Origin: Streptomyces reniochalinae
Lineage (GTDB): Bacteria > Actinomycetota > Actinomycetes > Streptomycetales > Streptomycetaceae
NCBI RefSeq assembly: GCF_003323735.1
Contig: NZ_QOIM01000036.1
Span: 1-64,000, forward strand
Length of the DNA stretch: 64,000 nt
Direction of reading: 5' to 3'
In this document: piece after piece, positions 1 to 64,000 of the stretch
How the letters are laid out: each line of letters starts with the position of its first letter
How positions within the stretch are numbered: position 1 is the stretch's first letter
The notes under the pieces: model-generated
What the model was told of the DNA's origin: nothing
What the model saw: only the letters and a program-made list of their open reading frames with translations
The model's database searches: none
Made by a program: the position numbers and the translations under genes

Positions 1-296
1 TCGTGCTTGTCCATGATGGCCTTGGCCTCACGGATCCAGCCGTCCAGGTTGTCGGGGTAGGACTTGCCCTTCTCGGCCTTCTTCTCGCCGGCCTTGTCGG
101 CCTTCTTGTCGGCCTTGTCGGTCTTCTTGTCGGCCTTGTCGTCCTTGTCGGCGGCCTTGGTGGCGTGGGCCGCGGGCTTGGCCTGGGGCGCGGTGGCGGC
201 GTGGGCGGTGCCGCCCAGTGCGGTGGTGGCGATACCGGCGGCGCCCAGGAGGGTCAGGCCGGTGGTCAGCTTGGTGTTGCGCAGAGCAGTACGCAT
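1..296 (-). CDS. secreted SLT-domain lytic transglycosylase, partial
   Basis: Secreted peptidoglycan hydrolase; only the first 98 codons are in the window and the gene continues past the left edge. The start is ATG at 296, giving MRTALRNTKL followed by a hydrophobic h-region and an A-H-A signal-peptidase site near residue 32. A lysine/aspartate-rich linker of repeated ADKK-like units follows (about residues 45-78). The last visible residues (YPDNLDGWIREAKAIM) match the opening of the SLT domain found in many Streptomyces transglycosylases; the catalytic glutamate lies outside the window. The family cleaves the glycan strand of the wall. A leader of about 500 bases separates it from the divergent small gene at 815. 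Family assignment rests on this short N-terminal match. Confidence 0.72.
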   Translation of the reverse strand, partial: MRTALRNTKLTTGLTLLGAAGIATTALGGTAHAATAPQAKPAAHATKAADKDDKADKKTDKADKKADKAGEKKAEKGKSYPDNLDGWIREAKAIMDKH

Positions 297-601
297 GCGA
301 GCGGGATGCCTTTCGAGGGGGGACACATCCGGCCGCGTCTTCGGGCGTGTGCCCGGTCTCGTCGCGACCTGGGCCCACCCTGCGGACCGGCTCCCCGCCC
401 CGACAACTATGTGACGTACTATCCCGCTTCGTCCGCTTCACCGGCCGCCGTGCGCCACTCCACCCCACCCTCCCGGCCCCGGCCCCTCGGACATCCGAAG
501 GCGCTTCGTATGTGACCTGGCCCCTATGGGTGCCCTCACAATCCAACGGCTTCTGCGGTGAGTTGATCGCACAGACGGTCCAGAAATCCCTCACCGTGGG
601 T

Positions 602-652
602 CACCGTTCCGCCCCCCGGTTCGCACGGGGGGACGCCGACGGCGGAACGGTG
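602..652. repeat. nested perfect inverted repeat in divergent leader
   Basis: Outer arms CACCGTTCCGCC (602-613) and GGCGGAACGGTG (641-652) are perfectly complementary. Within them a run of six C (612-617) faces six G (627-632). The element lies between two divergently transcribed genes (296 minus, 815 plus), so it is not a normal 3-prime terminator for either. It could be an attenuator in a leader RNA or a protein-binding site. The rest of 297-814 holds no gene I can support; a weak minus-strand CATAGT box at 406-411 may belong to the transglycosylase promoter. Confidence 0.5.
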
Positions 653-814
653 GGGACGACCGCTCTCGCGAAAGACCGCAATACGGGCTTTCAGTAAGGC
701 GGTATGCTGAGCGTGCTCCACCTCATCCGCATGAACCGCCCCTCGCCGTACGCCAGTTCGGCCAGGGGGAAGCGCCCGGCTCCGGGCCGGGCATCGGATG
801 AAGGGAGGGGCGCC

Positions 815-949
815 GTGGACGGAGACACCCCCGGCGAACCGCAGAGGTTGAGACCGCTGACCCGCTACGAGCGGTGCAGCATCATCGTCCAGAGCCTCGA
901 AGCGGTCGCCCTGGTGGCGCTCGCCGCGGTAGCGCAGTTCGCGCGGTAA
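815..949 (+). CDS. small single-pass membrane protein, 44 aa
   Basis: A 44-residue protein starting at GTG 815, chosen because a strong ribosome-binding site (AGGGAGGGG, 802-810) sits 4 bases upstream. After a polar N-terminus, residues from about 15 on (LTRYERCSIIVQSLEAVAL) run into a hydrophobic stretch rich in A, V and L to the end, so it is predicted to be a single-span or membrane-attached peptide. I do not recognise a named family. It stands alone, is followed by a hairpin at 1034-1071, and is divergent from the transglycosylase. Codon third positions are GC-biased as in neighbouring genes, supporting translation. Function unknown. Confidence 0.5.
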   Translation: MDGDTPGEPQRLRPLTRYERCSIIVQSLEAVALVALAAVAQFAR

Positions 950-1033
950 CCCCCCGCGCAGGTCCGGTTGAGACCACTCGCTGACATACAGCGAGCCCGG
1001 TCTACGAGAGATCGACCGGGCCCGCGAACTGCG

Positions 1034-1071
1034 ACGAAGGCCCCTCGGATGCCGCCGGGGGGTCTCTTCGT
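1034..1071 (+). terminator. hairpin after small gene
   Basis: ACGAAG (1034-1039) pairs with CTTCGT (1066-1071), and the intervening CCCC and GGGG runs extend the stem imperfectly. It lies 85 bases downstream of the 44-aa gene and fits a Streptomyces-type terminator without a U tract. A second stem, CCCGGTC with GACCGGG, lies just upstream at about 990-1022. Confidence 0.45.
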
Positions 1072-1173
1072 GCCGGAGAGGCCCCTACTTGCGACCCCGC
1101 CGACTCTTAAGACTCTACACGGCGTTGCACATCCGCGTATCGGGATGTATTGAGGCTCCCCGCACCGCGAGGA

Positions 1174-1206
1174 TGCCCTCTTCCCGGGAGTCTGGGGAAG
1201 AGGGCA
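1174..1206 (-). terminator. terminator of the M24 peptidase gene
   Basis: Perfect 12-base arms TGCCCTCTTCCC (1174-1185) and GGGAAGAGGGCA (1195-1206) with a 9-base loop, placed 10 bases past the stop codon of the minus-strand peptidase gene at 1216. Confidence 0.75.
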
Positions 1207-1215
1207 GCTCGTGTG

Positions 1216-2358
1216 TCAGGGGAGGACGGTCAGTTCGCGGTCGGTGGTGTTCAGTCGTTCCCCGCCATCCTCGGTGCAGACCACGATGTCCTCGATGCGT
1301 GCGCCGTACCGGTCCTTGAGGTAGATGCCGGGCTCGACGGAGAAGGCCATGCCGGGTGCCAGCGGCTGCCGGCTGCCGGCGACGATGTAGGGCTCCTCGT
1401 GGCTCTCCAGGCCGATCCCGTGCCCCGTGCGGTGGATGAAGTGCGCGCCGAAGCCCGCCTGTGTGATCAGGTTCCGCCCGACGGCGTCCAGCTCCTCGGC
1501 GGTGAGGCCCGGACGCACGGCTTCGGTCTGTGCACGCTGCGCGCGCAGGAGCACGTCGTGGAGCCGGCGGAACTCCTCGGGCGGCTCGCCCACCACGTAC
1601 ACGCGGGTCGAGTCGGAGCAGTAACCCTCCGCAGTGGTGCCGCCGATGTCGACCACCACGGGATCACCGGGCCTGATCACCCGGTCGGACAGCTCGTGGT
1701 GCGGGCTGGCGCTGTGCGGTCCCGAGCCGACGATGACGAAGTCGACCCGGGCATGGCCCTCGGCGGCGATCGCGGTCGCGATGTCCCGGCCGACCTCGCG
1801 TTCGGTACGCCCGGCTCGCAGCCATTCCCCCATGCGGGTGTGCACGCGGTCGATGGCCGCCCCTGCGCGCCGCAGCGCCGCGACCTCACGCGGTGTCTTC
1901 CGCGTCCTCAGCACGCCCAGCACGGTGCCGGCCAGCTCCTGCTCCGCTCGGGGCAGGGCGGCTCGGAAGGCGAGCGTCTTCTCGGCCCACATGTGGTTGT
2001 CGACGCCAACGCGCTCGGCCGAGGCGGGCAGCCGGGAGGCGATGACGGCGTAGGGGTCCTCGGTCTCCTGCCAGGCGAGGATCTCCACGCCCAGCGCCCC
2101 GGCGGGTGAGGCCTGCGCGGCCGGCTCCTCCAGGGCGGGCACCAGCAGGAAGGGCCGGCCCTCGGCCGGGAGGACCAGGCAGGTCAGCCGCTCCAGTTGC
2201 ATGGCGTCGTAACCGGTCAGATACCGCAGGTCGGCTCCGGGGGAGATCAGCAGGGCGTCCAGCCCCGCCTCCGAGGCGGCGGTACGGACGCGATCGAGGC
2301 GGTCGGCCGGATAGAGGTCCTGGTCGGACTCGGTCGTGGTGTCGGTCCGGTGGTGCAT
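1216..2358 (-). CDS. M24 family Xaa-Pro aminopeptidase/dipeptidase
   Basis: Cytoplasmic metallopeptidase of the pita-bread (M24B) family, 380 aa; the family removes N-terminal residues preceding proline or cleaves X-Pro dipeptides. The N-terminal creatinase-like domain holds the typical SPGADLRYLTGY segment. The C-terminal catalytic domain shows the two-metal ligands in order: DIGG and CSDSTR (aspartates near 237 and 249), HRTGHGIG (histidine near 313), SVEPG (glutamate near 342) and RIEDIV (glutamate near 356). Start ATG 2358 is preceded by GGGAGAAG at good spacing; a longer upstream reading frame exists but lacks a better site. It is monocistronic, with its own terminator. The exact substrate cannot be read from sequence. 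Confidence 0.9.
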   Translation of the reverse strand: MHHRTDTTTESDQDLYPADRLDRVRTAASEAGLDALLISPGADLRYLTGYDAMQLERLTCLVLPAEGRPFLLVPALEEPAAQASPAGALGVEILAWQETEDPYAVIASRLPASAERVGVDNHMWAEKTLAFRAALPRAEQELAGTVLGVLRTRKTPREVAALRRAGAAIDRVHTRMGEWLRAGRTEREVGRDIATAIAAEGHARVDFVIVGSGPHSASPHHELSDRVIRPGDPVVVDIGGTTAEGYCSDSTRVYVVGEPPEEFRRLHDVLLRAQRAQTEAVRPGLTAEELDAVGRNLITQAGFGAHFIHRTGHGIGLESHEEPYIVAGSRQPLAPGMAFSVEPGIYLKDRYGARIEDIVVCTEDGGERLNTTDRELTVLP

Positions 2359-2798
2359 CACTTCTCCCAGGGGTTGGGCGGGCCGCAGCGGCCGGAGACG
2401 CATGCCGTCGTCCCGGAACGCGGCGCCCCGGCGCCTAGAGGGTGGGATCGAGGCCGCGCACGCGTGCGCGGGTGGTACCCCAGCCAGTCGGCGCCCAAAG
2501 CGCGAGCCGTCCCGGGCAGGGCCGGGGCGTCGGTGCGTGAGCGCGTCGCCCACTCGCCCGACACCTCTACCGGGCGCCGGTCGGGCCCCTGCACGCCCGC
2601 CGTGTCGCCTCGTGACACCCCTGACACGACGGGACGCGGAAGACAGCGGTCATGCCGCGCATGCTCGCAGGGTGCCGTGGCCCGTACAACCGGATTCCCC
2701 GCGCGGGTACGTCCGCGTCTCCCCGCCCCAGCTCCCGTCCCCGGCGCGGGGCCGAGCGCCCAGGTGCTCCCGGACTGATGAGCACGGCCTCCGGCCTG
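2359..2798. other. intergenic region, no gene supported
   Basis: About 440 bases between the start of the peptidase gene and the terminator of the YciO-type gene. Open frames exist on both strands only because the sequence is very GC-rich; none has a ribosome site or recognisable protein. It should contain the peptidase promoter, but I cannot pick out convincing -35/-10 boxes. Confidence 0.5.
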
Positions 2799-2853
2799 GC
2801 CCGGGTCCGACCGGACCCCGGGCCGGGCCGGGACCCCGGGCCCGGCCCGGCCC
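2799..2853 (-). terminator. double GC-rich hairpin after YciO-type gene
   Basis: Two consecutive stems lie just downstream of the minus-strand gene ending at 2864. The nearer one has perfect 13-base arms GGGCCGGGCCGGG (2820-2832) and CCCGGCCCGGCCC (2841-2853). The farther one pairs CCCGGGTCCG (2800-2809) with CGGACCCCGGG with one bulged C. Confidence 0.65.
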
Positions 2854-2863
2854 CTGGTTCCGG

Positions 2864-3484
2864 TCACATGAAGCGTGCGGGGTCGCCCGCCCCCTGCCGT
2901 ACGATCTCGGGAGCCTCGCCGGAGAAGTCCACCACCGTGGTGGGCTCGGTGCCGCAGTCACCGGAGTCGACCACGGCGTCCACCACATGGTCGAGCCGCT
3001 CCTTGATCTCCCAGCCCTGGGTCATCGGCTCCTCCTCGTCGGGCAGCAGGAGGGTGCTGGAGAGCAGCGGCTCACCGAGTTCGGCCAGCAGCGTCTGAGT
3101 GACCACGTGGTCGGGGATGCGGACTCCGACCGTCTTCTTCTTCGGGTGGAGCAGCTTGCGCGGCACTTCCTTCGTGGCGGGGAGGATGAAGGTGTAGCGG
3201 CCGGGTGTCGCCGCCTTGACCGCGCGGAACACGTCGTTGTCGACATGGACGAACTGGCCCAGCTGCGCGAAGTTCTGGCACATGAGCGTGAAGTGATGGC
3301 GTTCGTCGAGATTGCGGATGGACCGGATGCGGGTCATGCCGTCGCGGCTGCCCAGCTGGCATCCCAGAGCGAAACAGGAGTCCGTCGGGTACGCGATGAG
3401 CGCGCCCGCCCGGATACTGTCGGTCACCGTGCGGACGGTGCGTGGCTGCGGGTTGTCGGGATGCACGTCGAAGTACTTCGCCAT
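2864..3484 (-). CDS. YrdC/Sua5/YciO family protein (threonylcarbamoyl-AMP synthase-like)
   Basis: A 206-aa single-domain protein of the YrdC/Sua5 fold. Sua5/TsaC members make threonylcarbamoyl-AMP for tRNA t6A synthesis; this shorter, C-terminally divergent form is closer to YciO, whose role is less certain. Visible landmarks are AYPTDSCFALGCQLG (residues about 33-47, the nucleotide/threonine pocket), the KxR-type basic segment around RSIRNLDERHHFTLMC, PGRYTFILPATKEVPRK and VGVRIPDH. Start ATG 3484 has only a weak ribosome site but begins the conserved N-terminal strand. It is a single gene between its own double terminator and the terminator of the aconitase gene. Streptomyces usually carries another Sua5 with a C-terminal domain, so this is likely a paralogue. 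Confidence 0.82.
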   Translation of the reverse strand: MAKYFDVHPDNPQPRTVRTVTDSIRAGALIAYPTDSCFALGCQLGSRDGMTRIRSIRNLDERHHFTLMCQNFAQLGQFVHVDNDVFRAVKAATPGRYTFILPATKEVPRKLLHPKKKTVGVRIPDHVVTQTLLAELGEPLLSSTLLLPDEEEPMTQGWEIKERLDHVVDAVVDSGDCGTEPTTVVDFSGEAPEIVRQGAGDPARFM

Positions 3485-3536
3485 CTGTCGAGCCTATGCG
3501 CACCGGCGCCTCGTCTCCCACGGCAGGTGCCGTGTG

Positions 3537-3578
3537 TGCCCGCCCACACCGGAAGGCCGGTTCCGGTGTGGGCGGGCA
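3537..3578 (-). terminator. strong terminator after aconitase gene
   Basis: Perfect 18-base arms (3537-3554 and 3561-3578) around a GGCCGG loop, 67 bases past the stop of the minus-strand aconitase gene at 3646. The core is CCCACACCGGAA paired with TTCCGGTGTGGG. Confidence 0.8.
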
Positions 3579-3645
3579 GGCCGGGACCCCGGTCAACCGG
3601 TGTCGGCCGGCGCGTCGGGTCCGCCGCCGCGTCGGACGGCGGGCT

Positions 3646-5604
3646 TCACTCCGCGGCCAGTGCAGGGATGATGCCACCGGCGAGGACGAGGGAGCGCTGG
3701 CGCGGGGAGAGGCGGTGGCGTACCGCGTACTCCTGGTCGCGGGTCTGGTTGCGCAGGCGCAGCACGGGTTCGGCGTCGGGGGCGAGTGCGGCGCGCAGGC
3801 CGGACAGGTGGAGTGTGTCGCCCTCGCGGACGCGTTCGTAGTCGCCGCCGTCCTCGAACTCCAGCGGCAGGACACCGAAGTTGACGAGGTTCTGCCAGTG
3901 GATGCGGGCGAAGGAGCGTGCCACCACGGCCCGCAGCCCCAGGTACCTGGGTGTGATGGCGGCGTGCTCGCGCGAGGAGCCCTGTCCGTAGTTCTCGCCG
4001 CCGACGACGAGGTAGAAGCCGTCGTGTTCCCGCGCCCGGCGCGGATGCTCGGGGTCGAGCCGGGTGAAGGTGAACTCGGCGAGTTGGGGGATGTTCGACC
4101 GGTAGGGCAGCGCCTTCGCCCCGGCGGGGGAGATCTCGTCGGTGGAGACGTTGTCCGCGGTCTTGAGCAGTACGGGGGCCGTCAGGGTGTCGGGGAGGGG
4201 GTCGAGGTCGGGCAGCGCGGAGATGTTCGGGCCCCGTTGCAGCTCCACCGTCAGGGCCTCCTGCTCGGGCAGCGGGGGCTCCAGCATGCCGGTGTTGACG
4301 GAAGCGTGCTCGGGCAGGCGGAGCGAGGGCGGAGCGGTCCCGGTTTCCGCGGCCCAGTCGCGGGGATCGGTGAGGGTCCCGGTCAGGGCGGAGGCCGCCG
4401 CCGTCTCGGGTGAGCACAGCCACACGGAGTCCTCCTCCGTGCCGGAGCGGCCGGGGAAGTTGCGGGGCATGGTCCGCAGCGAGTTGCGGCCCGCGGCCGG
4501 GGCCTGGCCCATGCCGATGCAGCCCAGGCAGCCACTCTGGTGCAGCCGTGCGCCCGCCGCGATCAGGTCGAACGTGCCGCCGGAGCGGGTGAGGTCCTGG
4601 AGGATCTCGCGGGAGGTGGGGTTGATGTCGAGGCTGACGCCGTCCGCGGTGCGCCGGTCCTTGACCATGGCCGCCGCGACCGCGAAGTCCCGCAGCCCGG
4701 GGTTGGCGGAGGAGCCGATGACGCACTGGGAGACCGGCTCGCCCGCCACCTGGCGCACGGGCACCACGTCGCCGGGCGAGGAGGGCTGTGCGACCAGCGG
4801 CTCCAGTGCCGACAGGTCGATCTCCTCGTCGAGGTCGTAGGTGGCGTCGGGCGCGGCGCTGATCTTTGTGAAGTCCGCCTCCCGGCCCTCGGCGCGCAGG
4901 AAGTCGCGTACGGCGTCGTCGGACGGGAAGACCGTGGCGGTCGCGCCCAGCTCCGCGCCCATGTTGGCGATGACGTGGCGGTCCATGGCCGTCAGCGAGG
5001 CCAGGCCAGGACCGTGGTACTCGATGATCCGGTTCACGCCGCCCTTGACGCCGTGTCGCCGCAGCATCTCCAGGATCACGTCCTTGGCGCTCACCCAGGG
5101 CGGCAGCTCGCCGGTCAGCCGTACGCCCCAGATCTGCGGCATGCGGACGTAGAGGGGCCGCCCGGCAATCGCCAGCGCCACCTCGAGACCGCCCACGCCG
5201 ACCGCCAGCATGCCCAGCGAACCCGCCGCACACGTGTGCGAGTCCGATCCGGCCAGAGTCTTCCCAGGGACGCCGAAGCGCTGCATGTGAGTGGGGTGCG
5301 AGACCCCGTTGCCGGGCTTGGAGTACCACAGGCCGAAGCGGTTGGCGGCGGAGCGCAGAAAGGCGTGGTCCTCGGCGTTGCGCTCGTCGGCCTGGAGAAT
5401 GTTGTGGTCGACGTACTGGACGCTGACCTCGGTCCGGGCCCGGTCGAGGCCCAGCGCCTCCAGCTCCTGCATCACCAGGGTGCCCGTGGCGTCCTGGGTC
5501 AGCGTCTGGTCGACCCGCAACCCGATCTCCTCGCCGACCTCGGCCTTCCCCTCGACGAGGTGGGTGTCGACGAGACGCTGCGCGACGGTGCCGTGTGCCG
5601 GCAT
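3646..5604 (-). CDS. aconitate hydratase, short Aquifex-type
   Basis: A 4Fe-4S dehydratase of 652 aa that should interconvert citrate and isocitrate in the cytoplasm. The length matches the short putative-aconitase subfamily rather than the about 900-aa AcnA used in the actinobacterial TCA cycle. The cluster cysteines are visible in SDSHTCAAGS (near 120) and SGCLGCIGMG (near 360). The C-terminal swivel domain carries the substrate-binding GENYGQGSSREHAA segment (near 545). The start ATG 5604 begins MPAHGTVAQRLVDTH and has an AAGGAGGGGAC ribosome site upstream. It is monocistronic with a strong terminator. A second, housekeeping aconitase elsewhere in the genome is expected, so this copy may serve a side pathway; related hydro-lyases such as homoaconitase are an alternative. 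Confidence 0.88.
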   Translation of the reverse strand: MPAHGTVAQRLVDTHLVEGKAEVGEEIGLRVDQTLTQDATGTLVMQELEALGLDRARTEVSVQYVDHNILQADERNAEDHAFLRSAANRFGLWYSKPGNGVSHPTHMQRFGVPGKTLAGSDSHTCAAGSLGMLAVGVGGLEVALAIAGRPLYVRMPQIWGVRLTGELPPWVSAKDVILEMLRRHGVKGGVNRIIEYHGPGLASLTAMDRHVIANMGAELGATATVFPSDDAVRDFLRAEGREADFTKISAAPDATYDLDEEIDLSALEPLVAQPSSPGDVVPVRQVAGEPVSQCVIGSSANPGLRDFAVAAAMVKDRRTADGVSLDINPTSREILQDLTRSGGTFDLIAAGARLHQSGCLGCIGMGQAPAAGRNSLRTMPRNFPGRSGTEEDSVWLCSPETAAASALTGTLTDPRDWAAETGTAPPSLRLPEHASVNTGMLEPPLPEQEALTVELQRGPNISALPDLDPLPDTLTAPVLLKTADNVSTDEISPAGAKALPYRSNIPQLAEFTFTRLDPEHPRRAREHDGFYLVVGGENYGQGSSREHAAITPRYLGLRAVVARSFARIHWQNLVNFGVLPLEFEDGGDYERVREGDTLHLSGLRAALAPDAEPVLRLRNQTRDQEYAVRHRLSPRQRSLVLAGGIIPALAAE

Positions 5605-5954
5605 GGCGTCCCCTCCTTTGCTCTCGGGTGCGCGCGGCCCGGCGGCGGCCGGCCGATGCCGAGTACCCCGCGCACGCCGTACCCACGCGCTCGATCACCC
5701 CTGGGCGTACACACCGTGACAATGGGCAGCTCTGTGTGATCAAACCTTCCGGTGTCTCGTCCGGTTGCCGCGGCACTGGGCCGGTGGCGGGGGTGCACGA
5801 AGCGCGGCCTGTGGCGGGCCACGTCGCCGGCACGAAAATCATGGTCCGCCCCCTGTCGCACGGGGCGGCCCGTTCCTAAGCTCTGTCCGCAGCCATCCGA
5901 TGTATCGAACCTTGTAGGTGCGCCAGCACCGACTGACGGAAGGCGACGGCGCCC
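5605..5954. promoter_or_regulatory. divergent region with perfect CATCNGATG operator (5894-5902)
   Basis: This 350-base gap lies between the aconitase gene and the GH95 remnant. It contains no gene. At 5894-5902 it carries CATCCGATG, a 9-base palindrome around a central base. The same motif, with one mismatch each, recurs twice around the fuc operon promoter (6949-6957, 7009-7017). This suggests the fucosidase gene was once controlled by the same FadR/GntR-like regulator, whose gene is not in the window. Confidence 0.5.
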
Positions 5955-6818
5955 GTGATCCGTCCACACACCTTCTCCGGTCACTCCGACTCCAACGGCT
6001 GGATGTGGCACCCGGCAGGCAACGCCTGGCTGTGCAACTCCCTGTACGAGCACTACCAGTACACCGGGGACACGAAGCACCTCGAGAAGACCTACCCGCT
6101 GCTCAAGGGGGCGTGCGAGTTCTGGGAGGCGCGGCTCGTCGAGGTGACGGTGACCGACCCCGGCACGGGGCGGGAGCGCCGGGTCCTCGTCGACGACCAC
6201 GACTGGTCACCCGAGCACGGTCCCCAGGACGCGCGCGGCATCACCTACGCGCAGGAGCTGCTCTGGCAGCTGTTCGGCAACTACGGCGCCGCGGCGGACG
6301 AACTCGGCAGGGACGCCTCGTTCGCCCGCGCCGTCGCAGGTCTGCGCTCCCGGCTCCACCTGCCGGGCGTCAGCTCCACCACCGGGTGGCTGAAGGAGTG
6401 GATGTCCGAGGAGAACCTGGGGGAGAAGGAGCACCGCCATCTCTCCCCGCTGGTGGGTCTCTTCCCCGGCGACAGGATCACCGTCGAGGACTCACCCGCC
6501 GACGTGCTCGACGGGGTCTTCGGTGTTCCAGATCGACGCCAACTTCGGTACGCCGGTGGCGATGATCGAGATGCTCGCCCCGTCACGCCCCGGGCGCATC
6601 GACCTCTGCCGGTGCTGCCGGACGCGTGGGCGAAGGCGGGGCGTGTCACCGGCATCGGGCTGCGCGGCGGGCTGCGGCTCGATCTGGCGTGGGCCGAGGG
6701 CGCTTTCACCGAGGCGACTCTCCGCGGTGCGGCGGGAACCCGGGTGACGGTGGTGGCGGAGGGCCGGCGAAGGGAGGTGGCCCTTCCGGACGGCGGGGTC
6801 GTCACCCTGCGGCCCTGA
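5955..6818 (+). pseudogene. GH95 alpha-L-fucosidase remnant
   Basis: Intact GH95 enzymes are about 750-800 aa and release L-fucose from glycans. Here only the second half of the (alpha/alpha)6 catalytic domain and the C-terminal domain remain. The first piece reads WHPAGNAWLCNSLYEHYQYT through the catalytic-region DWSPEHGP to HRHLSPLVGLFPGD. About 90 residues are then missing near 6510, and the hallmark FQIDANFG appears in another frame at 6521-6606. The original frame resumes near 6609 with LPVLPDAW and runs to the stop at 6818. There is no N-terminal half and no plausible start. Loss of this gene leaves the fucose operon next door without a linked hydrolase. Confidence 0.85.
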
Positions 6819-6945
6819 GCGCGGACCGGGAGGGGAGGAGGCCACCGGTGCGCGCCGCTCCGTGAAGTACAGCCCGCACGCCCAGCACACGAGCCCTGCA
6901 AGCCCCGCGCGCACCGCGCACACCGCGGTATCGAGTGGCGCGAAA

Positions 6946-7020
6946 AGAGATCCGATGTTTCCTTGCGCGGCTCGGTCGCCGGGAATAGTGTCGACTAGGT
7001 CGTTCAGTCATCCGATCTCT
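6946..7020 (+). promoter_or_regulatory. fuc operon promoter with flanking operators
   Basis: A good vegetative promoter is visible: TTGCGC (6963-6968), a 17-base spacer, TAGTGT (6986-6991). It is bracketed by AGAGATCCGATG (6946-6957) and CATCCGATCTCT (7009-7020), which form an inverted repeat with one mismatch. Each also contains a CATCNGATG-like half operator. The downstream site overlaps the expected transcription start, a typical repressor position. The 5-prime leader to the TTG start is about 90 bases. Confidence 0.65.
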
Positions 7021-7087
7021 GAGGCGTTGGATGCTCCGTCGACGCAACGGTGGCGCCGCCGCGGGGCAGGCTGCGAAAGGAACCCAG

Positions 7088-8455
7088 TTGTCCGCAGACG
7101 TTGCACGGATCATCGCGATGGACACCTACGACGTCCGTTTCCCGACCTCCAGACAGCTGGACGGTTCGGACGCGATGAACCCGGACCCCGACTACTCCGC
7201 CGCGTACGTCGTCCTGCGCACCGACGCCGGCGAGGGGCTCGACGGTCACGGTTTCACCTTCACGATCGGACGGGGCAACGACGTGCAGGTCGCTGCCGTC
7301 GAGGCGCTGCGCGGGCACGTGGTCGGACGGCCGGTCGCCGAGCTGTGCGCGGACCCGGCGTCGCTGAGCAGAGCCCTGACCGGGGACAGCCAACTGCGCT
7401 GGCTCGGTCCCGAGAAGGGCGTCATGCACATGGCTGTCGGCGCGGTCGTCAACGCGGCCTGGGACCTCGCGGCCAGGCAGGCGGGCAAGCCCCTGTGGAA
7501 GCTGCTGGCCGACGCCGAGCCCGCGTGGCTGGTCTCCCAGATCGACTTCCGCTACCTGACCGACGCGCTGACCGAACAGGAGGCGCTCGACCTGCTGCGC
7601 CGTGCCCGCACGGGCCGCGAGGCCAGGGAGGAGGAGCTGCACCGCAAGGGCTACCCGGCCTACACCACCTCGCCGGGCTGGCTCGGATATCCGGACGAGA
7701 AGCTCGCCCGGCTCGCCGAGGAAGCCATGGCGGCGGGCTTCCGGCAGATCAAGCTGAAGGTGGGCGCCGACCTCCAGGACGACATCCGGCGCTGCCGCAC
7801 CGCCCGCGAGGTCGTCGGGCCGGGCTTCCGCATGGCCATCGACGCCAACCAGCGCTGGGACGTGTCCGAGGCCGTCGCCTGGACGAGTCGGCTGGCCGAG
7901 TTCGACCCGTACTGGATCGAGGAGCCGACCAGCCCCGACGACGTGCTCGGGCACGCCGCGATCCGGCGCGCGGTGGCACCGGTCAAGGTCGCCACAGGCG
8001 AGCACGCGCACAACCGGGTGGTCTTCAAGCAGCTGCTCCAGGCGGACGCGATCGACGTGCTGCAACTCGACGCCGCCCGGGTCGGCGGGGTCAACGAGAA
8101 CCTGGCGATCCTGCTGCTGGCCGCGAAGTTCGGCGTGCCGGTGTGCCCGCACGCGGGCGGTGTCGGCCTGTGCGAACTGGTGCAGCACCTGTCGATGTTC
8201 GACTTCGTGGCGGTGTCGGGCACGACCGAGGACCGGGTCATCGAGTACGTCGACCACCTGCACGAGCACTTCCTCGACCCGGTCGTGATCCGGGACGGGC
8301 ACTACGCCGCACCGCTCGCCCCGGGCTACTCCGCCACCATGAGCCCGGAGTCGATCGCCGCCTACACCTATCCATACGGCCGCTTCTGGGCCGCCGACCT
8401 CACCCGGCGCGGCGACGGCCAGGGCGCCACCGACCCCGCGGAGGCCCAGGCATGA
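7088..8455 (+). CDS. L-fuconate dehydratase (enolase superfamily)
   Basis: A 455-aa member of the mandelate racemase branch of the enolase superfamily, close to L-fuconate dehydratase, which converts L-fuconate to 2-keto-3-deoxy-L-fuconate. Diagnostic pieces are the KLKVG catalytic lysine motif (near 223), the metal ligands in IDANQRW (near 252), EEPTSPDD (near 278) and TGEHAHN (near 304), and [15 protein letters not shown], characteristic of FucD. Start TTG 7088 is chosen because GAAAGGAA (7075-7082) lies just upstream and the family N-terminus begins here; the in-frame ATG at 7031 has no ribosome site. It is the first gene of a five-gene operon and overlaps the next by four bases. Confidence 0.9.
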
Positions 8456-9213
8456 CCACGCACGAACTCACCGGACTGCGCGCCGTCGTCACCGGCGGCG
8501 CCTCGGGAATCGGCCAGGCCACCGCCCGGCGGCTGGCCGACGGCGGCGCCGAGGTCGCCGTCCTCGATCTGGAGCCCTCGGGGGTGGAGGCGCCGCTGCA
8601 CGGCATCAATGCCGACGTCGCGGACGACGCTTCCGTCAGGTCGGCCGTCCAGCGCGCTGCCGACCTGCTCGGAGGCATCGACATCCTGGTCAACAACGCG
8701 GGCATCGGCGCCGCGGGCACGGTCGCGGACAACCCCGACACCGAGTGGCAGCGGGTGCTCGACGTCAACGTCGTCGGCATCGCGCGCACCACGCGTGCCG
8801 CCCTGCCCCACCTGCGGCGCTCACCGTGTGCCGCGATCGTCAACACCTGCTCCATCGCGGCCACCGCCGGGCTGCCGCAGCGCGCCCTGTACTCGGCCAG
8901 CAAGGGCGCGGTGCACGCGCTGACGCTGGCCATGGCGGCCGACCACGTCCGCGAGGGCATCAGGGTCAACTGCGTCAACCCCGGAACGGTCGACACGCCC
9001 TGGGTGGGCCGGCTGCTGGCGGCGGCCGACGACCCCGAGGCCGAGCGGCGGGCGCTCGAGGCCCGCCAGCCGCACGGCCGCCTGGTCGCCGCCGAGGAGG
9101 TCGCCGCCGCCATCGTCCACCTGGCGGGGCCCGGCGCCGGATCGGTGACCGGTACGGCACTCGCGGTGGACGGCGGCATGTCGGGGCTGCGCCTGCGGCC
9201 GGCCGGCACATGA
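8452..9213 (+). CDS. SDR oxidoreductase (2-keto-3-deoxy-L-fuconate dehydrogenase)
   Basis: A 253-aa classical short-chain dehydrogenase. The Rossmann glycine motif TGGASGIG is at residues about 15-22, NNAG near 86, the catalytic serine in [10 protein letters not shown] near 140 and the YSASKGA tyrosine-lysine pair near 155. An acidic D after the second strand (VAVLDLE) indicates NAD preference. In oxidative L-fucose catabolism an SDR of this kind oxidises 2-keto-3-deoxy-L-fuconate to the 2,4-diketo acid. That role is inferred from position directly after the dehydratase, with ATGA overlaps on both sides; L-fucose 1-dehydrogenase is the alternative. Confidence 0.85.
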
Positions 9214-10211
9214 GCGGCGTACTGCCGCGGGCCGCGCTCGGTGCGAGCACGGCCCGGGTGACACGGCTCGCCTTCGGCGCCGCCTGCCTCGGGAACCTGT
9301 ACGAGGCGGTGAGCGAGGAGCAGGCGCTGGCCACGGTGGACGCCGCCTGGGAAGAGGGGCTGCGCACCTTCGACGTGGCGCCGCACTACGGGCTCGGTCT
9401 GGCCGAACGGCGGCTGGGCGCGGCGCTGCGCGGGCGCCCGAGGGACCACTTCACCGTCTCCACAAAGGTCGGACGACTCCTCGAACCGGTCAGCGGTGCG
9501 CAGGGCGACGATATGGCCCACGGGTTCGCCGTCCCGGCCGGCCTGCGCAGGGTGTGGGACTTCAGCGCGGACGGAGTCCGCCGCAGCCTGGAGACCAGCC
9601 TCGAACGACTCGGACTCGACCGGGTGGACATCGTCTACCTCCACGACCCTGACGACCACGAGCGGGAAGCCCTCGACCAGGCCTACCCCGCGTTGGAACG
9701 CCTCAGGGGCGAGGGCGTCGTCAAGGCGATCGGTGTCGGCATGAACTCCACCGCGATGCCCGCCAGGTTCGTCCGCGACACCGACATCGACGCCGTCCTG
9801 CTCGCCGGCCGCTACACCCTGCTCGACCGCAGCGGTCTCGCGGACCTGCTGCCCGCCGCCCACGAGCGGGGCACCTCGGTGGTGGCCGGGGGCGTCTTCA
9901 ACTCCGGAGTGCTCGCCGACCCGCGGCCCGAGGCGACCTACGACTACCGGCCCGCCCCCCGGCAACTGCTGGAGCGGGCGCAGGGCCTGGGGCGGATCTG
10001 CGCGGAGTACGGGGTGCCGCTGCGCGCCGCCGCCGCTCGCTTTCCGCTGGGCCACCCCGCCGTCGCCGCTGTGCTGCTGGGTCTGCGGACCCCGGCCGAG
10101 GTACGGGACGCGGCCGCCCAGTTCCGGCGGCCGTTCCCCGGCGGCCTGTGGGACGCGCTCGCCTCCTCAGGACTGCTCGGCCACACCGGACACCGAAGGG
10201 TGACGTCATGA
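9210..10211 (+). CDS. aldo/keto reductase (L-fucose/L-galactose 1-dehydrogenase type)
   Basis: A 333-aa aldo/keto reductase with a (beta/alpha)8 fold. The catalytic tetrad is visible: aspartate and tyrosine in FDVAPHYG (near 52-57), lysine in STKVG (near 84) and histidine in VYLHDPDD (near 143). Members with this N-terminal pattern (LAFGAACLGNLY, PHYGLGLAERRLG) oxidise aldoses such as L-fucose, L-galactose or D-threo-aldoses at C1, giving the lactone. In this operon it most likely performs the first oxidation of L-fucose to L-fucono-lactone, feeding the lactonase at 10697. It overlaps both neighbours by four bases, indicating translational coupling. Confidence 0.85.
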   Translation: MSGVLPRAALGASTARVTRLAFGAACLGNLYEAVSEEQALATVDAAWEEGLRTFDVAPHYGLGLAERRLGAALRGRPRDHFTVSTKVGRLLEPVSGAQGDDMAHGFAVPAGLRRVWDFSADGVRRSLETSLERLGLDRVDIVYLHDPDDHEREALDQAYPALERLRGEGVVKAIGVGMNSTAMPARFVRDTDIDAVLLAGRYTLLDRSGLADLLPAAHERGTSVVAGGVFNSGVLADPRPEATYDYRPAPRQLLERAQGLGRICAEYGVPLRAAAARFPLGHPAVAAVLLGLRTPAEVRDAAAQFRRPFPGGLWDALASSGLLGHTGHRRVTS

Positions 10212-10585
10212 GGGTTGCTCTGCACACGCGCGTGCGCGCGGAGCGCATCGCCGAGTACGAGGCGGCGCACCGGGAGGTGCCCGCCGAACTGACCGCCGCC
10301 ATCCGGGCGGCAGGCTGCACGTCCTGGACGATCTGGCGCGGTGGCACGGACCTGTTCCACCTCATCGAGTGCGAGGACTACGCGCGGCTGCTCGCCGAGC
10401 TGGAGAACCTTCCGGTCAACGTCGGCTGGCAGGCGCGGATGGCCGAACTCCTCGACGTGGTGCACGACTACTCCGCCCAAGGAGCGGACGCCGGACTGCC
10501 GGTGGTGTGGCAGCTGCCCGAGCCCCGGAAAGAAGCCGTCCCCGGAACCTGCGGCAAGTCGCTCGAAGAGATCGAGCACCTCTGA
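10208..10585 (+). CDS. L-rhamnose/L-fucose mutarotase family protein
   Basis: A 125-aa dimeric alpha/beta-barrel protein of the RhaM mutarotase family, which interconverts pyranose anomers so that the dehydrogenase receives the right one. Characteristic features are the N-terminal strand RVALHTRV with its histidine, the helix EYEAAHREVP, the WTIWR strand and HLIECEDY with a second conserved histidine, and the late NVGWQARM segment with tryptophan. In the oxidative fucose operon it should act on L-fucose. The ATG overlaps the stop of the reductase gene. A gap of 111 bases separates it from the lactonase gene. Confidence 0.87.
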   Translation: MRVALHTRVRAERIAEYEAAHREVPAELTAAIRAAGCTSWTIWRGGTDLFHLIECEDYARLLAELENLPVNVGWQARMAELLDVVHDYSAQGADAGLPVVWQLPEPRKEAVPGTCGKSLEEIEHL

Positions 10586-10696
10586 CTCACCGACCCGCCC
10601 CCGGCCGCCCGCGCCTGAGGCGGGGCCCCGCACCCTGACACCCTGGGTACTCCCACGAGAGGCCCGAGCCCTGTGACGAGGAGGGAGGCGCGCAGC

Positions 10697-11560
10697 ATGC
10701 ACATCGTCGACGCGCACCACCATGTGTGGGACTTGAACGTGCGCGACCAGCCCTGGATCAGCGGCCCCGCCATGGCACCGCTGCGCCGGTCCTTTCCCGC
10801 CGCCGAGTTCGCGCACGAGGCCCGTGCCGCCTCGGTGAGGGCGAGCGTCCTGGTGCAGACCGTCACCGAGGCGCAAGAGACACCCGAACTCCTCGCACTC
10901 GCGGCCGACAGCGACCTGATCGCCGCCGTGGTCGGCTGGACGGACCTGACCGCTCCGGGCGTGGGAGAGGAACTGTCCAGGTTGCGTGGGCTGCCCGGCG
11001 GGGAGTCCCTGCGCGGCATCCGCCATCAGGTGCAGGGCGAGCCCGACCCCGAGTGGCTGGTGCGCCCCGACGTCCTGCGCGGGCTGCGCGCCGTGGCGGC
11101 GCGGGGACTCGCCTACGACCTCGTCGTCCTGCCGCACCAGCTGCCGGCGGCGGCACGGGCGGCGGCCGCCGTTCCCGAACTGACCTTCGTCCTCGACCAT
11201 CTGGGCAAGCCGCCGCTGGCCACGGGGGTGACGGAGGCATGGGAGGCCGGGCTGCGGGGCCTGGCCGCGCTGCCCAACACCGTGGCCAAGCTCTCGGGCC
11301 TGGTCACCGAAGCCGACTGGGAGACCTGGTCGGTCGACCAGCTCCGCGGCTGCGTGGACGCGGCCCTCGACGCCTTCGGCCCGGAGCGCGTGATGTTCGG
11401 TTCCGACTGGCCCGTGTGCACACTGGCCGCCCGCTACGCGGACGTCATGGCGACGACCCGCACGCTCACCGCCGCGCTGGGGCCGAGCGAACAGACCCAG
11501 GTGTGGTCGGGGACGGCAGCGCGCACCTACGGCCTGGGCACCCCTCCGTCAGCGGGGTGA
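10697..11560 (+). CDS. L-fuconolactonase (amidohydrolase family)
   Basis: A 287-aa amidohydrolase of the 2-pyrone-4,6-dicarboxylate/fuconolactone hydrolase group (COG3618). The metal or substrate motifs DAHHHVWD (residues 4-11), GIRHQVQGE (near 108), LDHLGKP (near 176) and FGSDWPV (near 236) are all in place. It should open L-fucono-lactone to L-fuconate, the substrate of the dehydratase at the head of the operon. Start ATG 10697 is preceded by GAGGAGGGA (10679-10687); an upstream GTG at 10673 is less likely. It is the last gene of the operon. No diketo-fuconate hydrolase and no sugar transporter are linked. Confidence 0.88.
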   Translation: MHIVDAHHHVWDLNVRDQPWISGPAMAPLRRSFPAAEFAHEARAASVRASVLVQTVTEAQETPELLALAADSDLIAAVVGWTDLTAPGVGEELSRLRGLPGGESLRGIRHQVQGEPDPEWLVRPDVLRGLRAVAARGLAYDLVVLPHQLPAAARAAAAVPELTFVLDHLGKPPLATGVTEAWEAGLRGLAALPNTVAKLSGLVTEADWETWSVDQLRGCVDAALDAFGPERVMFGSDWPVCTLAARYADVMATTRTLTAALGPSEQTQVWSGTAARTYGLGTPPSAG

Positions 11561-11573
11561 CGCGCGGGCGCGG

Positions 11574-11721
11574 TCAGCGGTCCCGGACGTCCTCCACCGC
11601 CTCCCTGACGTCCGGGTCCTCGGCCAGGCCGTCGAGGAGCGCGGCGACCCCCGGGGCCGACCAGGGGGAGACCACCCACACCAGGTCCCCACCCTGGGGG
11701 CCGCGCCGCGGCGGACCGGCG
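11574..11721 (-). other. short coding-like remnant, about 48 codons
   Basis: Immediately after the stop of the racemase-family gene a minus-strand frame reads GGDLVWVVSPWSAPGVAALL and then LAEDPDVREAVEDVRDR to a stop at 11574-11576. Its composition looks like real protein (amphipathic acidic C-terminus) but there is no start codon with a ribosome site. I see it as the tail of a lost gene rather than a translated ORF. I do not recognise the family. Confidence 0.25.
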
Positions 11722-12447
11722 TCAGCGTGCCACCGGTGGCCAGTTGCGGACCGCCTTGGGCCGCGGCGGGGCGTACGTCCGCACCTTGGACGTCGACAGG
11801 CCGAGGCCGACGAGGGACTCGGCGATCTTCACGGCCGCGGTCACCCCGTCCACGACGGGCACCCCGGTTCGTTCGACGACGCGTTCGGCCAGTTGCGACA
11901 TGCCGCCGCAGCCCAGGCAGATCACCTCCGCACGGTCGTCCTCCACCGCCCGGGCGGCCTGCTCGGCGATGGCGTCGACGGCGGCCTTCTCGTCCCGCTC
12001 CAGGGCGAGTACGGGCAGACCGCTGGCGCGCACGGAGGCGCACCGTGAGTCGAGCCCGGCCGCGCGGAGGCGCTCCTCGATCAGGGGCACCGTACGGTCC
12101 AGGCTGGTGACGACGGAGTAGGTGCGGCCCAGGAACTGGGCGGTGCTCGCGGCGGCCTCGGTGATGTCGACGACGGGGACGTCGAGCAGTTCCTGGAGCC
12201 CTTCGCGTCCGTGCTCCCCGTAACCGGCCTGGATCACCGCGTCGAACGGTCCCTGGTAGGCGCGGACGGTCTCCATCACGGCGAGCGCGGCGAGGTAGCT
12301 CTCGTAGTTGCCCTCGACGGACTCGGCGCCGAAGGAGGGGGTCAGGGGCACGATTTCGGTACCGGGCGACGCGGCCCCCACCGCCTGCCGCCCGATCGCG
12401 TCGGTGAGGGACCGCGTGGTGTTGACGTTCACGACGAGGATGCGCAT
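11722..12447 (-). CDS. Asp/Glu/hydantoin racemase family protein, one catalytic cysteine missing
   Basis: A 241-aa protein of the hydantoin/allantoin racemase family. The N-terminus ILVVNVNTT binds the substrate in this fold. The second catalytic cysteine is present in EVICLGCGGM (near 181). At the position of the first one, where racemases have a segment such as IACFGDPG, this protein reads QAGYGEHG (near 75). It may therefore not racemise by the two-cysteine mechanism, and a monocysteine decarboxylase- or isomerase-like activity is possible. Start ATG 12447 has AGAAGG upstream. It follows the NCS1 permease gene by 46 bases on the same strand, suggesting the two act on the same imported hydantoin or ureide. 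Confidence 0.82.
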   Translation of the reverse strand: MRILVVNVNTTRSLTDAIGRQAVGAASPGTEIVPLTPSFGAESVEGNYESYLAALAVMETVRAYQGPFDAVIQAGYGEHGREGLQELLDVPVVDITEAAASTAQFLGRTYSVVTSLDRTVPLIEERLRAAGLDSRCASVRASGLPVLALERDEKAAVDAIAEQAARAVEDDRAEVICLGCGGMSQLAERVVERTGVPVVDGVTAAVKIAESLVGLGLSTSKVRTYAPPRPKAVRNWPPVAR

Positions 12448-12493
12448 GGTCCGGCCTTCTGCTGGTGGTTGGCGCGTGCGAGGGGTGGCGCGG

Positions 12494-13972
12494 TCATTCG
12501 GCGGCGACGGCGATGGCCTCGCCGTCCACGTCCCGGAGCACCGCGCTGCGGTCCGCGATGAGCGCGTACAGGGCGGCGGCGAGGAGGGCGCCGATGAACC
12601 AGGAGAAGCCGGCCACGGCGTGGAAGGCGGGGACGAGGGCGAGCACGACGGCCGCCGCTGCGCTGGGCGCGAAGGCGGCGACGGCGCGCGGGTTGTAGCC
12701 GCGGCGGTAGTGGTACTCGCCCTGGGCGTCCTCGGTGTAGAGGTCGGGCACGTTCACGCGGGCCTTCCGCAGCAGCCAGTAGTCCGCCATGATCACGCCG
12801 AAGAGCGGTCCGAGCAGGGCGCCGAGCCCGCCGAGGAAGTAGTTGACGACGACGGGGCTGTTGTAGAGGTTCCAGGGCAGGATCACCAGACCCAGGACGG
12901 CGCTGACCACCCCGGCACTGCGGAAGTTCAGCCGCCGGGGGAAGAGGTTGACCAGCGCGTAGATGGGTGCGACGAAGTTGGCCAGCAGGTTCACCGCCAC
13001 GGTCAGCGCGATCAGGGCGAGCGAGGCGGCGGCCAGCAGGAACATGTTCGGGATGGTCCGCACGATGTCCGTGGGACTGGTGATGACATGCCCGTCGAGC
13101 TGGAACTGGGCCCCGCTGAGCACCGCGACGATGACGGCGAAGAAGAGCATGTTCACGGGTATGCCGATCACGTTGCCGCGGACGATGGAGCTGCGGCTCC
13201 TGGCGGAGCGGGTGAAGTCGCAGAAGTTGAGCACGAAGGTCCCGTAGACCACCACCCACAGCGCGGCGCCTTGCAGGATCTGCAACCACATCGCACCGCC
13301 GGTGAGCGGCGCGTCGATGGACAGCGAGACGGAGCCGTCCGCGCGGAAGAACATCCAGGCCGCGAGCGCACACATGGTGATCAACGTCGTGGGCGCGGCG
13401 AAGGCCATGTACCGGCGGATCATCTGCATGCCGTAGCTGACGATGAGGACCTGCAAGGCCCACAGGGCCAGGAACGTGAGCCAGCCGAGCGTCGACTGGC
13501 CCAGGACCGCGTTGTCGTCCAGGTGGCCCATGCCGGGGAACATCGCCACCAGCAGGGCGCTGAGTACGGACGAGGCCAGGTAGGTCTGGATGCCGAACCA
13601 GGCGATGGCGACGGCTCCCCGCACCCCGGCGGGTATCTTCGCGCCCTTGATGCCGAACGCGATGCGGCTCATGACGGGGAAGGGGACGCCCGTCTTGTGC
13701 CCCATGAAGCCGGAGAGCGTCAGCAGGAGGAAGAGCAGCACGGAGGCGAGCGCGAAGGCCGCCAGGATGCCCCACACGTTGAGGCCGAGCGCGAAGAGCC
13801 CGATGGCGAACGCGTAGTTCCCGAGGCTGTGCACGTCGTTGGCCCAGAGGGTGAAGACGTTGTAGGCGCCCCAGCGGCGCCCTTCCTTCTTCGTCGGGGC
13901 GAGGTCGTAGGTGTAGAGGCCACTGGCGGCGTTGCCAGCCTCCACGGACGACCGCTCATCCACGGCAGTCAT
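12494..13972 (-). CDS. NCS1 family nucleobase/hydantoin/allantoin permease
   Basis: A 492-aa integral membrane protein with about twelve predicted spans, of the nucleobase-cation-symport-1 family (Mhp1, PucI and related carriers). The N-terminal cytoplasmic motif YTYDLAPTKKEGRRW, followed by NVFTLWANDVHSLGNYAFAIG in span 1, is diagnostic, as are FPVMSRIAFGIKGAKIPA in span 3 and NFCDFTRSARS in the middle. The family imports hydantoins, allantoin or nucleobases with sodium or protons. The start is ATG 13972 at MTAVDERSS with a GGAG site; much longer upstream reading is an artefact of GC content. It leads a two-gene operon with the racemase-family gene and is preceded by an IclR-like operator. 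Confidence 0.9.
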   Translation of the reverse strand: MTAVDERSSVEAGNAASGLYTYDLAPTKKEGRRWGAYNVFTLWANDVHSLGNYAFAIGLFALGLNVWGILAAFALASVLLFLLLTLSGFMGHKTGVPFPVMSRIAFGIKGAKIPAGVRGAVAIAWFGIQTYLASSVLSALLVAMFPGMGHLDDNAVLGQSTLGWLTFLALWALQVLIVSYGMQMIRRYMAFAAPTTLITMCALAAWMFFRADGSVSLSIDAPLTGGAMWLQILQGAALWVVVYGTFVLNFCDFTRSARSRSSIVRGNVIGIPVNMLFFAVIVAVLSGAQFQLDGHVITSPTDIVRTIPNMFLLAAASLALIALTVAVNLLANFVAPIYALVNLFPRRLNFRSAGVVSAVLGLVILPWNLYNSPVVVNYFLGGLGALLGPLFGVIMADYWLLRKARVNVPDLYTEDAQGEYHYRRGYNPRAVAAFAPSAAAAVVLALVPAFHAVAGFSWFIGALLAAALYALIADRSAVLRDVDGEAIAVAAE

Positions 13973-14045
13973 ACGGAGCTCCGGGGGAGGGGAGGAAGAG
14001 GGGGAAGAGGGGAAGGAGTGAGGGGAGGGGAGGCGGGGAACGTGA

Positions 14046-14076
14046 GGAAGTTTCCATAAAATGGAAGCGCGTTTCC
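14046..14076 (-). promoter_or_regulatory. GGAA/TTCC palindromic operator upstream of NCS1 permease
   Basis: An AT-rich island in the 458-base gap 13973-14430. TTCCAT-AAA-ATGGAA (14052-14066) is a perfect 6+3+6 palindrome, flanked by GGAAG (14046-14050) and GTTTCC (14071-14076), so GGAA/TTCC half-sites alternate through 31 bases. This resembles operators of IclR/AllR-type regulators. It sits about 80 bases upstream of the permease start, on its promoter side. I see no gene in the rest of the gap. Confidence 0.5.
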
Positions 14077-14430
14077 GGTAGCCAGAACCTAGTTTTCGCC
14101 AAGTGACACCGTCAAGAGGCCGGCGGGAAGGACTTGGCCGGCCCGCCAACCCCGCCTGAACGGCGGGAAGACGGTGCGACGGTGGTGTGGCCACAGCAGC
14201 GGCACGCGCCCGGGGGCGCGGAACCGGAATCCACGGCGGCGGCTGACCCGCTGTGCCGGTCGCCGGGCGGCCCGCTCCGTTCGATGACGCGCGGTGACGG
14301 GCCCGGCATGGCACTGTAGGACGGTCGGCCCACCCGCTGTGCACCGACAGCCCGTGGGCCGGTGCCGCCGCCGGGGCGCGACGCCCTCGACGCGGCGACG
14401 GCGACCTTTGACGAGCTGCGGGAGAGCGGA

Positions 14431-15885
14431 ATGACTGCGAACGGCGCCGAGGAAGAGAGCGGTTCCCTCTACGACGTGCTGGTGCTCGGCGCCGGCCCCG
14501 GCGGCGAGAACGTCGCCGACAGGGCCAGGGCGGCGGGGCTCAGCGCGGCCGTGGTGGAGAGCGAACTGGCCGGGGGCGAGTGCTCCTACTGGGCCTGTAT
14601 GCCCAGCAAGGCGCTGCTGCGGCCGGTCACCGCACGCGCCGACGCCGGGCACACGTGGGGCCTGCGCAGGGACCGTTCCCTCCCGCTGGATGTCCAAGAC
14701 GTCTTCGCCCACCGCGACGAGGAAGCGTCCCACTGGCAGGACGACGGTCAGGTCGAGTGGCTGGCGAGTGCGGGGATCGACCTCGTGCGCGGCCACGGCC
14801 GGCTGTCCGGACCCCGCCGGGTGACGGTGACACAGGAGGACGGGACAGTGCGCCGGCTCTCGGCCCGTCAGGCCGTCGTGGTGGTGACCGGCAGCCGCGC
14901 CGTGGTCCCCGACCTGCCGGGCGTCGCGGACGCCAGGCCCTGGACCAGCAGAGAGGCGACCAGCGCCTCCCGGGTGCCCGACCGTCTCGTGGTGGTGGGC
15001 GGCGGAGTCGTGGGCGTGGAGATGGCCACGGCGTGGGCGGGACTCGGCTCCCGGGTCACCCTCCTCGCCCGGGGGAGCGGCCTGTTGCCGCGCATGGAAC
15101 CCTTCGCCGGGGAGCTCGTCGCCGACGCCCTCCGGGCGGCGGGCGCGGACGTGCGCGTGGGAGCTTCCGTCACCGAGGTCGCACGCGCGCGCCCCGACGG
15201 TCCTGTGACCGTCCGTACGGACGCGGGGCAGGAGGTGGAGGCGGACGAGGTGCTGTTCGCGACCGGCCGTGCGCCGCGCACCGAGGACCTGGGCCTGGAG
15301 ACCGTGGGCCTGGAGCCGGGCGCCTGGCTGACGGTGGACGACACCCTGCGCGTCACCGACGTGGCGGACGGGTGGCTGTACGCCGTCGGGGACGTCAACC
15401 ACAGGGCCCTGCTCACGCACCAGGGCAAGTACCAGGCGCGCATCGCGGGCGCGGCCATCGCCGCCCGTGCGCAGGGCGCGGTGACGGCCGACGCGTGGGG
15501 CGCGCACAGCGCCACCGCCGACCACCACGCCGTCCCGCAGGTGGTGTTCACCGACCCCGAGGTCACCGCTGTGGGTCTCACGGCTGACGAGGCCGAGCGT
15601 GCGGGGCGGCGGGTCCGGGCGGTCGACTACGACATGGCTAATGTCGCCGCCGCGGGCCTGACCCGCGACGACTACGCAGGGCGTGGGCGTCTCGTCGTCG
15701 ACGTGGAGCGCGAAGTCGTCGTCGGCGCCACGTTCGTCGGCTCCGGACTCGCGGAGCTGCTGCACTCGGCGACGATCGCCGTCGTGGGCGAAATCCCGCT
15801 GAGCAGGCTCTGGCACGCGGTGCCCTCCTACCCGACCCTCAGCGAGGTGTGGCTGCGGCTGCTGGAGACCTACCGGGACAGCTGA
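14431..15885 (+). CDS. pyridine nucleotide-disulfide oxidoreductase (class I)
   Basis: A 484-aa flavoprotein disulfide reductase of the lipoamide dehydrogenase/mercuric reductase class. It has an N-terminal FAD motif LGAGPGGENVADRA (residues about 17-30). The redox-active pair is in GGECSYWACMPSKAL, with four residues between the cysteines as usual. It has an NAD(P) motif VVGGGVVGVEMA (near 190), the second FAD motif YAVGDVNHRALL (near 315) and the C-terminal HAVPSYPTLSE base pair. The start ATG 14431 follows GGGAG. It lacks an extra mercury-binding domain. The physiological disulfide (lipoamide, mycothione or another thiol) cannot be told. It is monocistronic and its 3-prime end overlaps the convergent kinase gene by 16 bases. 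Confidence 0.88.
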   Translation: MTANGAEEESGSLYDVLVLGAGPGGENVADRARAAGLSAAVVESELAGGECSYWACMPSKALLRPVTARADAGHTWGLRRDRSLPLDVQDVFAHRDEEASHWQDDGQVEWLASAGIDLVRGHGRLSGPRRVTVTQEDGTVRRLSARQAVVVVTGSRAVVPDLPGVADARPWTSREATSASRVPDRLVVVGGGVVGVEMATAWAGLGSRVTLLARGSGLLPRMEPFAGELVADALRAAGADVRVGASVTEVARARPDGPVTVRTDAGQEVEADEVLFATGRAPRTEDLGLETVGLEPGAWLTVDDTLRVTDVADGWLYAVGDVNHRALLTHQGKYQARIAGAAIAARAQGAVTADAWGAHSATADHHAVPQVVFTDPEVTAVGLTADEAERAGRRVRAVDYDMANVAAAGLTRDDYAGRGRLVVDVEREVVVGATFVGSGLAELLHSATIAVVGEIPLSRLWHAVPSYPTLSEVWLRLLETYRDS

Positions 15886-16811
15886 GGTCGCGGGCCCGCC
15901 AGTTCCTCGTGCAGCCCCTCCAGCGCCATCAGGTCGTCCTCGGTGCCGGTGTGCGGGGCGGCGAACCAGTCGGCGTACTCGGCGATTTCGGACAGACACC
16001 AGTCGAGTGCGAACAGCTCGGCCATCGCGGGGCGTGCCCGCAGCCGGTCTCCCGCGCCGGCCGCGAGCAGGTCGGCGAAGTCGCGCTCGGGCGGAGCCAG
16101 GGCCAGTGACTCCCAGTCGACGAGCCGCAGCCCCTGGTCGGTCACGACCTGGTTGGCGTGGTGCGGCTCGCCATGGGTCGGCACCCAGGTGCCGCGCCGG
16201 GCACGGGCGGAGGCTGCCAGCCCGTGGTAGCGCTCGGTCCACTCCGCGATCCGGCCGAGCCGCGCGGCGATCGCCGCGCGCGCCTCTTCGGCCTGTGGCC
16301 CGGCGTCCCACGCGCCGGCCGTGCGGGCCCGCAGGCCGTCGGCGAAGTCGCCGGGAACGCGCGGCGCCCACTCGGGCAGCCCCGGGGGAGGCGCGGCGCG
16401 GTGCAGGTCCCTCACCGCCGCGACCACTCGCTCCACGTGCGGGGCCGCCTGTGCCTCCGCCTCGGTCGGCGACCTGCCCGCCAGCCACGGGGTGGCGCTC
16501 AGCGCGCCGCCCGCGAGTTCCACGGTGTAGCGGCCCGAGCGGGCGGGCAGCGGCGCGCACACCGCGGCGAGACCGGCGGCGGCCAGCGCGGCCGCGCCGG
16601 CGTAGGCGGCTTCCAGTGAAGCGCGCGTGTGCCGGGGCGCCAGGGCGTCGAGCGTGACGAACAGGTCCCGGCCGTCCTCCAGGGTCGCGCGCCAGTGGTG
16701 GGCGCCGAACCCCCAGGGCAGGTGACTGAGGTGGCGCACAGGCGAGGACCAGGACGCGGCGATCGTTCGGCGGATCGTCTCCTCGGTCACCGAGGCGGGA
16801 GGACTGAGCAC
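15870..16811 (-). CDS. aminoglycoside phosphotransferase-like kinase
   Basis: A protein of about 313 aa with the APH/choline-kinase fold. The catalytic loop is HGEPHHANQ (near residue 217) and the metal-binding segment is LVDWESLALAPPERDFADL (near 235). The N-terminal lobe has LPWGFGAHHWRATLEDGRDL, matching the nucleotide-binding strands. The family phosphorylates antibiotics, sugars or small alcohols; nothing here fixes the substrate, and it is not evidence of resistance. The start is uncertain: GTG 16811 (VLSPPASVTEE) is preferred, but no strong ribosome site is visible and a GTG ten codons later is possible. It converges with the flavoprotein gene. Confidence 0.72.
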   Translation of the reverse strand: MLSPPASVTEETIRRTIAASWSSPVRHLSHLPWGFGAHHWRATLEDGRDLFVTLDALAPRHTRASLEAAYAGAAALAAAGLAAVCAPLPARSGRYTVELAGGALSATPWLAGRSPTEAEAQAAPHVERVVAAVRDLHRAAPPPGLPEWAPRVPGDFADGLRARTAGAWDAGPQAEEARAAIAARLGRIAEWTERYHGLAASARARRGTWVPTHGEPHHANQVVTDQGLRLVDWESLALAPPERDFADLLAAGAGDRLRARPAMAELFALDWCLSEIAEYADWFAAPHTGTEDDLMALEGLHEELAGPRPQLSR

Positions 16812-16958
16812 GTGGGGGAGCCTAGGTGGGCCGCGGGGACCGGGCAACGCGTTTGTGACCACGGCGCGAAGCACCCGAATGGCGCATCCCGGCAACGGCG
16901 GGGACGATGGACGAGGGGGCCGAGCGAACGGCTGAACCGCGTCGACAGGAGGGACGCC

Positions 16959-17384
16959 ATGACCACCGCAGCCGACATCATGCACCCCGGCGCCCAGTGG
17001 GTGCCCGCCACCGAGACCCTCGACCGTGCCGCGCAGCTCATGCGCGAGCTCGACGTGGGAGCCCTGCCCGTGAGTGACCCCACCGACGCCGACGAGCGGA
17101 TGTGCGGCATCCTCACCGACCGCGACATCGTGGTCGACTGCGTCGCGGCGGGACACGATCCCGCGAGGGTCACGGCGGGAGACCTGTGCCAGGGCACCCC
17201 GCGCTGGGTCAGCACGGAAGCGGGCCTGGACGAGGTGCTCCGCGAGATGGAGGGCAACCAGATCCGGCGCCTGCCGGTCATCGACGGGAACAAGCGGCTG
17301 GTCGGCCTGATCAGCGAGGCCGACCTGGCCCACCACCTGAGCGACGACCAGCTCGCCGAGTTCGTGGAGCGGGTCTACGCCTGA
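16959..17384 (+). CDS. CBS-domain pair protein
   Basis: A 141-aa protein made of two CBS domains (about residues 1-62 and 72-130), a Bateman module that usually senses adenine nucleotides. MTTAADIMHPGAQWVPATET and CGILTDRDIVVDCVAAGHD are typical of the first repeat; RRLPVIDGNKRLVGLISEAD of the second. The start ATG 16959 has AGGAGGG upstream. Stand-alone CBS proteins of this kind are abundant in Streptomyces and their partners are generally unknown. It is monocistronic, with a perfect hairpin terminator 27 bases downstream. Confidence 0.9.
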   Translation: MTTAADIMHPGAQWVPATETLDRAAQLMRELDVGALPVSDPTDADERMCGILTDRDIVVDCVAAGHDPARVTAGDLCQGTPRWVSTEAGLDEVLREMEGNQIRRLPVIDGNKRLVGLISEADLAHHLSDDQLAEFVERVYA

Positions 17385-17410
17385 CCCGTCCTCCGGACGT
17401 GCACGGCGCA

Positions 17411-17443
17411 GGTGACCCGGCGGTACGACGCCGCCGGGTCACC
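17411..17443 (+). terminator. terminator of CBS gene
   Basis: Perfect 13-base arms GGTGACCCGGCGG (17411-17423) and CCGCCGGGTCACC (17431-17443) with a 7-base loop, 27 bases after the CBS-protein stop. Confidence 0.8.
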
Positions 17444-17720
17444 GCGGCTCAGCAGCGTGAACGGCTGGCTGGAGAAGCGGGGCGGCGGCTGCTGCCGGTG
17501 GCTCCCACCCGGCACCTCCGCGTGAGGCGCGGGCTCACCTGCCGCCGGGCGTCCGGGGTAGGCGGGGCGTCACCCGTCGCCGGGCGTCTGATCCTCGGTG
17601 TGAGGCGCGGCGTCACCCGTCGTCGCACCGCCGGCCCGGCACGGCCGGGGTGCCCTCCGGGCGATCCCGAGGGCACCCCGTGCCGCGAGCGCCGCGCCAC
17701 GGCTGTCGGCGGGGGAGCCG
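17444..17720 (-). terminator. repeat-rich 3-prime region of molybdoenzyme operon with hairpin 17647-17679
   Basis: No gene is visible here. Close to the molybdoenzyme stop, GGGGTGCCCTC (17647-17657) and GAGGGCACCCC (17669-17679) form a perfect 11-base stem, a likely terminator for the minus-strand operon. Farther out, 17520-17630 holds diverged direct copies of a segment with GTGAGGCGCGG, GGCGTCACCCGTCG and GCCGGGCGTC. Confidence 0.5.
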
Positions 17721-19841
17721 TTACGCGCCCTGACCGGCCTCCTCCGCCCGCAGCACGCGGTCGGGGCGCAGCGGCAGGTCCCGGTGGCGCACACCCGTCG
17801 CGTGCCAGACGGCGTTGGTGATCGCCGCGGCTGCGCCGACGATGCCCAGTTCACCGACGCCCTTGATGCCGAGCGGATCGCCGGGGACCGGGTCGTCGAT
17901 CCAGTCCGCCTCGACCAGCGGGACGTCCGCGTTGGCGGCGACGTGGTAGCCCGCCAGGTCCGCGCCGATGTGCCGGCCCGAGGCGGGGTCGCGGACGGCC
18001 TCCTCGTGCAGGGCCATGGAGATGCCCCACGTCATACCGCCGACGAGCTGGCTGCGGGCGGTGAGCGGGTTGACGATGCGCCCCGCCGCGAAGACGCCCA
18101 GCATGCGGCGTACGCGGACCTCGCCGGTGTGGACGTCGACGGCCACCTCGGCGAACTGGGCCCCGAAGGAGTGCCGTTCCTTCTTCGCGAGTTCCGCCAG
18201 CAGCCGGGCCGTGTCCACACGCGCCGTGAGTCCCTCCGGCGGAACGTCCTGGCCCCTCAGCGCCAACTGGTCGCGCAGGTCCTCCGCCGCCGAGGTGACG
18301 GCCCAGGCCCAGGAGCGGGTCCCCATGGAGCCGCCCGCCACCCAGGCGGGTCCGAAGTCGCTGTCACCGATGCGGACGGTCACGCCTGCGGGGTCGACGC
18401 CGAGGACCTCGGCGGCGACGAGAGTGAGCGCCGTCCGGGCGCCCGTGCCCACGTCGGCGGCCGAGATGCGCACGGTGAAACCACCGTCGGGCTCGGCCGT
18501 GACCGAAGCGGTGGACGGTGCGGCCCCCGAGGGGTAGGTCGCGGCCGCCGTGCCGGTGCCGAGCAGCCAGCGGCCCTCGCGGCGGGTGCGGGGGCGCGGA
18601 TCGCGGTCGGCCCAGCCGAACCGGCGTGCACCCTCCGTGAAGCAGCCCAGCAGGTCGCGACTGCTGAACGGCAGCCCGGACAGCGGACCGACGGCAGGTT
18701 CGTTGCGGGCCCGCAACGCGATCGGGTCCATGCCCAGGCGTTCGGCGAGCTCGTCCAGTGCGGTCTCCACCGCGAAGGAGCCCGGCGCCTCCCCGGGCGC
18801 GCGCATCCAGGTCGGCGTCGGCACGTCCAGCTCGACGATCCGGTGTGCCGTGTGGTGGGCCTCGGCGTCGTACAGGACGCGGCCGAGGGCGGCGCTGGTC
18901 TCGACGAAGGGACGCAGCGTGGAGGTGAGGTTGAGCACCTCGTGCCCGAAGGCGCGCAGCCGCCCGTCATGGTCGGCCCCGAGCCGCACGCGCTGTGTGG
19001 TCGGACTGCGGTACCCGGTGATCGCGAACGTCTGCCGGCGGGTCAGCGCGACGCGTACCGGGCGGTCCAGCGCGGTCGCCGCCATCACCGCGGCGGCCTG
19101 GTGCGGGCGCATGCCCTTGGAGCCGAAGGCGCCACCGATGTGCTCGGAGCGCACCCGTACGGAGGCCGGGTCGAGCGAGAACATCTTGGCGAGCTCGTCC
19201 GCCACCCACATGCTGCCCTGGTTGGAGTCGAAGACCTCCAGCCGTCCGCCGTCCCACCTGGCCGTGGCGGCGTGCGGTTCCATGGCGCTGTGGTGCTGCT
19301 CCGGCGTGCTGTAGGTGGCGTCGAGTACCACGGCGGAGGCGGCCAGTTCGGCGTCCAGGTCGCCCTTGGCCGCCACCGGGCTGCCCTGGTCGGGGACGTA
19401 GGCGTCGGGCCGGTCGGCGCGGAAGGCGATGTCGTGCGCTTCCTCGTCGTACTCGACCACGAGCGCCTCGGCGGCCTCCCTGGCCTGCTCGGGGGTCTCG
19501 GCGACGACGAGCGCCACGGGCCATCCCGCGTGCGGCACCCGGTCGTTCTGGAAGACCGCGCAGGTGGGGTCGGGCGGGCCGAGGAAGGACACGTAGTCGG
19601 TCGCCACGTGCGGCGCGTTGCCGTGGTGGAGTACGGCCACCACTCCCGGCATGGCCCGTACCGCCTCGTCGTCGACGGCGCGGACGCGTCCGCGTGCGAC
19701 GGTGGAGAGCACGAACCAGCCGTGTGCCAGTTGTTCGAAATGGTGTTCGCTCGCGTACCGGGCGGCGCCCGTGACCTTGTCGCGGCCCTCGACGCGGGAG
19801 TGGGCGACCCCGACGGCCGGGGGTTTCGCCGTGGTGGTCAT
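17721..19841 (-). CDS. molybdenum cofactor-binding subunit, xanthine dehydrogenase/aldehyde oxidase family
   Basis: The large catalytic subunit (706 aa) of a three-component molybdenum hydroxylase, of the PaoC/YagR type. It carries the aldehyde-oxidase a/b hammerhead N-terminal domain (HSRVEGRDKVTGAARY, residues about 15-30). The molybdopterin-binding segments GGAFGSKGMRPHQ (near 240), WMRAPGEAPGSFAVE (near 350) and GTRSWAWA follow. The catalytic glutamate lies in IKGVGELGIVG near the C-terminus. The family hydroxylates aldehydes or N-heterocycles, passing electrons to the iron-sulfur and FAD subunits encoded just upstream. Its start overlaps the stop of the FAD-subunit gene. The substrate is not determinable from sequence. 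Confidence 0.92.
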   Translation of the reverse strand: MTTTAKPPAVGVAHSRVEGRDKVTGAARYASEHHFEQLAHGWFVLSTVARGRVRAVDDEAVRAMPGVVAVLHHGNAPHVATDYVSFLGPPDPTCAVFQNDRVPHAGWPVALVVAETPEQAREAAEALVVEYDEEAHDIAFRADRPDAYVPDQGSPVAAKGDLDAELAASAVVLDATYSTPEQHHSAMEPHAATARWDGGRLEVFDSNQGSMWVADELAKMFSLDPASVRVRSEHIGGAFGSKGMRPHQAAAVMAATALDRPVRVALTRRQTFAITGYRSPTTQRVRLGADHDGRLRAFGHEVLNLTSTLRPFVETSAALGRVLYDAEAHHTAHRIVELDVPTPTWMRAPGEAPGSFAVETALDELAERLGMDPIALRARNEPAVGPLSGLPFSSRDLLGCFTEGARRFGWADRDPRPRTRREGRWLLGTGTAAATYPSGAAPSTASVTAEPDGGFTVRISAADVGTGARTALTLVAAEVLGVDPAGVTVRIGDSDFGPAWVAGGSMGTRSWAWAVTSAAEDLRDQLALRGQDVPPEGLTARVDTARLLAELAKKERHSFGAQFAEVAVDVHTGEVRVRRMLGVFAAGRIVNPLTARSQLVGGMTWGISMALHEEAVRDPASGRHIGADLAGYHVAANADVPLVEADWIDDPVPGDPLGIKGVGELGIVGAAAAITNAVWHATGVRHRDLPLRPDRVLRAEEAGQGA

Positions 19842-20830
19842 CGGGCGGCCTCCTCGGCCAGTTCGGTGAGCAGGGCGAGCACCAGATTGCGCATCAGGGG
19901 CACCTTGTAGGCGTTGAGCGGCAGGGCCTCGGCAGCGGCCAGTTCGGCGTCGACGGCCTGAGCGAACGCGGCACCCGAGGCCGGCTGCCCGGTCAGTACG
20001 CGTTCGGCGACGCGGGCCCGCCAGGGGCGCGAGGCGACGGCGCCGAAGGCCAGCCGCACCTCGCGCACCACGCCCTCCGACACGTCGAGCGCGGCGGCCG
20101 CCGAGCCGATGGCGAACGCGTACGAGGCCCGCTCGCGGACCTTGCGGTAGCGCGACCGCGCCGCCACCGGGGCGGGCGGCAGCGTCACCGAGGTGATCAA
20201 CGCGCCCGGAGGCAGCGCCGTTTCGAGGTGCGGGGTCTCGCCCACCGGCAAGTAGAAGTCGGCGAGCGGCAGCTCCGCGGCCCCCTCGGCCGTCTCGTAG
20301 GTGACGACGGCGTCGAAGGCGGCCAGTGCCACCCCCATGTCCGAGGGGTGGACGGCCACGCAGTGCTCGGAGGCGCCGAGGATCGCGTGGTTGTGGTGCT
20401 CGCCGGTGCGGGCCGGGCAGCCGGATCCGGGCGAGCGCTTGTTGCAGGGGAGCGCGGTGTCGGTGAAGTAGGCGCAGCGGGTGCGCTGCAAAAGGTTGCC
20501 GCCCACGGTCGCCATGTTGCGCAGCTGGCCGGAGGCCCCCTCCAGGACCGCCTGGGCCAGCGCGGGGTAGTGGCGCCGGATCTGAGGATGGGCGGCGAGG
20601 TCGCTGTTGGTGACCGTGGCGCCCACACGCAGTCCGCCGTCGTCGGTGGGCTCGATACGGTCCAGCGGCAGCGCGCGCACGTCGACGAGCTGCCCAGGAC
20701 GCTCCACCCCGGCCTTCATCAGGTCGACGAGGTTGGTGCCGCCGGCCAGGCAGCGTGCCTGCGGGTCGGCGTCGAGCAGGGCGACGGCGCCGCCGACATC
20801 CCGTGCCCGCTCGTAGGTGAACTCCTTCAC
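19838..20830 (-). CDS. FAD-binding subunit of molybdenum hydroxylase, with extra Fe-S cysteines
   Basis: The medium subunit (330 aa) of the molybdoenzyme. The FAD loops LAGGTNLVDLMK (near residue 29) and GASGQLRNMATVGGNLLQ (near 105) are conserved. Directly after the second loop is a cysteine-rich insertion (TRCAYF, PCNKRSPGSGCPAR, SEHC). In PaoB-type subunits the matching segment binds an additional 4Fe-4S cluster, so this enzyme is probably of the periplasmic-aldehyde-oxidoreductase type. Start GTG 20830 overlaps the upstream TGA in a GTGA junction. The gene order small-medium-large follows the usual operon. Confidence 0.9.
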   Translation of the reverse strand: MKEFTYERARDVGGAVALLDADPQARCLAGGTNLVDLMKAGVERPGQLVDVRALPLDRIEPTDDGGLRVGATVTNSDLAAHPQIRRHYPALAQAVLEGASGQLRNMATVGGNLLQRTRCAYFTDTALPCNKRSPGSGCPARTGEHHNHAILGASEHCVAVHPSDMGVALAAFDAVVTYETAEGAAELPLADFYLPVGETPHLETALPPGALITSVTLPPAPVAARSRYRKVRERASYAFAIGSAAAALDVSEGVVREVRLAFGAVASRPWRARVAERVLTGQPASGAAFAQAVDAELAAAEALPLNAYKVPLMRNLVLALLTELAEEAAR

Positions 20831-21408
20831 GCGGCGGGCTCCTTCGTCTCCTTCTGGGGCTCTTCGGCGGTCCGTCCGCCCGTCTGCTCGGCGGCGTGCG
20901 CGACCGCCTGGACGATCGACACGTAGGCGCCGCAGCGGCACAGGTTGCCGCTCATCCGCTCCCGTATCTCCTCCGGGGTCAGGGCGGGCGGTCCGGCCTC
21001 GGGCCGCACGTCCTCGGTCGCGGCGCTCGGCCAGCCCGCCGCGTGCTCCTCCAGTACGGCGAGCGCGGAACAGATCTGGCCCGGCGTGCAGTAGCCGCAC
21101 TGGAACCCGTCGAGGTCGAGGAAGGCCTGCTGCACGGGGTGCAGGTGCTCGCCGTTGGCCACGCCTTCGATCGTGGTGACGTCCTCGTCCCCCACCGCGA
21201 CCGCGAGTTGCAGGCAGGAGACGACGCGCCGGCCGCCGACGAGCACCGTGCAGGCGCCGCACTGGCCCTGGTCGCAGCCCTTCTTGGTGCCGGTCAGCTC
21301 GAGGCGCTCGCGCAGCGCGTCGAGCAGGGTGGTGCGGTGATCGACGGTCAGGGTGTGTTTCTCTCCGTTGACGGTCAACGTGATCGCGCTGGCAGTGGCA
21401 GGAGCCAT
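20827..21408 (-). CDS. 2Fe-2S subunit of molybdenum hydroxylase
   Basis: The small electron-transfer subunit (193 aa). The plant-ferredoxin-like cluster ligands are CDQGQCGACTVLV (near residues 44-56). The second 2Fe-2S cluster is bound by CGYCTPGQI (near 103) and NLCRCGAY (near 160). There is no twin-arginine signal in the N-terminus MAPATASAITLTVNG, so the complex should be cytoplasmic. Start ATG 21408 follows GAAAGAAG. It is the first gene of the three-gene operon, divergent from a TetR gene across paired operators. No dedicated XdhC-type cofactor-insertion gene is linked. Confidence 0.92.
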   Translation of the reverse strand: MAPATASAITLTVNGEKHTLTVDHRTTLLDALRERLELTGTKKGCDQGQCGACTVLVGGRRVVSCLQLAVAVGDEDVTTIEGVANGEHLHPVQQAFLDLDGFQCGYCTPGQICSALAVLEEHAAGWPSAATEDVRPEAGPPALTPEEIRERMSGNLCRCGAYVSIVQAVAHAAEQTGGRTAEEPQKETKEPAA

Positions 21409-21532
21409 GGGCGGCTTCTTTCGAAAGTGCGGTGCGGGACGAGTCGGTTGGGCGCGTGCGGTGTGCGCGGCGGGTGCGGCAGGCGGCCCTGGGCCACTGT
21501 GCCGTCGTCCGCCGCTATGGTGAGAAGACGGG

Positions 21533-21588
21533 AAGCGGACAACTGTCCATGTGCGGTCGTCCCGAACGTAGAGGACAGTTGTCCGCTT
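21533..21588. promoter_or_regulatory. twin palindromic TetR operators between divergent genes
   Basis: AAGCGGACAACTGTCC (21533-21548) and GGACAGTTGTCCGCTT (21573-21588) are exact reverse complements. Each contains a near-palindromic core GGACA-NN-TGTCC, so there are two operators whose centres are 36 bases apart. They lie between the divergent molybdoenzyme operon (start 21408) and the TetR gene (start 21662). This is the classical layout for a repressor that controls both the operon and itself. Confidence 0.8.
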
Positions 21589-21661
21589 TCGCAAGAGCCC
21601 TCCGCGCCGACGCCCGTGCCGCGCGGGTGGTTCGACGGCGGGACGACGGAGAGGAGCACGA

Positions 21662-22267
21662 GTGCGGGACCCCAAGCCGAAGGCGCCGCTGCGCTCGGAC
21701 GCGCAGCGCAATCGCGAGCGCATCCTCGAAGTGGCCCTGGCGGAGCTGACCCGCGCGGCGGACGCGCCGCTGAGCGCCATCGCGAAGAAGGCGTGCGTCG
21801 GCCAGGGCACCTTCTACCGGAACTTCCCCAGCAGAGAGGCGCTGGTCCTGGAGGTCTACCGCTACGAGGTCCAGCAGGTGGCCGACACGGCTGACCAACT
21901 GCTCAGGACCCGGCCGCCGGACCGCGCGCTGCGCGAGTGGATGGACCGGCTCGCCCAGTACGCGATGGCCAAGGCGGGACTGGCCGATGCGCTGCGCAAG
22001 GCCACCAGCGCGCGCGGCACGCTCGCCGGCCTCGGGCACGGCCCGCTGACCAGGGCCATCGGCGCGCTCATCGAAGCCAACGAGGGTGCCGGAACGATCC
22101 GCCCCGGCGTGACCCCCGAGGACTTCCTCCTCGCCATCGCGGGCCTGTGGCAGATCGACCCGCACACCGACTGGCGTTCCCGCGCGAGCCGCCTGATGGA
22201 CCTGGTGATGGACGGCCTGCGCGCGGGCGCCCCCGGCCCGGCGCACCGCCCCGGTGCCCGGGAGTGA
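21662..22267 (+). CDS. TetR family transcriptional regulator of molybdoenzyme operon
   Basis: A 201-aa TetR repressor. The N-terminal helix-turn-helix spans about residues 17-62 (RERILEVALAELTR, then IAKKACVGQGTFYRNFPSRE with the recognition helix). The remaining helical domain should bind a small ligand. Start GTG 21662 is supported by GAGAGGAG just upstream. It is transcribed away from the molybdenum hydroxylase operon, and two exact inverted operator copies lie between them, so it very probably represses the operon until an inducer, perhaps the enzyme substrate, is present. Confidence 0.9.
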   Translation: MRDPKPKAPLRSDAQRNRERILEVALAELTRAADAPLSAIAKKACVGQGTFYRNFPSREALVLEVYRYEVQQVADTADQLLRTRPPDRALREWMDRLAQYAMAKAGLADALRKATSARGTLAGLGHGPLTRAIGALIEANEGAGTIRPGVTPEDFLLAIAGLWQIDPHTDWRSRASRLMDLVMDGLRAGAPGPAHRPGARE

Positions 22268-22360
22268 CGCCGGGGCCACCCGCCTCCTCCCCTTCGGTCC
22301 GACGACCGTCCGTGCCACCGAGGGGGCACACGACCGGCCGGCCACCGACGAACCCGGTCG

Positions 22361-23197
22361 CTACCGGCCCCGCCACTGAGGGGAGCGCTTCTCCGCGAAG
22401 GCGCGCGGGCCCTCCTGGGCGTCCTCGGAGTCGAGCACGGCGCGGTAGCGGGGCAGCTCACCGCTGCGCATGCGCGCGTAGGCCGTCTCGACGTCGAGCG
22501 CCTCCGTCTCGCGCAGCACCTCCTTGACGGCGCGGAGCGCCAGCGGCGCACCCTGTGCGACCCGCCGGCCGAGCGCCAGCGCGGCGTCGACGGCCGTACC
22601 GTGGCCACCCGAGACCTGGTTCACCAGTCCCCAGCGGACGGCCTCGGCAGCGCCCATCCGCCGCCCGGTGAGCAGCATCTCGTTCGCGACGGCGCGCGGC
22701 AGCCGCCTGGGCAGGCGCAGCACACCGCCCGAGTCGGCGATCATGCCGATGCCGACCTCCGGGAGGCCGAACTCGGCGTGCTCCTCGGCCACGACCAGGT
22801 CGGCGGCCAGCGCGAGTTCGAAACCGCCGCCCACCGCGAGCCCGTTGACCGCCGCGATCACGGGCTTGTCCAGGGCGAAGAACTCCGTCAGCCCGGCGAA
22901 GCCGCCGGGTCCGTGGTCGGCCTCGATGCCCTCTCCGCCGGCTGCCGCCGCCTTGAGATCCCATCCCGCGGAGAAGAACCGCGGCCCGCCGCCGGTGAGC
23001 ACGGCGGCACGCAGCCCCTCGTCCCGCCGCAGCCGGTCGAAGGCCGCGTACAGCTTGCGGCTGGTGGGCACATCGATCGCGTTGGCCTTCGGCCGGTCCA
23101 GCGTGATCACCAGGACGCCGTCGCACACCTGTGTCGTGACCGGTTCCGCCTGCTCGCCTCCGTGTCCGTCCACGGCCTTCTCCTCTCCTTGGCTCAC
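22361..23197 (-). CDS. CaiD-like enoyl-CoA hydratase (carnitinyl-CoA dehydratase)
   Basis: A 278-aa crotonase-fold protein that closely follows E. coli CaiD, which interconverts crotonobetainyl-CoA and L-carnitinyl-CoA. Shared stretches include [63 protein letters not shown] and the C-terminal [12 protein letters not shown]. The catalytic glutamate sits in the FGLPEVGIG segment. An N-terminal extension of about 20 residues precedes the core. Start GTG 23197 has GGAGGACGAAG upstream and overlaps the stop of the CoA-ligase gene. It is the last gene of a four-gene operon, and the context supports crotonobetaine/carnitine use. Confidence 0.85.
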
Positions 23198-25479
23198 GTG
23201 CTTCGTCCTCCTTCTTCGCGCTTCACGTCCGACTTCTTCGTGTCTGATGTCCGGCTTCCGTGCGCCTCGTGTCCGATGAGCGCGTCGACGGCCACCGCGC
23301 CCTGCCCCGAGGGCAGGACGAGCAGCGGGTTGACGTCGATCTCGGCGACCGCGGCGTGGCGCGCGTAACGGGCGACGGCGTGCACCGCGTCGACGGCCGC
23401 CGCCAGGTCACCCTCAGGGCCGCCCCTGAAGCCCCGCAGCACGGGCCAGATCCGCAGCGACGCGAGCGCTTCCTCGATCTGCTCGCGCCCTGCGGGCAGC
23501 AGCAGCGTCGCCGTGTCCCGTACGAGTTCGACCAGCACGCCGCCGGCACCGACCGTGAGGGCGTGCCCGAACTGCGGATCGCGGCGGACGCCGACGATCA
23601 GTTCGGCCACCGGCTCCGGCACCATCTCTTCGACGAGGAAGCGCTCGGCGAGGGGGGTCATCGCGCGGACCGCCTCGCGCACCGCCTCGCGGTCGGTGAG
23701 CCCGACCCGCACGCCGCCGACCTCGCTCTTGTGCGCGAGAGCGGGCGAGAGCGCCTTGACGACCACGGGGAAGCCCAGCTCGGCGGCCAGGTCCGCGGCC
23801 TCGTCCGGCGCCCGGGTGGCCGGCTGCCGTGTGACGCGCCCCCGGGGCACCCGCACGCCGTGTGCGGACAGCGCCTGCTTGGCGGCGTACTCATCCAGCG
23901 GTGCCGGCGGCTCCGCGCCCGGAGCGGCGGGGTCGGGTGCGGCTGCCCCGGCCGGTTGCCGGGTGCCCTCCCTCAGGTGCCGCCGGTGCGCCCTGCCGAT
24001 CTCGCCTGCCGCGACGATCGCGCGCACGCAGTCGGCCATGCCGTGCATCGGCGCGACGCCGCGCGCCAGCAGCCGGCCGCCGACGTCCTCCGGCAGCCCC
24101 TCGGGCAGTGAGCTGACCACACAGGCCGGTGCGCCGGTCGTCTGGGCCGCCGCCGTGTAGGCGTCCATCGTGGTCGTCCACAGCCCCGGTGCGCAGCGGT
24201 CGCCGCGCGGGAGGTCGAGCAGCAGCAGGTTGAGGTCGAAACCCGAGCCCTGGAGCGCGGTGAAGCAGGCGTGCTGGGCCTCCGCGTCGCCCCAGATGTA
24301 GGTGTGGTAGTCGAGCGGGTTGGCCACGTGGACGTGGTCGCCCAGCACCTGGCGCAGCCGGGCGGCCACGTCGGCGGGCAGCTCGGGCAGGTGTGCGCCG
24401 TGCTGCTGTGCGGCGTCGGCGATCAGCGCCGCCTCACCGCCGGAGCAGCTCGCGGAGGTGACGCGGGTCCCGGTGAGCGCCCCGTGCACGTGCAGGAGTT
24501 TCAGCGTCTCCAGGAAGGTGCCGACCTCGTGCACGCGCGCGACGCCGAGCCGGCGGAAGAGCGCGTCGCACAGCACGTCCGAGCCCGCGAGGGAACTGGT
24601 GTGACTCAGGTTGGCGCGTGCGCCCAGTTCGGAGGTGCCTGTTTTGAGCGCCACCACCGGCACGCCCGCGTCGAGGGCCCTGAGCGCGGCCCGCGAGAAG
24701 CCCGGCACATCGTCGATGCCCTCCAGGTGCAGCCCGATGGCGCTCACCCGCGGGTCGTCGAGCATGCTCTCGATGAGCTCGGGCACGCCGGTCACCGCGC
24801 CGTTGCCTGCCGTGACGACGTAGGCGAGCGGCACCGAACGGCGCTGCATGGTGAGGTTCTGGGCGATGTTGCCGCTCTGGGTGACGACCGCCACCCCGCT
24901 CGCGACCCTCGCGCCGCCCTGCTGGTCGGGCCACAGGGCGCTGCCGTCGAGGTAGTTGAGCACGCCGATGCAGTTCGGGCCGATGACCGGCATGCCTGCT
25001 GCCGCCTCGCGCAACTCCTCCTGGAGCCGGGCGCCGTCCGCGCCGTCCTCGGCGAACCCCGCCGCGTAGCACACCGCGCCGCCCGCGCCGCGTGCGGCGA
25101 GTTGTGCGAGCACGGGGACGGCCGCCGTGTTCGGTACGGCGACCAGTGCCGCGTCGGGTGCCTCGGGCAGTTCGGCCACGGTGCGGTGACAGGGCAGGCC
25201 CTCGATGTGCTCTCTTCGCGGGTGCACGGGCCAGATCCGGCCGGTGTAACCGATGGCGCGGCACTGCCGTACCGCCTCGGCCGCGCTCGCCCCGCCGACC
25301 ACGGCGATGTGCCGCGGAGCGAGCAACCGCCGCAGCCGCCGCGAACGGTCGCTCCCCGCCTCCGCGGTGCGGGAGGGCTCCGCCTCCGCGGTACGGGAGG
25401 GCTCCGCGCCGCGGTGCGGTTCCGCTCGCGGGCCGTATCCCGTGGGTGTCTCGTCGGTCTCGTCGCTGCGCCCCGTCAT
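23194..25479 (-). CDS. acyl-CoA synthetase, NDP-forming (acetate-CoA ligase family)
   Basis: A 761-aa fused ADP-forming acyl-CoA ligase. Order: a CoA-binding Rossmann domain ([20 protein letters not shown], about residues 55-75, and [11 protein letters not shown]), a succinyl-CoA-ligase-like domain with the phosphohistidine-type segment [10 protein letters not shown] (near 315), then a C-terminal ATP-grasp domain ([18 protein letters not shown], then [20 protein letters not shown]). It would activate an acid such as gamma-butyrobetaine, crotonobetaine or carnitine. The N-terminus carries two copies of an EPSRTAEA repeat. The ATG overlaps the preceding TGA by one base (TGATG). Substrate is inferred from the CaiD-like and thioesterase neighbours. 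Confidence 0.85.
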
Positions 25480-26639
25480 CAGGAGCCCAGAGGACGCAGC
25501 ATGGAGCGGGAGATGATGTGGCGCTGGATCTCGCTGGTGCCGTCCCAGATGCGTTCGACACGCGCGTCGCGCCAGTACCGTTCGACGGGGAGCTCCTCCA
25601 TGAGCCCCATGCCGCCGAATATCTGCACCGCCTGGTCGGTGATCCTGGCCAGTGCCTCGGTGGCGTAGAGCTTGGCCATGGCCACGTCCTGGTCGGTCAT
25701 GAGCCCCTGGTCCTGCTTCCACGCGGCCCGCAGGGTCAGCAGCTCGGCGGCCTCCAGCTCGGTCGCCATGTCCGCGAGCGGGAAGCCGACTCCCTGGAAG
25801 CGCCCGATCGGCCGGCCGAACTGCTCCCTCTCGGCCGCCCACCGGGTCGTCATCTCCAGGACCCGGCGCGCGCGCCCCACACTGGTCGCGGCGACGGAGA
25901 GCCGGCTGGCGCCCAGCCACTCGCCCATCAGCTCGAAGCCCCTGCCCTCTTCGCCGAGCCGCTGCGCTGTGGCGACGCGGACGTCGGTGAAGGAGAGTTC
26001 GCACTGGTGGTAGCCGCGGTGCGAGACGCACGCCGAACCGCGCCGCACCTCGACCCCGGGGGTGTCGAGGTCCACGAGGAACGCGGTGATCAGGCTCTTG
26101 GTGCCGCGTGCCGTCTCCTCGGTGCCGGTGGCGGCGAACAGGACGGCGAAGTCGGCGGCGTCCGCGTGGCTGATGAAGTGCTTGGTGCCGTTGAGGACGT
26201 AGCCGCCGCCGTCCCGCTCGGCGCGCGTCTTCATGCTCCGTACGTCCGACCCGGCGCCCGGCTCCGTCATGGCCAGACAGTCGTGCCGCTCACCCCTGAT
26301 CGTCGGCAGCAGGTACCGTTCCCGCTGCTCGCCCTGGCAGGCCTCCAGGATGTTGCTGGGGCGCGCGACGAGCATCTGCAACGCGTATCCGGTGCGTCCC
26401 AGTTCGCGTTCGACCAGGGCCATGCTCACCGCGTCGAGCCCGGCACCGCCCAGCTCCGCCGGCATGTTCGCTGCGTAGAGTCCGGCGTCGAGCGCCTTCT
26501 TCCTGATCCGCCGGGCCAGTTGCGGCGGTACCTCGTCCGTCCGCTCCACCTCGTCGGCGTGCGGGTCGAGTTCCGTGGTGACGAACTTGCGCACCGTCTC
26601 CACGATCATCCGCTGTTCGTCCGTCAGCGCGAACTGCAT
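25479..26639 (-). CDS. acyl-CoA dehydrogenase with Asp at the usual catalytic Glu position
   Basis: A 386-aa FAD-dependent acyl-CoA dehydrogenase. Family features are AMTEPGAGSDV (near residue 122, FAD/substrate loop), LNGTKHFIS, REQFGRPIGRFQ (near 270) and QIFGGMGLMEELPVERYWRD (near 340). At the site where most members have the catalytic base in YEGT, it reads IWDGTSEIQ, an aspartate instead of glutamate. In this operon a gamma-butyrobetainyl-CoA or related dehydrogenase would feed crotonobetainyl-CoA to the CaiD-like hydratase; that is inference. ATG 26639 follows GAGGGAG, 13 bases after the thioesterase gene. Confidence 0.88.
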   Translation of the reverse strand: MQFALTDEQRMIVETVRKFVTTELDPHADEVERTDEVPPQLARRIRKKALDAGLYAANMPAELGGAGLDAVSMALVERELGRTGYALQMLVARPSNILEACQGEQRERYLLPTIRGERHDCLAMTEPGAGSDVRSMKTRAERDGGGYVLNGTKHFISHADAADFAVLFAATGTEETARGTKSLITAFLVDLDTPGVEVRRGSACVSHRGYHQCELSFTDVRVATAQRLGEEGRGFELMGEWLGASRLSVAATSVGRARRVLEMTTRWAAEREQFGRPIGRFQGVGFPLADMATELEAAELLTLRAAWKQDQGLMTDQDVAMAKLYATEALARITDQAVQIFGGMGLMEELPVERYWRDARVERIWDGTSEIQRHIISRSMLRPLGS

Positions 26640-26652
26640 GTGCTGTGCTCCC

Positions 26653-27228
26653 TCACGTGTTCCGGTCTCGTCGAATGCCCATCGGTTTGCCGACCACTTC
26701 GGGCAGTGGAGCTGTGGAGTGGGCGCGGTGGATGGCGCCCAGACGCTGTTGCAGCTCCGCGGGGAGCGGGCAGGAACGCCCCTTGCCTGCGTCCACGTGC
26801 ACGAGCATCTGCTCGGCTGTGGCGAGCAGCGTCTGGTCGGTGCCGTGCCGCATCTCGTGGAAGAGGTGGACGCGCTTGGCGTCGAAGTCGAGGAGCCGCA
26901 GGCTGAGCTGGAGCGGTTCGCCCTCGGTCACTTCGCGCTTGTTGTGCAGGTGCGACTCGACCGTGTAGAGGGAGCGTCCCGCCGCGCGGTACTCCTCGCC
27001 GATCCCGATGTAGCGGAAGAAGGCGTCGGAGTTGTCCCCGAAGACGAGCAAGTAGCACGACTCGCTCATGTGCCCGTTGTAGTCGACCCACCGGGGACTG
27101 ACGGGGGTGTCGTGCAGCCGCAGCGGAGTGGGGATCTCCCTCGCCTCGTCCCAGTCTCTGTGTCCAGTGCCCTCGTACGGGGTCACCACCCTGTCGGGAC
27201 GGCCGGGCTCTCCCGTGTCGCTGCTCAT
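26653..27228 (-). CDS. hotdog-fold thioesterase, betainyl-CoA thioesterase-like
   Basis: A 191-aa hotdog-fold thioesterase. The active-site signature VDYNGHMSESCYLLVFGD (near residues 48-65), followed by the helix with FFRYIGIG and later RVHLFHEMRH and AEQMLVHVD, matches the thioesterase that accompanies or is fused to carnitine 3-dehydrogenase in carnitine degraders. There it releases betaine from betainyl-CoA. With the CaiD-like hydratase, dehydrogenase and ligase downstream, this points to quaternary-amine acyl-CoA metabolism. ATG 27228 has a perfect AAGGAGG site. It is the first gene of the operon; a heptanucleotide repeat lies right upstream. Confidence 0.8.
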   Translation of the reverse strand: MSSDTGEPGRPDRVVTPYEGTGHRDWDEAREIPTPLRLHDTPVSPRWVDYNGHMSESCYLLVFGDNSDAFFRYIGIGEEYRAAGRSLYTVESHLHNKREVTEGEPLQLSLRLLDFDAKRVHLFHEMRHGTDQTLLATAEQMLVHVDAGKGRSCPLPAELQQRLGAIHRAHSTAPLPEVVGKPMGIRRDRNT

Positions 27229-27239
27229 CCAGCCTCCTT

Positions 27240-27279
27240 GCGGTGTGCGGTGTGCGGTGTGCGGTGTGCGGTGTGCGGT
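27240..27279. repeat. heptanucleotide tandem repeat (GCGGTGT)n
   Basis: The unit GCGGTGT is repeated five times in perfect register plus a partial sixth copy. The array begins immediately upstream of the thioesterase ribosome-binding site (27231-27239), in the leader or promoter of the operon. Such short tandem arrays can change length by slippage and alter expression, but nothing in the sequence proves this. Confidence 0.8.
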
Positions 27280-27305
27280 ACGTGGGGCGTCTCATGCCCG
27301 GCGAG

Positions 27306-27342
27306 CGTTCACATCGTGCGACGTACGCTCGTAATGTGAACG
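27306..27342. promoter_or_regulatory. inverted-repeat operator between carnitine-type operon and IclR gene
   Basis: CGTTCACAT (27306-27314) and ATGTGAACG (27334-27342) are exact reverse complements with centres 28 bases apart. They lie in the 284-base divergent region between the thioesterase operon and the IclR gene, a likely binding site for that regulator. Confidence 0.6.
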
Positions 27343-27512
27343 TATGGAGTGTGTGGGTGCCGCGTCAAGCGCGGAGCGTCAGCGGGCCGCATCGCCGGCT
27401 TCCCAGGCGGCGGCCCGGGCCGGTCCGCGTCGCTCCCCCCGCTGGGCGGCGGCGGCCCGGCGCTGGCCCATTACGCTGCCGGGAGGAGAGAAGACGTGGC
27501 AGGAGGCACCGG

Positions 27513-28382
27513 ATGGCGGCGGCACACGCCCCCGACGAACAGGAACAGGCACCACCGGCGGGCGGACCACCGGCGGGCGGCCGGGTGCAGTCGCTGGAGC
27601 GCGCCATCGCGCTGCTCAACGCCGTGGCGGCGAGCGCGCCGAAGGGGAGGCCCGTGGCGGAGCTGGCCGTGGAGTGCGGGCTCAACCGCGCGACAGCCTG
27701 GCGGCTGCTGGCGACCCTCGAACACCACGCGATGGTCGAACGCGACGCGCTGACCAACCGGTACACCATCGGTTCGGCCGTGACGACGATGGCCGCGACC
27801 GCGGGCGTCGAGGGCCTGATCCGGCGCGCGCACCCCGTGCTGGAGCGGCTGTGCCACCAGTCGGGCGAGACCGCGAACCTGGCGGTCGCCCAGCGTCTGG
27901 GACTGACCTATGTCGACGAGGTGACCCCGCCCGTCGTCCTCACGGCGCGCTGGCTGGGGCGCCAGGTGCCGATCCACGCCTCCTCGGCGGGCAAGGCGCT
28001 GCTGGCCTGGCTGCCGGCGGAGGAGGTGGAGGCGATGCTCTCCGGGCCCCTCGCCGAGTTCACCGAGACCACCCGCACCGACAGGGAGAGCCTGCACGGC
28101 GAGCTGGCCGAAATCCGCACGCAGGGATACAGCGTCAGCCTGGGCGAGCTCGAAGAGCAGCTCAACGGTGTCGCCGCGCCCGTGCTCGACGCCTGGCAGC
28201 GGCCCGTGGCCGTCGTCAGCGTGTGGGGCCCGAAGGACCGTGTTCCCGAGGCGCGGTTCGCGGAGCTGGGCGCGCAGGCGCGACGGGCGGCCGAGGACAT
28301 CCGGGACCTGATCGCCCCCGCGGCCGCGGCGGTGCCCGCGGCCGGAGCCGACGTGGGCCGGGGAGGCGGCAGGACGGCCTGA
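27513..28382 (+). CDS. IclR family transcriptional regulator
   Basis: A 289-aa IclR regulator. The winged helix spans about residues 25-85 (VQSLERAIALLNAV, then LAVECGLNRATAWRLLATLE). The effector domain follows, with VTPPVVLTARWLGRQVPIHA and the SSAGKALLAWLP motif near 170. Start ATG 27513 is chosen because AGGAGG lies 6 bases upstream; an earlier in-frame region is low-complexity and unlikely to be translated. It is divergent from the CaiD-type operon and separated from it by a 9-base inverted repeat, so it most likely senses an intermediate of that pathway. It converges with a DUF7144 gene. Confidence 0.88.
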   Translation: MAAAHAPDEQEQAPPAGGPPAGGRVQSLERAIALLNAVAASAPKGRPVAELAVECGLNRATAWRLLATLEHHAMVERDALTNRYTIGSAVTTMAATAGVEGLIRRAHPVLERLCHQSGETANLAVAQRLGLTYVDEVTPPVVLTARWLGRQVPIHASSAGKALLAWLPAEEVEAMLSGPLAEFTETTRTDRESLHGELAEIRTQGYSVSLGELEEQLNGVAAPVLDAWQRPVAVVSVWGPKDRVPEARFAELGAQARRAAEDIRDLIAPAAAAVPAAGADVGRGGGRTA

Positions 28383-28401
28383 GAGTCCGGGCCGGAAAGG
28401 T

Positions 28402-28836
28402 TCACAGGGAGGAGGCGCCCACCGAGCGGTTCGCCGTCAGCGAGGCGCCGAGACCGATCGAGACGACGGCCCACAGCGGCTGGTAGGGGAGCCACAGGAA
28501 GTTCGCGAGCAGGCTGAGCGAGGCCATCGTGACGCCCACGATCCGGGCCCACAGCGCGTCGGCGAGCAGGCCGAGACCGGCGGCCAGGGCGATCACGCCG
28601 ACCGCCAGCAGGGCCCAGCCCCACGCGGTGAGGTTGAACCGGAAGACGTAGTCGTCGATTCCGGTGTAGATCTGGTCGGAGGCGACCGCGGTGATGCCCT
28701 TGAGGATGTCCAGCAGACCGTTCACGACGAGCACGACCCCGGCGAACACGGTGCCTCCGACCGCCCAGGCGCGGGTGTGTGAGCTGGGGCCGGAAGACCC
28801 CTGAGGGGCGTGCCTCGGTGCGGTCGGCTGAGCCAT
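28402..28836 (-). CDS. DUF7144-type four-helix membrane protein
   Basis: A 144-aa integral membrane protein with four predicted spans after a polar, proline-rich N-terminus of about 28 residues. The first span begins AWAVGGTVFAGVVLVVNG and is followed by the loop QIYTGIDDYVFRFN, a pattern shared by a family of small actinobacterial membrane proteins of unknown role. Start ATG 28836 follows GGGAG. It is a single gene, convergent with the IclR gene. No function can be assigned. Confidence 0.8.
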   Translation of the reverse strand: MAQPTAPRHAPQGSSGPSSHTRAWAVGGTVFAGVVLVVNGLLDILKGITAVASDQIYTGIDDYVFRFNLTAWGWALLAVGVIALAAGLGLLADALWARIVGVTMASLSLLANFLWLPYQPLWAVVSIGLGASLTANRSVGASSL

Positions 28837-28941
28837 CGGATGCTCCCTGGGTCGGGTGCCTCCACGCTGCTGCTCACGCGCCGCCGTGGCCATCCGGATA
28901 CGGCCGAAGGGGTGAGCGGGGGATGGCGTTTTCGAGGGGCG

Positions 28942-30054
28942 TCATCCCCGTGGGGTGCTTCCCGCCGCGGGTGCGCCGGCTTGGGGTGCCGTCAGGCCCA
29001 GTTCGGTCAGCAGCCGTTGCCGGTGCCAGGCGGGCGGGCCGAAGAGCTGCGCCGCCCCGTGCGCGCGCTTGAAGTAGCGGTGGGCGTCGGCTTCCCAGGT
29101 GATGCCGATGCCGCCGTGCAGCTGGATCATCTCGCCGGCGACCGCCGCGAGCGCCTCGGAGCAGGCCGACTTGGCGGCGGCCGCGTGGAGCGTGAGGTCC
29201 GGTGCGTCGGCGGCCGCCGCGACGGCCGCGCCCAGTGCCGCCGAGCGGGCCGACTCGACCAGCACGTAGGCGTCCGCCAGCCGGTGCTTGACGGCCTGGA
29301 AGGAGCCGATCGGGCGGCCGAACTGGACGCGCTGACCGGCGTAGGCGACCGTGCGCTCAAGACAGTGCTCGGCCGCGCCGACCTGCTCGGCGGCCACGGC
29401 GGTGCAGGCGTGGTCCAGGACGCGGGCGAGGACTCCGGCGCCGTCGCCGTCCGCCCCGAGGAGCCGGCCCTCGGCGCCGTCGAGTGCGAGGCGTGCCAGC
29501 GAGCGCGTCTGGTCCATGGCGACCAGCGCCTCGCGGCGCAGCCCGCCCGTGCGCGGCGCCACCTCGAAGAGCGAGACGCCCGCTCGGGTGCGGGCGGCGA
29601 CGAGCACCACGTCGGCATCCGAGCCGTCGAGGACGTGTTCCTTGGCCGCGGTGATGCGCCAGCTCCCGTCGGCGTGCGGCGTGGCCTCGCCGCGCAGCGC
29701 CGCCGGGTCCCAGGAGCCTTCCTCGGCCCAGGCCAGGGAAGCCACCGTCGTGCCGTCGGCGATGCCGGGCAGCAGGCGGGCGCACGCGGCGGCGTCGCCG
29801 GAGGCGAGCAGCGCGCGTACCGCCACCACCGCGGAACCGAGGTAGGGGGCGGGGCTCAGTGTCCTTCCCAGCTCTTCCAGCACCACGGCGGCCTCGCGTG
29901 CCCCGCAGCCCGCCCCTCCGTACTCCTCGGGGACGAGGAGGCCGGCGACGCCGATCTGTTCGGTCAGCGGGCGCCAGGCGGCCGCACCTTCGTGCCGCGC
30001 CAGCAGTGCCCGTACGGCGGATCGCAGCGCTTCCTGTTCCTCTGTCGGCCTCAC
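28942..30054 (-). CDS. acyl-CoA dehydrogenase, beta-type subunit of a pair
   Basis: A 370-aa acyl-CoA dehydrogenase-like protein. It has the N-terminal helical domain (LLVPEEYGGAGCG near 45), the middle beta domain, and a C-terminal domain with VQFGRPIGSFQAVKHRLADA and QLHGGIGITWEADAHRYFKRA. It lacks the YEGT catalytic glutamate motif. This, and its partner transcribed divergently, fit the heteromeric dehydrogenases (FadE/ChsE type) that oxidise bulky CoA esters. Start GTG 30054 (RPTEEQEALRSAV) has GGGGAG upstream; a TTG at 30117 is possible but would overlap the operator. Substrate unknown. Confidence 0.82.
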   Translation of the reverse strand: MRPTEEQEALRSAVRALLARHEGAAAWRPLTEQIGVAGLLVPEEYGGAGCGAREAAVVLEELGRTLSPAPYLGSAVVAVRALLASGDAAACARLLPGIADGTTVASLAWAEEGSWDPAALRGEATPHADGSWRITAAKEHVLDGSDADVVLVAARTRAGVSLFEVAPRTGGLRREALVAMDQTRSLARLALDGAEGRLLGADGDGAGVLARVLDHACTAVAAEQVGAAEHCLERTVAYAGQRVQFGRPIGSFQAVKHRLADAYVLVESARSAALGAAVAAAADAPDLTLHAAAAKSACSEALAAVAGEMIQLHGGIGITWEADAHRYFKRAHGAAQLFGPPAWHRQRLLTELGLTAPQAGAPAAGSTPRG

Positions 30055-30112
30055 TCGCCTGGCTCCCCTCCGCGCGGGCCGAGCGGAGCGGGCGGGCCCG
30101 ACCGGCTTCCCT

Positions 30113-30131
30113 AACAAGTGTTTGGTAGATT
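30113..30131 (+). promoter_or_regulatory. KstR2-like operator overlapping a TAGATT -10 box
   Basis: AACAAGTGTTTGGT (30113-30126) differs in one base from the KstR2 consensus AnCAAGnnCTTGnT. It abuts TAGATT (30126-30131), a good actinobacterial -10 hexamer. The ATG of the plus-strand dehydrogenase gene is only 12 bases past this box, with no ribosome site between, so its transcript is probably leaderless or nearly so. Confidence 0.55.
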
Positions 30132-30142
30132 AGCGTACCCCC

Positions 30143-31381
30143 ATGAGCGGCGTCGAGGAGTTCCGGGCGGAGATACGCGGCTGGTTGCGGGCGAACCTCA
30201 CCGGCGCGTTCGCCGGTCTGCGCGGCCGTGGCGGACCCGGCCGGGAGCACGAGGTCTTCGCCGAACGCCTCGCCTGGGAGCGGCACATGGCCGCGGCGGG
30301 CTGGACCTGCGTCGGATGGCCGACGGAGTACGGCGGCCGGGGAGCCACCCTGGAGCAACAGGTCGCCTTCCACGAGGAGTACGCGCTCGCCGACGCGCCC
30401 GCCCGGGTGGGACACATCGGTGAACAACTGCTGGGCCCCACCCTGATCGCCTTCGGCACCCCCCAACAGCGCGCACGCTTCCTGCCCAGGATCGTCGCCG
30501 TCGACGAGCTGTGGTGCCAGGGGTACAGCGAGCCGGACGCCGGCTCCGACCTGGCCAACATCCGCACCCGGGCCGAGTGGGACGGCTCGCCCGGCTCCGG
30601 CACGGGCGAGCCGGAAAGCGGCGGGGGCGAGCCCGGCGCAGGCGCGGGCCAGTGGGTCGTCACCGGGCAGAAGATCTGGACCTCGCTCGCCCACGAGTCC
30701 GACTGGTGCTTCGTCCTTGCCCGCACCGAAGCCGGCTCCGCGCGCCACCGCGGCCTGTCGTACCTCCTGGTGCCGCTCGACCAGCCGGGAGTGCAGATCC
30801 GCCCCATCACCCAGCTGACCGGCACCTCCGAGTTCAACGAGGTCTTCTTCGACGGCGCGCGCACCGATGCGGCACACCTCGTCTCAGCCCCGGGCGACGG
30901 CTGGAGGGTGGCCATGGCCACCCTCGGCTTCGAGCGAGGGGTCTCCACGCTGGGGCAGCAGGTCGGATTCCGCCGGGAGCTGGAAGCCCTCATCGGCCTG
31001 GCCCGCCGCAACGGAGCGGCCGACGACCCGCTGATCCGCGACCGGATCGCCCAGGCATGGATCGGTCTGGAGACCATACGGTTCAACGCCCTGCGGATGC
31101 TCGACGCGGTGGCGGCGGGGGCACCGGGTCCCGAGGCGTCGATCGGCAAGATCTTCTGGGCGACCTGGCACCGGCAGCTCGGTGAACTCGCGATGGACGT
31201 CCTCGGCGCCGGCGGGATGCTCGCCGACGAGCCCTACGACCTCGACGACTGGCAGCGGCTGTTCCTCTTCTCGCGGGCCGACACCCTCTACGCGGGGTCG
31301 AACGAGATCCAGCGCAACATCATCGCCGAACGGGTACTCGGCCTGCCCAAAGAGACCCGCCCTCCCGCACCGGGCAGCTGA
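30143..31381 (+). CDS. acyl-CoA dehydrogenase, alpha-type subunit of a pair
   Basis: A 412-aa acyl-CoA dehydrogenase with the usual three-domain layout: GWPTEYGGRGATLEQQVAF (near residue 58), QGYSEPDAGSDLA (near 130, FAD loop), TGQKIWTS (near 175), and a C-terminal LYAGSNEIQRNIIAERVLG. The position of the catalytic glutamate in YEGT is alanine here, as in one chain of steroid-type heterotetramers, so the base must lie elsewhere or in the partner. A glycine/proline/glutamate-rich insertion (about residues 150-170) is unusual. It is divergent from the partner gene at 30054, and both likely respond to the TetR-type site between them. The start ATG 30143 lacks a ribosome site. Confidence 0.86.
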   Translation: MSGVEEFRAEIRGWLRANLTGAFAGLRGRGGPGREHEVFAERLAWERHMAAAGWTCVGWPTEYGGRGATLEQQVAFHEEYALADAPARVGHIGEQLLGPTLIAFGTPQQRARFLPRIVAVDELWCQGYSEPDAGSDLANIRTRAEWDGSPGSGTGEPESGGGEPGAGAGQWVVTGQKIWTSLAHESDWCFVLARTEAGSARHRGLSYLLVPLDQPGVQIRPITQLTGTSEFNEVFFDGARTDAAHLVSAPGDGWRVAMATLGFERGVSTLGQQVGFRRELEALIGLARRNGAADDPLIRDRIAQAWIGLETIRFNALRMLDAVAAGAPGPEASIGKIFWATWHRQLGELAMDVLGAGGMLADEPYDLDDWQRLFLFSRADTLYAGSNEIQRNIIAERVLGLPKETRPPAPGS

Positions 31382-31567
31382 GCGCGGCGACAGCGGGCCA
31401 CGGATGCCGCAGCGCCCCCAGCGGCCGCAGCCAGCGATCGCAGCGCCCTCGAAGAGCTGGTCACACGCCTGATGTCCGTCTCGCGTCACGCCCGGGGCGT
31501 CCGTCCCGGCGGGCGTGCCGGGCCACCCGGCCGTAGCCTGGCGTCAACGGCTGCGGAAGGGGCACAG

Positions 31568-32584
31568 GTGGAGCCGCGGGCGGCGCTGGAGCGGATCGCC
31601 TTTCTGCTGGAGCGCGCACAGGCACCGACGTACCGGGTGCGGGCCTTCCGCACGGCTGCCCGGGTGCTGGCCGCTCTTCCCGCAGGTGAGACCGAGCAGC
31701 GGGCGGCCGCCGGCACGCTGGAGTCGCTCAAGGGCGTGGGGCCCAGGACCGCGCAGGTCGTGCGGGAGGCGCTGGCCGGCGACGTGCCGGGGTACCTGGC
31801 GAAGCTGGAGGCCGAGGCGGCCGACGAGGCGCCTTTGCCGGAGGCGGCGCGCGCGCTGCGGGCGGCGCTGCGCGGCGACTGCCATCTGCACTCCGACTGG
31901 TCGGACGGCGGCAGCTCGCTGGAGGAGATGGCGGCGACGGCCAAGGCGCTCGGCCACGAGTGGGCGGTCCTCACCGACCACTCCCCGCGGCTGACGATCG
32001 CGGGCGGCCTTTCGGCGCAGCGGCTGCGCCGGCAACTGGACGTGGTCGCGGAGGTCAACGAGCGGCTGGCACCGTTCCGGCTGCTCACCGGTATCGAGTG
32101 CGACATCCTGGAGGACGGAACGCTCGACCAGGAAGAGGAGTTGCTGGCCGGGCTCGACGTGGTGGTGGCGTCGGTGCACTCGAAGCTGCGGATGCCCGGG
32201 GAGCTGATGACGCCGCGGATGCTTCGGGCGGTCCGCAATCCACTGGTGGACGTGCTGGGGCACTGCACGGGCAGGCTGCTGTCGGGCAGGAGGCGGCCCG
32301 AATCGGAGTTCGACGCGGAGGAGGTCTTCGCGGCGTGCGCGGAGTCGGGGACGGCTGTGGAGGTCAACTGCCGGCCCGAGCGCAGCGATCCACCGCGCCG
32401 CCTGCTGCGGCAGGCCCTCGACGCGGGAACGTGGTTCGCCATCGACACCGACGCGCACGCGCCCGGCCAGCTCGACTGGCAGGCGGGCGGCTGCCTGCGC
32501 GCGGCCGCGTGCGGGGTGCCGCCGGAACGGGTCGTCAACACCCTGCCGGCCGGGGAACTGCTGGCCTGGACGGCCGAGAGCTGA
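31568..32584 (+). CDS. PHP-domain phosphoesterase with helix-hairpin-helix N-terminus
   Basis: A 338-aa protein built like the C-terminal half of family X DNA polymerases but without a polymerase domain. An N-terminal HhH region (TLESLKGVGPRTAQVVREAL, near residue 55) is followed by a PHP metal-dependent phosphoesterase domain. The metal ligands are visible in GDCHLHSDWSD (near 107), TDHSPR, IECDIL, VASVHSK, DVLGHC and DTDAHAP. Start GTG 31568 follows GGAAGGGG. Members act as phosphatases or DNA-end processing factors; the substrate is uncertain. It stands alone between the dehydrogenase gene and a convergent small frame. Confidence 0.85.
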   Translation: MEPRAALERIAFLLERAQAPTYRVRAFRTAARVLAALPAGETEQRAAAGTLESLKGVGPRTAQVVREALAGDVPGYLAKLEAEAADEAPLPEAARALRAALRGDCHLHSDWSDGGSSLEEMAATAKALGHEWAVLTDHSPRLTIAGGLSAQRLRRQLDVVAEVNERLAPFRLLTGIECDILEDGTLDQEEELLAGLDVVVASVHSKLRMPGELMTPRMLRAVRNPLVDVLGHCTGRLLSGRRRPESEFDAEEVFAACAESGTAVEVNCRPERSDPPRRLLRQALDAGTWFAIDTDAHAPGQLDWQAGGCLRAAACGVPPERVVNTLPAGELLAWTAES

Positions 32585-32602
32585 CCAGCCCCCACGAGCC
32601 CC

Positions 32603-32761
32603 TCACGTGGCCCCCAGGTCCTGATGGTGGTGGGCCGGTGCTCCGGGATCGGTGGGTGTGCGGCGGCCCGCCACGTGGTCGCCGACCAGGCGTCTGATCC
32701 AGGCGCACAGCTCGTCGACCGTTTCCCGGAGGTGCCCAGACAGCGCCAGGACGGGGGGCAC
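32603..32761 (-). CDS. possible small protein or gene tail, 52 aa
   Basis: After the stop of the serine-hydrolase gene a minus-strand frame opens at GTG 32761 and reads VPPVLALSGHLRETVDELC, then AWIRRLVGDHVAGRRTPT, ending in a histidine-rich tail. The helical, charged first half looks like genuine protein and is not a shadow of another gene, but the ribosome site is weak. It could be a real small gene co-transcribed with the hydrolase or the remnant of a longer one. I do not recognise the family. Confidence 0.25.
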   Translation of the reverse strand: MPPVLALSGHLRETVDELCAWIRRLVGDHVAGRRTPTDPGAPAHHHQDLGAT

Positions 32762-32824
32762 CGTCCCGCGCGGCAGCCCCCCGGTCGGCCCTGGCGCCGG
32801 GGTGGCGTCAGCGGCTGTGAGCGG

Positions 32825-34243
32825 TCACGCCTGGGGGAGGCCGTGCCATCCGCGCGGGTCCACCCCGCCGGGCACCGGGGCCTGCGGGTCGTAGGGGGCA
32901 CGGGTGAAGACGAACGAGCCCACATCCAGGTGGCTGACCGAGCCGTCGGATCGCCGCACCGCCTCCAGGCGCTCTCCGGCGTAGTAGCCCTCAAGACCCG
33001 TCCAGGTGCCGTCGCCCTCGGGCCTGAACAGGGAGCGCCGCCCGGTGCCCGACAGCGGCGCCAGTTCGAGTGCGCCACCCGCCCGCACGCGCACTCCGAT
33101 CACCTGGGTCCCCCAGTACCACGGCCCCGCCACCTCCAGCAGCGCCGGATCGACCTCGGGCAGCGGGCGCCAGGGTTGGGGGAACAGGGGCTCCGCGTCC
33201 GCCACCGTCCGGATCAGGTCGGCGGCCACCGTCTCCGGGGCGGGTCCCGACGTGCAGTTCGCCAGAACCACCGCCGTCAGGTCCTCCTCCTCACACATCC
33301 ACAGCGCCGCGAGATAGCCCGGCAGCGAACCCGAGTGCCCGGACAGCGACCGGCCGTGCTGCCGCGTGAGGGCGACGCCCAACCCGTAGGTGCGGCTCCA
33401 GTCCCCGGCCGCGGCCGGCGCGTACGGCACCCGCATCTCCCGCACCGACTCGGCGCCCAGGACGCGCTCGTCACCCCGCAGCAGGAAGCCGGCGAACCGG
33501 GCGAGATCGGCGGCGGTGGACCACAGTTGACCCGCGGCCGCCATCAGGCCGTGGTCCTGGACGGGCTCCGCCTGGAGCGCGTCCGCCCAGGGGTGCACGG
33601 CCCAGCCCGTGGCGTACGGCTCCTCGGGTCGCGGCCCGGTCCTGTGCAGACCCAGCGGGGTGAGCACCTCCCGCCGCAGCACTTCGTGCCAGGGCGCGCG
33701 GCGGACGGCTTCGACGAGCGAGCCGAGCAGGGCGTAGCCGGGGTTGGAGTAGTGATGACGGTGCCCCGCCGGATGCCTGAGCGGCTGGTCGCCCAGCACG
33801 TCGGACAGCTCGGGGCGCAGTGTCGCCGGGCTCCGCTCCCACCAGGGCCCCGGGGTCTCGGCGGCGAGTCCGCCGGTGTGCGAGAGCAACTGAGCGAGCG
33901 TCAGGTGGCCGACGCGGGTGTCCGGCAGATGCCGCTCCAGCGGGTCCGAGAGATCGAGCACGCCTTCGTCCCGCAGCCGCATGACCAGGACAGCGGTGAA
34001 GGTCTTGGTGATCGACCCGATGCGGTACTGGGTGTTCTCGTCGGGCCCGTCCTCCTCGACACCGCTTCTGGCTCCCGTCCACACGACTTCCCCACCGCGG
34101 GACACGGCCGCTGCGAGCGAGGGCGCCCGCCCCTGGGCCTGCGCCGTGGCGAGACGGTGCGCCAGCGCCCTCCGGGTGACGGGGAGCAACTCTTCGCACA
34201 GGGGGTGGGAGGGGGCGCCAGTGGTCTCACGCGGTTCGCTCAT
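32825..34243 (-). CDS. serine hydrolase, class C beta-lactamase/DD-peptidase family
   Basis: A 472-aa penicillin-binding-protein-like serine hydrolase. The active-site triad motifs are present: SITK (nucleophile serine near residue 77), YSN (near 165) and HSG (near 295). There is no signal peptide, so it is probably cytoplasmic; many such proteins are esterases or D-amino-acid peptidases rather than beta-lactamases. After the catalytic domain a C-terminal beta-rich domain of about 130 residues (PWYWGTQVIGVRV onwards) is typical of the family. Start ATG 34243 opens the conserved N-terminal helix. It is monocistronic apart from the small frame downstream. Confidence 0.88.
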   Translation of the reverse strand: MSEPRETTGAPSHPLCEELLPVTRRALAHRLATAQAQGRAPSLAAAVSRGGEVVWTGARSGVEEDGPDENTQYRIGSITKTFTAVLVMRLRDEGVLDLSDPLERHLPDTRVGHLTLAQLLSHTGGLAAETPGPWWERSPATLRPELSDVLGDQPLRHPAGHRHHYSNPGYALLGSLVEAVRRAPWHEVLRREVLTPLGLHRTGPRPEEPYATGWAVHPWADALQAEPVQDHGLMAAAGQLWSTAADLARFAGFLLRGDERVLGAESVREMRVPYAPAAAGDWSRTYGLGVALTRQHGRSLSGHSGSLPGYLAALWMCEEEDLTAVVLANCTSGPAPETVAADLIRTVADAEPLFPQPWRPLPEVDPALLEVAGPWYWGTQVIGVRVRAGGALELAPLSGTGRRSLFRPEGDGTWTGLEGYYAGERLEAVRRSDGSVSHLDVGSFVFTRAPYDPQAPVPGGVDPRGWHGLPQA

Positions 34244-34412
34244 GTCCCCAGTTCATCCCATGCGCATTCCGCGCACGCAGCCGGCCCGGGCGGGCGGGGA
34301 GCGGCGGGACGCCGAGGTCCGTTCCGCCCGCGGACTTGAGAAAATGGGGGCGACGCGCCCGGGGGCGGCGCGGAGGGAACCGGCGCGGGGGCCTCCCCGC
34401 ACATCGGAGGTC

Positions 34413-34931
34413 ATGGTGGACAACGGCGCGGCACACGCCCCGGCGTCGGGCGTACTGGCACAGCTGACGGACCTGCTGCGTCGGCTGCCCGCGGACGGGG
34501 GAGGGGCGCTGTGGCGGCTCGACCGCACGGGCCGCCAGCTGGACGCCAACCTGGTGCGCCTGGCGCCGGGCGCCGAGGTCGGTGCCTGGGTCGAACCCGA
34601 CCTGGACGTGCTGCTGTACGTGACGGAAGGAAGCGGCCGGCTGGAGAGCGACAGCGGCCAGGAAACCCTGCGGGCCGGCGCGGTCGTATGGCTGGGCCAT
34701 GGCGGCCGCCGGGCCCTGTCGGCCGGTGAGCAGGGGCTGATGTACCTCAGCGTCCACCGCCGCCGTCCCGGACTCACCATCGGGCGGCCCGGCGGCGAAG
34801 GCGGTGGGGCCCGGGAGGCCGGGGAGGCCGCCTGCCTGCTCGACCGGGTGTGCGACGCGTGCGGGCGGCTCGCCACGGAGAGCGACGCGCGGTTCTGCTA
34901 CCGGTGCGGCGAACCGCTGCCCGAGCACTGA
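34413..34931 (+). CDS. cupin-like protein with C-terminal zinc ribbon
   Basis: A 172-aa protein in two parts. Residues about 30-115 form a small cupin-like beta barrel (ALWRLDRTGRQLDANLVRL, then a DVLLYVTEGSGRLESDSG turn and VVWLGHGGRRAL). The last 30 residues contain CDAC and CYRC separated by 14 residues, a zinc ribbon. ATG 34413 has CGGAGG directly upstream. The fusion suggests a sensor or scaffold rather than an enzyme, since no cupin metal-binding histidine motif is obvious. It is convergent with a response-regulator gene. I do not know a characterised homologue. Confidence 0.75.
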   Translation: MVDNGAAHAPASGVLAQLTDLLRRLPADGGGALWRLDRTGRQLDANLVRLAPGAEVGAWVEPDLDVLLYVTEGSGRLESDSGQETLRAGAVVWLGHGGRRALSAGEQGLMYLSVHRRRPGLTIGRPGGEGGGAREAGEAACLLDRVCDACGRLATESDARFCYRCGEPLPEH

Positions 34932-34987
34932 GTGCCGCCACCGGAGGCGGAGCCGGAGCAGGGGGGCGTGCCCGGCGGGCGTGCCGG

Positions 34988-35623
34988 TCAGCGGCGGATG
35001 AGACCGAGGTTGGCCGCGGCGGCCACGGCGGCGGTGCGCGAGTCGACGTCCAGCTTGGCGTAGATGCGCGCCAGATGTGATTTGACGGTCCCCTCGGTGA
35101 GGTGGAGCCGCCCGCCGATGCGCTGGTTGGACAGCCCTTCGGCGACCAGGCTGAGAACCTCTGTCTCGCGCTGGGTGAGAGAGCTGCCGGGGGCGCGCAT
35201 CCGTTGCATGATCCGTTCGGCGACGGCCGGGGCGAGCGCGGTGCGGCCCGCCGCGGCCGTCCGCACCGCGTCGGCCAGGTCTTCGGGCGGGGCGTCCTTG
35301 AGGAGGTACCCGGTGGCGCCCGCCTCGATGGCGGGCAGGGTGTCGGCGTCGGTGCCGTAGGTGGTGACGACGAGGACTCCGGGGGCGCCGGGGCGGGCCG
35401 TGATGGCCGCGGTGGCGGCCGCGCCCGTCATCCCCGAGCCGAACTGCAGATCCATCAGGACGACGTCGATGCCGCCCTCGGCGGCGCGGGCGACCGCGTC
35501 CTCGGCGGTGGCGGCTTCGGCGGCGACGACGAAGTCCGGTTCGGTCTCCAGGACGGCGCGCAGGCCGGCTCTGACCACGGGGTGGTCGTCGGCGAGCAGC
35601 AGACGGAGGGGACTGTCGGTCAT
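34988..35623 (-). CDS. NarL/LuxR-type response regulator
   Basis: A 211-aa response regulator. The receiver domain has the acidic pair DD (residues 11-12), the phospho-acceptor aspartate in VLMDLQFG (near 57), the threonine in VVTTYG and the lysine in LLKDAPP. The C-terminal LuxR helix-turn-helix is LTQRETEVLSLVAEGLSNQRI (near 150-170) and EGTVKSHLARIYAKL. The start ATG overlaps the kinase stop by 4 bases. The pair lies divergent from an ABC permease-ATPase operon, whose promoter it probably controls. Confidence 0.93.
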   Translation of the reverse strand: MTDSPLRLLLADDHPVVRAGLRAVLETEPDFVVAAEAATAEDAVARAAEGGIDVVLMDLQFGSGMTGAAATAAITARPGAPGVLVVTTYGTDADTLPAIEAGATGYLLKDAPPEDLADAVRTAAAGRTALAPAVAERIMQRMRAPGSSLTQRETEVLSLVAEGLSNQRIGGRLHLTEGTVKSHLARIYAKLDVDSRTAAVAAAANLGLIRR

Positions 35624-36834
35624 CGGTGCGCCTCGTCGTCGGAGGGGGATGCGGTGTGGGTGGGCAGCTGGGCGGCCAGGGCGGTGCCGCGCCCGGGGGC
35701 GGATTCGACGATGAGGGTGCCGCCGAGCGCGTGCAGGCGTGCGCGCATGGCCGGCAGCCCGAAGCCGCCCGCGTCGGCGTCGGAGGCGGGTGTCTCAAGC
35801 GGATCGAAGCCGATCCCGTCGTCGACGACGTCCACGGCGACGCGGTCCCCGAGGTAGCTGAGGGTGACCTCGACGCGTCCTGCCCGGGCGTGGCGCGCCG
35901 TGTTCGACAGCGCCGACTGTGCGATCCGCAGCAGCGCGACCTCGTGCGGGGTGGGCAGTGGTACGGGCCGGCCCGTGAGGTGGAAGCGGACCGTCAGCGG
36001 GTGGCGGGCCGAGGTGGTGGCACACAGCCGTTCGAGCGCCCCGGCCAGTGTGCCGCCCTCCAGCGCGGGCGGCGCCAGCGCGGCGACGAAGCGGCGGGCC
36101 TCGGCGAGGTTGTCCACGGCGGCCTGGCGTGCCTGCCCGACATAGCCGACGGCGGCCTTCGCCTGCCCCGGCAGCGCCCGCTCGGCCGCGCGCAGGAGCA
36201 ACTGGATGCTGGAGAGCCCCTGCGCGAGGGTGTCGTGGATCTCCCGGGCGAGACGTTCGCGCTCTTCCAGGACGCCCGCCGTGTGCTGGGCGGCGGCCAG
36301 GTCGGCCCGGGTGGCGGTCAGCTCCTCGATCAGCTGCCGGCGCCGTTCGCTCTCGCGGTACAGGGCCTGGTAGCCCCACACCACGGCCACCGCCACCGCC
36401 GCTCCCAGCGCGGGTCCGATCGCGACGGCCACCGTGAAGCCCCCCTGGTGCCCCGCGAAGGCGCCGACCGCGGCGAGAGTGGTGACGACGACCGCGAACA
36501 GCCCTGCGCGCCGGGAGAGCAGGTGGAGCTGGAGGAAGAAGAGCGGGAAGGCCAGGTAGCCCCCTTCGGCGGCCAGCACCAAAAGCACCAGCCAGACGGC
36601 ACCCACGACGGCCAGCCACCCGGCAGCCGCCCGGCGGGACCGGCTGAACACCGGCAGGAGCGGTCCCGCCGCGTACACCAGCCCGAGCACGGCGGCCACG
36701 GCGATGACGGTCACCGCGTCCGGCGCTGTGTCGGCCACGGCACGGACGGCGGTCAGCGCGAGAAGGCCGAACACGAGCAGGTGCAGGCACCAGGTCAGGG
36801 CCCGGGTGGTGGGGGTCAGCTCATTCACGATCAT
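35620..36834 (-). CDS. NarL-type sensor histidine kinase
   Basis: A 404-aa membrane kinase. About five transmembrane helices occupy residues 10-160. They are followed by a coiled region (RRQLIEELTATRADLAAAQ) and the HisKA_3 dimerisation box, in which the phosphorylated histidine is in LAREIHDTLAQGLSS (near 205). The ATP-binding domain shows NTARHARAG (N box) and DDGIGFDP (near 345). It is of the DesK-like class common near ABC exporters. It is co-transcribed with its regulator. The 164-base gap to the divergent permease contains a dyad CCACCTTTCGC/GCGAAGTGG at 36891-36912 that may be the regulator site. Confidence 0.92.
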   Translation of the reverse strand: MIVNELTPTTRALTWCLHLLVFGLLALTAVRAVADTAPDAVTVIAVAAVLGLVYAAGPLLPVFSRSRRAAAGWLAVVGAVWLVLLVLAAEGGYLAFPLFFLQLHLLSRRAGLFAVVVTTLAAVGAFAGHQGGFTVAVAIGPALGAAVAVAVVWGYQALYRESERRRQLIEELTATRADLAAAQHTAGVLEERERLAREIHDTLAQGLSSIQLLLRAAERALPGQAKAAVGYVGQARQAAVDNLAEARRFVAALAPPALEGGTLAGALERLCATTSARHPLTVRFHLTGRPVPLPTPHEVALLRIAQSALSNTARHARAGRVEVTLSYLGDRVAVDVVDDGIGFDPLETPASDADAGGFGLPAMRARLHALGGTLIVESAPGRGTALAAQLPTHTASPSDDEAHR

Positions 36835-36998
36835 CCCAGCCTACGAACGTCTCCCGCCCGCGGCCTCTGTCGAAAGAGGGAACCGGGGCGCCACCTTTCG
36901 CCTCGCGAAGTGGGGTCCTGCGCGCGATGCCCGGCGGGTGGGGGAGCGGCGACGGTGGAGACCTCCTCGATTCCGCCGTACGAAGGGCAGCTGAAGAA

Positions 36999-38090
36999 GT
37001 GTTCGTCGCCTGGAGGGACCTCAGGTTCGCCAAGGGGCGGTTCGCCCTGATGGGGACCGTGATCGTGCTCATCACCCTGCTGGTCGGGCTGCTGTCGGGA
37101 CTGACCGCCGGACTGGGACAGCAGAACGTCTCCGCGATCACCGGCCTGTCCGCCGACGGGATCGCCTTCGACGAGCCCGGCGACGGGGAGGACCTGTCCT
37201 ACTCCAACTCCACCGTCACCCGCGACCAGTGGCGCAGGTGGGCCGAGGCGCCCGGTGTCACCGGCGCCGAGCCGCTGGGCATCGCCACCACCAAGGCCAC
37301 CGCGGGCAAGGCGAGCGCCGGGGTTTCCGCCTTCGGCGTCCAGCCCGGCTCCTCGCTGGCCCCCGGGGGCACCAGGATCGGCGACGACGCGGCCGTGCTG
37401 TCCACCGCCGCGGCCGAGGAACTCGGCACGCGGCGGGGCGACACCCTCTCTCTCGCCGGACACGAGCTGACCGTCTCCGCCGTGCGGGGTGAGGCCTCCT
37501 TCAGCCACACCCCGGTCGTCTACACCAGCCTGCGGACCTGGCAGCGGATCGCTCCGCCCGCCGCGGAGAAGACCGACGCCCCCACGGCCACCGTCGTCGC
37601 CCTGCGCACCGACTCGGGGGCCGACGTCCAGGCCGTCGACCAGCAGGCCGGCACCAGGACGGTCTCGCGGGACGACTCGCTGTCCGCGATCGGCTCCTAC
37701 ACGTCGGAGAACGGCTCGCTGCAACTGATGCGCGGCTTCCTCTTCGCCATCTCGGCCCTGGTCATCGGTGCCTTCTTCACCGTATGGACCATCCAGCGCA
37801 GCGGCGACGTCGCCGTCTTGAAGGCCCTCGGCGCCTCCACGGGGAACCTCCTGCGCGACGCGCTGGGCCAGGCCGTCGTCCTTCTGACCGGCGGCACGCT
37901 GATCGGCACCACCCTCGCCGCCGCCGTCGGCGCCGCGGTCTCGGGCTCCGCCGTGCCGTTCTCCCTGACACCCGCGACCGTCCTCGTCCCCGCGGCCGTG
38001 ATGATCGCGCTCGGTGCGCTGGGCGCCGCCCTGTCCATCCGCCGCATCACCTCCGTCGACCCGCTGACAGCCCTGGGGAGCGCCCGATGA
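36999..38090 (+). CDS. ABC transporter permease, FtsX/MacB-like
   Basis: A 363-aa permease with one N-terminal span (FALMGTVIVLITLLVGLLSG, residues about 14-33), a large extracytoplasmic MacB-like domain, and three C-terminal spans (near 250-350) forming the FtsX domain. It pairs with the ATPase encoded next and, with it, resembles MacB/LolCDE-type exporters or mechanotransmission systems rather than a substrate importer. Start GTG 36999 fits the family N-terminus (VFVAWRDLRFAKGRF) and has GAAGGG upstream. It is divergent from the two-component system, overlapping the ATPase gene by 4 bases. Confidence 0.88.
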   Translation: MFVAWRDLRFAKGRFALMGTVIVLITLLVGLLSGLTAGLGQQNVSAITGLSADGIAFDEPGDGEDLSYSNSTVTRDQWRRWAEAPGVTGAEPLGIATTKATAGKASAGVSAFGVQPGSSLAPGGTRIGDDAAVLSTAAAEELGTRRGDTLSLAGHELTVSAVRGEASFSHTPVVYTSLRTWQRIAPPAAEKTDAPTATVVALRTDSGADVQAVDQQAGTRTVSRDDSLSAIGSYTSENGSLQLMRGFLFAISALVIGAFFTVWTIQRSGDVAVLKALGASTGNLLRDALGQAVVLLTGGTLIGTTLAAAVGAAVSGSAVPFSLTPATVLVPAAVMIALGALGAALSIRRITSVDPLTALGSAR

Positions 38091-38854
38091 GCCTGCACCT
38101 GAACGACGTCACCCTCACCTACCCCGACGGGGACGGCCGCCTGACCGCCCTGGACCGCGTCAGCATGCACGTGCCGGAGGGCAGCCTCACCGCGGTCGTC
38201 GGCCCCTCGGGCTCCGGCAAGTCCAGCCTGCTCGCCGTCGCCGCCACCCTCATCACACCCGACTCGGGAACGGTCACCGTCGACGGCACCACCACCGCGG
38301 GGATGGGCCGCGGCGCACTGACCGAGCTGCGCCGGCACAAGATCGGCATCGTCTTCCAGCAGCCCAATCTGCTGCCGTCCCTCACCGCCGCGGAACAGCT
38401 CCAGGTCATGGCGCAGCTCGACGGCCGCTCCCCGGGCAAGGCCCGCCCCAGGGCGAGGGAACTGCTCGACGCCGTCGGCCTGGTCGACCAGGCGGACCGC
38501 CGCCCCCACCAGCTGTCCGGCGGCCAGCGCCAGCGCGTCAACATCGCCCGCGCCCTGGTCAACGAGCCGACCGTGCTCCTGATCGACGAGCCGACCAGCG
38601 CCCTCGACCACGAGCGCGGCGCCGCGGTCATCGACCTGATCACCCGGCTCACCCACCGGCAGGCGACCGCCACCGTGCTGGTCACCCACGACCGGGCCCA
38701 CCTCGGCGCCGTCGACCGGATCGTCGAGGTGCAGGACGGGTGCCTCGGCGCACCCCGCCCCGGCCGGCTGACCGCCCCACGGCGCCCACCCGGCCTGCCG
38801 CCGCCCGGGTCCGGCCCGGCCCAGCCCCGCGGCCCGCGCGCGGAGGTGCTCTGA
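38087..38854 (+). CDS. ABC transporter ATP-binding protein
   Basis: A 255-aa ATPase of the MacB/LolD class. Walker A GPSGSGKSS (near residue 39), Q-loop FQQPNLLPS (near 88), signature LSGGQRQRVNIARAL (near 143), Walker B VLLIDEPTSALD (near 165) and the H-loop VTHDRAH (near 200) are all present. The last 40 residues are a proline/arginine-rich tail of no known function. ATGA overlap with the permease shows a two-gene operon, probably regulated by the divergent two-component system. Confidence 0.94.
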   Translation: MSLHLNDVTLTYPDGDGRLTALDRVSMHVPEGSLTAVVGPSGSGKSSLLAVAATLITPDSGTVTVDGTTTAGMGRGALTELRRHKIGIVFQQPNLLPSLTAAEQLQVMAQLDGRSPGKARPRARELLDAVGLVDQADRRPHQLSGGQRQRVNIARALVNEPTVLLIDEPTSALDHERGAAVIDLITRLTHRQATATVLVTHDRAHLGAVDRIVEVQDGCLGAPRPGRLTAPRRPPGLPPPGSGPAQPRGPRAEVL

Positions 38855-38935
38855 GAGCATCGACGCGTAGACACACGCCGCCGGCCCGGCCGGCGGCCTC
38901 CCACCGGCTCAGGCACGCGCACAGAGGGAACAGTG

Positions 38936-39466
38936 ATGGACACGCCTTCGCCCTCCGCCGTCCCGGCGCTGACGACGATGCGGGCGAGCCGGTGGTTCAC
39001 CGGCGCACCTGTCACCGACGAGGAGCTGCACCAGGTGCTGGAGGCGGGCCGGTGGACCGGGTCCGCACGCAACCGGCAGCCCTGGCGGTTCGTCGTCGTG
39101 CACAACCGCCTCGTCCGGCGAAGGCTCGCCGGACTCGGGTCCTATGCGGGCCACCTGGCGGCAGCCCCCCTGGTGATCGCGCTGGCCGTCGACGAGGCGG
39201 CGGGGGGCGAGGACGCCCAGTTCGACGCCGGCCGCGCCGCGCAGAACATGATGCTCGCCGCCCACCTCCAGGGCCTGGGGACCTGCCCCGCGTCCTTCTT
39301 CCCCGCCGCGCACGCCGACGAGGCCGGTGCCCTGTGCGAGGTCCAACACCCCTGGCGGGTCCGCACCGCCCTCTCCCTCGGGCACCCCGCACCCAAGCCC
39401 CCGGGCACCTCAGCGATCCCCACAGGTCGGCTCCCGCTGAGCGAACTCGTGCGACGGGTCACCTGA
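38936..39466 (+). CDS. nitroreductase family protein
   Basis: A 176-aa FMN-dependent nitroreductase-fold protein. The FMN-binding pieces are RASRWFTGAPVTDEEL (near residue 18), GSARNRQPWRFVVV (near 43) and the central DAGRAAQNMMLAAHLQGLGTC (near 100). The family reduces nitroaromatics, quinones or flavins, or dehydrogenates peptides; this short form gives no further clue. ATG 38936 follows GAGGGA; the overlapping GTG at 38933 is an alternative. Its 3-prime end overlaps the convergent gene by 57 bases. Confidence 0.85.
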   Translation: MDTPSPSAVPALTTMRASRWFTGAPVTDEELHQVLEAGRWTGSARNRQPWRFVVVHNRLVRRRLAGLGSYAGHLAAAPLVIALAVDEAAGGEDAQFDAGRAAQNMMLAAHLQGLGTCPASFFPAAHADEAGALCEVQHPWRVRTALSLGHPAPKPPGTSAIPTGRLPLSELVRRVT

Positions 39467-40660
39467 GCCGCCCCGCAGCCGCGGTGCCGGACCGGGGGCG
39501 CGTCCGCGCGCTGCGTCGCATGCCGCCCCAAGAGCAGCGAAGCGGGCGGGACCGGCCAGTCCGAGGTGGTAGAGGTGCAGTTCGGCGGCGCCTGCCTCGG
39601 CCAGCGCGGCGACGTAGGAGCCCATGTCCGGCACGGGATCTGCCGCCACCGCGGTGACGTAGCTGCCGACGGCCACCCGCCCGGGGAGTTCGGCCCGAGC
39701 CGCGGCGACGGCGCTGCGACTCGCCCGGGTGGGCGTCCAGTTCTGGAGGACGACGGCGTCGGTCTCGGCGGGCGCCGCCGGTGTGAGACCGGGCAGGGCG
39801 CCGGTGGCCCACGGGTCCATGGACCCGTGCAGGACGGTACGGACACCCGGCCCGACGCGCTCCAGCACCGCCCGGCGCAGCGCGTCGCACGAAGCCTGCC
39901 GGGTGGCCAGGACCGCCTCCCGGACGCCGGTGGGCAGCCCGTCGTCGGTGAGGGTGAGGTCTCCCGTGCTGATCAGCTCCCGCACCTGTGCGCGGATCCG
40001 GGCGCGGACGGTGGCGGGCTCGAAGCCGCGCTCCGTCCAGCCCGCCGCGCAGTCCGCGCAGCAGCAGACCGACAGCAGCCGTGCGACGGCCGGAGCCCAC
40101 ACGCCGTCGGTCTTCTCGTGCTGGTGCTGGTGGACGGCGCCGAGCGGGCCGCACGCCTCCAGGATCACCGAGGCCAGGTCGAGGTCACGGACCGCTTCGG
40201 CGGTCACCGTGGCGGCGTAGGTCCGCACGGCGGGCCGCGAAGGGCACAGCGCCCACGGATACACCTCGCCGAAGCAGTTGTGCACGGCGGCGGAGGGGTG
40301 GGCCTCGCCGAGCCGCGAGTTGTGGGTGAGCACGATCCATCCGGCCGCCGCGATACCGGCCTCGCCCAGCGCGCGGACGGCGTCGCCGCCGCTGTCCGTG
40401 CCGGCCCCCGCCCACGGCGGCCACGCAGGGGCCGCCGGCGTCAGCTCGGCCCCCTGCCAGACGTGCGGGCGCAGCGGACGGTACAGGGCCGCGTGCCGGG
40501 CCACGACGGAACTGCCGTGCGGCGACCACGGTGTCGCCGCACGCGTGCTGTGGTACGCCAGCGCCACCGCGACCTCGTCCAGCCCCAGCGCGCTCGCCCG
40601 GGCGGTGAAGTCCGGATCGCCGAGGACGTCCCAGGGGTAGGCGTAACCCGTCACCTTCAT
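39410..40660 (-). CDS. conserved protein of unknown function in uronate operon (TIM-barrel-like)
   Basis: A 416-aa protein I cannot name. It resembles glycoside-hydrolase-like TIM barrels: an opening strand KVTGYAYPWDVLGDP, ALAYHSTRAATP, a HNCFGEVYPWALCPSRP segment, VILEACGPLGAVHQHQHE (near 170) and LHGSMDPWATGALP (near 285). An unusual cysteine cluster, VCCCADC, lies near residue 195. Start ATG 40660 has GAAAGGG upstream. It is the last gene of the minus-strand operon after a glucarate-dehydratase-like enolase, suggesting a role on a uronic or aldaric acid oligomer or lactone. The C-terminus overlaps the nitroreductase gene. Confidence 0.7.
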   Translation of the reverse strand: MKVTGYAYPWDVLGDPDFTARASALGLDEVAVALAYHSTRAATPWSPHGSSVVARHAALYRPLRPHVWQGAELTPAAPAWPPWAGAGTDSGGDAVRALGEAGIAAAGWIVLTHNSRLGEAHPSAAVHNCFGEVYPWALCPSRPAVRTYAATVTAEAVRDLDLASVILEACGPLGAVHQHQHEKTDGVWAPAVARLLSVCCCADCAAGWTERGFEPATVRARIRAQVRELISTGDLTLTDDGLPTGVREAVLATRQASCDALRRAVLERVGPGVRTVLHGSMDPWATGALPGLTPAAPAETDAVVLQNWTPTRASRSAVAAARAELPGRVAVGSYVTAVAADPVPDMGSYVAALAEAGAAELHLYHLGLAGPARFAALGAACDAARGRAPGPAPRLRGGSGDPSHEFAQREPTCGDR

Positions 40661-40735
40661 CACGTGGCGGCCCTTTCTGCGCGGCCGGGCGAGACGCCCG
40701 GCACCCATACGGTCACGGTGGGCACGGGGCCCGGT

Positions 40736-42010
40736 TCACCACCGGGCGATGTTCGGCTCGAAGCCGGGCACGTACCGCCGCATGTAGGTGGTGTCGTCGC
40801 GCTTGGTGAGCCCGCACCGCACGTAGTCCTCGTGGGCCCTGGCCAGCGCGTCGGGGTCGATCTCGACGCCGAGCCCCGGTGTCTGCGGCACCCGCACGGC
40901 GCCGTCGCGGAACTCCAGCGCACCGGGTGCGATGACGTCCGCCGTCTTCCACGGCCAGTGGGTGTCACAGGCGTACGTCAGGTGCGCGGTGGCGGCGGCG
41001 ACGTGCACCATCGCCGCGAGGCTGATCCCCAGGTGGCTGTTGGAGTGCATGGACAGGCTGACGCCGAAGCTCTCGCACGTCGTGGACAGCGCTTGTGTGG
41101 CGCGCAGCCCGCCCCAGAAGTGGTGGTCGGTCAGCAGGACGCCGACCGCCCGGGCCCGGAAGGCCGGTTCGATGTCGTCGACGCCGACCAGGCACATGTT
41201 GGTGGCCAGGGGCATGGCCGCGGCGTCGGCGACCCGCGCCATGCCCTCGATACCCGGCGTGGGGTCCTCCAGGTACTCCAGGACGCCGTCGAGTTCCCTC
41301 GCCACCTCGACGGCCGTCCCCGGCGTCCACGCCGCGTTCGGGTCGAGGCGCACAGGTGCGCCGGGGAAGGCCTCGGCAAGCGCCTGGACCGCCTCGGTCT
41401 CCTGCCCGGGCGGGAAGACGCCGCCCTTGAGCTTGAGCGAGCCGAAGCCGTACTCGCCGACCATGTGCCGCGCTGAGGCGACCAGTTGCTCGGGAGTGAG
41501 GATCTCCCCCCAGGGGTCGGCGCCCGTTCCCTGGCCGCTGCCGCGGTGCGCTCCGTACTTGTAGAAGAGGTAGGCGCAGAACTCGACGCGCGTGCGCGCC
41601 GCACCGCCGAGCAGGTCGGCGACCGGGCGGCCCAGACAGTGCCCCTGGGCGTCCAGACACGCCACCTCGAAGAGGGAGAAGACGCTGGAGAGGGTCTTGC
41701 GCAGGGAGAACCCGCCGATCAGCCCGTGTTCGTCGGTGAGCACGGTGTCGGCGAGGGCGCGGGCCACCGTCCTGTGCAGCCCCGGCAGGTCGAACACGTC
41801 GTGTCCGGCCAGCAGTGGGAGCACCTTGCGGGCCTCACCGAGGAACGCGGCGTCGCCGTAGGACTCACCGAGTCCGACCACGCCGTCCTCGCAGCGCAGT
41901 TGGACGACGCTGCGCAGGGCGAACGGCTCGTGCACCCCCATCACGTTGAGCAGCGGGGGGTCGGCGAACGCCACCGGTGTCAGTACCGCTTCGAGGATCT
42001 TCACGGTCAC
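40736..42010 (-). CDS. glucarate dehydratase-like enolase superfamily protein
   Basis: A 424-aa enolase-superfamily dehydratase of the GlucD branch. The N-terminal capping domain contains PPLLNVMGVHEPFALRSVV (near residue 20), matching glucarate dehydratases. The barrel carries the KLKGG lysine motif (near 220), metal ligands in RLDPNAAW (near 247), EDPTPGIEG and NMCLVG, and the catalytic HSNSHLGIS (near 350). It would dehydrate D-glucarate or galactarate to 5-keto-4-deoxyglucarate, the substrate of the next enzyme encoded upstream. Start GTG 42010 overlaps the KdgD-type stop (GTGA) and has GAAGGGA in front. Confidence 0.87.
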   Translation of the reverse strand: MTVKILEAVLTPVAFADPPLLNVMGVHEPFALRSVVQLRCEDGVVGLGESYGDAAFLGEARKVLPLLAGHDVFDLPGLHRTVARALADTVLTDEHGLIGGFSLRKTLSSVFSLFEVACLDAQGHCLGRPVADLLGGAARTRVEFCAYLFYKYGAHRGSGQGTGADPWGEILTPEQLVASARHMVGEYGFGSLKLKGGVFPPGQETEAVQALAEAFPGAPVRLDPNAAWTPGTAVEVARELDGVLEYLEDPTPGIEGMARVADAAAMPLATNMCLVGVDDIEPAFRARAVGVLLTDHHFWGGLRATQALSTTCESFGVSLSMHSNSHLGISLAAMVHVAAATAHLTYACDTHWPWKTADVIAPGALEFRDGAVRVPQTPGLGVEIDPDALARAHEDYVRCGLTKRDDTTYMRRYVPGFEPNIARW

Positions 42011-42939
42011 AGTCCCTTCAGGACGCGGTACCCGTGCTCGACGAGGTGCCGCAGTCGCTCGGTCTGCTCCTCGGTCGGGTCGACCAGGGGCGGCCGTACA
42101 GGGCCCGCCCCGTCGCCCCGCAGCCGCGCCGCCGCCTTGACCAGGGAGACGGCGAAGCCGGGCGCTTCGTTGCGCAGGGCCACCAGAGGAAGGTAGAACC
42201 CCCGCAGCAGCGCCTGGGTGACGGCACTGTCGCCCTCGGCCAGCGCGCGGTGGAAGCGGTGGGCGATCTCCGGGGCGAAGCAGTGCACCGCCGAGGAGTA
42301 GCGGGTGACGCCGATGGCGCTGTACGCGTGCGCGGACACCTCGGCGGTCGGCAGCCCGTTGAAGAACCAGAAGCGCTCGGCCCGCCGGGTGCCGACCGAC
42401 CGTACGGCCGTGACGATGCGGTGCATGAGTTCGACGTCGCCGAAGCCGTCCTTGAGGCCGACCACCGAGGGGACGTCGAGCAGGGAGACCGCGGCGGACT
42501 CGGTGAACACCCCGGTGGAGCGGTGGTAGACGATCACTGGTGTCGACGTGTCCGCCACGGCGTACCTGACGAAGTCGACCAGCCCGTCGGGCGGCCCGGA
42601 GACCAGGTAGGGCGGCAGGAGCAGCACACCGTCGGCCCCGCCGTCGGCCGCGGCGGCGACCCCCGCGCGGGCGGCGGCCGCTCCGCCTCCCGCGCCCACC
42701 CACACCGGCACGCGCCCGCGCACCACCTCGCGCGCCCGTGCCAGTACGGCGGCGTGCTCCGCGGGCGAGAGCGAGCTGAACTCGCCCGTCCCGCAGGCCA
42801 CGAACAGCGCGCCGGCTCCCGCCTCGACGTGTCGTTCGACGTTCTGGGCGAAGGCGTCCAGGTCGAGGGAGAGGGCGTCGGAGAAGGGAGTGAGGGGGAA
42901 TGCCAGGAGCCCTTCGAGCGGGGCCGGGGGCTGTGCCAT
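42007..42939 (-). CDS. 5-dehydro-4-deoxyglucarate dehydratase (DapA family)
   Basis: A 310-aa class I aldolase-like dehydratase/decarboxylase that converts 5-keto-4-deoxyglucarate to 2-oxoglutarate semialdehyde, CO2 and water. The barrel shows ACGTGEFSSLSPAEH (near residue 48), the catalytic tyrosine in VIVYHRS (near 140), the Schiff-base lysine in VGLKDGFGD (near 168) and YSSAVHCFAPE (near 220), all typical of KdgD. It lies between the symporter and the glucarate-dehydratase-like gene, as in other oxidative hexuronate clusters. The following semialdehyde dehydrogenase is not in this window. Confidence 0.9.
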   Translation of the reverse strand: MAQPPAPLEGLLAFPLTPFSDALSLDLDAFAQNVERHVEAGAGALFVACGTGEFSSLSPAEHAAVLARAREVVRGRVPVWVGAGGGAAAARAGVAAAADGGADGVLLLPPYLVSGPPDGLVDFVRYAVADTSTPVIVYHRSTGVFTESAAVSLLDVPSVVGLKDGFGDVELMHRIVTAVRSVGTRRAERFWFFNGLPTAEVSAHAYSAIGVTRYSSAVHCFAPEIAHRFHRALAEGDSAVTQALLRGFYLPLVALRNEAPGFAVSLVKAAARLRGDGAGPVRPPLVDPTEEQTERLRHLVEHGYRVLKGL

Positions 42940-43109
42940 CGTGTCCTGCTCCTTTCGTGGACGAGGAGGTGCCGCTCGTGAACGAGAGGTGCCGCGCCGG
43001 GACGCCGCGGTGGGCTCGCCGGGCGATGCGGGGCTCGCCGGGCAGCGTCGTGGGTGCCGAGCGGTGACGGGCCGGCTGGGAGAGGGCCCGCGTCGTCGCG
43101 CGGAGCGGG

Positions 43110-44624
43110 TCAGGCCGGGAGGCGGGTCTCCTCGGGGCCCGGCTCCGCTGTGCCGGGGGTGTCATCGTCTCCGAGGACCTCCATGAGCTCTTCGGCGGTT
43201 TCGCTGCGCTCGGGAGCGAGGGCGCCGAGGCCCGCGTACAGCACGAGGGACACCAGCACCGGTGTGGCCACCAGCCAGGTCTGTGAGGTGTCGATGACGT
43301 AGTAGACGAGCCCGTAGCCGACGAGCCCGCCCGCCCAGGAGGTGAGGGCCGCGCGCGGGCCGCAGCGGCGGAACCAGGGGAGCATGCCGAGCAGCAGCGG
43401 GATGGAGATCGGACCCATCAGTGCCGCCACCCAGTTGACGACGAGTTGGAGCACGCCGCCGAGGTTCTGGGCCTGTGTGGCGACGACCATGGTCAGTACG
43501 ACGAAGGAGACCGTCGTCACGCGCGCCGCGAGGAGACCCTGCGGTGGGGTCCAGGCCCGTGCCTTGCGGTACATCACCGGGATCATGTCGCGGGTGATGA
43601 CGGCCGAGATCGCGTTGGCGTCGGAGGAGACCATCGCCATGGTGTGCGAGAAGATGCCGGCGAGTACGAGGCCGATGAGCCCGGGCGGCAGGAACGTGGT
43701 CGTCATGACCGCGTAGGAGTTGTCGGGGTTGTCGACGTCGGGGACGAGCAGCGGAGCGGCGAACATCGGGAACATCAGCACCAGGGGCCACAGCAGGTAC
43801 AGCCCGGCGGAGAGCCGGGCGCTCCGCCGGGCCGCGTGGGTGTCGGGCGCGGCCATGTAACGCTGCGCCAGGTTCCACATGCCCCCGTTGTACTCCAGGG
43901 TCTTCACCAGGACGTAGACCATCAGGAAGAGGCCCGTGTACTTCGGCGTCGTCGGGTCGACGTGCCCGGCGGGCAGCTTGTCCCACATCGTCCACAGCGC
44001 CGGGACACCGCCGAGCTTGCCGAGTACGACGACGAGCATCACGATCGCGGCGACCGCCTGGATGACGAACTGGCCCAGTTCCGTCAGGGCGTCGGCCCAC
44101 AGCCCGCCGACCGTGCAGTAGAAGAGCGTGATCACGCCGGTCACGAGGATGCCGACGTTGTAGTCGATCCCGGCGAAGACGTGCAGCAAGGTGGCGACCG
44201 CGAACCACTTCGCGGCGATGTCGAAGATCTTCAGCAGGCTGCCGCTCCAGGCCAGCGCCTGCTGGGTGGTCACGTTGTACCGCATGGCCAGGTACTCGAG
44301 CGGGGAGGCCACCCCCAGTTTCGAGCGCAGCCGGTTCCACCGCGCCGCGAACAGCCAGCTGCCGATGCCGACACCCACGCCGATGCTGGCGAAGCCCCAG
44401 AAGTAGACCGTGACACCCGTGGTGTAGGCGACCGAGGCGTAGGCGACGAACAGCACCGCGCTGTAGCCGGACATGTGGTGCGAGATGCCGGCCAGCCACC
44501 ACGGCATGCGTCCGCCCGCGGTGAAGAAGTCCTTCACGTTCCCGACCCTTTTGTGCGACCACCAGCCGATGAGGACCATCAGCCCGAAGTACGCACACAT
44601 CACTGTCCAGTCAAACGAGTGCAC
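43110..44624 (-). CDS. sodium:solute symporter (SSS family)
   Basis: A 504-aa membrane carrier with about 13 predicted spans. Family landmarks are the loop DFFTAGGRMPWWLAGIS between spans 1 and 2, TVGGLWADALTELGQFVIQ (near 180), the middle NLAQRYMAAPDTHAARRS and GIFSHTMAMVSSDANAISAVI (near 325). Start GTG 44624 has a GGGGAGCCAGAGAG region upstream. It is the first gene of the minus-strand uronate/aldarate operon and should import a hexuronate or aldarate with sodium. It ends in an acidic cytoplasmic tail. Confidence 0.88.
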   Translation of the reverse strand: MHSFDWTVMCAYFGLMVLIGWWSHKRVGNVKDFFTAGGRMPWWLAGISHHMSGYSAVLFVAYASVAYTTGVTVYFWGFASIGVGVGIGSWLFAARWNRLRSKLGVASPLEYLAMRYNVTTQQALAWSGSLLKIFDIAAKWFAVATLLHVFAGIDYNVGILVTGVITLFYCTVGGLWADALTELGQFVIQAVAAIVMLVVVLGKLGGVPALWTMWDKLPAGHVDPTTPKYTGLFLMVYVLVKTLEYNGGMWNLAQRYMAAPDTHAARRSARLSAGLYLLWPLVLMFPMFAAPLLVPDVDNPDNSYAVMTTTFLPPGLIGLVLAGIFSHTMAMVSSDANAISAVITRDMIPVMYRKARAWTPPQGLLAARVTTVSFVVLTMVVATQAQNLGGVLQLVVNWVAALMGPISIPLLLGMLPWFRRCGPRAALTSWAGGLVGYGLVYYVIDTSQTWLVATPVLVSLVLYAGLGALAPERSETAEELMEVLGDDDTPGTAEPGPEETRLPA

Positions 44625-44717
44625 CTCTCTGGCTCCCCTCCGTGTCCATCATCACGATGTGTTTCACGTACCTGAATGCCATCTCATGTGCCGACTTGGT
44701 TCAGTGCTATGAATTTG

Positions 44718-44728
44718 TTCGGGGAACG
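44718..44728. promoter_or_regulatory. candidate IclR operator between symporter and IclR genes
   Basis: GTTC-GGG-GAAC is a perfect 4+3+4 palindrome in an AT-richer stretch (44640-44740) of the 192-base divergent region between the symporter operon and the IclR gene. IclR-family sites are often GTTCC/GGAAC-like dyads, so this is the best candidate operator here. I do not see unambiguous -35/-10 boxes. Confidence 0.4.
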
Positions 44729-44816
44729 TAATATGGTCGCTCCAGCGCGTCAACGGTCTCGACGCACCACCGCGGATCCGGCCGTACGGGCGCCAACGGG
44801 ACGAGGAGGGGCAGGA

Positions 44817-45641
44817 ATGCTGCGGCATGACGGCGCGTCAGCAGCGGGCGGCGCGGCACAGGCAGGCGCACCATCCACCGAACCGTCCGGAGTCAAGTCC
44901 GCTTGGCGGACGGTGGAACTCCTGGAGGCGTTCGCAGCGGGAGACGTCTGGCTCTCCCTGTCGGACCTGCACGCCAGCACCGGCTTCCCCCGCTCCAGCC
45001 TGCACGGGCTGCTGCGCACACTGCTCGACGCGGGCTGGCTGGAACAGGACGGCGGCACCACCCGCTACCGGCTCGGCATCCGCGCCCTGAAGTGCGGAAC
45101 CGCCTACCTGGACCGGGACGCCGTCGTACCGTTCGCCACCGAGGTACTGGAACAGGTACGCGAACAGACCGGCTACACCGCCCACTTCGCCCGGCGCAAC
45201 GGCGACGAGGTCGTCTACCTGGAGACCCGCGAGGCCCAGCGCTCCACCCACCTGGTCTCCCGCGTGGGCCGCTCCCTGCCCGTCCACGCCACCGCGCTGG
45301 GCAAGGCCCTCCTCGCCGAGCTGACCCACGACGAGGTCGAAGCCCTCCTGCCCGCGACGCTGCCCGCCCTCACCCCCCGCACCCTCACCTCGCGGGAGGC
45401 GCTGCACTCCGCGTGCGCCGAGTCCCGGGAGCTCGGATACGCCTCGGAGCACGAGGAGGGCACACCGGGCATCCGCTGCGTCGCCGCCGTGATCCCCTAC
45501 CGCATCCCGGGCACCGACGCGATCAGCTGCTCCATGCCCGTGGACCGGACCGACGACGCGGAGACCCGGCGGGTCGGCGAACTGCTGGCCGAAGCCACCG
45601 CACAGCTCGCCCGACGCCTGCGCCGCGAAGGCATCCGCTGA
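44817..45641 (+). CDS. IclR family regulator of uronate genes
   Basis: A 274-aa IclR regulator. The winged-helix domain (about residues 25-85) includes SAWRTVELLEAFAAGDVWLS and the recognition helix GFPRSSLHGLLRTLLD. The effector domain has GYTAHFARRNGDEVVYLE, VGRSLPVHATALGKALLAEL and a C-terminal ISCSMPVDR strand. Start ATG 44817 follows AGGAGGGG; an upstream ATG at 44676 would lack a site. It is divergent from the symporter operon and upstream of uronate dehydrogenase on its own strand, so it probably controls both arms in response to a uronate or aldarate. Confidence 0.9.
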   Translation: MLRHDGASAAGGAAQAGAPSTEPSGVKSAWRTVELLEAFAAGDVWLSLSDLHASTGFPRSSLHGLLRTLLDAGWLEQDGGTTRYRLGIRALKCGTAYLDRDAVVPFATEVLEQVREQTGYTAHFARRNGDEVVYLETREAQRSTHLVSRVGRSLPVHATALGKALLAELTHDEVEALLPATLPALTPRTLTSREALHSACAESRELGYASEHEEGTPGIRCVAAVIPYRIPGTDAISCSMPVDRTDDAETRRVGELLAEATAQLARRLRREGIR

Positions 45642-45670
45642 CACGTCCATCCCGCCGCGCACGGCTCCGC

Positions 45671-45719
45671 GCACAGACCGAGACGTGCGACCGAACGAGA
45701 CGCCGCACAGACCGAGACG
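45671..45719 (+). repeat. 15-base direct repeat upstream of uronate dehydrogenase
   Basis: GCACAGACCGAGACG occurs at 45671-45685 and again at 45705-45719, between the IclR stop and the uronate dehydrogenase ribosome site. A third partial copy (GAGACCGAGA) overlaps that ribosome site. It may be a small duplication or a regulatory site. Confidence 0.7.
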
Positions 45720-45736
45720 CGCCAGAGGAGACCGAG

Positions 45737-46561
45737 ATGAACGACCAGCGCCTGCTGATCACCGGAGCGGCCGGCACGGTCGGCACCCTGATGCGCCCCC
45801 GGCTGCGCCGCCCGGGGCGTGTGCTGCGCCTCTTGGACCTCGCCCCGCAGCCCGCGGCCGAACCTGGCGAGGCGGTGGAACTGCTGACCGGCTCGGTGAC
45901 CGACGCCGAGGTGATGAAGAGCGCCTGCCAGGATGTCGACGCCCTGATCCACCTGGGCGGCCTCAGCAGAGAGGACACCTGGGAAGCCACCCTCGACGTC
46001 AACATCGGCGGCACACACACCGTGCTCGACGCCGCCCGCGAGGCCCAGGTGCCCCGGGTCGTCCTGGCGTCGAGCAACCACGCCGTCGGCTTCCGCACCA
46101 CGGACGAGGGCGGTTCCGACGGGCTGCCGGCGGACTCCTCACCGCGCCCCGACACCTACTACGGCGTCAGCAAGGCCGCGATCGAGGCCCTGGGCAGCCT
46201 CTACCACTCCCGCTTCGGGATGGACGTCACCGCGATCCGGATCGGCTCGTGCTTCGAGACGCCACTCCCGCTGGGCGAACGCGGCCTGTCCACCTGGCTG
46301 TCCCCCGACGACTGCGCCCGCCTCCTCGAAGCGTGCCTGGCCACGACCTCCCCGGGATACCGCCTCATCTGGGGCGTCTCGGACAACGCGCGCCGCACCT
46401 TCTCGCTGGCCGAAGCCGAGGCCCTGGGCTACACCCCGCGGGACGACGCCGAGGTCTACGCGCCGCGCCTGGCCGCACCGCCCGCGCCCGACGGCACCCT
46501 CGCGGAACTGGTCGGCGGCTCGTTCTGCACGGCACCGCTGGGGCGGCACAACCCGCTGTGA
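45737..46561 (+). CDS. uronate dehydrogenase (NAD-dependent epimerase/SDR family)
   Basis: A 274-aa extended-SDR protein that follows uronate dehydrogenases closely: ITGAAGTVGTLMRPRL (residues about 7-22), DALIHLGGLSRED, VLASSNHAVGF (near 112), the catalytic YGVSKAAIEALG (near 140), IRIGSCFETP and LSTWLSPDD (near 180). Udh oxidises D-galacturonate or D-glucuronate at C1 to the aldarolactone. This supplies glucarate/galactarate for the dehydratases encoded by the divergent operon. ATG 45737 has AGAGGAG upstream, 95 bases after the IclR gene, so the two form one transcript. Confidence 0.92.
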   Translation: MNDQRLLITGAAGTVGTLMRPRLRRPGRVLRLLDLAPQPAAEPGEAVELLTGSVTDAEVMKSACQDVDALIHLGGLSREDTWEATLDVNIGGTHTVLDAAREAQVPRVVLASSNHAVGFRTTDEGGSDGLPADSSPRPDTYYGVSKAAIEALGSLYHSRFGMDVTAIRIGSCFETPLPLGERGLSTWLSPDDCARLLEACLATTSPGYRLIWGVSDNARRTFSLAEAEALGYTPRDDAEVYAPRLAAPPAPDGTLAELVGGSFCTAPLGRHNPL

Positions 46562-46577
46562 CGGCGCGGCCCCTCGC

Positions 46578-47909
46578 TCAGCCGGGCACCCGGGACCGGC
46601 CAGGCCGGACCGACGGCGCCCCCGCGAACCGGCGGCCGGCGTGGTCGGCGGGTGAGGGCGTCACCCGGATCAGCGCGTTGACGAGGTGGTCCATCGCATC
46701 GGTGCCCGGCCTGTCGGTGAGGTTGGAGAGCAGCCGCACCATGAAACGCATGGCGCCGGGGGACCGCACGGCGTGCTGTGTGACGAGCGAGGTGAAGGCG
46801 GGCCGCGCCATCAGCGCCGAGAAGCCGCGCCCGAGGCGGTAGTACCGGCCCAGCCGGTATGCCATCTGGGCCGGGTAGTGCTCCAGCGCCCGCTCCCGGG
46901 CGGGGCCCGCCGGGCGGGCCAGCGCCTGGCCCGCCACGTCGGCGGCCAGTTCGGCCGACTCCATGGCGTAGGTGATGCCCTCGCCGTTGCACGGGTTGAC
47001 CATGCCGCCGGCGTCACCGATCAGCAGGAGCCCGTCGCGGTAGTGGGGGAGGCGGTTGAACCCCATCGGCAGGGCGGCGCCGCGCAGGGGTCCTTCCGCG
47101 TTGCCGGGCTCGCGCAGCCCCCACGCTGCGGGGGTACGGGCCAGCCACGTCTCCAGCAGCCTGCGCGTCTGTATGGCGCCGGTGCGGGAGTCGTTGAGGA
47201 CGCCGAGGCCGACGTTGACCCTCCCGTCGCCCAGGGGAAAGATCCAGCTGTATCCGGGGAGGATCCGGCCGTCCTCGCGGCGCAGGTCCAACCAGGACTC
47301 CAGATACGGGTCCAGGTGTCTGGCGCTGTGGAAGTAGCGCCGTACCGCGGTGCCCACAGGGCGCTTCCTGAGCCGTTCGATACCCATGGAAACGGCGAGG
47401 CGCCCCGCGACGCCGTCCGCCGCGATCACCAGCGGAGCGGCGAAGTCGCGCTCCCGCCCTCCCGGTCCGGCCGTCGAGACGCCCACGACACGCCCGGCGC
47501 GGTCCAGCAGCGGACCGGTGACCTTCGTGCGGGTGTGCAGGCGGGCCCCCGCGGCCTCGGCGTGCCGGGCGAGGAGCTGGTCGAAGTCCTCGCGCGTGCG
47601 GGTGAGCCCGTACGCGGGAAAGGCGCTGCACTCGGGCCAGTCGAGCTCCAGGGTCCGGCCCCGGGAGACGAACCGCAGGCCCCGGTTGCGCATCCAGCCG
47701 GGGGCCGAGGTGTCGATGCCCATCCGCACCAACTGGCGTACGGCCCGGGGCGTCAGGCCGTCGCCGCAGACCTTCTCGCGGGGGAACTCCGACTTCTCCA
47801 GGAGCGCCACGGACAGTCCCTGGCGGGCCAGGTGCCAGGCCGCGGTGGAGCCGCCAGGGCCCGCACCCACGACGATCACCTGCGCCCGCTCCGCCGCCGG
47901 CCGGCTCAC
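46578..47909 (-). CDS. geranylgeranyl reductase family flavoprotein
   Basis: A 443-aa FAD-dependent reductase of the geranylgeranyl reductase/ChlP family. It has the dinucleotide motif [18 protein letters not shown] (residues about 10-27), [12 protein letters not shown] (near 46, characteristic of the family), [18 protein letters not shown] (near 235) and [15 protein letters not shown] (near 305). The family saturates prenyl double bonds of geranylgeranyl chains, menaquinone or archaeal lipids. Start GTG 47909 overlaps the methyltransferase stop (GTGA). It is the last gene of the HPPD-methyltransferase-reductase operon and could reduce the side chain of a prenylated quinol. A second copy usually sits near the respiratory genes in Streptomyces. 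Confidence 0.88.
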
Positions 47910-48640
47910 GCGTGGGCCACCTGGGGCAGCGGCGCCGTGTCGGGTGCGGCGCAGGCGGGGCGGACCGCGCGGTGCAGGGCGACGATGCCGCCGGTGAGGT
48001 TGCGCCACGAGACGCGCGTCCAGCCACTGCCGGCGATCACGGAGGCGAGGGCGGGCTGGTCGTACCAGGCGCGGATGGTGTCGGCGAGGTAGGTGTAGGC
48101 GTCCGGATTGCTGGAGACCCGGCGGGCGATCCGCGGCAGACCGCCCATCAGGTACCGCAGGTACACGGTGCGGAACGGCCCCCACGTCGGATGGCTGAAC
48201 TCGCAGACCACTAGCCGGCCGCCGGGCCGCACCACCCTGGCCATCTCGCGGAGCGCGGCGGCGGGGTCCACGACGTTGCGCAGCCCGAACATGATGGTCG
48301 CCGCGTCGAACGCGGACTCCTCGAAGGGGAGGGAGAGGGCGTCACCCACGCGGAGCGTGACGGGCCGGTGCGTGCCCCGGCCGACCATCCCGGGCGAGCG
48401 GTCGATCCCGACGACGGCGGCGCCCGAGCGGGCGAGGGCCTCGGTGGACACGCCCGTACCGCAGGCGACGTCCAGGCAGCGCTCCCCGGGCCGCAGGCCC
48501 AGGGCCTCGCGGGTTCGGGCCCGCCACGTCCTGTCCGCTCCGGCGGACAGCAGGGTGTTGGTCAGGTCGTAGCGCCGCGCCGCCTGGTCGAACATCGCGG
48601 ACACGGCGTCGGGTTGCTTGGCGAGAGTCGCCCTCGGCAT
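47906..48640 (-). CDS. UbiE/MenG-type quinone C-methyltransferase
   Basis: A 244-aa SAM-dependent methyltransferase of the UbiE/COQ5 family. The opening [22 protein letters not shown] (near residue 15), motif [11 protein letters not shown] (near 58), [18 protein letters not shown] (near 95), [16 protein letters not shown] and VCEFSHPTW (near 148) are all family signatures. These enzymes C-methylate demethylmenaquinone, demethoxyubiquinol or methyl-phytyl-benzoquinol type rings. Sandwiched between HPPD and geranylgeranyl reductase, it most likely methylates the prenylated homogentisate-derived quinol. ATG 48640 has CAGGAG upstream, 36 bases after HPPD. Confidence 0.9.
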
Positions 48641-48675
48641 CGCTGCTCCTGGGGAAACGGTGTGCGAAGTGGGGG

Positions 48676-49845
48676 TCAGAGGTTTCCGCGCAGCTCCTGC
48701 TCGCGCTCGACGGCCTCGAAGAGCGCCTTGAAGTTGCCCTTGCCGAAGCCCTGGCTGCCGTGGCGTTCGATCAGTTCGATGAAGAAGGTCGGACGGTCCA
48801 CCAGGGGGCGGGTGAAGATCTGTAGCAGGTAGCCGTCCTCGTCCCGGTCCACCAGGATGCCGCGGGAGCGCAGCTCGTCGATGTCGACGCGTACGGAGCC
48901 GATCCGCGAGCGCAGCACGGGATCGTCGTAGTAGGCGCGCGGAGTGGGCAGGAAGTCGACACCGGCGGCCCGCAGGGCGTCCGTCGCGGCGAGGATGTCC
49001 TCGGTCTCCAGGGCGATGTGCTGGGTCCCAGGCCCCCGGTGGTAGGTGAGGTACTCGTCGATCTGGGAGCGGCGCCGTCCTGGCGCCGGTTCGTTGAGCG
49101 GGAGCTTGACCTTCTGCGAGCCGTCGGTGACGACCTTGCTCATCAGGGCCGAGTACGCGGTGGCGATGTCGTCCTCGACGAACTCGGCCATCGTCGAGAA
49201 GTCCATGGTGCGGCGGTAGAAGCCGACCCACTCCTCCAGCAGACCGAGTTCGACACAGCCCACGAGGTGGTCGACGCGGTGGAAGAGGCGCGGGCCCGGG
49301 GGGCGGGGGCAGCCGGGGGAGGGCGCCTCGAAGCCGGGCAGGAAGGGCCCGCTGTAGGAGCGGCGCTCGACCAGGGTGTGCCGCAGGTCGCCGTAGGTGG
49401 CGATGGCCGCCGTGCGCACCGCACCGAACTCGTCCCGCGCCGTCGTCGGCTCCTGGAGCACTCGGGCACCGGCGCGGGCGGCGTACACGAGCCCCTCGTC
49501 GAGGTTGCCGACCCGGAGAGCGATGTCGCTGACCCCGTCGCCGTGCAGCGCCGCCCACCGGGTGGCGGGGCTGTCGGGTTCCCCGCCGCCCGTCACCACG
49601 AAGCGGACGCTGCCCGAGGTGAGCACGTACTCGGCGTGTCCCTGCGGTGAGTTCTCGGGCCGCCGGCACGCGGTGATCTCCATGCCGAAGGCCGAGACGT
49701 AGAAGTGGGCGGCCTGGCGGGCGTTTCCCACGCACAGCCTGATGTGGTCGATTCCGGCGACGTCCCACGGGCGGGCGTCGCCCTGGGCGCCCGCGGCGGG
49801 GGCGCCCGCTGCGGCTTCGGTCGTGTCGAGTGCCGTCGGCTCCAT
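48676..49845 (-). CDS. hppD: 4-hydroxyphenylpyruvate dioxygenase
   Basis: A 389-aa non-heme iron dioxygenase that converts 4-hydroxyphenylpyruvate to homogentisate. Two vicinal-oxygen-chelate halves are visible. The iron ligands are the histidines in FHRVDHLVG (near 190) and [11 protein letters not shown] (near 270) and the glutamate in [10 protein letters not shown] (near 357). The C-terminal gate [18 protein letters not shown], with GNF rather than the GNI of hydroxymandelate synthases, favours HPPD. Other members of tyrosine catabolism (homogentisate dioxygenase, fumarylacetoacetase) are absent here. Start ATG 49845 follows AGGGGAC; an ATG at 49881 is possible. It leads the leftward arm of the prenyl-quinol cluster. 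Confidence 0.93.
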
Positions 49846-49877
49846 GGTGGCGTCCCCTGCGTTGACTACATGGGCTA

Positions 49878-49910
49878 TCACTATATGTGCCTATGTGATG
49901 CGTATAGTGA
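49878..49910. promoter_or_regulatory. palindromic divergent promoter/operator of the prenyl-quinol cluster
   Basis: TCACTATA (49878-49885) and TATAGTGA (49903-49910) are exact reverse complements inside a markedly AT-rich island (49861-49920). Each arm holds a TATAGT -10-like hexamer pointing outward, one toward HPPD and one toward the methyltransferase. They are 17 bases apart, so each could also occupy the other promoter's -35 position. TTGACT at 49863-49868 is another possible -35. The dyad would let one regulator shut both arms; no regulator gene is linked. Confidence 0.55.
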
Positions 49911-50007
49911 CTATTGACCTTTTCACGCCGTTTCACCGATCGTTCACGAACGCGCTTTCGACATCGTTCGCTCCGGTCGACGAGCACCGAACGCCAAGAG
50001 GGAAACC

Positions 50008-51141
50008 ATGACCACCGCGATGACCGTCCCGTCGGAAGGGCCGGACGCCCCTGCCCCCACCGGCCCCGCCGAGCTGGACATGGACCGGCTGTCCCTCCTG
50101 CTCTTCGGGCACGCGGCGTTCCAGTACCTCAACGCCGCCTGCGAGCTGAGGCTGCTGGACCTGCTCATGGAGCGGGGGCCGCTGGACGCCACTCGGATCA
50201 GGTCCGAACTGGGACTGGCCGAGCGGGCCGCCGACATCCTGCTGCTGGGCTGCACCTCGCTGGGGCTCATCCGCAAGGAGGAGGGGAGGTACCAGGCGGC
50301 GGCGCTGATCGAGTCACTGGCCGAGGAGGGCAGCTGGAGCAAGCTGCGGGACACCGTCGCCTTCGAAGCGCACATCGTCTACCCGGGGCAGGAGGACTTC
50401 GTCGACTCCCTGCGCGAGAACTCCAACGTCGGGCTGCGGCGCGTCCCCGGCGACCACCCCGACCTGTACCACCGCTTCAGCCTCCACCCCCACCTGGAGG
50501 CGGTGTTCTACCGGTACATGCGCTCCTGGTCCCAGCTGGCCAACGCACACCTCGTCGCAGCGCTCGACCTCCACGGCGCCACCCGGCTCCTCGACTGCGG
50601 CGGAGGCGACGCCGTCAACGCGCTCGCCCTGGCCGCACACCACCCCCACCTCGAGGTGACCGTCCTGGAGATCCCCTCCTCGGCCCCGATGACGGAGAAG
50701 AAGATCTCCGAGGCGGGGCTGGGCGAGCGCGTCTCGGTACAGCCGTGCGACATGTTCGCCGACGCCTTTCCCGGCGGGATGGACTGCGTCCTCTTCGCCC
50801 ACCAGCTGGTCATCTGGACGCCCGAGGAGAACACCGCGCTGCTGCGCAAGGCCCACGACGCCCTCGACCCCGGCGGGCGTGTCGTCATCTTCAACTCGAT
50901 GTCGAACGACGAGGGCGACGGCCCCGTGGTGGCGGCCCTGGACAGCGTCTACTTCGCCTCCCTGCCGGCCGAGGGAGGCATGATCTACCCGTGGCGGCTG
51001 CACGAGGAGTGCCTGCGCGCGGCCGGTTTCACCGCGATCGAACGCGTCGAGGTACCAGGGTGGACGCCCCACGGCATCATCGTCGCCACCAAGCCCGCCG
51101 CCGAGCCTGCCACCAAGCCCGCCGCCGAGCAGCGCGCATGA
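50008..51141 (+). CDS. SAM-dependent methyltransferase, plant O-methyltransferase-like
   Basis: A 377-aa methyltransferase with an N-terminal winged-helix dimerisation domain ([20 protein letters not shown] near residue 45; [18 protein letters not shown] near 72) and a C-terminal Rossmann SAM domain. Motif I is [15 protein letters not shown] (near 195), followed by [27 protein letters not shown] and [13 protein letters not shown] (near 290). This architecture is typical of O-methyltransferases acting on aromatic natural products. In this cluster it could methylate the homogentisate-derived ring or hydroxyl. It ends with a short KPAAEPAT-type repeat. It heads the rightward operon and overlaps the prenyltransferase gene (ATGA). 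Confidence 0.86.
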
Positions 51142-52307
51142 GCGACGCGCCGGGCAGCAGCGCACCGCGGCCGGCAACCGCCTCACCGGCGCCCGGCTCG
51201 TTCGCCGCCTTCGTCCAACTCGCCAGGGTCAAGTTCCTCTTCCAGTCGATGATGGTGACCGGCTTCGGCGTGACCCTCGCCGTCCACGCGACCGGCACCT
51301 TTTCACTGCCCTGGTACCTGCTGACGCTGGCGTTCGCCTGGTCGACGCACCTGATGACCCACTTCTGCAACGAGTACTTCGACCTGGAGGCCGACCGGGC
51401 CAACCCGCGGCCGACCGCCTGGACGGGCGGCAGCCGCGTCCTCGTCGACGGGCTGCTCACCCCCGCCACCAGCATCGGCGCCGCGTTCGTCCTGCTGTTC
51501 ACCTCGCTGGCTCTCGTCCTGGCGATGCCCACGCTGCCCGCCCGGCTGCTGGCGGGCGGGCTGACCGCGCTCGCCTGGTTCTACACGGCACCGCCCCTGC
51601 GGCTGAACTACCACGCGCTGGGCGAGGCGAGCTGCGCGGCCGTCCTGTACGCAATGGGCCCCCTCCTCGCCGCCGTCCTGCAACCCGGCGGACCCGGCGC
51701 GCTGCTCTGGTGGTGCACGGGCCTCGTCGCGGCGCTCCAGGTGCTGCGCTGCCTGGTGATGAACCTCGCGGACATCGAGGGTGACGCCCTCGTGGGCAAG
51801 GCCACCCTGGCCGGCGTGCTCGGCCCCCGCAGGGTCACCCACGTCTACACGGCGGGCCAGACCCTTCTGTACGCCGGCGTGCTCGTCCTGGCACTCACCC
51901 AGGTGCTGCCCGCGCTGGTGGCCGCCGCGCAGCTGCTGGTCGCACCGGTCGCGGGCCTGGTGGTGCGCGGGCTGCGCACCGACGCGATGTCCGATACCGG
52001 GCGCTCGGGCGGCGTCACCTTCTGGGCGTCCATGCAACTGCCGCTCACCACCTGCGCGACCACGCTCGCCCTCCTCGCCGACCTGCTGTCGGCCGGGCGG
52101 CCGGCTCCCGCGCTCTGGAACGCCATCGCGGGCGGAACCGCGCTGCTGTTCACCGCGTGGTTGTACCGCGCTGTCGCCGCCGCCCGGCGTCCCGCACACC
52201 ACGAGGACACCGGGAGCGCGGCGCCCGTGCCCCCGGAGCCTCACGCGTCCACGAAACCGCGCCCGCTGCCGGTGGAGCCCGTACGGGAGGGGCGCGAGGC
52301 GCGATGA
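51138..52307 (+). CDS. UbiA family prenyltransferase
   Basis: A 389-aa integral membrane prenyltransferase with about nine spans. The two aspartate-rich prenyl-diphosphate motifs are NEYFDLEADRANP (near residue 80) and NLADIEGDALVGKATLA (near 210). The segment TGGSRVLVDGLL after the first motif is seen in the MenA-like branch. It would transfer a geranylgeranyl (or reduced) chain to an aromatic acceptor. With HPPD in the cluster, homogentisate with concurrent decarboxylation is the obvious candidate. A proline-rich cytoplasmic tail of about 40 residues closes the protein. It overlaps both neighbours by 4 bases. Confidence 0.9.
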   Translation: MSDAPGSSAPRPATASPAPGSFAAFVQLARVKFLFQSMMVTGFGVTLAVHATGTFSLPWYLLTLAFAWSTHLMTHFCNEYFDLEADRANPRPTAWTGGSRVLVDGLLTPATSIGAAFVLLFTSLALVLAMPTLPARLLAGGLTALAWFYTAPPLRLNYHALGEASCAAVLYAMGPLLAAVLQPGGPGALLWWCTGLVAALQVLRCLVMNLADIEGDALVGKATLAGVLGPRRVTHVYTAGQTLLYAGVLVLALTQVLPALVAAAQLLVAPVAGLVVRGLRTDAMSDTGRSGGVTFWASMQLPLTTCATTLALLADLLSAGRPAPALWNAIAGGTALLFTAWLYRAVAAARRPAHHEDTGSAAPVPPEPHASTKPRPLPVEPVREGREAR

Positions 52308-53374
52308 GCGCACCGGTGAGTCCCCCGGCGAGGGCTCACGAGATCGCCGTTTCGGTCTGCCGACGGGCGCACGCGCGGCTGGAGCCCACGCTGCGCACAG
52401 CCGTGCGCACCCTGCCGCGACAGCTGTCCCGGATGAGCGGCTACCACTTCGGATGGTGGGGACCCGACGGGGAGGAGACCGGCCGCGCCATGCCGGGCAA
52501 GGCCGTCCGCCCGGCACTGGCCTACCTCGCGGCGGAGGCGCTGGGCGCGCCCGCCGAGCAGGCCACCCCCGGGGCCGCCGCTGTCGAACTCGTCCACAAC
52601 TTCGCCCTCGTCCACGACGACATCATGGACGGCGACTCCACCCGCAGGGGCCGGCCCGCGCTGTGGCAGCAGTACGGCACGGGGGCGGCGCTGCTGGCAG
52701 GAGACGGCCTGTTCGCGCTCGCAGCCGACACGCTGGCCTCGCCGCGTACCCAGCGGTCCTGCTGGGCCCTCACCCTGCTGACCCGTTCCATGCTCACCAC
52801 CTTGCACGGACAGGCGTACGACCACGACTTCACCCGGGCCCCCTGGAGCGGCCCCGGCGCCGTGACTCTCGCGGACTACCGCCGTGCCGCGTCCGCCAAG
52901 ACGGGCGCGCTGCTGGCGGCGGCCACCGCCATCGGGGCGCTGCTGGCCGGGGGCGGGCCGCGGGAGGTGGCACGGTTCGCCCGGTTCGGCCGCGGGCTCG
53001 GCGTGGCCTTCCAGTGCGCCGACGACGTCCTCGGCCTGTGGGGCGAGCCGTCCGGCACCGGCAAGCCGGTCGGCACCGACCTGCGCGAAGGCCGCAGAAC
53101 CCTGCCCCTCGTCGCGGCGCTCACCTCCGGCACCACGGCAGGTGACCGGCTGCACGCCCTCCTGCGGCGTCGCTCCGGTGGACGGCTGAACGCCGAGGAG
53201 TTGGACACCGCCCTGGAGCTGATCGAGGCCGCGGGCGGCCGGGCCGCGACCGAAGCGGAGGCACGCCGCCAACAGCAGGCGGCCGTCGGCGCGGTGGCCG
53301 GCCTGCCGATGCCCGCTCGCGTCCGCACCGAACTGCTCGCCACCGCGCACTACGTGACGGCACGACGGACATGA
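52304..53374 (+). CDS. polyprenyl diphosphate synthase, probably GGPP synthase
   Basis: A 356-aa trans-isoprenyl diphosphate synthase. The first aspartate-rich motif is in LVHDDIMDGDSTRRG (near residue 105) and the second in FQCADDVLGLWGE (near 240); the GKAVRPAL and KTGALLAA segments complete the site. A phenylalanine five residues before the first motif with alanine next to it is the pattern expected for a C20 product. It would supply geranylgeranyl diphosphate to the adjacent UbiA enzyme. ATGA overlaps at both ends tie it into the four-gene operon. Confidence 0.9.
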   Translation: MSAPVSPPARAHEIAVSVCRRAHARLEPTLRTAVRTLPRQLSRMSGYHFGWWGPDGEETGRAMPGKAVRPALAYLAAEALGAPAEQATPGAAAVELVHNFALVHDDIMDGDSTRRGRPALWQQYGTGAALLAGDGLFALAADTLASPRTQRSCWALTLLTRSMLTTLHGQAYDHDFTRAPWSGPGAVTLADYRRAASAKTGALLAAATAIGALLAGGGPREVARFARFGRGLGVAFQCADDVLGLWGEPSGTGKPVGTDLREGRRTLPLVAALTSGTTAGDRLHALLRRRSGGRLNAEELDTALELIEAAGGRAATEAEARRQQQAAVGAVAGLPMPARVRTELLATAHYVTARRT

Positions 53375-54480
53375 GCACGCCCCGCCGCCGCGACGCCCCG
53401 CACCGCGCCGCCGGTCTCTCCGCCTCGCACCACGCCCCGGCGCTCCGCGCCGCCGGCCTCTCCGCCTCGCACCACGCACCCGGGCTCGGCGTTCCGGAAA
53501 GCGAGCACATGCTGCGTCACCGCTGGTGGGCGAGGCTGCGCCGCCGCTGGCGGGCCACAGGAGCCGACCTGCCCCGCGGTGACCCCCTGCCCGCGCACCC
53601 GGCCCCCATGGAGGGATATCTGTGGCGCTTCACGGACCCGGTCGGCGGGCGCGTCCTGCTCCTGGCCTGCGGTGTCAACCACCACCCGCGACGCCCCTGG
53701 ACCACGGTCGTCGCCGCGGCGCACCCCGGCGGCCTGGTGCGCTCGGCCAGCGTCGAGGGAACCGGGGCCGACACCACCGCCTACCGCATCGCCGCGCACC
53801 CCGCGATCGAGCTGACCCGCGACCGGTTGCGGGCGCGCGTCGGTGACGAGGTCGATCTCCGGTGCGCGCTGCGCCCGTACCACACCTGGCCACCGCGCCG
53901 CTTCCTGCACGGCAGCGGTGTCTTCTCCCTCGTCCCGGGACTCGACCACTACTGGCACCCCCACCTGTTCGGCGCCACGGTGGAGGGCACGGTGCGGCTG
54001 CGCGACCGGACCTGGGACCTGGCCGGCTGCCAGGTCTACGCGGAGAAGTCCTGGGGGAGAGGCTTTCCGCGCGCCTGGTGGTGGGGCCAGGCCCACGGCT
54101 TCGACCGCCAGGACCTGTGTGTCGCCTTCGCGGGAGGTCTGCTGGGCCGGGGCAGGCTGACCGTGCCCGTGGGCGGCCTCGTCGTCGGTATCGGCGGAAG
54201 GACGGTGAGCCTGGTCCCACCCGGGGCGTGGGTGCGGGCCAGGGTCGGGGACGGCAGCTGGCACGTGAGTGGCCGCTCACCGCGCTACCAGATCGAGATG
54301 ACCGGCACGGCCGCGGGCGACCGGCCGCTCCGGCTGCCCGTGCCGCTGCTCGACCCGTATCGTTTCGGCCATTCCCTCCAGCATCTGTCAGGACGGCTGG
54401 AGGTACGCATCCGCCGCGACGGACGCCTGCTCTACGCCGGGACCTCTCACCTCGCCGGACTGGAGACGGGAGGAGTGTGA
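53371..54480 (+). CDS. tocopherol cyclase-like protein
   Basis: A 369-aa protein matching tocopherol cyclase (VTE1/Slr1737 family), which closes the chromanol ring of prenylated quinols. The family hallmark VYAEKSWGRGFPRAWWWGQ is at about residues 222-240. Upstream are MEGYLWRFTDPVGGRVLLL (near 80) and HLFGATVEGTVRLRDRTW. The length fits cyanobacterial members (about 360 aa). The N-terminal 45 residues contain a 14-residue duplicated segment (AAGLSASHHAP twice); translation might instead start at a later methionine (MLRHRWWARL). It is the last gene of the operon; no other product of the pathway is encoded to its right. Confidence 0.8.
   Translation: MSTPRRRDAPHRAAGLSASHHAPALRAAGLSASHHAPGLGVPESEHMLRHRWWARLRRRWRATGADLPRGDPLPAHPAPMEGYLWRFTDPVGGRVLLLACGVNHHPRRPWTTVVAAAHPGGLVRSASVEGTGADTTAYRIAAHPAIELTRDRLRARVGDEVDLRCALRPYHTWPPRRFLHGSGVFSLVPGLDHYWHPHLFGATVEGTVRLRDRTWDLAGCQVYAEKSWGRGFPRAWWWGQAHGFDRQDLCVAFAGGLLGRGRLTVPVGGLVVGIGGRTVSLVPPGAWVRARVGDGSWHVSGRSPRYQIEMTGTAAGDRPLRLPVPLLDPYRFGHSLQHLSGRLEVRIRRDGRLLYAGTSHLAGLETGGV
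53404..53487 (+). repeat. 42-base tandem duplication inside cyclase N-terminus
   Basis: A 42-base unit (53404-53445) is repeated directly (53446-53487); the first 32 bases are identical except for one T to C change. Being 14 codons long it keeps the frame and duplicates RAAGLSASHHAP in the protein. Confidence 0.8.
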
Positions 54481-54588
54481 ACGGGGAGGGGCGCGGGCCC
54501 GCGGGTGCCGTCTTCGGATCGGATGACAATCGCATAACGGGAGGGTGGTGGGGCGTTGCCGCGAGCCCCGCGCGTCGTTGGTAGCGGC

Positions 54589-54714
54589 GTGAGAGAAGTC
54601 GAGTGGTACGAAGAAACGGTTCCTCGTTGGGTGGGGTGGGCGCGGTACCTCCTGCTCGGCATCGCGGTCTGCGCCCTCACAGCGGCGCTGCTGGCGAACT
54701 GGGACGCGGTCTGA
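54589..54714 (+). CDS. possible small single-pass membrane protein, 41 aa
   Basis: A short frame from GTG 54589 to TGA 54714 encodes VREVEWYEETVPRWVGWARY followed by a clean hydrophobic helix and the end LLANWDAV. The tryptophan-rich amphipathic start plus one transmembrane helix looks like a genuine small membrane protein. There is no strong ribosome site, so a leaderless or coupled start would be needed. It lies 108 bases past the cyclase gene and could be part of that operon. No family is recognised. Confidence 0.35.
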   Translation: MREVEWYEETVPRWVGWARYLLLGIAVCALTAALLANWDAV

Positions 54715-54750
54715 ACAACCGCGTCACCCGCCGCCGGGAGGCGGCCCACC

Positions 54751-55146
54751 TCAGCGCGCGGTCCGCAGGCCCCTCGGAACGAGGAGGCGTTGGAGGAGTG
54801 CGAGGGCGGCGTCGGCGGCCAGGGCGAGGGCGACGGCGAGCGCGCCGGCGCCGATGAACTGGGTGTGTAAGGGCGACTGGAGCGCCTTGAGGATCAGCGA
54901 GCCGAGGCCCTGGTCGACAACGTAGGCGGCGATGGCGACGATCCCGGTCGTCATGACCGTCGTCACCCGCAGCCCCGAGATCAGCGAAGGGACGGCGAGC
55001 CGCAGTTCGACCCTGAAGAGGATCTGCCGGCGGGTGAGGCCCATGCCGTGCGCCGCACGCACCGCGTCCTCGGGGACCTCCCGCAGCCCGGTGAGGATCG
55101 TGGTGAACAGCAGATAGAGGCTGTAGAGGACGAGCGCGATTCCACG
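54751..55146 (-). pseudogene. C-terminal fragment of osmoprotectant ABC permease (OpuCB/ProW-like)
   Basis: About 131 codons of a binding-protein-dependent permease: GIALVLYSLYLLFTTILTGL, the EAA-type loop VRAAHGMGLTRRQILFRVEL, ISGLRVTTVMTTGIVAIAAY and the last span. Intact OpuCB-type permeases are about 210-230 aa; the N-terminal spans are missing. At about 55145 the reading jumps directly into the 3-prime part of a CocE-type hydrolase gene on the same strand, so the fragment is fused to another broken gene with no start of its own. Confidence 0.8.
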
Positions 55147-56135
55147 GTGAGCACGGAGAAACCGGCGACGGCCACACCCACGGCCACAGGGACGCGGAGA
55201 CGGAGACCCTGACGCGGTTGCCCGCGCCGAAGGCGGTGCCCGATGGCGAACAGCGGTACCCGCACGTCGTAGGCGCGGCCGGGCTCCAACGGCTCGGGCT
55301 CGGCGTGCCCGTCGCGGTGGGTGAGGTTGAGCAGCCCCGTGGTGACCAGCTTCGACGGGCCGTCGGGGAAGACCTCGCACAGCCGCACCGCCAGCTGCGC
55401 CTGCGGCCGGTCGGCGGTGACGCGCAGCGTGACGGAGGGCGCGCCGAGAATCTCGACGCCCTCCTCCAGCACAGGGCCGGTGAACGTGTGCGAGCGTCCG
55501 TCGCCGGCTGCCTGGTCCCCGTACTGGCCGGGAACGTCACCGAACTTGAGGAAGTCGCCTGACGCGGCGCCGACCGGGAGCGCGGAGCGCAGCTGCGCCG
55601 TCGCCGGGCCGTCAGACCAGGGGCTCAGCGCGGTGCGCTGCGGCGCGACACCCGGTGCGGGCCAGGACGGTTCGGTGACCCAGCGCCCGGGGCGCAGCTC
55701 GCGGTCGCTGCCCACCGGCGCGGAGTCGGGCATCCAGGCGCGCAGCCGGGGTTCTTCCATGTCCCGGCTCGGCCTGGTGCGGGTAGGTGTGCGCCCACGG
55801 GCCGATCAGCGCCTTGGCGGGGGCGTGTTCCGGGTCGAGGTGTTCGAGCAGCCGGAAGACGGCGCCCCGGTAGGGGTCGAGCCGGCCCCCGACCGCGTAG
55901 ACGGGTACTTGGATCGCGGAGAAGTCCTCGCAGACGACCCGTGCTGCCAGTAGGCGTCGCGCCGCTGGTGGGCGAGCCACGTGTGGGCGTAAGGGCCGGT
56001 CGCCTCCAGCCGCTCCAGCCGCGCGTCGCGCCACGCGTCGCCGAGCACCGCGGGGTCGCCTGGCCGGGCGTTGTAGGCGAGCATCGTCGCCGCCCACGGC
56101 AGCATCTCGGAGGCCACCTGTGTCTGCGTGGCCAT
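55147..56135 (-). pseudogene. CocE/NonD-type X-Pro dipeptidyl-peptidase-like hydrolase remnant
   Basis: The central and C-terminal parts of an S15/CocE hydrolase are split over three frames: TQVASEMLPWAATMLAYN to YWQHGSS (from 56135), then DFSAIQVPVYAVGGRLDPYR to GPWAHTYPHQ with the catalytic-histidine region, then RLRAWMPDSAPV onward through the jelly-roll C-terminal domain (ILGAPSVTLRVTADRPQAQL). The N-terminal part with the nucleophile serine is absent, and the 3-prime end runs into the permease fragment. At least two frameshifts and two truncations make it non-functional. Confidence 0.85.
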
Positions 56136-56186
56136 GCATGCCCGCGCCGGGCGGCCCGGAGCGGAATCCGAACCCGGTCCCGAACC

Positions 56187-56224
56187 GCGAAGCCGCCCGC
56201 CGGAGGCTCGGCGGGCGGCTTCGC
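56187..56224 (-). terminator. terminator of secreted-protein gene
   Basis: Perfect 15-base arms GCGAAGCCGCCCGCC (56187-56201) and GGCGGGCGGCTTCGC (56210-56224) with an 8-base loop, 14 bases past the stop of the minus-strand gene at 56239. Confidence 0.85.
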
Positions 56225-56238
56225 CGACAGCTCGCGAC

Positions 56239-57003
56239 TCAGGAGACGAAGCCCCGCGTCACATGCGTGCCGGCGCCGTCGTTCTCGGCCTGGTAGCCGG
56301 ACTCGCCGACGCAGTCGCTGTACTCGTAGTTGGCCCTGGAGGTACCGCTCAGGCCGCCGGCGTCCGTGGAGGTCGGACCCCCGAAGACCACGTCGGATCT
56401 GGGCATCTCGGCGCAGCTGGGGACCCCGAGGTAGTACTCCACGAAGCCTCCCTGGGAACCTTGGAGATCGCCGCTCCCGGCCGGCAGCGTGTACGTCCCC
56501 AGGTGGGTGGCCTCGCCGGTGACCGTGTCCGTCGCCGTGCCGCTCCAGGTGTCGGTTCCCGTCCGCTCGACCTTGATGTCGTAGCGGTGCCCGTACACGG
56601 CGTCGAAGTCCACCGCGCAGGTGACACCGGGACCGCCGTCGGCCCCCTCGTGGCAGAGCGGGTCGGAGGTGGTCGCGCCTTGTGTGAAGGTGGAGAAGCG
56701 GGCGGACAACCGCTCGTTCGAGCCGCTGTTCTCCCGCGGTTGCAGACCGGTGTAGCCCATGCCGTCCGCGAAGCTGTACTGCTGGGCGAAGTAGATCCCT
56801 TCCTTGTGGGCCGTGGCCGGATTGACGGTGACGGGGAAGGTGATGTTGGTCATCCCCGAGGACGGCGTGTTGTCGATCGACCAGCCGACCGACACGTTGC
56901 CGCCCCCGACATCCGCGGACGCCGCGTGCGGCGTCGCGATCAGCAAAGCGGCAGCCGCCGCTGCGGGTAGCGCACAACGGCGGAGTGTCCCGACTACTGA
57001 CAT
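56239..57003 (-). CDS. secreted protein of unknown function
   Basis: A 254-aa exported protein. The Sec signal peptide (MSVVGTLRRCALPAAAAAA, h-region, then A-S-A cleavage near residue 30) is clear. The mature part is rich in G, T, S and aromatic residues (GNVSVGWSIDNTPSSGMTN, FVEYYLGVPSCAEMPRSDV) and has four cysteines that may form two disulfides, suggesting a beta-sandwich. I do not recognise a named family. Start ATG 57003 has GAGG six bases upstream; ATG 57015 four codons earlier is possible. It is monocistronic with a strong terminator and two 14-base direct repeats in the leader. Confidence 0.78.
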   Translation of the reverse strand: MSVVGTLRRCALPAAAAAALLIATPHAASADVGGGNVSVGWSIDNTPSSGMTNITFPVTVNPATAHKEGIYFAQQYSFADGMGYTGLQPRENSGSNERLSARFSTFTQGATTSDPLCHEGADGGPGVTCAVDFDAVYGHRYDIKVERTGTDTWSGTATDTVTGEATHLGTYTLPAGSGDLQGSQGGFVEYYLGVPSCAEMPRSDVVFGGPTSTDAGGLSGTSRANYEYSDCVGESGYQAENDGAGTHVTRGFVS

Positions 57004-57023
57004 GTGCTTCCTCATCTCTGTGG

Positions 57024-57058
57024 GGGAGAGGGAGACCTGTGTGAGGGAGAGGGAAACC
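57024..57058 (-). repeat. 14-base direct repeats upstream of secreted-protein gene
   Basis: GGGAGAGGGAGACC (57024-57037) and GGGAGAGGGAAACC (57045-57058) are near-identical direct repeats starting 21 bases apart, two helical turns, 20-55 bases upstream of the minus-strand start. They suit tandem binding of an activator or repressor. The remainder of the gap to 57387 shows nothing else I can support. Confidence 0.55.
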
Positions 57059-57387
57059 GCGCTTTCCGAAACCGGCGGTTCCCTGGTCTGTGAAAGCCCT
57101 GGGAAACGCTGTTCGGATCTCGGCCGTCCGCCCTCGCGGAATTCTCTACTCGGCTCCCGACGGCGACTCCATGGACTAACGCGGCCCTCCCCTTGGACTC
57201 CCGGGGGACGCCGCGCCGACGGCCCGACGAGAAGGGGCGGGATGCGGACGGCCCCGGGACGGCGCGCCGCGCCGATAACCAGTGGCGCGGGCGGGGCGGG
57301 CAGGAAGGGTGGGACGAACGAGGCGCCGGAGGCGCCGGGTTCGACGACGGCTGAGGTGTCCGGCCATGCCGAGTTCCAAGGAGAGCT

Positions 57388-57989
57388 ATGGAATCGCCCC
57401 GGCGCGCCGGGTGGGCGCCGGCGAACTGCGGATGGATGCTCGGCGGTTTCGCCGGGGTCACGGCCGCACCCGAACTCCTTCCCCGCTGGGCCGTGCCCCT
57501 TTGCTGGCTCGTCTACCTCGCGGTGCTGGCGGCATTGATGAGTCGCCTGGCACAACGTATGGGTCTCCTCCTGGTGATACCGCTCGTCGCGTATCTCGCG
57601 GCCCTTTACTTCCTGTGCGTCGTCGAACTGCGCGCCGATATTCTGATGCGCGTACGCGGACAACTCGTCCACACGGTGGTGACCGGGGAACGGGTGACCT
57701 CCCCGCGCGGATACCTGATCCGTCACTACACCCTTTCCCGGCCCGACGGCTCACCGGTGGCAGGAGGCGAGATCGACGACGGCACCGTGCTGGAACGCGG
57801 CCGGCATCTGACGGTCTACGAGGACCCCGGGGCGAGATCCAGCCCAGCACCCCGGGGCACACCGACCCGAGGACCCGCGCCGTGTTCGCAGGGGGACTGC
57901 TGGCCCTCGCGACCGGGGCGGTCGTCTGGGCGGCGTACTCCCGCTCACTGGAACGCCTCGCCGACGACCCGAAGGACCGAGGGCTGTGA
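57388..57989 (+). pseudogene. DUF3592-like membrane protein with one-base frameshift
   Basis: From ATG 57388 (ribosome site AAGGAGAG) the protein has two hydrophobic spans, then an extracytoplasmic beta domain (GYLIRHYTLSRPDG, GRHLTVYEDP) as in DUF3592-type proteins. At the CCCC run 57825-57828 the frame breaks. One more C would continue as RGEIQPSTPGHTDPRTR and a last span (FAGGLLALATGAVVWAAYS), ending at the stop at 57989. Without correction the frame runs on to 58284 with no family resemblance. Either a real frameshift or a sequencing error in the homopolymer. Confidence 0.65.
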
Positions 57990-58116
57990 GCTCACGCTCG
58001 TCCGCCGACATGCTCCCGTAGGCGATCGGCGGACGTGGTGTCCACGTCTTCCCCGCCGAGGACGCGGGCGGTGGTCACGCCCCCGGCTGGGACGCTGCGC
58101 GGAACGCGGAGGCAGC

Positions 58117-58394
58117 GTGCGTTCCGCGACCCGCGTCCTGCACGAGGGCAGGGAGCTGTTCGTCGAGGAGCTTGACCCGACGGACCACGAGGAACGTCAG
58201 CTGCCGGGGTCCTCGGCGGCTCACGGGTCGTGGACGCGGTCGCGGCCTTCGACCGTACCCCCGCCCGGTCGCACCCGCCCCTGACGACACCGCTGGCAGG
58301 CCCCGGCGCCCCGGCCCGCACCGTGACACCCGGCGCTGCCCGCGACGGCGCGGGCCTCGATGAGGTGTGGCGCTCGTGGGCCACCGAGCTGTGA
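58117..58394 (+). pseudogene. unrecognised gene fragment with frameshift
   Basis: Coding-like sequence SATRVLHEGRELFVEELDP, then TDHEERQL, in one frame from about 58117. After roughly 58205 it continues in another frame as GGSRVVDAVAAFDRTPARSH to DEVWRSWATEL and a stop at 58394. The two halves read as one protein if the frame is corrected. There is no convincing start or ribosome site. I do not recognise the family; it is likely another decayed gene in this stretch. Confidence 0.4.
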
Positions 58395-58471
58395 CGCGTG
58401 CCGGCCACCCGCTCACCGGCACACGCGACTGCGCCCGCCGAGCGCGCGTGTGCGTCCGCGCCGCCCCGGGG

Positions 58472-59761
58472 TCACCGCGTACGGAGGCCCTCCAGCATCC
58501 GTCGCTGGTGGCGCTCGCCGGTCGTCTCGTAGCCGAGCACGGTGACGAAGGGGGCGAGCATCACCACGAGCAGGCACACCGCGAGCGCGACGCCCGCCGC
58601 GGACAGGAACACCGCGACGGCCAGCACCACGAACGTGAGGGAGATCAGCAACAGGTGGTAGCGGTCCACCGCCGACAGCAGCAACGTCTGTAGCAAGTAG
58701 ACCATCAGCAGGTAGAGGCCGACCGGCACCGCGAGGGAGAGCACGACCGCGACCTCACCGATGCGCGCGTCGTGCTCCAGTTGCAGTCCGGCCACGTGCA
58801 GTCCGGCGCCGGCTCCCGCGATGCCGACGAAGAGCGGGATGTGCCCGTAGCCGAAGAGGTAACCGCGGCCGCGGCGGTGGACCAGGATGTCACCGAAGGG
58901 CAGGGCGAAGTAGACCCACCACATGCCGAACGTCAGGCCGACACCGGCGATGACGACAGCGACCGCGTTCCCGGTCCAGTGGGTCCCGTCCCCGCCGCCG
59001 AGCAGACCGCCGGAGGAGGCGACGGTGCCGACCACTCCTTCGCCGAGCGTGATGATCGCGAAAAGGCTGTACCGCTCCGCCACATGGTGCGGATGCCAGG
59101 GGGTGCCGCCGGCCTCGCCCTGGGTGAGGACCGGCAGCACCAGTTCCCCCACCGCCAGCACCGCGAAGGCGCCGAACGCCGCGGCGAGCGGCATGGGTAC
59201 GAACCCGACGACGATCCAGCCCGCCTGGACGAGCACGGTCCAGCGGATGTTCGCCATGCCCACGTCGTGGAAAGGGGGCGACTGCCGGGCCGCCCGCCAC
59301 CACTGCGCCACCATCGCGACGCGCATCACGACGTAGCCGATGACGATCACCCGCAGCTCCAGGTGCCCGCCCTCCTCAAGGGAGTGGAACATCGCGGGCA
59401 GGCCGAGGGAGAACACGACGACGCCGGTCATCTGCACCATCGTCAGTGCCCGGTAGAGCCAGTCGTCGGTGCCGAAAGCGGAGGCGAACCAGCTGAAGCT
59501 GATCCACGCGACGCTGATCGCGAACATCGCGAGCACGAACGCGGTGACCGCCTCTCCCGGGTGTCCTGCCGCGAGCATCTCGGCGAAGTGGGAGGCGGCG
59601 GTGCCCACCGCGATCACGAAGCTGAGGTCGAACAGCAGCTCCAGGGGCGTGGAGACCCGGCCGCTCTCGTGCGGGTCGCGGCCGGTCATCGGCCGCAGGC
59701 GGTGGGCCGGCCCGCTCCCTTCATCCGTACCAGGGGCTTGCGCATCACTCATACGCAGCAT
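58472..59761 (-). CDS. low temperature requirement protein A (LtrA) family membrane protein
   Basis: A membrane protein of about 429 aa with 10-12 predicted spans. The family signature STPLELLFDLSFVIAVGTAA begins span 1 (near residue 37). Later landmarks are WISFSWFASAFGTDDWLYR (near 95), HHVAERYSLFAIITLGEGVVG (near 235) and FGYGHIPLFVGIAGAGAGLHV (near 315). LtrA proteins are widespread in actinobacteria, and their function is not established. The start is uncertain: ATG 59761 or ATG 59752 (MSDAQAPG), neither with a good ribosome site. It is intact amid several broken genes. Confidence 0.87.
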   Translation of the reverse strand: MLRMSDAQAPGTDEGSGPAHRLRPMTGRDPHESGRVSTPLELLFDLSFVIAVGTAASHFAEMLAAGHPGEAVTAFVLAMFAISVAWISFSWFASAFGTDDWLYRALTMVQMTGVVVFSLGLPAMFHSLEEGGHLELRVIVIGYVVMRVAMVAQWWRAARQSPPFHDVGMANIRWTVLVQAGWIVVGFVPMPLAAAFGAFAVLAVGELVLPVLTQGEAGGTPWHPHHVAERYSLFAIITLGEGVVGTVASSGGLLGGGDGTHWTGNAVAVVIAGVGLTFGMWWVYFALPFGDILVHRRGRGYLFGYGHIPLFVGIAGAGAGLHVAGLQLEHDARIGEVAVVLSLAVPVGLYLLMVYLLQTLLLSAVDRYHLLLISLTFVVLAVAVFLSAAGVALAVCLLVVMLAPFVTVLGYETTGERHQRRMLEGLRTR

Positions 59762-59784
59762 GGTGACGCAAGCGGAGGTGTCGG

Positions 59785-60138
59785 GGCGGTCTCGCCACCG
59801 CGGCGGCCCGCCTGTGCGAGCGTCTCGGCCACGAGGTCACCGAGCTCACCGCCCCGTACAGAACGGCCGAGGTGGGCCCCGCGTCGGCCGTGGTGATGGG
59901 AAGCGACCTGGTGGCCAGGGCCGACGCCCGACTGGACCAGCTCGGCCGGCGGCTCGCCGACGACCTCGAACTCTTCACGCGCCTGCTCTACGACACCTAC
60001 CACCGCCTGGGCGCCGCCGACGTGAGCCGGGCGCTGCGGCGGATCCAGGAGATCGGCTGGGAGGTGGGCGCCGCCTTCCGGACGGTCGACGTGCTGCTGA
60101 GCCCGACGCTCGCACAGCCCGGTGCGGTGGTGCGCTGA
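59785..60138 (+). pseudogene. amidase-signature family fragment
   Basis: About 118 codons from the C-terminal third of an amidase: AARLCERLGHEVTELTAPY, the helical region RLLYDTYHRLGAADV, and FRTVDVLLSPTLAQPG, followed by a premature stop. The Ser-Ser-Lys catalytic core, which lies earlier in these about 470-aa enzymes, is absent, as is the final C-terminal segment. No start codon in context. A clear gene remnant. Confidence 0.78.
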
Positions 60139-60245
60139 TCGTCCCGGTGGCTGGGACAGAGCCGAGGGGATCTTCCGTGGTGTGTCTCACTTGGGGCCCC
60201 CTTCCACGTCGGTCCCCGGACGTCTTTTTGCGGGCCCCCCGCACG

Positions 60246-60484
60246 CGTGCGGCGGCTCGTCGGCCACGGCGGCGGACAAGTGGGGCAAGAAGCGGGGCAT
60301 TCTCCTGCTCGGAGCCGTCTTCGTCGCCGGCAGCCTCGTCTGCGCGTGCGCGAACTCATTCCCGGCGCTGCTGGTGGGACGGGCACTCCAGGGCTGTCTC
60401 GTCGGCGTCGTCACCATGTCCTACAGCCTCGTGCGGGACATCATGCCGCGCGACTTCGTACCCCTCGGGCTGAAACCGTGGTGA
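60246..60484 (+). pseudogene. MFS transporter fragment
   Basis: About 78 codons resembling spans 2-4 of a major facilitator transporter. DKWGKKRGILLLGAVFVAGS matches the cytoplasmic motif A loop and span 3. SFPALLVGRALQGCLVGVV and MSYSLVRDIMPRD match span 4 and the following loop. The rest of a normal 400-500-aa carrier is missing on both sides and a stop follows at 60484. Confidence 0.75.
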
Positions 60485-60665
60485 CCTGCGGGTCGCTGGC
60501 GGCCAAGGACCTCGTCGGCTGAGCGCGGCCGGCTGACTCGCCGGGTGCCGCTCGGCCGTCGGATACCGCTGAGTGGGACCGTCCCGCTGTGCACGCCACC
60601 GCACTGTTCAACTCGACCCGCACACTGTGCCGAAGCGGTCGCTTCGGCGGAAGGGAAGGCCACCC

Positions 60666-61245
60666 ATGACCACCGCGGACGACGTTCGCTCCATCGAGGC
60701 GGACGCCCTTCCGACGCGCTTCGCCCGTGGCTGGCACTGCCTGGGACTCGCGCGTGACTTCACCGATGGAAAGCCGCACACCGTCCGGGCGTTCGGGCGG
60801 AAACTGGTCGTCTGTGCCGCCTCGGACGGCACCCTCAACGTGCTCGACGCCTACTGCCGGCACATGGGCGGCGCCCTGTCACGCGGCACAGTGGAGGGCG
60901 ACGACATCGCCTGCCCGTTCCACGCGTGGCGCTGGGGCGGAGACGGGCGCTGCACCCGCGTTCCGCACGCCCGGCGTGTACCGCTGCGCGCACGGACGGC
61001 GGCGTCCCACCGTGCGGCAGGACGGTCTGCTGTTCGTCTGGAACGAATCCGGAGGGCAAGCCGCCTCCCGAGGACGTGACCGCCCCCCCCGTATCGCGGG
61101 TGCGACGAGCGACGACTGGACGGATTGGTCCTGGTACTCCGTCGAGACCAAGGGGGCGAACTGCCGCGAGATCATCGACAACGTGGTGGACATGGCGCAC
61201 TTCTTCACGTGCACTACTCGTTCCCCACGTACTTCAAGAACATCT
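60666..61245 (+). pseudogene. Rieske oxygenase (KshA-like 3-ketosteroid 9-alpha-hydroxylase) remnant
   Basis: The gene starts well (ATG 60666 after GGAAGGGAAGG) with PTRFARGWHCLGLARDFTDG and the complete Rieske 2Fe-2S motif CRHMGG with CPFHAWRWGGDG. It then shifts frame several times: DGLLFVWNES, EGKPPPEDVTAPP, then REIIDNVVDMAHFF with iron-ligand region residues, then HYSFPTYFKNI. After about 61245 the similarity stops, so roughly half of a 380-aa oxygenase is left. The pieces match KshA, the steroid-ring hydroxylase component. Confidence 0.83.
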
Positions 61246-61432
61246 CGCCGGCACCGGGGCTGCCTCCGGCGAGGGCGGCGCGGGCACCGTCCGACGGCGG
61301 GCGCTTCGGCGACGCACGGACCGACGCCCCGCTCCTCGACCGGCTGGTGGCCGTCACCCCTGACCCCGCCAGGGAAGGGGCGCCGCCGCCCCGCGACGCC
61401 GTCGAACACCCGGCGCGGGAGCCGCAGGCGCC

Positions 61433-61918
61433 TCAGCCCCACACGCGCGACACCGCGCTCCCGCTCAACGTCTCCAGCTTCTTGGCCTGCGCGTCCGCCC
61501 GGTCGAGCAGGGCGGCGAGGGCGTCGCCGTCCAGGCCGGGCTCGCTGTCGGTGAGACCGGCCAGCGTCCGCCAGCAGGACATCTTGGCCTGTACGCCGAA
61601 GCGCATCGCCTCCAGCTCCAGCACGTCGCTGAGCGGCGAGCGGGACGTCAGGCTGCCGTTCAGCTTCAACCGTCCGGCCTTCTCGGCCAGCCACCCCGCC
61701 CGTACCCGGGACCGCCGGACGGGAACGCCCAGCCGCGCCATGATCCCGATGAGCGTCTCGCGGTCCTCGGCGACCTCACGGGCCAGGTCCTCCAGCGCGG
61801 AGCCCGCGGCCCGGCCCCTGTGGGTCTTCGCCGTGCGGCGCAGCAGCTCGGTGCCCGCGGTGGCCCCGGCGAGGTGGTCGTTGAGGTAGATACTCAGGAG
61901 CGTACGCGGTGACGGCAT
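61433..61918 (-). CDS. hypothetical helical protein, 161 aa
   Basis: A 161-aa all-helical protein without a signal peptide or membrane span, resembling a small ferritin-like four-helix bundle: SIYLNDHLAGATAGTELLRR, LEDLAREVAEDRETLIGIMA (an E-x-x-x-E-x-x-R-like pattern), LELEAMRFGVQAKMSCWRTL and LLDRADAQAKKLETL. This kind of protein is common in Streptomyces, but I know no function. ATG 61918 follows AGGAAGG. It is a single gene. Third-position GC is as in other genes, so it is clearly coding. Confidence 0.75.
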   Translation of the reverse strand: MPSPRTLLSIYLNDHLAGATAGTELLRRTAKTHRGRAAGSALEDLAREVAEDRETLIGIMARLGVPVRRSRVRAGWLAEKAGRLKLNGSLTSRSPLSDVLELEAMRFGVQAKMSCWRTLAGLTDSEPGLDGDALAALLDRADAQAKKLETLSGSAVSRVWG

Positions 61919-62209
61919 GGCACCTTCCTGGAGCTGACAGGACGCGGACGGGCGCCTCGGCCGGTGGCCGGTGGGCTATGGCAGGGGCCGCCGGCCATGG
62001 CCTCAGGCCCGTGGCCTGCGGTGAGGCACCGAGAGCTGACTTCCCCCGCGGCCCGAGCGCCATGTCCCCTCCCTCCGCGGTCACTCGACCGGTGGCCCCG
62101 CCGAGCGCGGCCCGGCAGGTGGCGGACACGGGCGCCACCGCGTGCGGCCCCGTGGAAGACACGGCAGAGGCAGACCGCGTGGCTCACCTCAGCGCCGTGC
62201 CGCGTGGGC
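61919..62209. other. intergenic region, no gene supported
   Basis: About 290 bases upstream of the hypothetical gene and downstream of the NanE operon. I see short GC dyads but no perfect terminator and no coding frame with a ribosome site. Confidence 0.4.
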
Positions 62210-62941
62210 TCACGTGAGAGCCGTCGCGAAGCGGGTGGCCAGCGCGGCGGGTGCGGTGATGGCCGTGCCGACGACGGCGGCCCAGGCTCCGGCGTCGAGG
62301 GCGGCACGCGCGTCCGCCGGTGTGCGCAGCCGCCCTTCGGCGCAGACGGGCACCCGCACGCGGGGCGCCAGCGCGCGGACCAGCTCCAGGTCGGGCCCGG
62401 AGGACTGCGGGCTGTCCGCGGTGTAACCGGACAGGGTGGTGGAGATCAGGTCGGCGCCGAGCGCGGCGGCTCGAAGGCCCTCGTCCAGCGTGGAGACGTC
62501 GGCCATGAAGAGCTTGCCCGCTTCGTGGACGGCGCGGACCGTCTCGGCGAGGGGGCGTCCGTCCGGGCGGGGGCGCGCGGTGGCGTCGACGGCGACCACG
62601 TCGGCACCGGCGCGTGCGATGGCCCGTGCGTGGCCGGCGGTCGGGGTGATGTAGACGCCGTCGGCGCCGTCCTTCCACAGGCCGATGAGGGGCAGGTCCA
62701 CGACGGCGCGGACGGCCTCGACGTCCTCGACGCCCTGGATGCGGACCCCCGCCACGGGGGCACCCGCGCAGACGGAGGCGGCGATCGCGGCGATGTGGGC
62801 GGGGGAGCGCAGCGGGTCTCCGGGCGGTGCCTGGCAGGAGACGATCAGCCGGCCGCGCACCCCCGCGAGCAGGGCGTCGGCGCGTGCGGTGGGCATCGTG
62901 GTGCGGCTCGGCGGTGCGCTGCCGGTCGCGGGCTCGCTCAT
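62210..62941 (-). CDS. nanE: N-acetylmannosamine-6-phosphate 2-epimerase
   Basis: A 243-aa TIM-barrel epimerase that converts N-acetylmannosamine-6-phosphate to N-acetylglucosamine-6-phosphate in sialic acid/ManNAc catabolism. Family motifs are LIVSCQAPPGDPLRS (near residue 32), GVRIQGVEDVEAV (near 66), LIGLWKDGADGVYITPT (near 85), ADVVAVDATARPRPDG (near 113) and VPVCAEGRLRTPADA (near 198). ATG 62941 has AAGGACG upstream and overlaps the stop of the kinase gene, so it is the second gene of a NanK-NanE operon. A transporter and sialate lyase are expected beyond the right edge. Confidence 0.92.
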   Translation of the reverse strand: MSEPATGSAPPSRTTMPTARADALLAGVRGRLIVSCQAPPGDPLRSPAHIAAIAASVCAGAPVAGVRIQGVEDVEAVRAVVDLPLIGLWKDGADGVYITPTAGHARAIARAGADVVAVDATARPRPDGRPLAETVRAVHEAGKLFMADVSTLDEGLRAAALGADLISTTLSGYTADSPQSSGPDLELVRALAPRVRVPVCAEGRLRTPADARAALDAGAWAAVVGTAITAPAALATRFATALT

Positions 62942-63960
62942 GGTGCGTCCTTTGTCGACGAGGGGGTGCGTGGGTGTGCGGTGCCGCCCGGGCCGGTCGC
63001 CCTGGCGGGCTCCTCCCGCAGGAGGGCGGCGGCGCCGACGACGGCCGCGCGGGGACCGAGGGCGGCCGGCACGGGACGGAGGCGGGAGGGACCCGGCAGC
63101 AGCTCGGCGGCGAATGCCTCGGTCAGCGGACGCCAGAACGGTGCGCCGACGGAGGCGACTCCGCCGCCGATCACCACCCGCTCGGGGTCGAGGGTGTTGA
63201 CCAGGCCCGCCAGCGCACGGCCCAGCGCGCCCGCCCCCTGAGCGAGTACTTCACGGGCCGTCGCGCTCTCCTCCTCGCCCTGACGGCTGCCGCCTTGCCC
63301 GCCACCTCCAGCCTGGGCACCCTCTGCCGCCTCTCCGGCCAGTGCCGCCACGTGCCGCAGGTCGACCGGGTGTGCGGCCCCGGTCCGTTCCGCGAAGCGG
63401 GCGGCGATGGCGGGTCCCGAGGCGATGGCCTCCAGGTGCCCTGAGCGTCCGCAGTTGCAGGGGCGTCCAGCGGCCTCGGGCACCGCGATGTGACCGAACT
63501 CGCCGGCCGTCCAGTGCTCACCGCGCAGCAGCCGGCCCCCGGTGACGATGCCGCCCCCGATGCCGGTGCCGACGCTGACGTAGAGCGCGGTCGTGCAGCC
63601 TGCGCCGGCGCCGTGTACCTGCTCGGCCAGGGCGAAGACGTTGGCGTCGTTGTCGGCCGCCACCGGCATGCCCAGTCGCGCCGCCAGCTCCTCGCCCAGC
63701 CGGGTGCCGGCCCAGCCGGGCAGCAGGTCGTTGGCGGAGACGACCGTGCCGTCGTCCCGGTTGACGACGCCTCCGGTGCCCACGCCGAGACCCGAAGCCC
63801 GTTCGTACCCGGGGAGTTCGCGGACGGCCTGGGCGATGGCGTCAAGGACGGCCACCGGGCCCTGCGCGGCCGGGGTGGGCCGGACGGCCGACGCCAGCAG
63901 CGTGCCGTCCTCCGCCACCAGCCCCACGGCGATCTTGGTGCCGCCGACGTCGGCGCCCAC
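62938..63960 (-). CDS. ROK family sugar kinase (N-acetylmannosamine kinase/glucokinase type)
   Basis: A ROK kinase of at least 340 aa. It has the phosphate-binding loop GADVGGTKIAVGLV at the N-terminus, GVGTGGVVNRDDGTV (near 58), the catalytic aspartate in AADNDANVFALAE (near 104), the ExGH motif AGEFGHI (near 152) and the zinc cysteines in CNCGRSGHLE. A glycine/glutamine-rich insertion (AQAGGGGQGGSRQGEE) near residue 220 is unusual. Coupled to NanE by an ATGA overlap, it is probably an N-acetylmannosamine kinase. The GTG at 63960 begins close to the conserved loop, but the frame stays open to the window edge, so the true start may lie outside. Confidence 0.88.
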   Translation of the reverse strand: MGADVGGTKIAVGLVAEDGTLLASAVRPTPAAQGPVAVLDAIAQAVRELPGYERASGLGVGTGGVVNRDDGTVVSANDLLPGWAGTRLGEELAARLGMPVAADNDANVFALAEQVHGAGAGCTTALYVSVGTGIGGGIVTGGRLLRGEHWTAGEFGHIAVPEAAGRPCNCGRSGHLEAIASGPAIAARFAERTGAAHPVDLRHVAALAGEAAEGAQAGGGGQGGSRQGEEESATAREVLAQGAGALGRALAGLVNTLDPERVVIGGGVASVGAPFWRPLTEAFAAELLPGPSRLRPVPAALGPRAAVVGAAALLREEPARATGPGGTAHPRTPSSTKDAP

Positions 63961-64000
63961 GCGTGTGCGCGCTTCCCAGGACGCTCTTACCCGGCCGGTC

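Follow-up and report, generated by a model that had tools for sequence, protein, structure and literature searches.

The tocopherol pathway of plants and cyanobacteria comprises 4-hydroxyphenylpyruvate dioxygenase (HPPD), homogentisate phytyltransferase (HPT), MPBQ-methyltransferase, tocopherol cyclase, gamma-TMT, and a geranylgeranyl reductase (GGR/ChlP). In plants, ring methylation takes place after prenylation. According to one review, in an excerpt, only photosynthetic organisms produce tocochromanols (PMC5745509). Tocopherol biosynthesis in Leishmania is also the subject of a paper (PMC6443866, by its excerpt), and PMC13055315, likewise represented by an excerpt, deals with plant tocopherol. 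For tocopherol-cyclase-like proteins of heterotrophic bacteria, a passage of a 2016 paper left an open question (PMC4963081).

Here, we describe a seven-gene locus of Streptomyces reniochalinae at positions 46578-54480 of the window (the whole stretch of DNA analyzed, 64,000 nucleotides long). On balance, we favor the reading that it is a dedicated cluster for a polymethylated prenyl-hydroquinone that is closed to a tocopherol- or tocotrienol-type chromanol, a vitamin-E-like antioxidant, with the methyltransferase MT2 acting first. Among the matches listed by full-text literature searches, in a collection with few subscription papers and no preprints, there was no report of such a cluster.

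A divergent seven-gene locus conserved in Streptomycetaceae

In the ORFs of the window, the seven genes form two divergent arms. The minus-strand arm encodes a geranylgeranyl-reductase-family flavoprotein with a GTG start (GGR; 46578..47909), a UbiE/MenG-type methyltransferase (MT1; 47906..48640), and an HPPD (48676..49845). The plus-strand arm encodes an aromatic C-methyltransferase (MT2; 50008..51141), a UbiA-family prenyltransferase (51138..52307), a polyprenyl diphosphate synthase (PPS; 52304..53374), and a tocopherol-cyclase-family protein (TC; 53371..54480). An earlier note on this DNA had proposed these genes in this arrangement, with near-complete 4-base overlaps within each arm. All seven are in place and profile scores confirm their families; the overlaps are seen at the GGR/MT1, MT2/UbiA, UbiA/PPS, and PPS/TC junctions, and MT1 and HPPD are instead 35 bases apart. 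Between the arms lies a divergent promoter region of 162 bases (49846..50007) with an inverted repeat, TCACTATA (49878-49885) and TATAGTGA (49903-49910), that is kept in 5 of 11 clusters (the window and L042-L045). A promoter and terminator scan found no sigma-70-like promoter in the divergent region and no terminators.

Every one of the 10 TC-containing Streptomycetaceae loci found has the same divergent layout, at protein identities of 51-96%, and its recurrence is not chance. GGR, HPPD, MT2, UbiA, and TC occur in 10/10 of these loci, MT1 in 8/10 (it is missing from L049 and L051), and PPS in 6/10. The earlier note had set scattered occurrence of the genes against its own reading; the five core genes in fact stand together in every locus, which bears out its view of a dedicated, conserved Streptomyces cluster with an HPPD, a GGPP-type synthase, a UbiA, a GGR-family enzyme, and a tocopherol cyclase homolog. 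Because contigs were scanned with six short peptides from a single protein, the 10 loci are a lower bound. Pairwise identities of the cluster genes track each other (correlation of 0.84-0.99 between genes), and the flanking genes of the window were matched only in the nearest species (L042).

Several of the proteins have counterparts elsewhere in the genome. HPPD scores 390.8 bits against TIGR01263 (cutoff, 277) and is a second, diverged copy with 57% identity to the other. We rejected the assignment of this protein as hydroxymandelate synthase, since it scores 436.7 bits to the HPPD entry 1t47 versus 190.0 to 2r5v, which we take to be hydroxymandelate synthase, as a paper passage supports. 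That the cluster HPPD or MenG might be the sole housekeeping copy was likewise rejected, as second copies of both exist. The Fe ligands and active-site residues of HPPD are kept in 11/11 clusters, with positions placed by motif and numbered partly after PMC6750108. Of 18 active-site positions examined, 17 agree with those of 30 housekeeping copies; as only one differs, the active site does not point to a methylated substrate for the cluster HPPD.

GGR exceeds the cutoff of the geranylgeranyl reductase family model TIGR02032 (249.4 bits; cutoff, 158.8) and stays under the equivalog cutoffs for MenJ (248.3 versus 700) and ChlP (41.8 versus 505.3). MT1 scores 341.5 bits against the demethylmenaquinone methyltransferase model NF001241 (cutoff, 327). 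Paralogs of MT1 (57%) and GGR (55%) lie close together in a menaquinone-type locus of the genome (C13). GGR and MT1 are similar to enzymes of menaquinone tailoring; with 57% identity to the first copy, MT1 may act on a different substrate.

UbiA matches PF01040 (E value, 3.3e-22) and carries the motifs NEYFDLEAD and DIEGD. It scores 19.2 bits against the homogentisate phytyltransferase model NF009525, whose cutoff is 226 and to which the cyanobacterial slr1736 scores 466.8 bits; among four other cluster UbiAs scanned, the score is at most 19.7 bits, three being unlisted at an E value of 0.001. By the NCBIfam cutoff, then, UbiA falls outside the homogentisate phytyltransferase family, and a transplanted cyanobacterial HPT was rejected on this score. 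PPS matches PF00348 (polyprenyl_synt; E value, 1.2e-54) and scores 296.1 bits against the GGPP synthase model IdsB, below its cutoff of 475. An aromatic residue five positions ahead of the first DDxxD, a feature that limits the prenyl chain to C20, is found in 7/7 PPS proteins, and the product is probably GGPP (C20).

MT2 and a proposed order of methylation

The earlier note had counted two methyltransferases toward the pathway. Both are present, and the plus-arm enzyme, MT2, turns out to be closest to an aromatic C-methyltransferase: it matches Methyltransf_2 (PF00891) with an E value of 3.9e-23, and its closest PDB entry is SibL (4qvg; E value, 3.2e-109; 369 bits), the next PDB match reaching 86 bits. 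The alignment with SibL spans 340 residues with no gaps. SibL catalytic residues Asp132, Tyr134, and Tyr295 and the tail anchors Asp292 and His335 (SibL numbering) are kept in 11/11 cluster MT2s. O-methyltransferase activity was considered and rejected, as SibL Val248/Ile249 replace the catalytic His/Asp of ASMT, and MT2 has Val/Ile in 11/11 clusters.

Thirteen active-site positions of MT2 are identical among all 11 clusters, and all 13 are also identical in 8 relatives with 64-68% identity to MT2. All eight are among the closest relatives outside the cluster, and each adjoins a homolog of 6vdp, a 3-methyl-L-tyrosine peroxygenase (351 bits). Every cluster MT2 (11/11) has Phe in place of SibL Tyr99 and Val in place of Tyr288; because Phe at position 99 also occurs in the SibL-side relatives L157, L159, L160, and L162, this residue alone cannot tell the substrate. 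One SibL-type relative (L158) adjoins a Trp dioxygenase and a kynureninase, and four further relatives have mixed residues. In a tree that left out L144, L145, and L153 as repeats of L044, L046, and L049, whose contigs are equal in length to theirs, cluster and peroxygenase-linked MT2s share a joint branch with a support of 91/98, which is below the program's star; the cluster MT2 of L049 falls among the peroxygenase-linked group, and L161 and L163 form long branches. For this comparison, 20 regions were read, from a total of 48 genomes in which MT2 has a relative. In an excerpt of one paper, SfmM2 methylates L-tyrosine and gives no conversion of substrates without an amino acid function; HPP and homogentisate are not named in that excerpt (PMC13109631). 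Taken together, the sequence comparisons suggest that MT2 most likely methylates tyrosine ahead of the HPPD step.

From the gene content, conservation, families, MT2 residues, paralogy, and TC fold shown here, we infer the following reactions, order, and product. MT2 would C-methylate L-tyrosine ortho to the hydroxyl group, a housekeeping transaminase would convert 3-methyltyrosine to 3-methyl-4-hydroxyphenylpyruvate, and the cluster HPPD would turn this into methyl-homogentisate. UbiA would then transfer the C20 chain made by PPS with decarboxylation, leaving a second ring methyl; MT1 would add the third, and GGR would reduce the prenyl chain. Finally, TC would protonate the first prenyl double bond, and the phenol oxygen would close the ring. 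With both methyltransferases acting, the product would carry the head group of alpha-tocopherol; its formula would be C29H50O2 (430.381 Da) with a fully reduced chain, and the trienol would have a mass of 424.334. The conserved core genes with their correlated identities, the MT2 residues, and the extra HPPD, MenG, and GGR copies beside the housekeeping ones argue for this pathway, as does a TC fold that is that of enzymes acting on prenyl or other alkenes. Against it stand the absence of a transaminase from the cluster, the above-cutoff score of MT1 as a demethylmenaquinone methyltransferase, and an HPPD active site like that of housekeeping copies, as well as the low PF14249 scores and the altered motif of TC described below.

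A plant-like order, leading to the same class of product, would have HPPD form homogentisate and UbiA prenylate it, with MT1 and MT2 methylating homogentisate or the prenylated quinol later and TC closing the ring. We consider this order unlikely: an HPPD active site equal to that of housekeeping copies at 17 of 18 positions is in keeping with it, as is the UbiE/MenG type of MT1, since such enzymes methylate prenylated quinols, but MT2 retains the amino-acid-tail residues His335 and Asp292 of SibL and shares a branch with the peroxygenase-linked relatives (91/98). The inactivity of SfmM2 on substrates without an amino acid function, as given in the excerpt of PMC13109631, also speaks against it. 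Under the MT2-first order, we infer that the ring is methylated before prenylation, the reverse of the plant order.

The tocopherol-cyclase-family protein and alternative products

TC, a single-copy protein in the genome, matches Tocopherol_cycl (PF14249) with an E value of 3e-20 and 73.0 bits (cutoff, 26.6), chiefly over the C-terminal part of the profile, and no other Pfam family at an E value of ≤0.001. All 6 cluster TCs scanned, of 11, exceed the cutoff at 53-76 bits, compared to 447 bits for a cyanobacterial cyclase. A profile alignment with the Synechocystis cyclase is full length, and FEGWY- and YAEK-type motifs align. An unrelated lipocalin-like protein, the outcome that the earlier note had named as telling against a cyclase, is thus not what was found. 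A passage of PMC4963081 gives YxEKNWG as the motif of photosynthetic cyclases; cluster TCs read YAEKSWG in 11/11 cases, an N-to-S change with the remainder intact. NWG stands at the same site in 20/21 other rows of the alignment (A1), from which L041 and L064 of 33 listed TC relatives were left out. In the TC tree, the root is unsure because the cyanobacterial slr1737 sits on a very long branch.

An AF2 model of TC (335 residues; pLDDT, 90.1) matches the AttH/kievitone hydratase/decalin-cyclase fold with Z scores of 15.8-23.8 and rmsd values of 3.5-4.3 over 253-289 aligned residues; the next structural match has a Z score of 5.8. None of the structural matches listed bears the title tocopherol cyclase, which is evidence neither way. 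By sequence profile and predicted structure, TC is a remote but full-length tocopherol cyclase homolog with the AttH/kievitone-hydratase fold.

This fold also suggests another outcome, in which the early steps are unchanged and TC is a hydratase or other alkene-protonating enzyme, so that a prenyl-hydroquinone or quinone bearing a tertiary alcohol would be made instead of a chromanol. Kievitone hydratase (Z score, 19.5; rmsd, 3.5; 268 aligned) and 25-phosphosteroid lyase (Z score, 16.3; rmsd, 4.3; 259 aligned) share the fold, and the N of the published cyclase motif is S here; the kinship of TC to PF14249 and no other Pfam family, together with the FEGWY- and YAEK-type motifs, weighs against this outcome, to which we give a somewhat smaller chance than to the plant-like order. 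Very improbable is an accessory quinone for respiration, similar to plastoquinone or methyl-plastoquinone, that a menaquinone-derived tailoring set would make and TC would only modify or store: GGR and MT1 are paralogous to the menaquinone pair, and UbiA is nearer to MenA-type models (51-58 bits, all below cutoff) than to HPT, but housekeeping copies are still present, TC is in 10/10 clusters and MT1 is not, and the distribution is sparse, with TC found in 1/295 genus genomes, where absences are soft because at most 6 candidates per genome were scored.

Around 23/23 TC relatives outside Streptomycetaceae, the cluster is absent, so the wider TC family may act otherwise. No neighbor family recurs in more than 6 of these 23 loci, several of which are on short contigs or close to a contig end. 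Near five of the 23 (L034, L053, L055, L058, and L061), there are weak matches to MT1 or PPS (32-38%), which were not counted as cluster parts.

Comparison with known systems

Of the tocopherol-like pathway in the earlier note, the enzyme classes are present and conserved; a plant pathway transplanted as such is not what the locus holds, with UbiA below HPT, GGR and MT1 menaquinone-like, and MT2 of the SibL type. More tentatively than the pathway itself, we suggest that vitamin-E-type assembly may have arisen independently in Streptomyces, with methylation at the tyrosine stage and a first function for an orphan TC-like protein. Its sources would be the menaquinone tailoring pair, a housekeeping-HPPD copy, a tyrosine methyltransferase of the peptide-antibiotic kind, and a UbiA/PPS pair of the meroterpenoid type. 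Methylation at that stage, before prenylation, would lead to alpha-tocopherol-type chromanols by a convergent route in a nonphotosynthetic bacterium. If true, vitamin-E-type chemistry would have been assembled twice, the second time with the methylation order reversed, and bacterial enzymes for it would become available. The cluster places one orphan tocopherol-cyclase-like protein in a near-complete pathway, suggesting its substrate, and ten isolates are named in which the role of the cluster can be tested, among them S. albus NRRL B-1811, S. niger NRRL B-3857, and Wenjunlia vitaminophila DSM 41686.

TC shares its Pfam family and the YxEK-WG/FPxxWxWxQ region with the orphan proteins of heterotrophic bacteria in the excerpt of PMC4963081; unlike TC, the 23 relatives outside Streptomycetaceae stand without the cluster. 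In a meroterpenoid-type cluster of another Streptomyces (L080), UbiA (48%) and PPS (46%) are adjacent in the same order; that cluster differs in having 3-dehydroquinate-synthase-II, DeoC-type aldolase, and squalene-hopene-cyclase-like genes, with no HPPD, MT2, or TC match within its 19.5 kb. MT1 and GGR are like the menaquinone pair (MenG and a MenJ-like reductase); unlike that pair, they sit with an HPPD and a tyrosine-type methyltransferase, which suggests a benzoquinol rather than a naphthoquinol substrate.

MT2 resembles SibL, a 3-hydroxykynurenine C-methyltransferase, in its gapless alignment and catalytic residues and differs from it at positions 99 and 288 and in its separate tree group. 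It is also similar to the SfmM2/SfmD module of saframycin-type clusters, which makes 3-methyl-L-tyrosine, a likeness that runs via the peroxygenase-adjoining relatives (13/13 positions); here, however, HPPD adjoins MT2 where the module has a peroxygenase, and the seven genes include no peptide synthetase. With the plant and cyanobacterial tocopherol pathway, the locus has in common HPPD, a UbiA-family prenyltransferase, methyltransferases, a chain reductase, and a PF14249 cyclase. It departs from that pathway in UbiA (∼19 versus 226 bits for HPT) and GGR (far below ChlP), in drawing MT2 from an unrelated methyltransferase group, in gathering its genes into one cluster, and in an order in which methylation would come first.

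A conserved, dedicated gene cluster

The seven genes lie where the earlier note had placed them, at positions 46578 to 54480: HPPD, MT1 (UbiE/MenG-type methyltransferase), and GGR occupy the minus strand, and MT2 (the second methyltransferase), UbiA, PPS (polyprenyl diphosphate synthase), and TC (tocopherol-cyclase-family protein) occupy the plus strand. A 162-base gap separates the two diverging arms; inside the arms, neighboring genes overlap by 4 bases at four junctions and lie 35 bases apart at one. Pfam and NCBIfam upheld the proposed family assignments for every gene except MT2, whose nature is revised below. The flanking genes are matched only in the locus from the nearest species (L042), which suggests cluster borders near 46578 and 54480. 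An inverted repeat between the arms (TCACTATA/TATAGTGA, 49878 to 49910) is retained in 5 of the 11 clusters.

The cluster is real, conserved, and dedicated. Scanning the TC protein against genome contigs of 84,980 species retrieved 23 relatives, 10 of which are from Streptomycetaceae (nine Streptomyces and one Wenjunlia; 51 to 85% identity). All 10 of these loci carry the divergent cluster around TC. GGR, HPPD, MT2, UbiA, and TC are present in each, MT1 in 8 (missing from L049 and L051), and PPS in 6 (missing from L045, L049, L050, and L051). When pairwise identities are compared gene by gene across the clusters, their correlations range from 0.84 to 0.99, and a branch of the TC tree (support, 100/100) sets the 11 cluster TCs apart from the other sequences. 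No cluster was found around TC in the 13 other scan relatives or in 10 relatives from a search of the phylum, although a few of these 23 loci gave weak MT1- or PPS-like matches. Within the phylum, PF14249 scored above its cutoff in 29 of 396 genomes. The cluster is rare, with TC detected in 1 of 295 genus genomes (absences being soft), and no earlier report of such a cluster was found in the full-text literature searched.

The TC relatives outside Streptomycetaceae (L032 to L041 and L052 to L064) share 41 to 48% identity with TC and come from other bacteria, nearly all Actinomycetota. Most have the NWG motif unaltered, and no neighboring gene was shared by more than 6 of the 23 loci.

Origin of the prenylation and tailoring genes

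The cluster is not a transferred plant or cyanobacterial gene set. The 7.69-Mb genome, of which the window is contig C55, also encodes paralogs of MT1 (a MenG, 57% identity) and of GGR (55%); on contig C13, these two genes are separated by ∼2.5 kb. We read this part of C13 as a menaquinone locus because genes for a CofH/MqnC-type radical-SAM protein and an NADH-dehydrogenase 20-kDa subunit lie near the pair; the cluster's GGR and MT1 thus have the appearance of a menaquinone tailoring pair that was duplicated. UbiA was scanned in 5 of the 11 clusters: the homogentisate phytyltransferase model (cutoff, 226 bits) gave ∼19 bits, and a MenA-type model (cutoff, 264) gave 51 to 58 bits. PPS (52304 to 53374) scored highest with the model for family 2 encapsulin polyprenyl-transferase cargo (347.7 bits, short of the cutoff of 450).

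At an E value of 1e-8, one further UbiA relative was detected in 295 genus genomes, with absences again soft. This locus (L080, 4649 to 13873, Streptomyces genome G225), which we read as another meroterpenoid cluster, encodes 3-dehydroquinate-synthase-II, DeoC-type aldolase, arylamine-N-acetyltransferase-type, FAD, UbiA, PPS, and squalene-hopene-cyclase-like proteins. The first two are presumably a 3-amino-4-hydroxybenzoate pair.

MT2 and the 3-hydroxykynurenine C-methyltransferase SibL

MT2 aligns without gaps to SibL over 340 residues. According to PMC4426599, Tyr134 is the principal base of SibL, helped by Asp132 and Tyr295; the amino acid tail is held by His335 and Asp292/Tyr288, and the amino group on the ring is bound by Tyr99. 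All 11 cluster MT2s retain Asp132, Tyr134, Asp292, Tyr295, and His335, with Phe and Val at positions 99 and 288, respectively. From these residues, MT2 reads as C-methylation machinery with tail anchors and without the ring-amino-group contact; tyrosine has no such amino group.

Of 392 Streptomyces genomes, 48 contain MT2 relatives (E value of at most 1e-50); 20 regions from these were read. Eight relatives (64 to 68% identity) match MT2 at all 13 examined positions. A neighboring gene in one of their loci (L148) matches the 3-methyl-L-tyrosine peroxygenase structure 6vdp with 351 bits, and homologs (54 to 95% identical) are present in the other seven; besides a peptide synthetase, L148 encodes another Methyltransf_2 protein. 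The relative at L158 has Tyr at 99 and 288, as SibL does, and shares its locus with tryptophan 2,3-dioxygenase-like and kynureninase genes. Four further relatives fall outside both classes: L155 (Asp132 to Asn), L156 (Met at 288), L161, and L163. In the MT2 tree, the cluster MT2s, the eight peroxygenase-linked relatives, and L155 form one group (91/98), within which the first two are not cleanly split; SibL and L158 form a separate group (100/99). Position 99 alone is uninformative on substrate, since Phe also occurs there (with Tyr at 288) in four relatives on the SibL side, L157, L159, L160, and L162.

At L155 (6200 to 11052, Streptomyces genome G120), ∼2.5 kb separates the MT2 relative (64% identity) from a gene of the HPPD family (36%; TIGR01263, 336.4 bits, above cutoff), and no UbiA or TC match was found in the 17-kb region. 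The methyltransferase/dioxygenase pairing may serve another purpose here.

The saframycin enzyme SfmM2, likened here to MT2 on its published description, methylates L-tyrosine and can dimethylate it; tested compounds lacking the amino acid function were not converted (PMC13109631).

Predicted pathway and the putative cyclase

We place MT2 first in the pathway because of its SibL-type residues without the ring-amino contact, its peroxygenase-linked relatives, the tree, and the action of SfmM2 on L-tyrosine. HPPD would then convert 3-methyl-HPP to a homogentisate methylated next to the original phenol. Decarboxylative prenylation would retain a second methyl and leave one ring carbon free for MT1, so the head group predicted from the full gene set is that of alpha-tocopherol. 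Where MT1 is missing, a dimethyl head is expected, or a trimethyl one should MT2 methylate twice, as SfmM2 is able to do in vitro. A C20 chain is probable, and GGR would set the number of remaining double bonds. Methylation ahead of prenylation is the best-supported order that we infer; the product is very likely a prenylated, methylated hydroquinone and likely a chromanol.

A second HPPD in the genome (57% identity to the cluster copy) is of a kind present in all 41 Streptomyces searched (69 to 88% identical to it outside this genome). Cluster HPPDs keep the Fe ligands and other examined active-site positions in 11 of 11 cases. Compared with 30 housekeeping copies, 1 of 18 active-site positions differs (Leu replaces Phe), adjoining the residue matched by motif to Arabidopsis Pro280; group-specific sites over the whole protein number 41. 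This comparison is compatible both with a methylated and with an unmethylated substrate.

A TC profile of 32 relatives aligned with the slr1737 cyclase over 300 columns (probability, 99.3%; E value, 4e-19), pairing MEGYLWRF with FEGWYVRL and YAEKSWGRGFPRAWWWGQ with YAEKNWGHSFPSRWFWLQ. The Pfam score is low, at 53 to 76 bits (six members) versus 447 for the cyanobacterial cyclase, and the published motif YxEKNWG (PMC4963081) is YAEKSWG in 11 of 11 clusters. The AF2 model of TC (pLDDT, 90.1; pTM, 0.89) shares its fold with AttH, kievitone hydratase, 25-phosphosteroid lyase, and decalin Diels-Alderases (Z, 15.8 to 23.8; rmsd, 3.5 to 4.3; 253 to 289 residues; next match, Z of 5.8). Carotenoid 1,2-hydratase is presumably akin to this fold. 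As described in PMC12402844, that enzyme protonates the alkene through an Asp, and Trp residues stabilize the resulting cation. By analogy, Glu191 and Trp202/Trp204, invariant in the 32-row alignment, are candidates for the alkene protonator and the cation stabilizers of TC, respectively.
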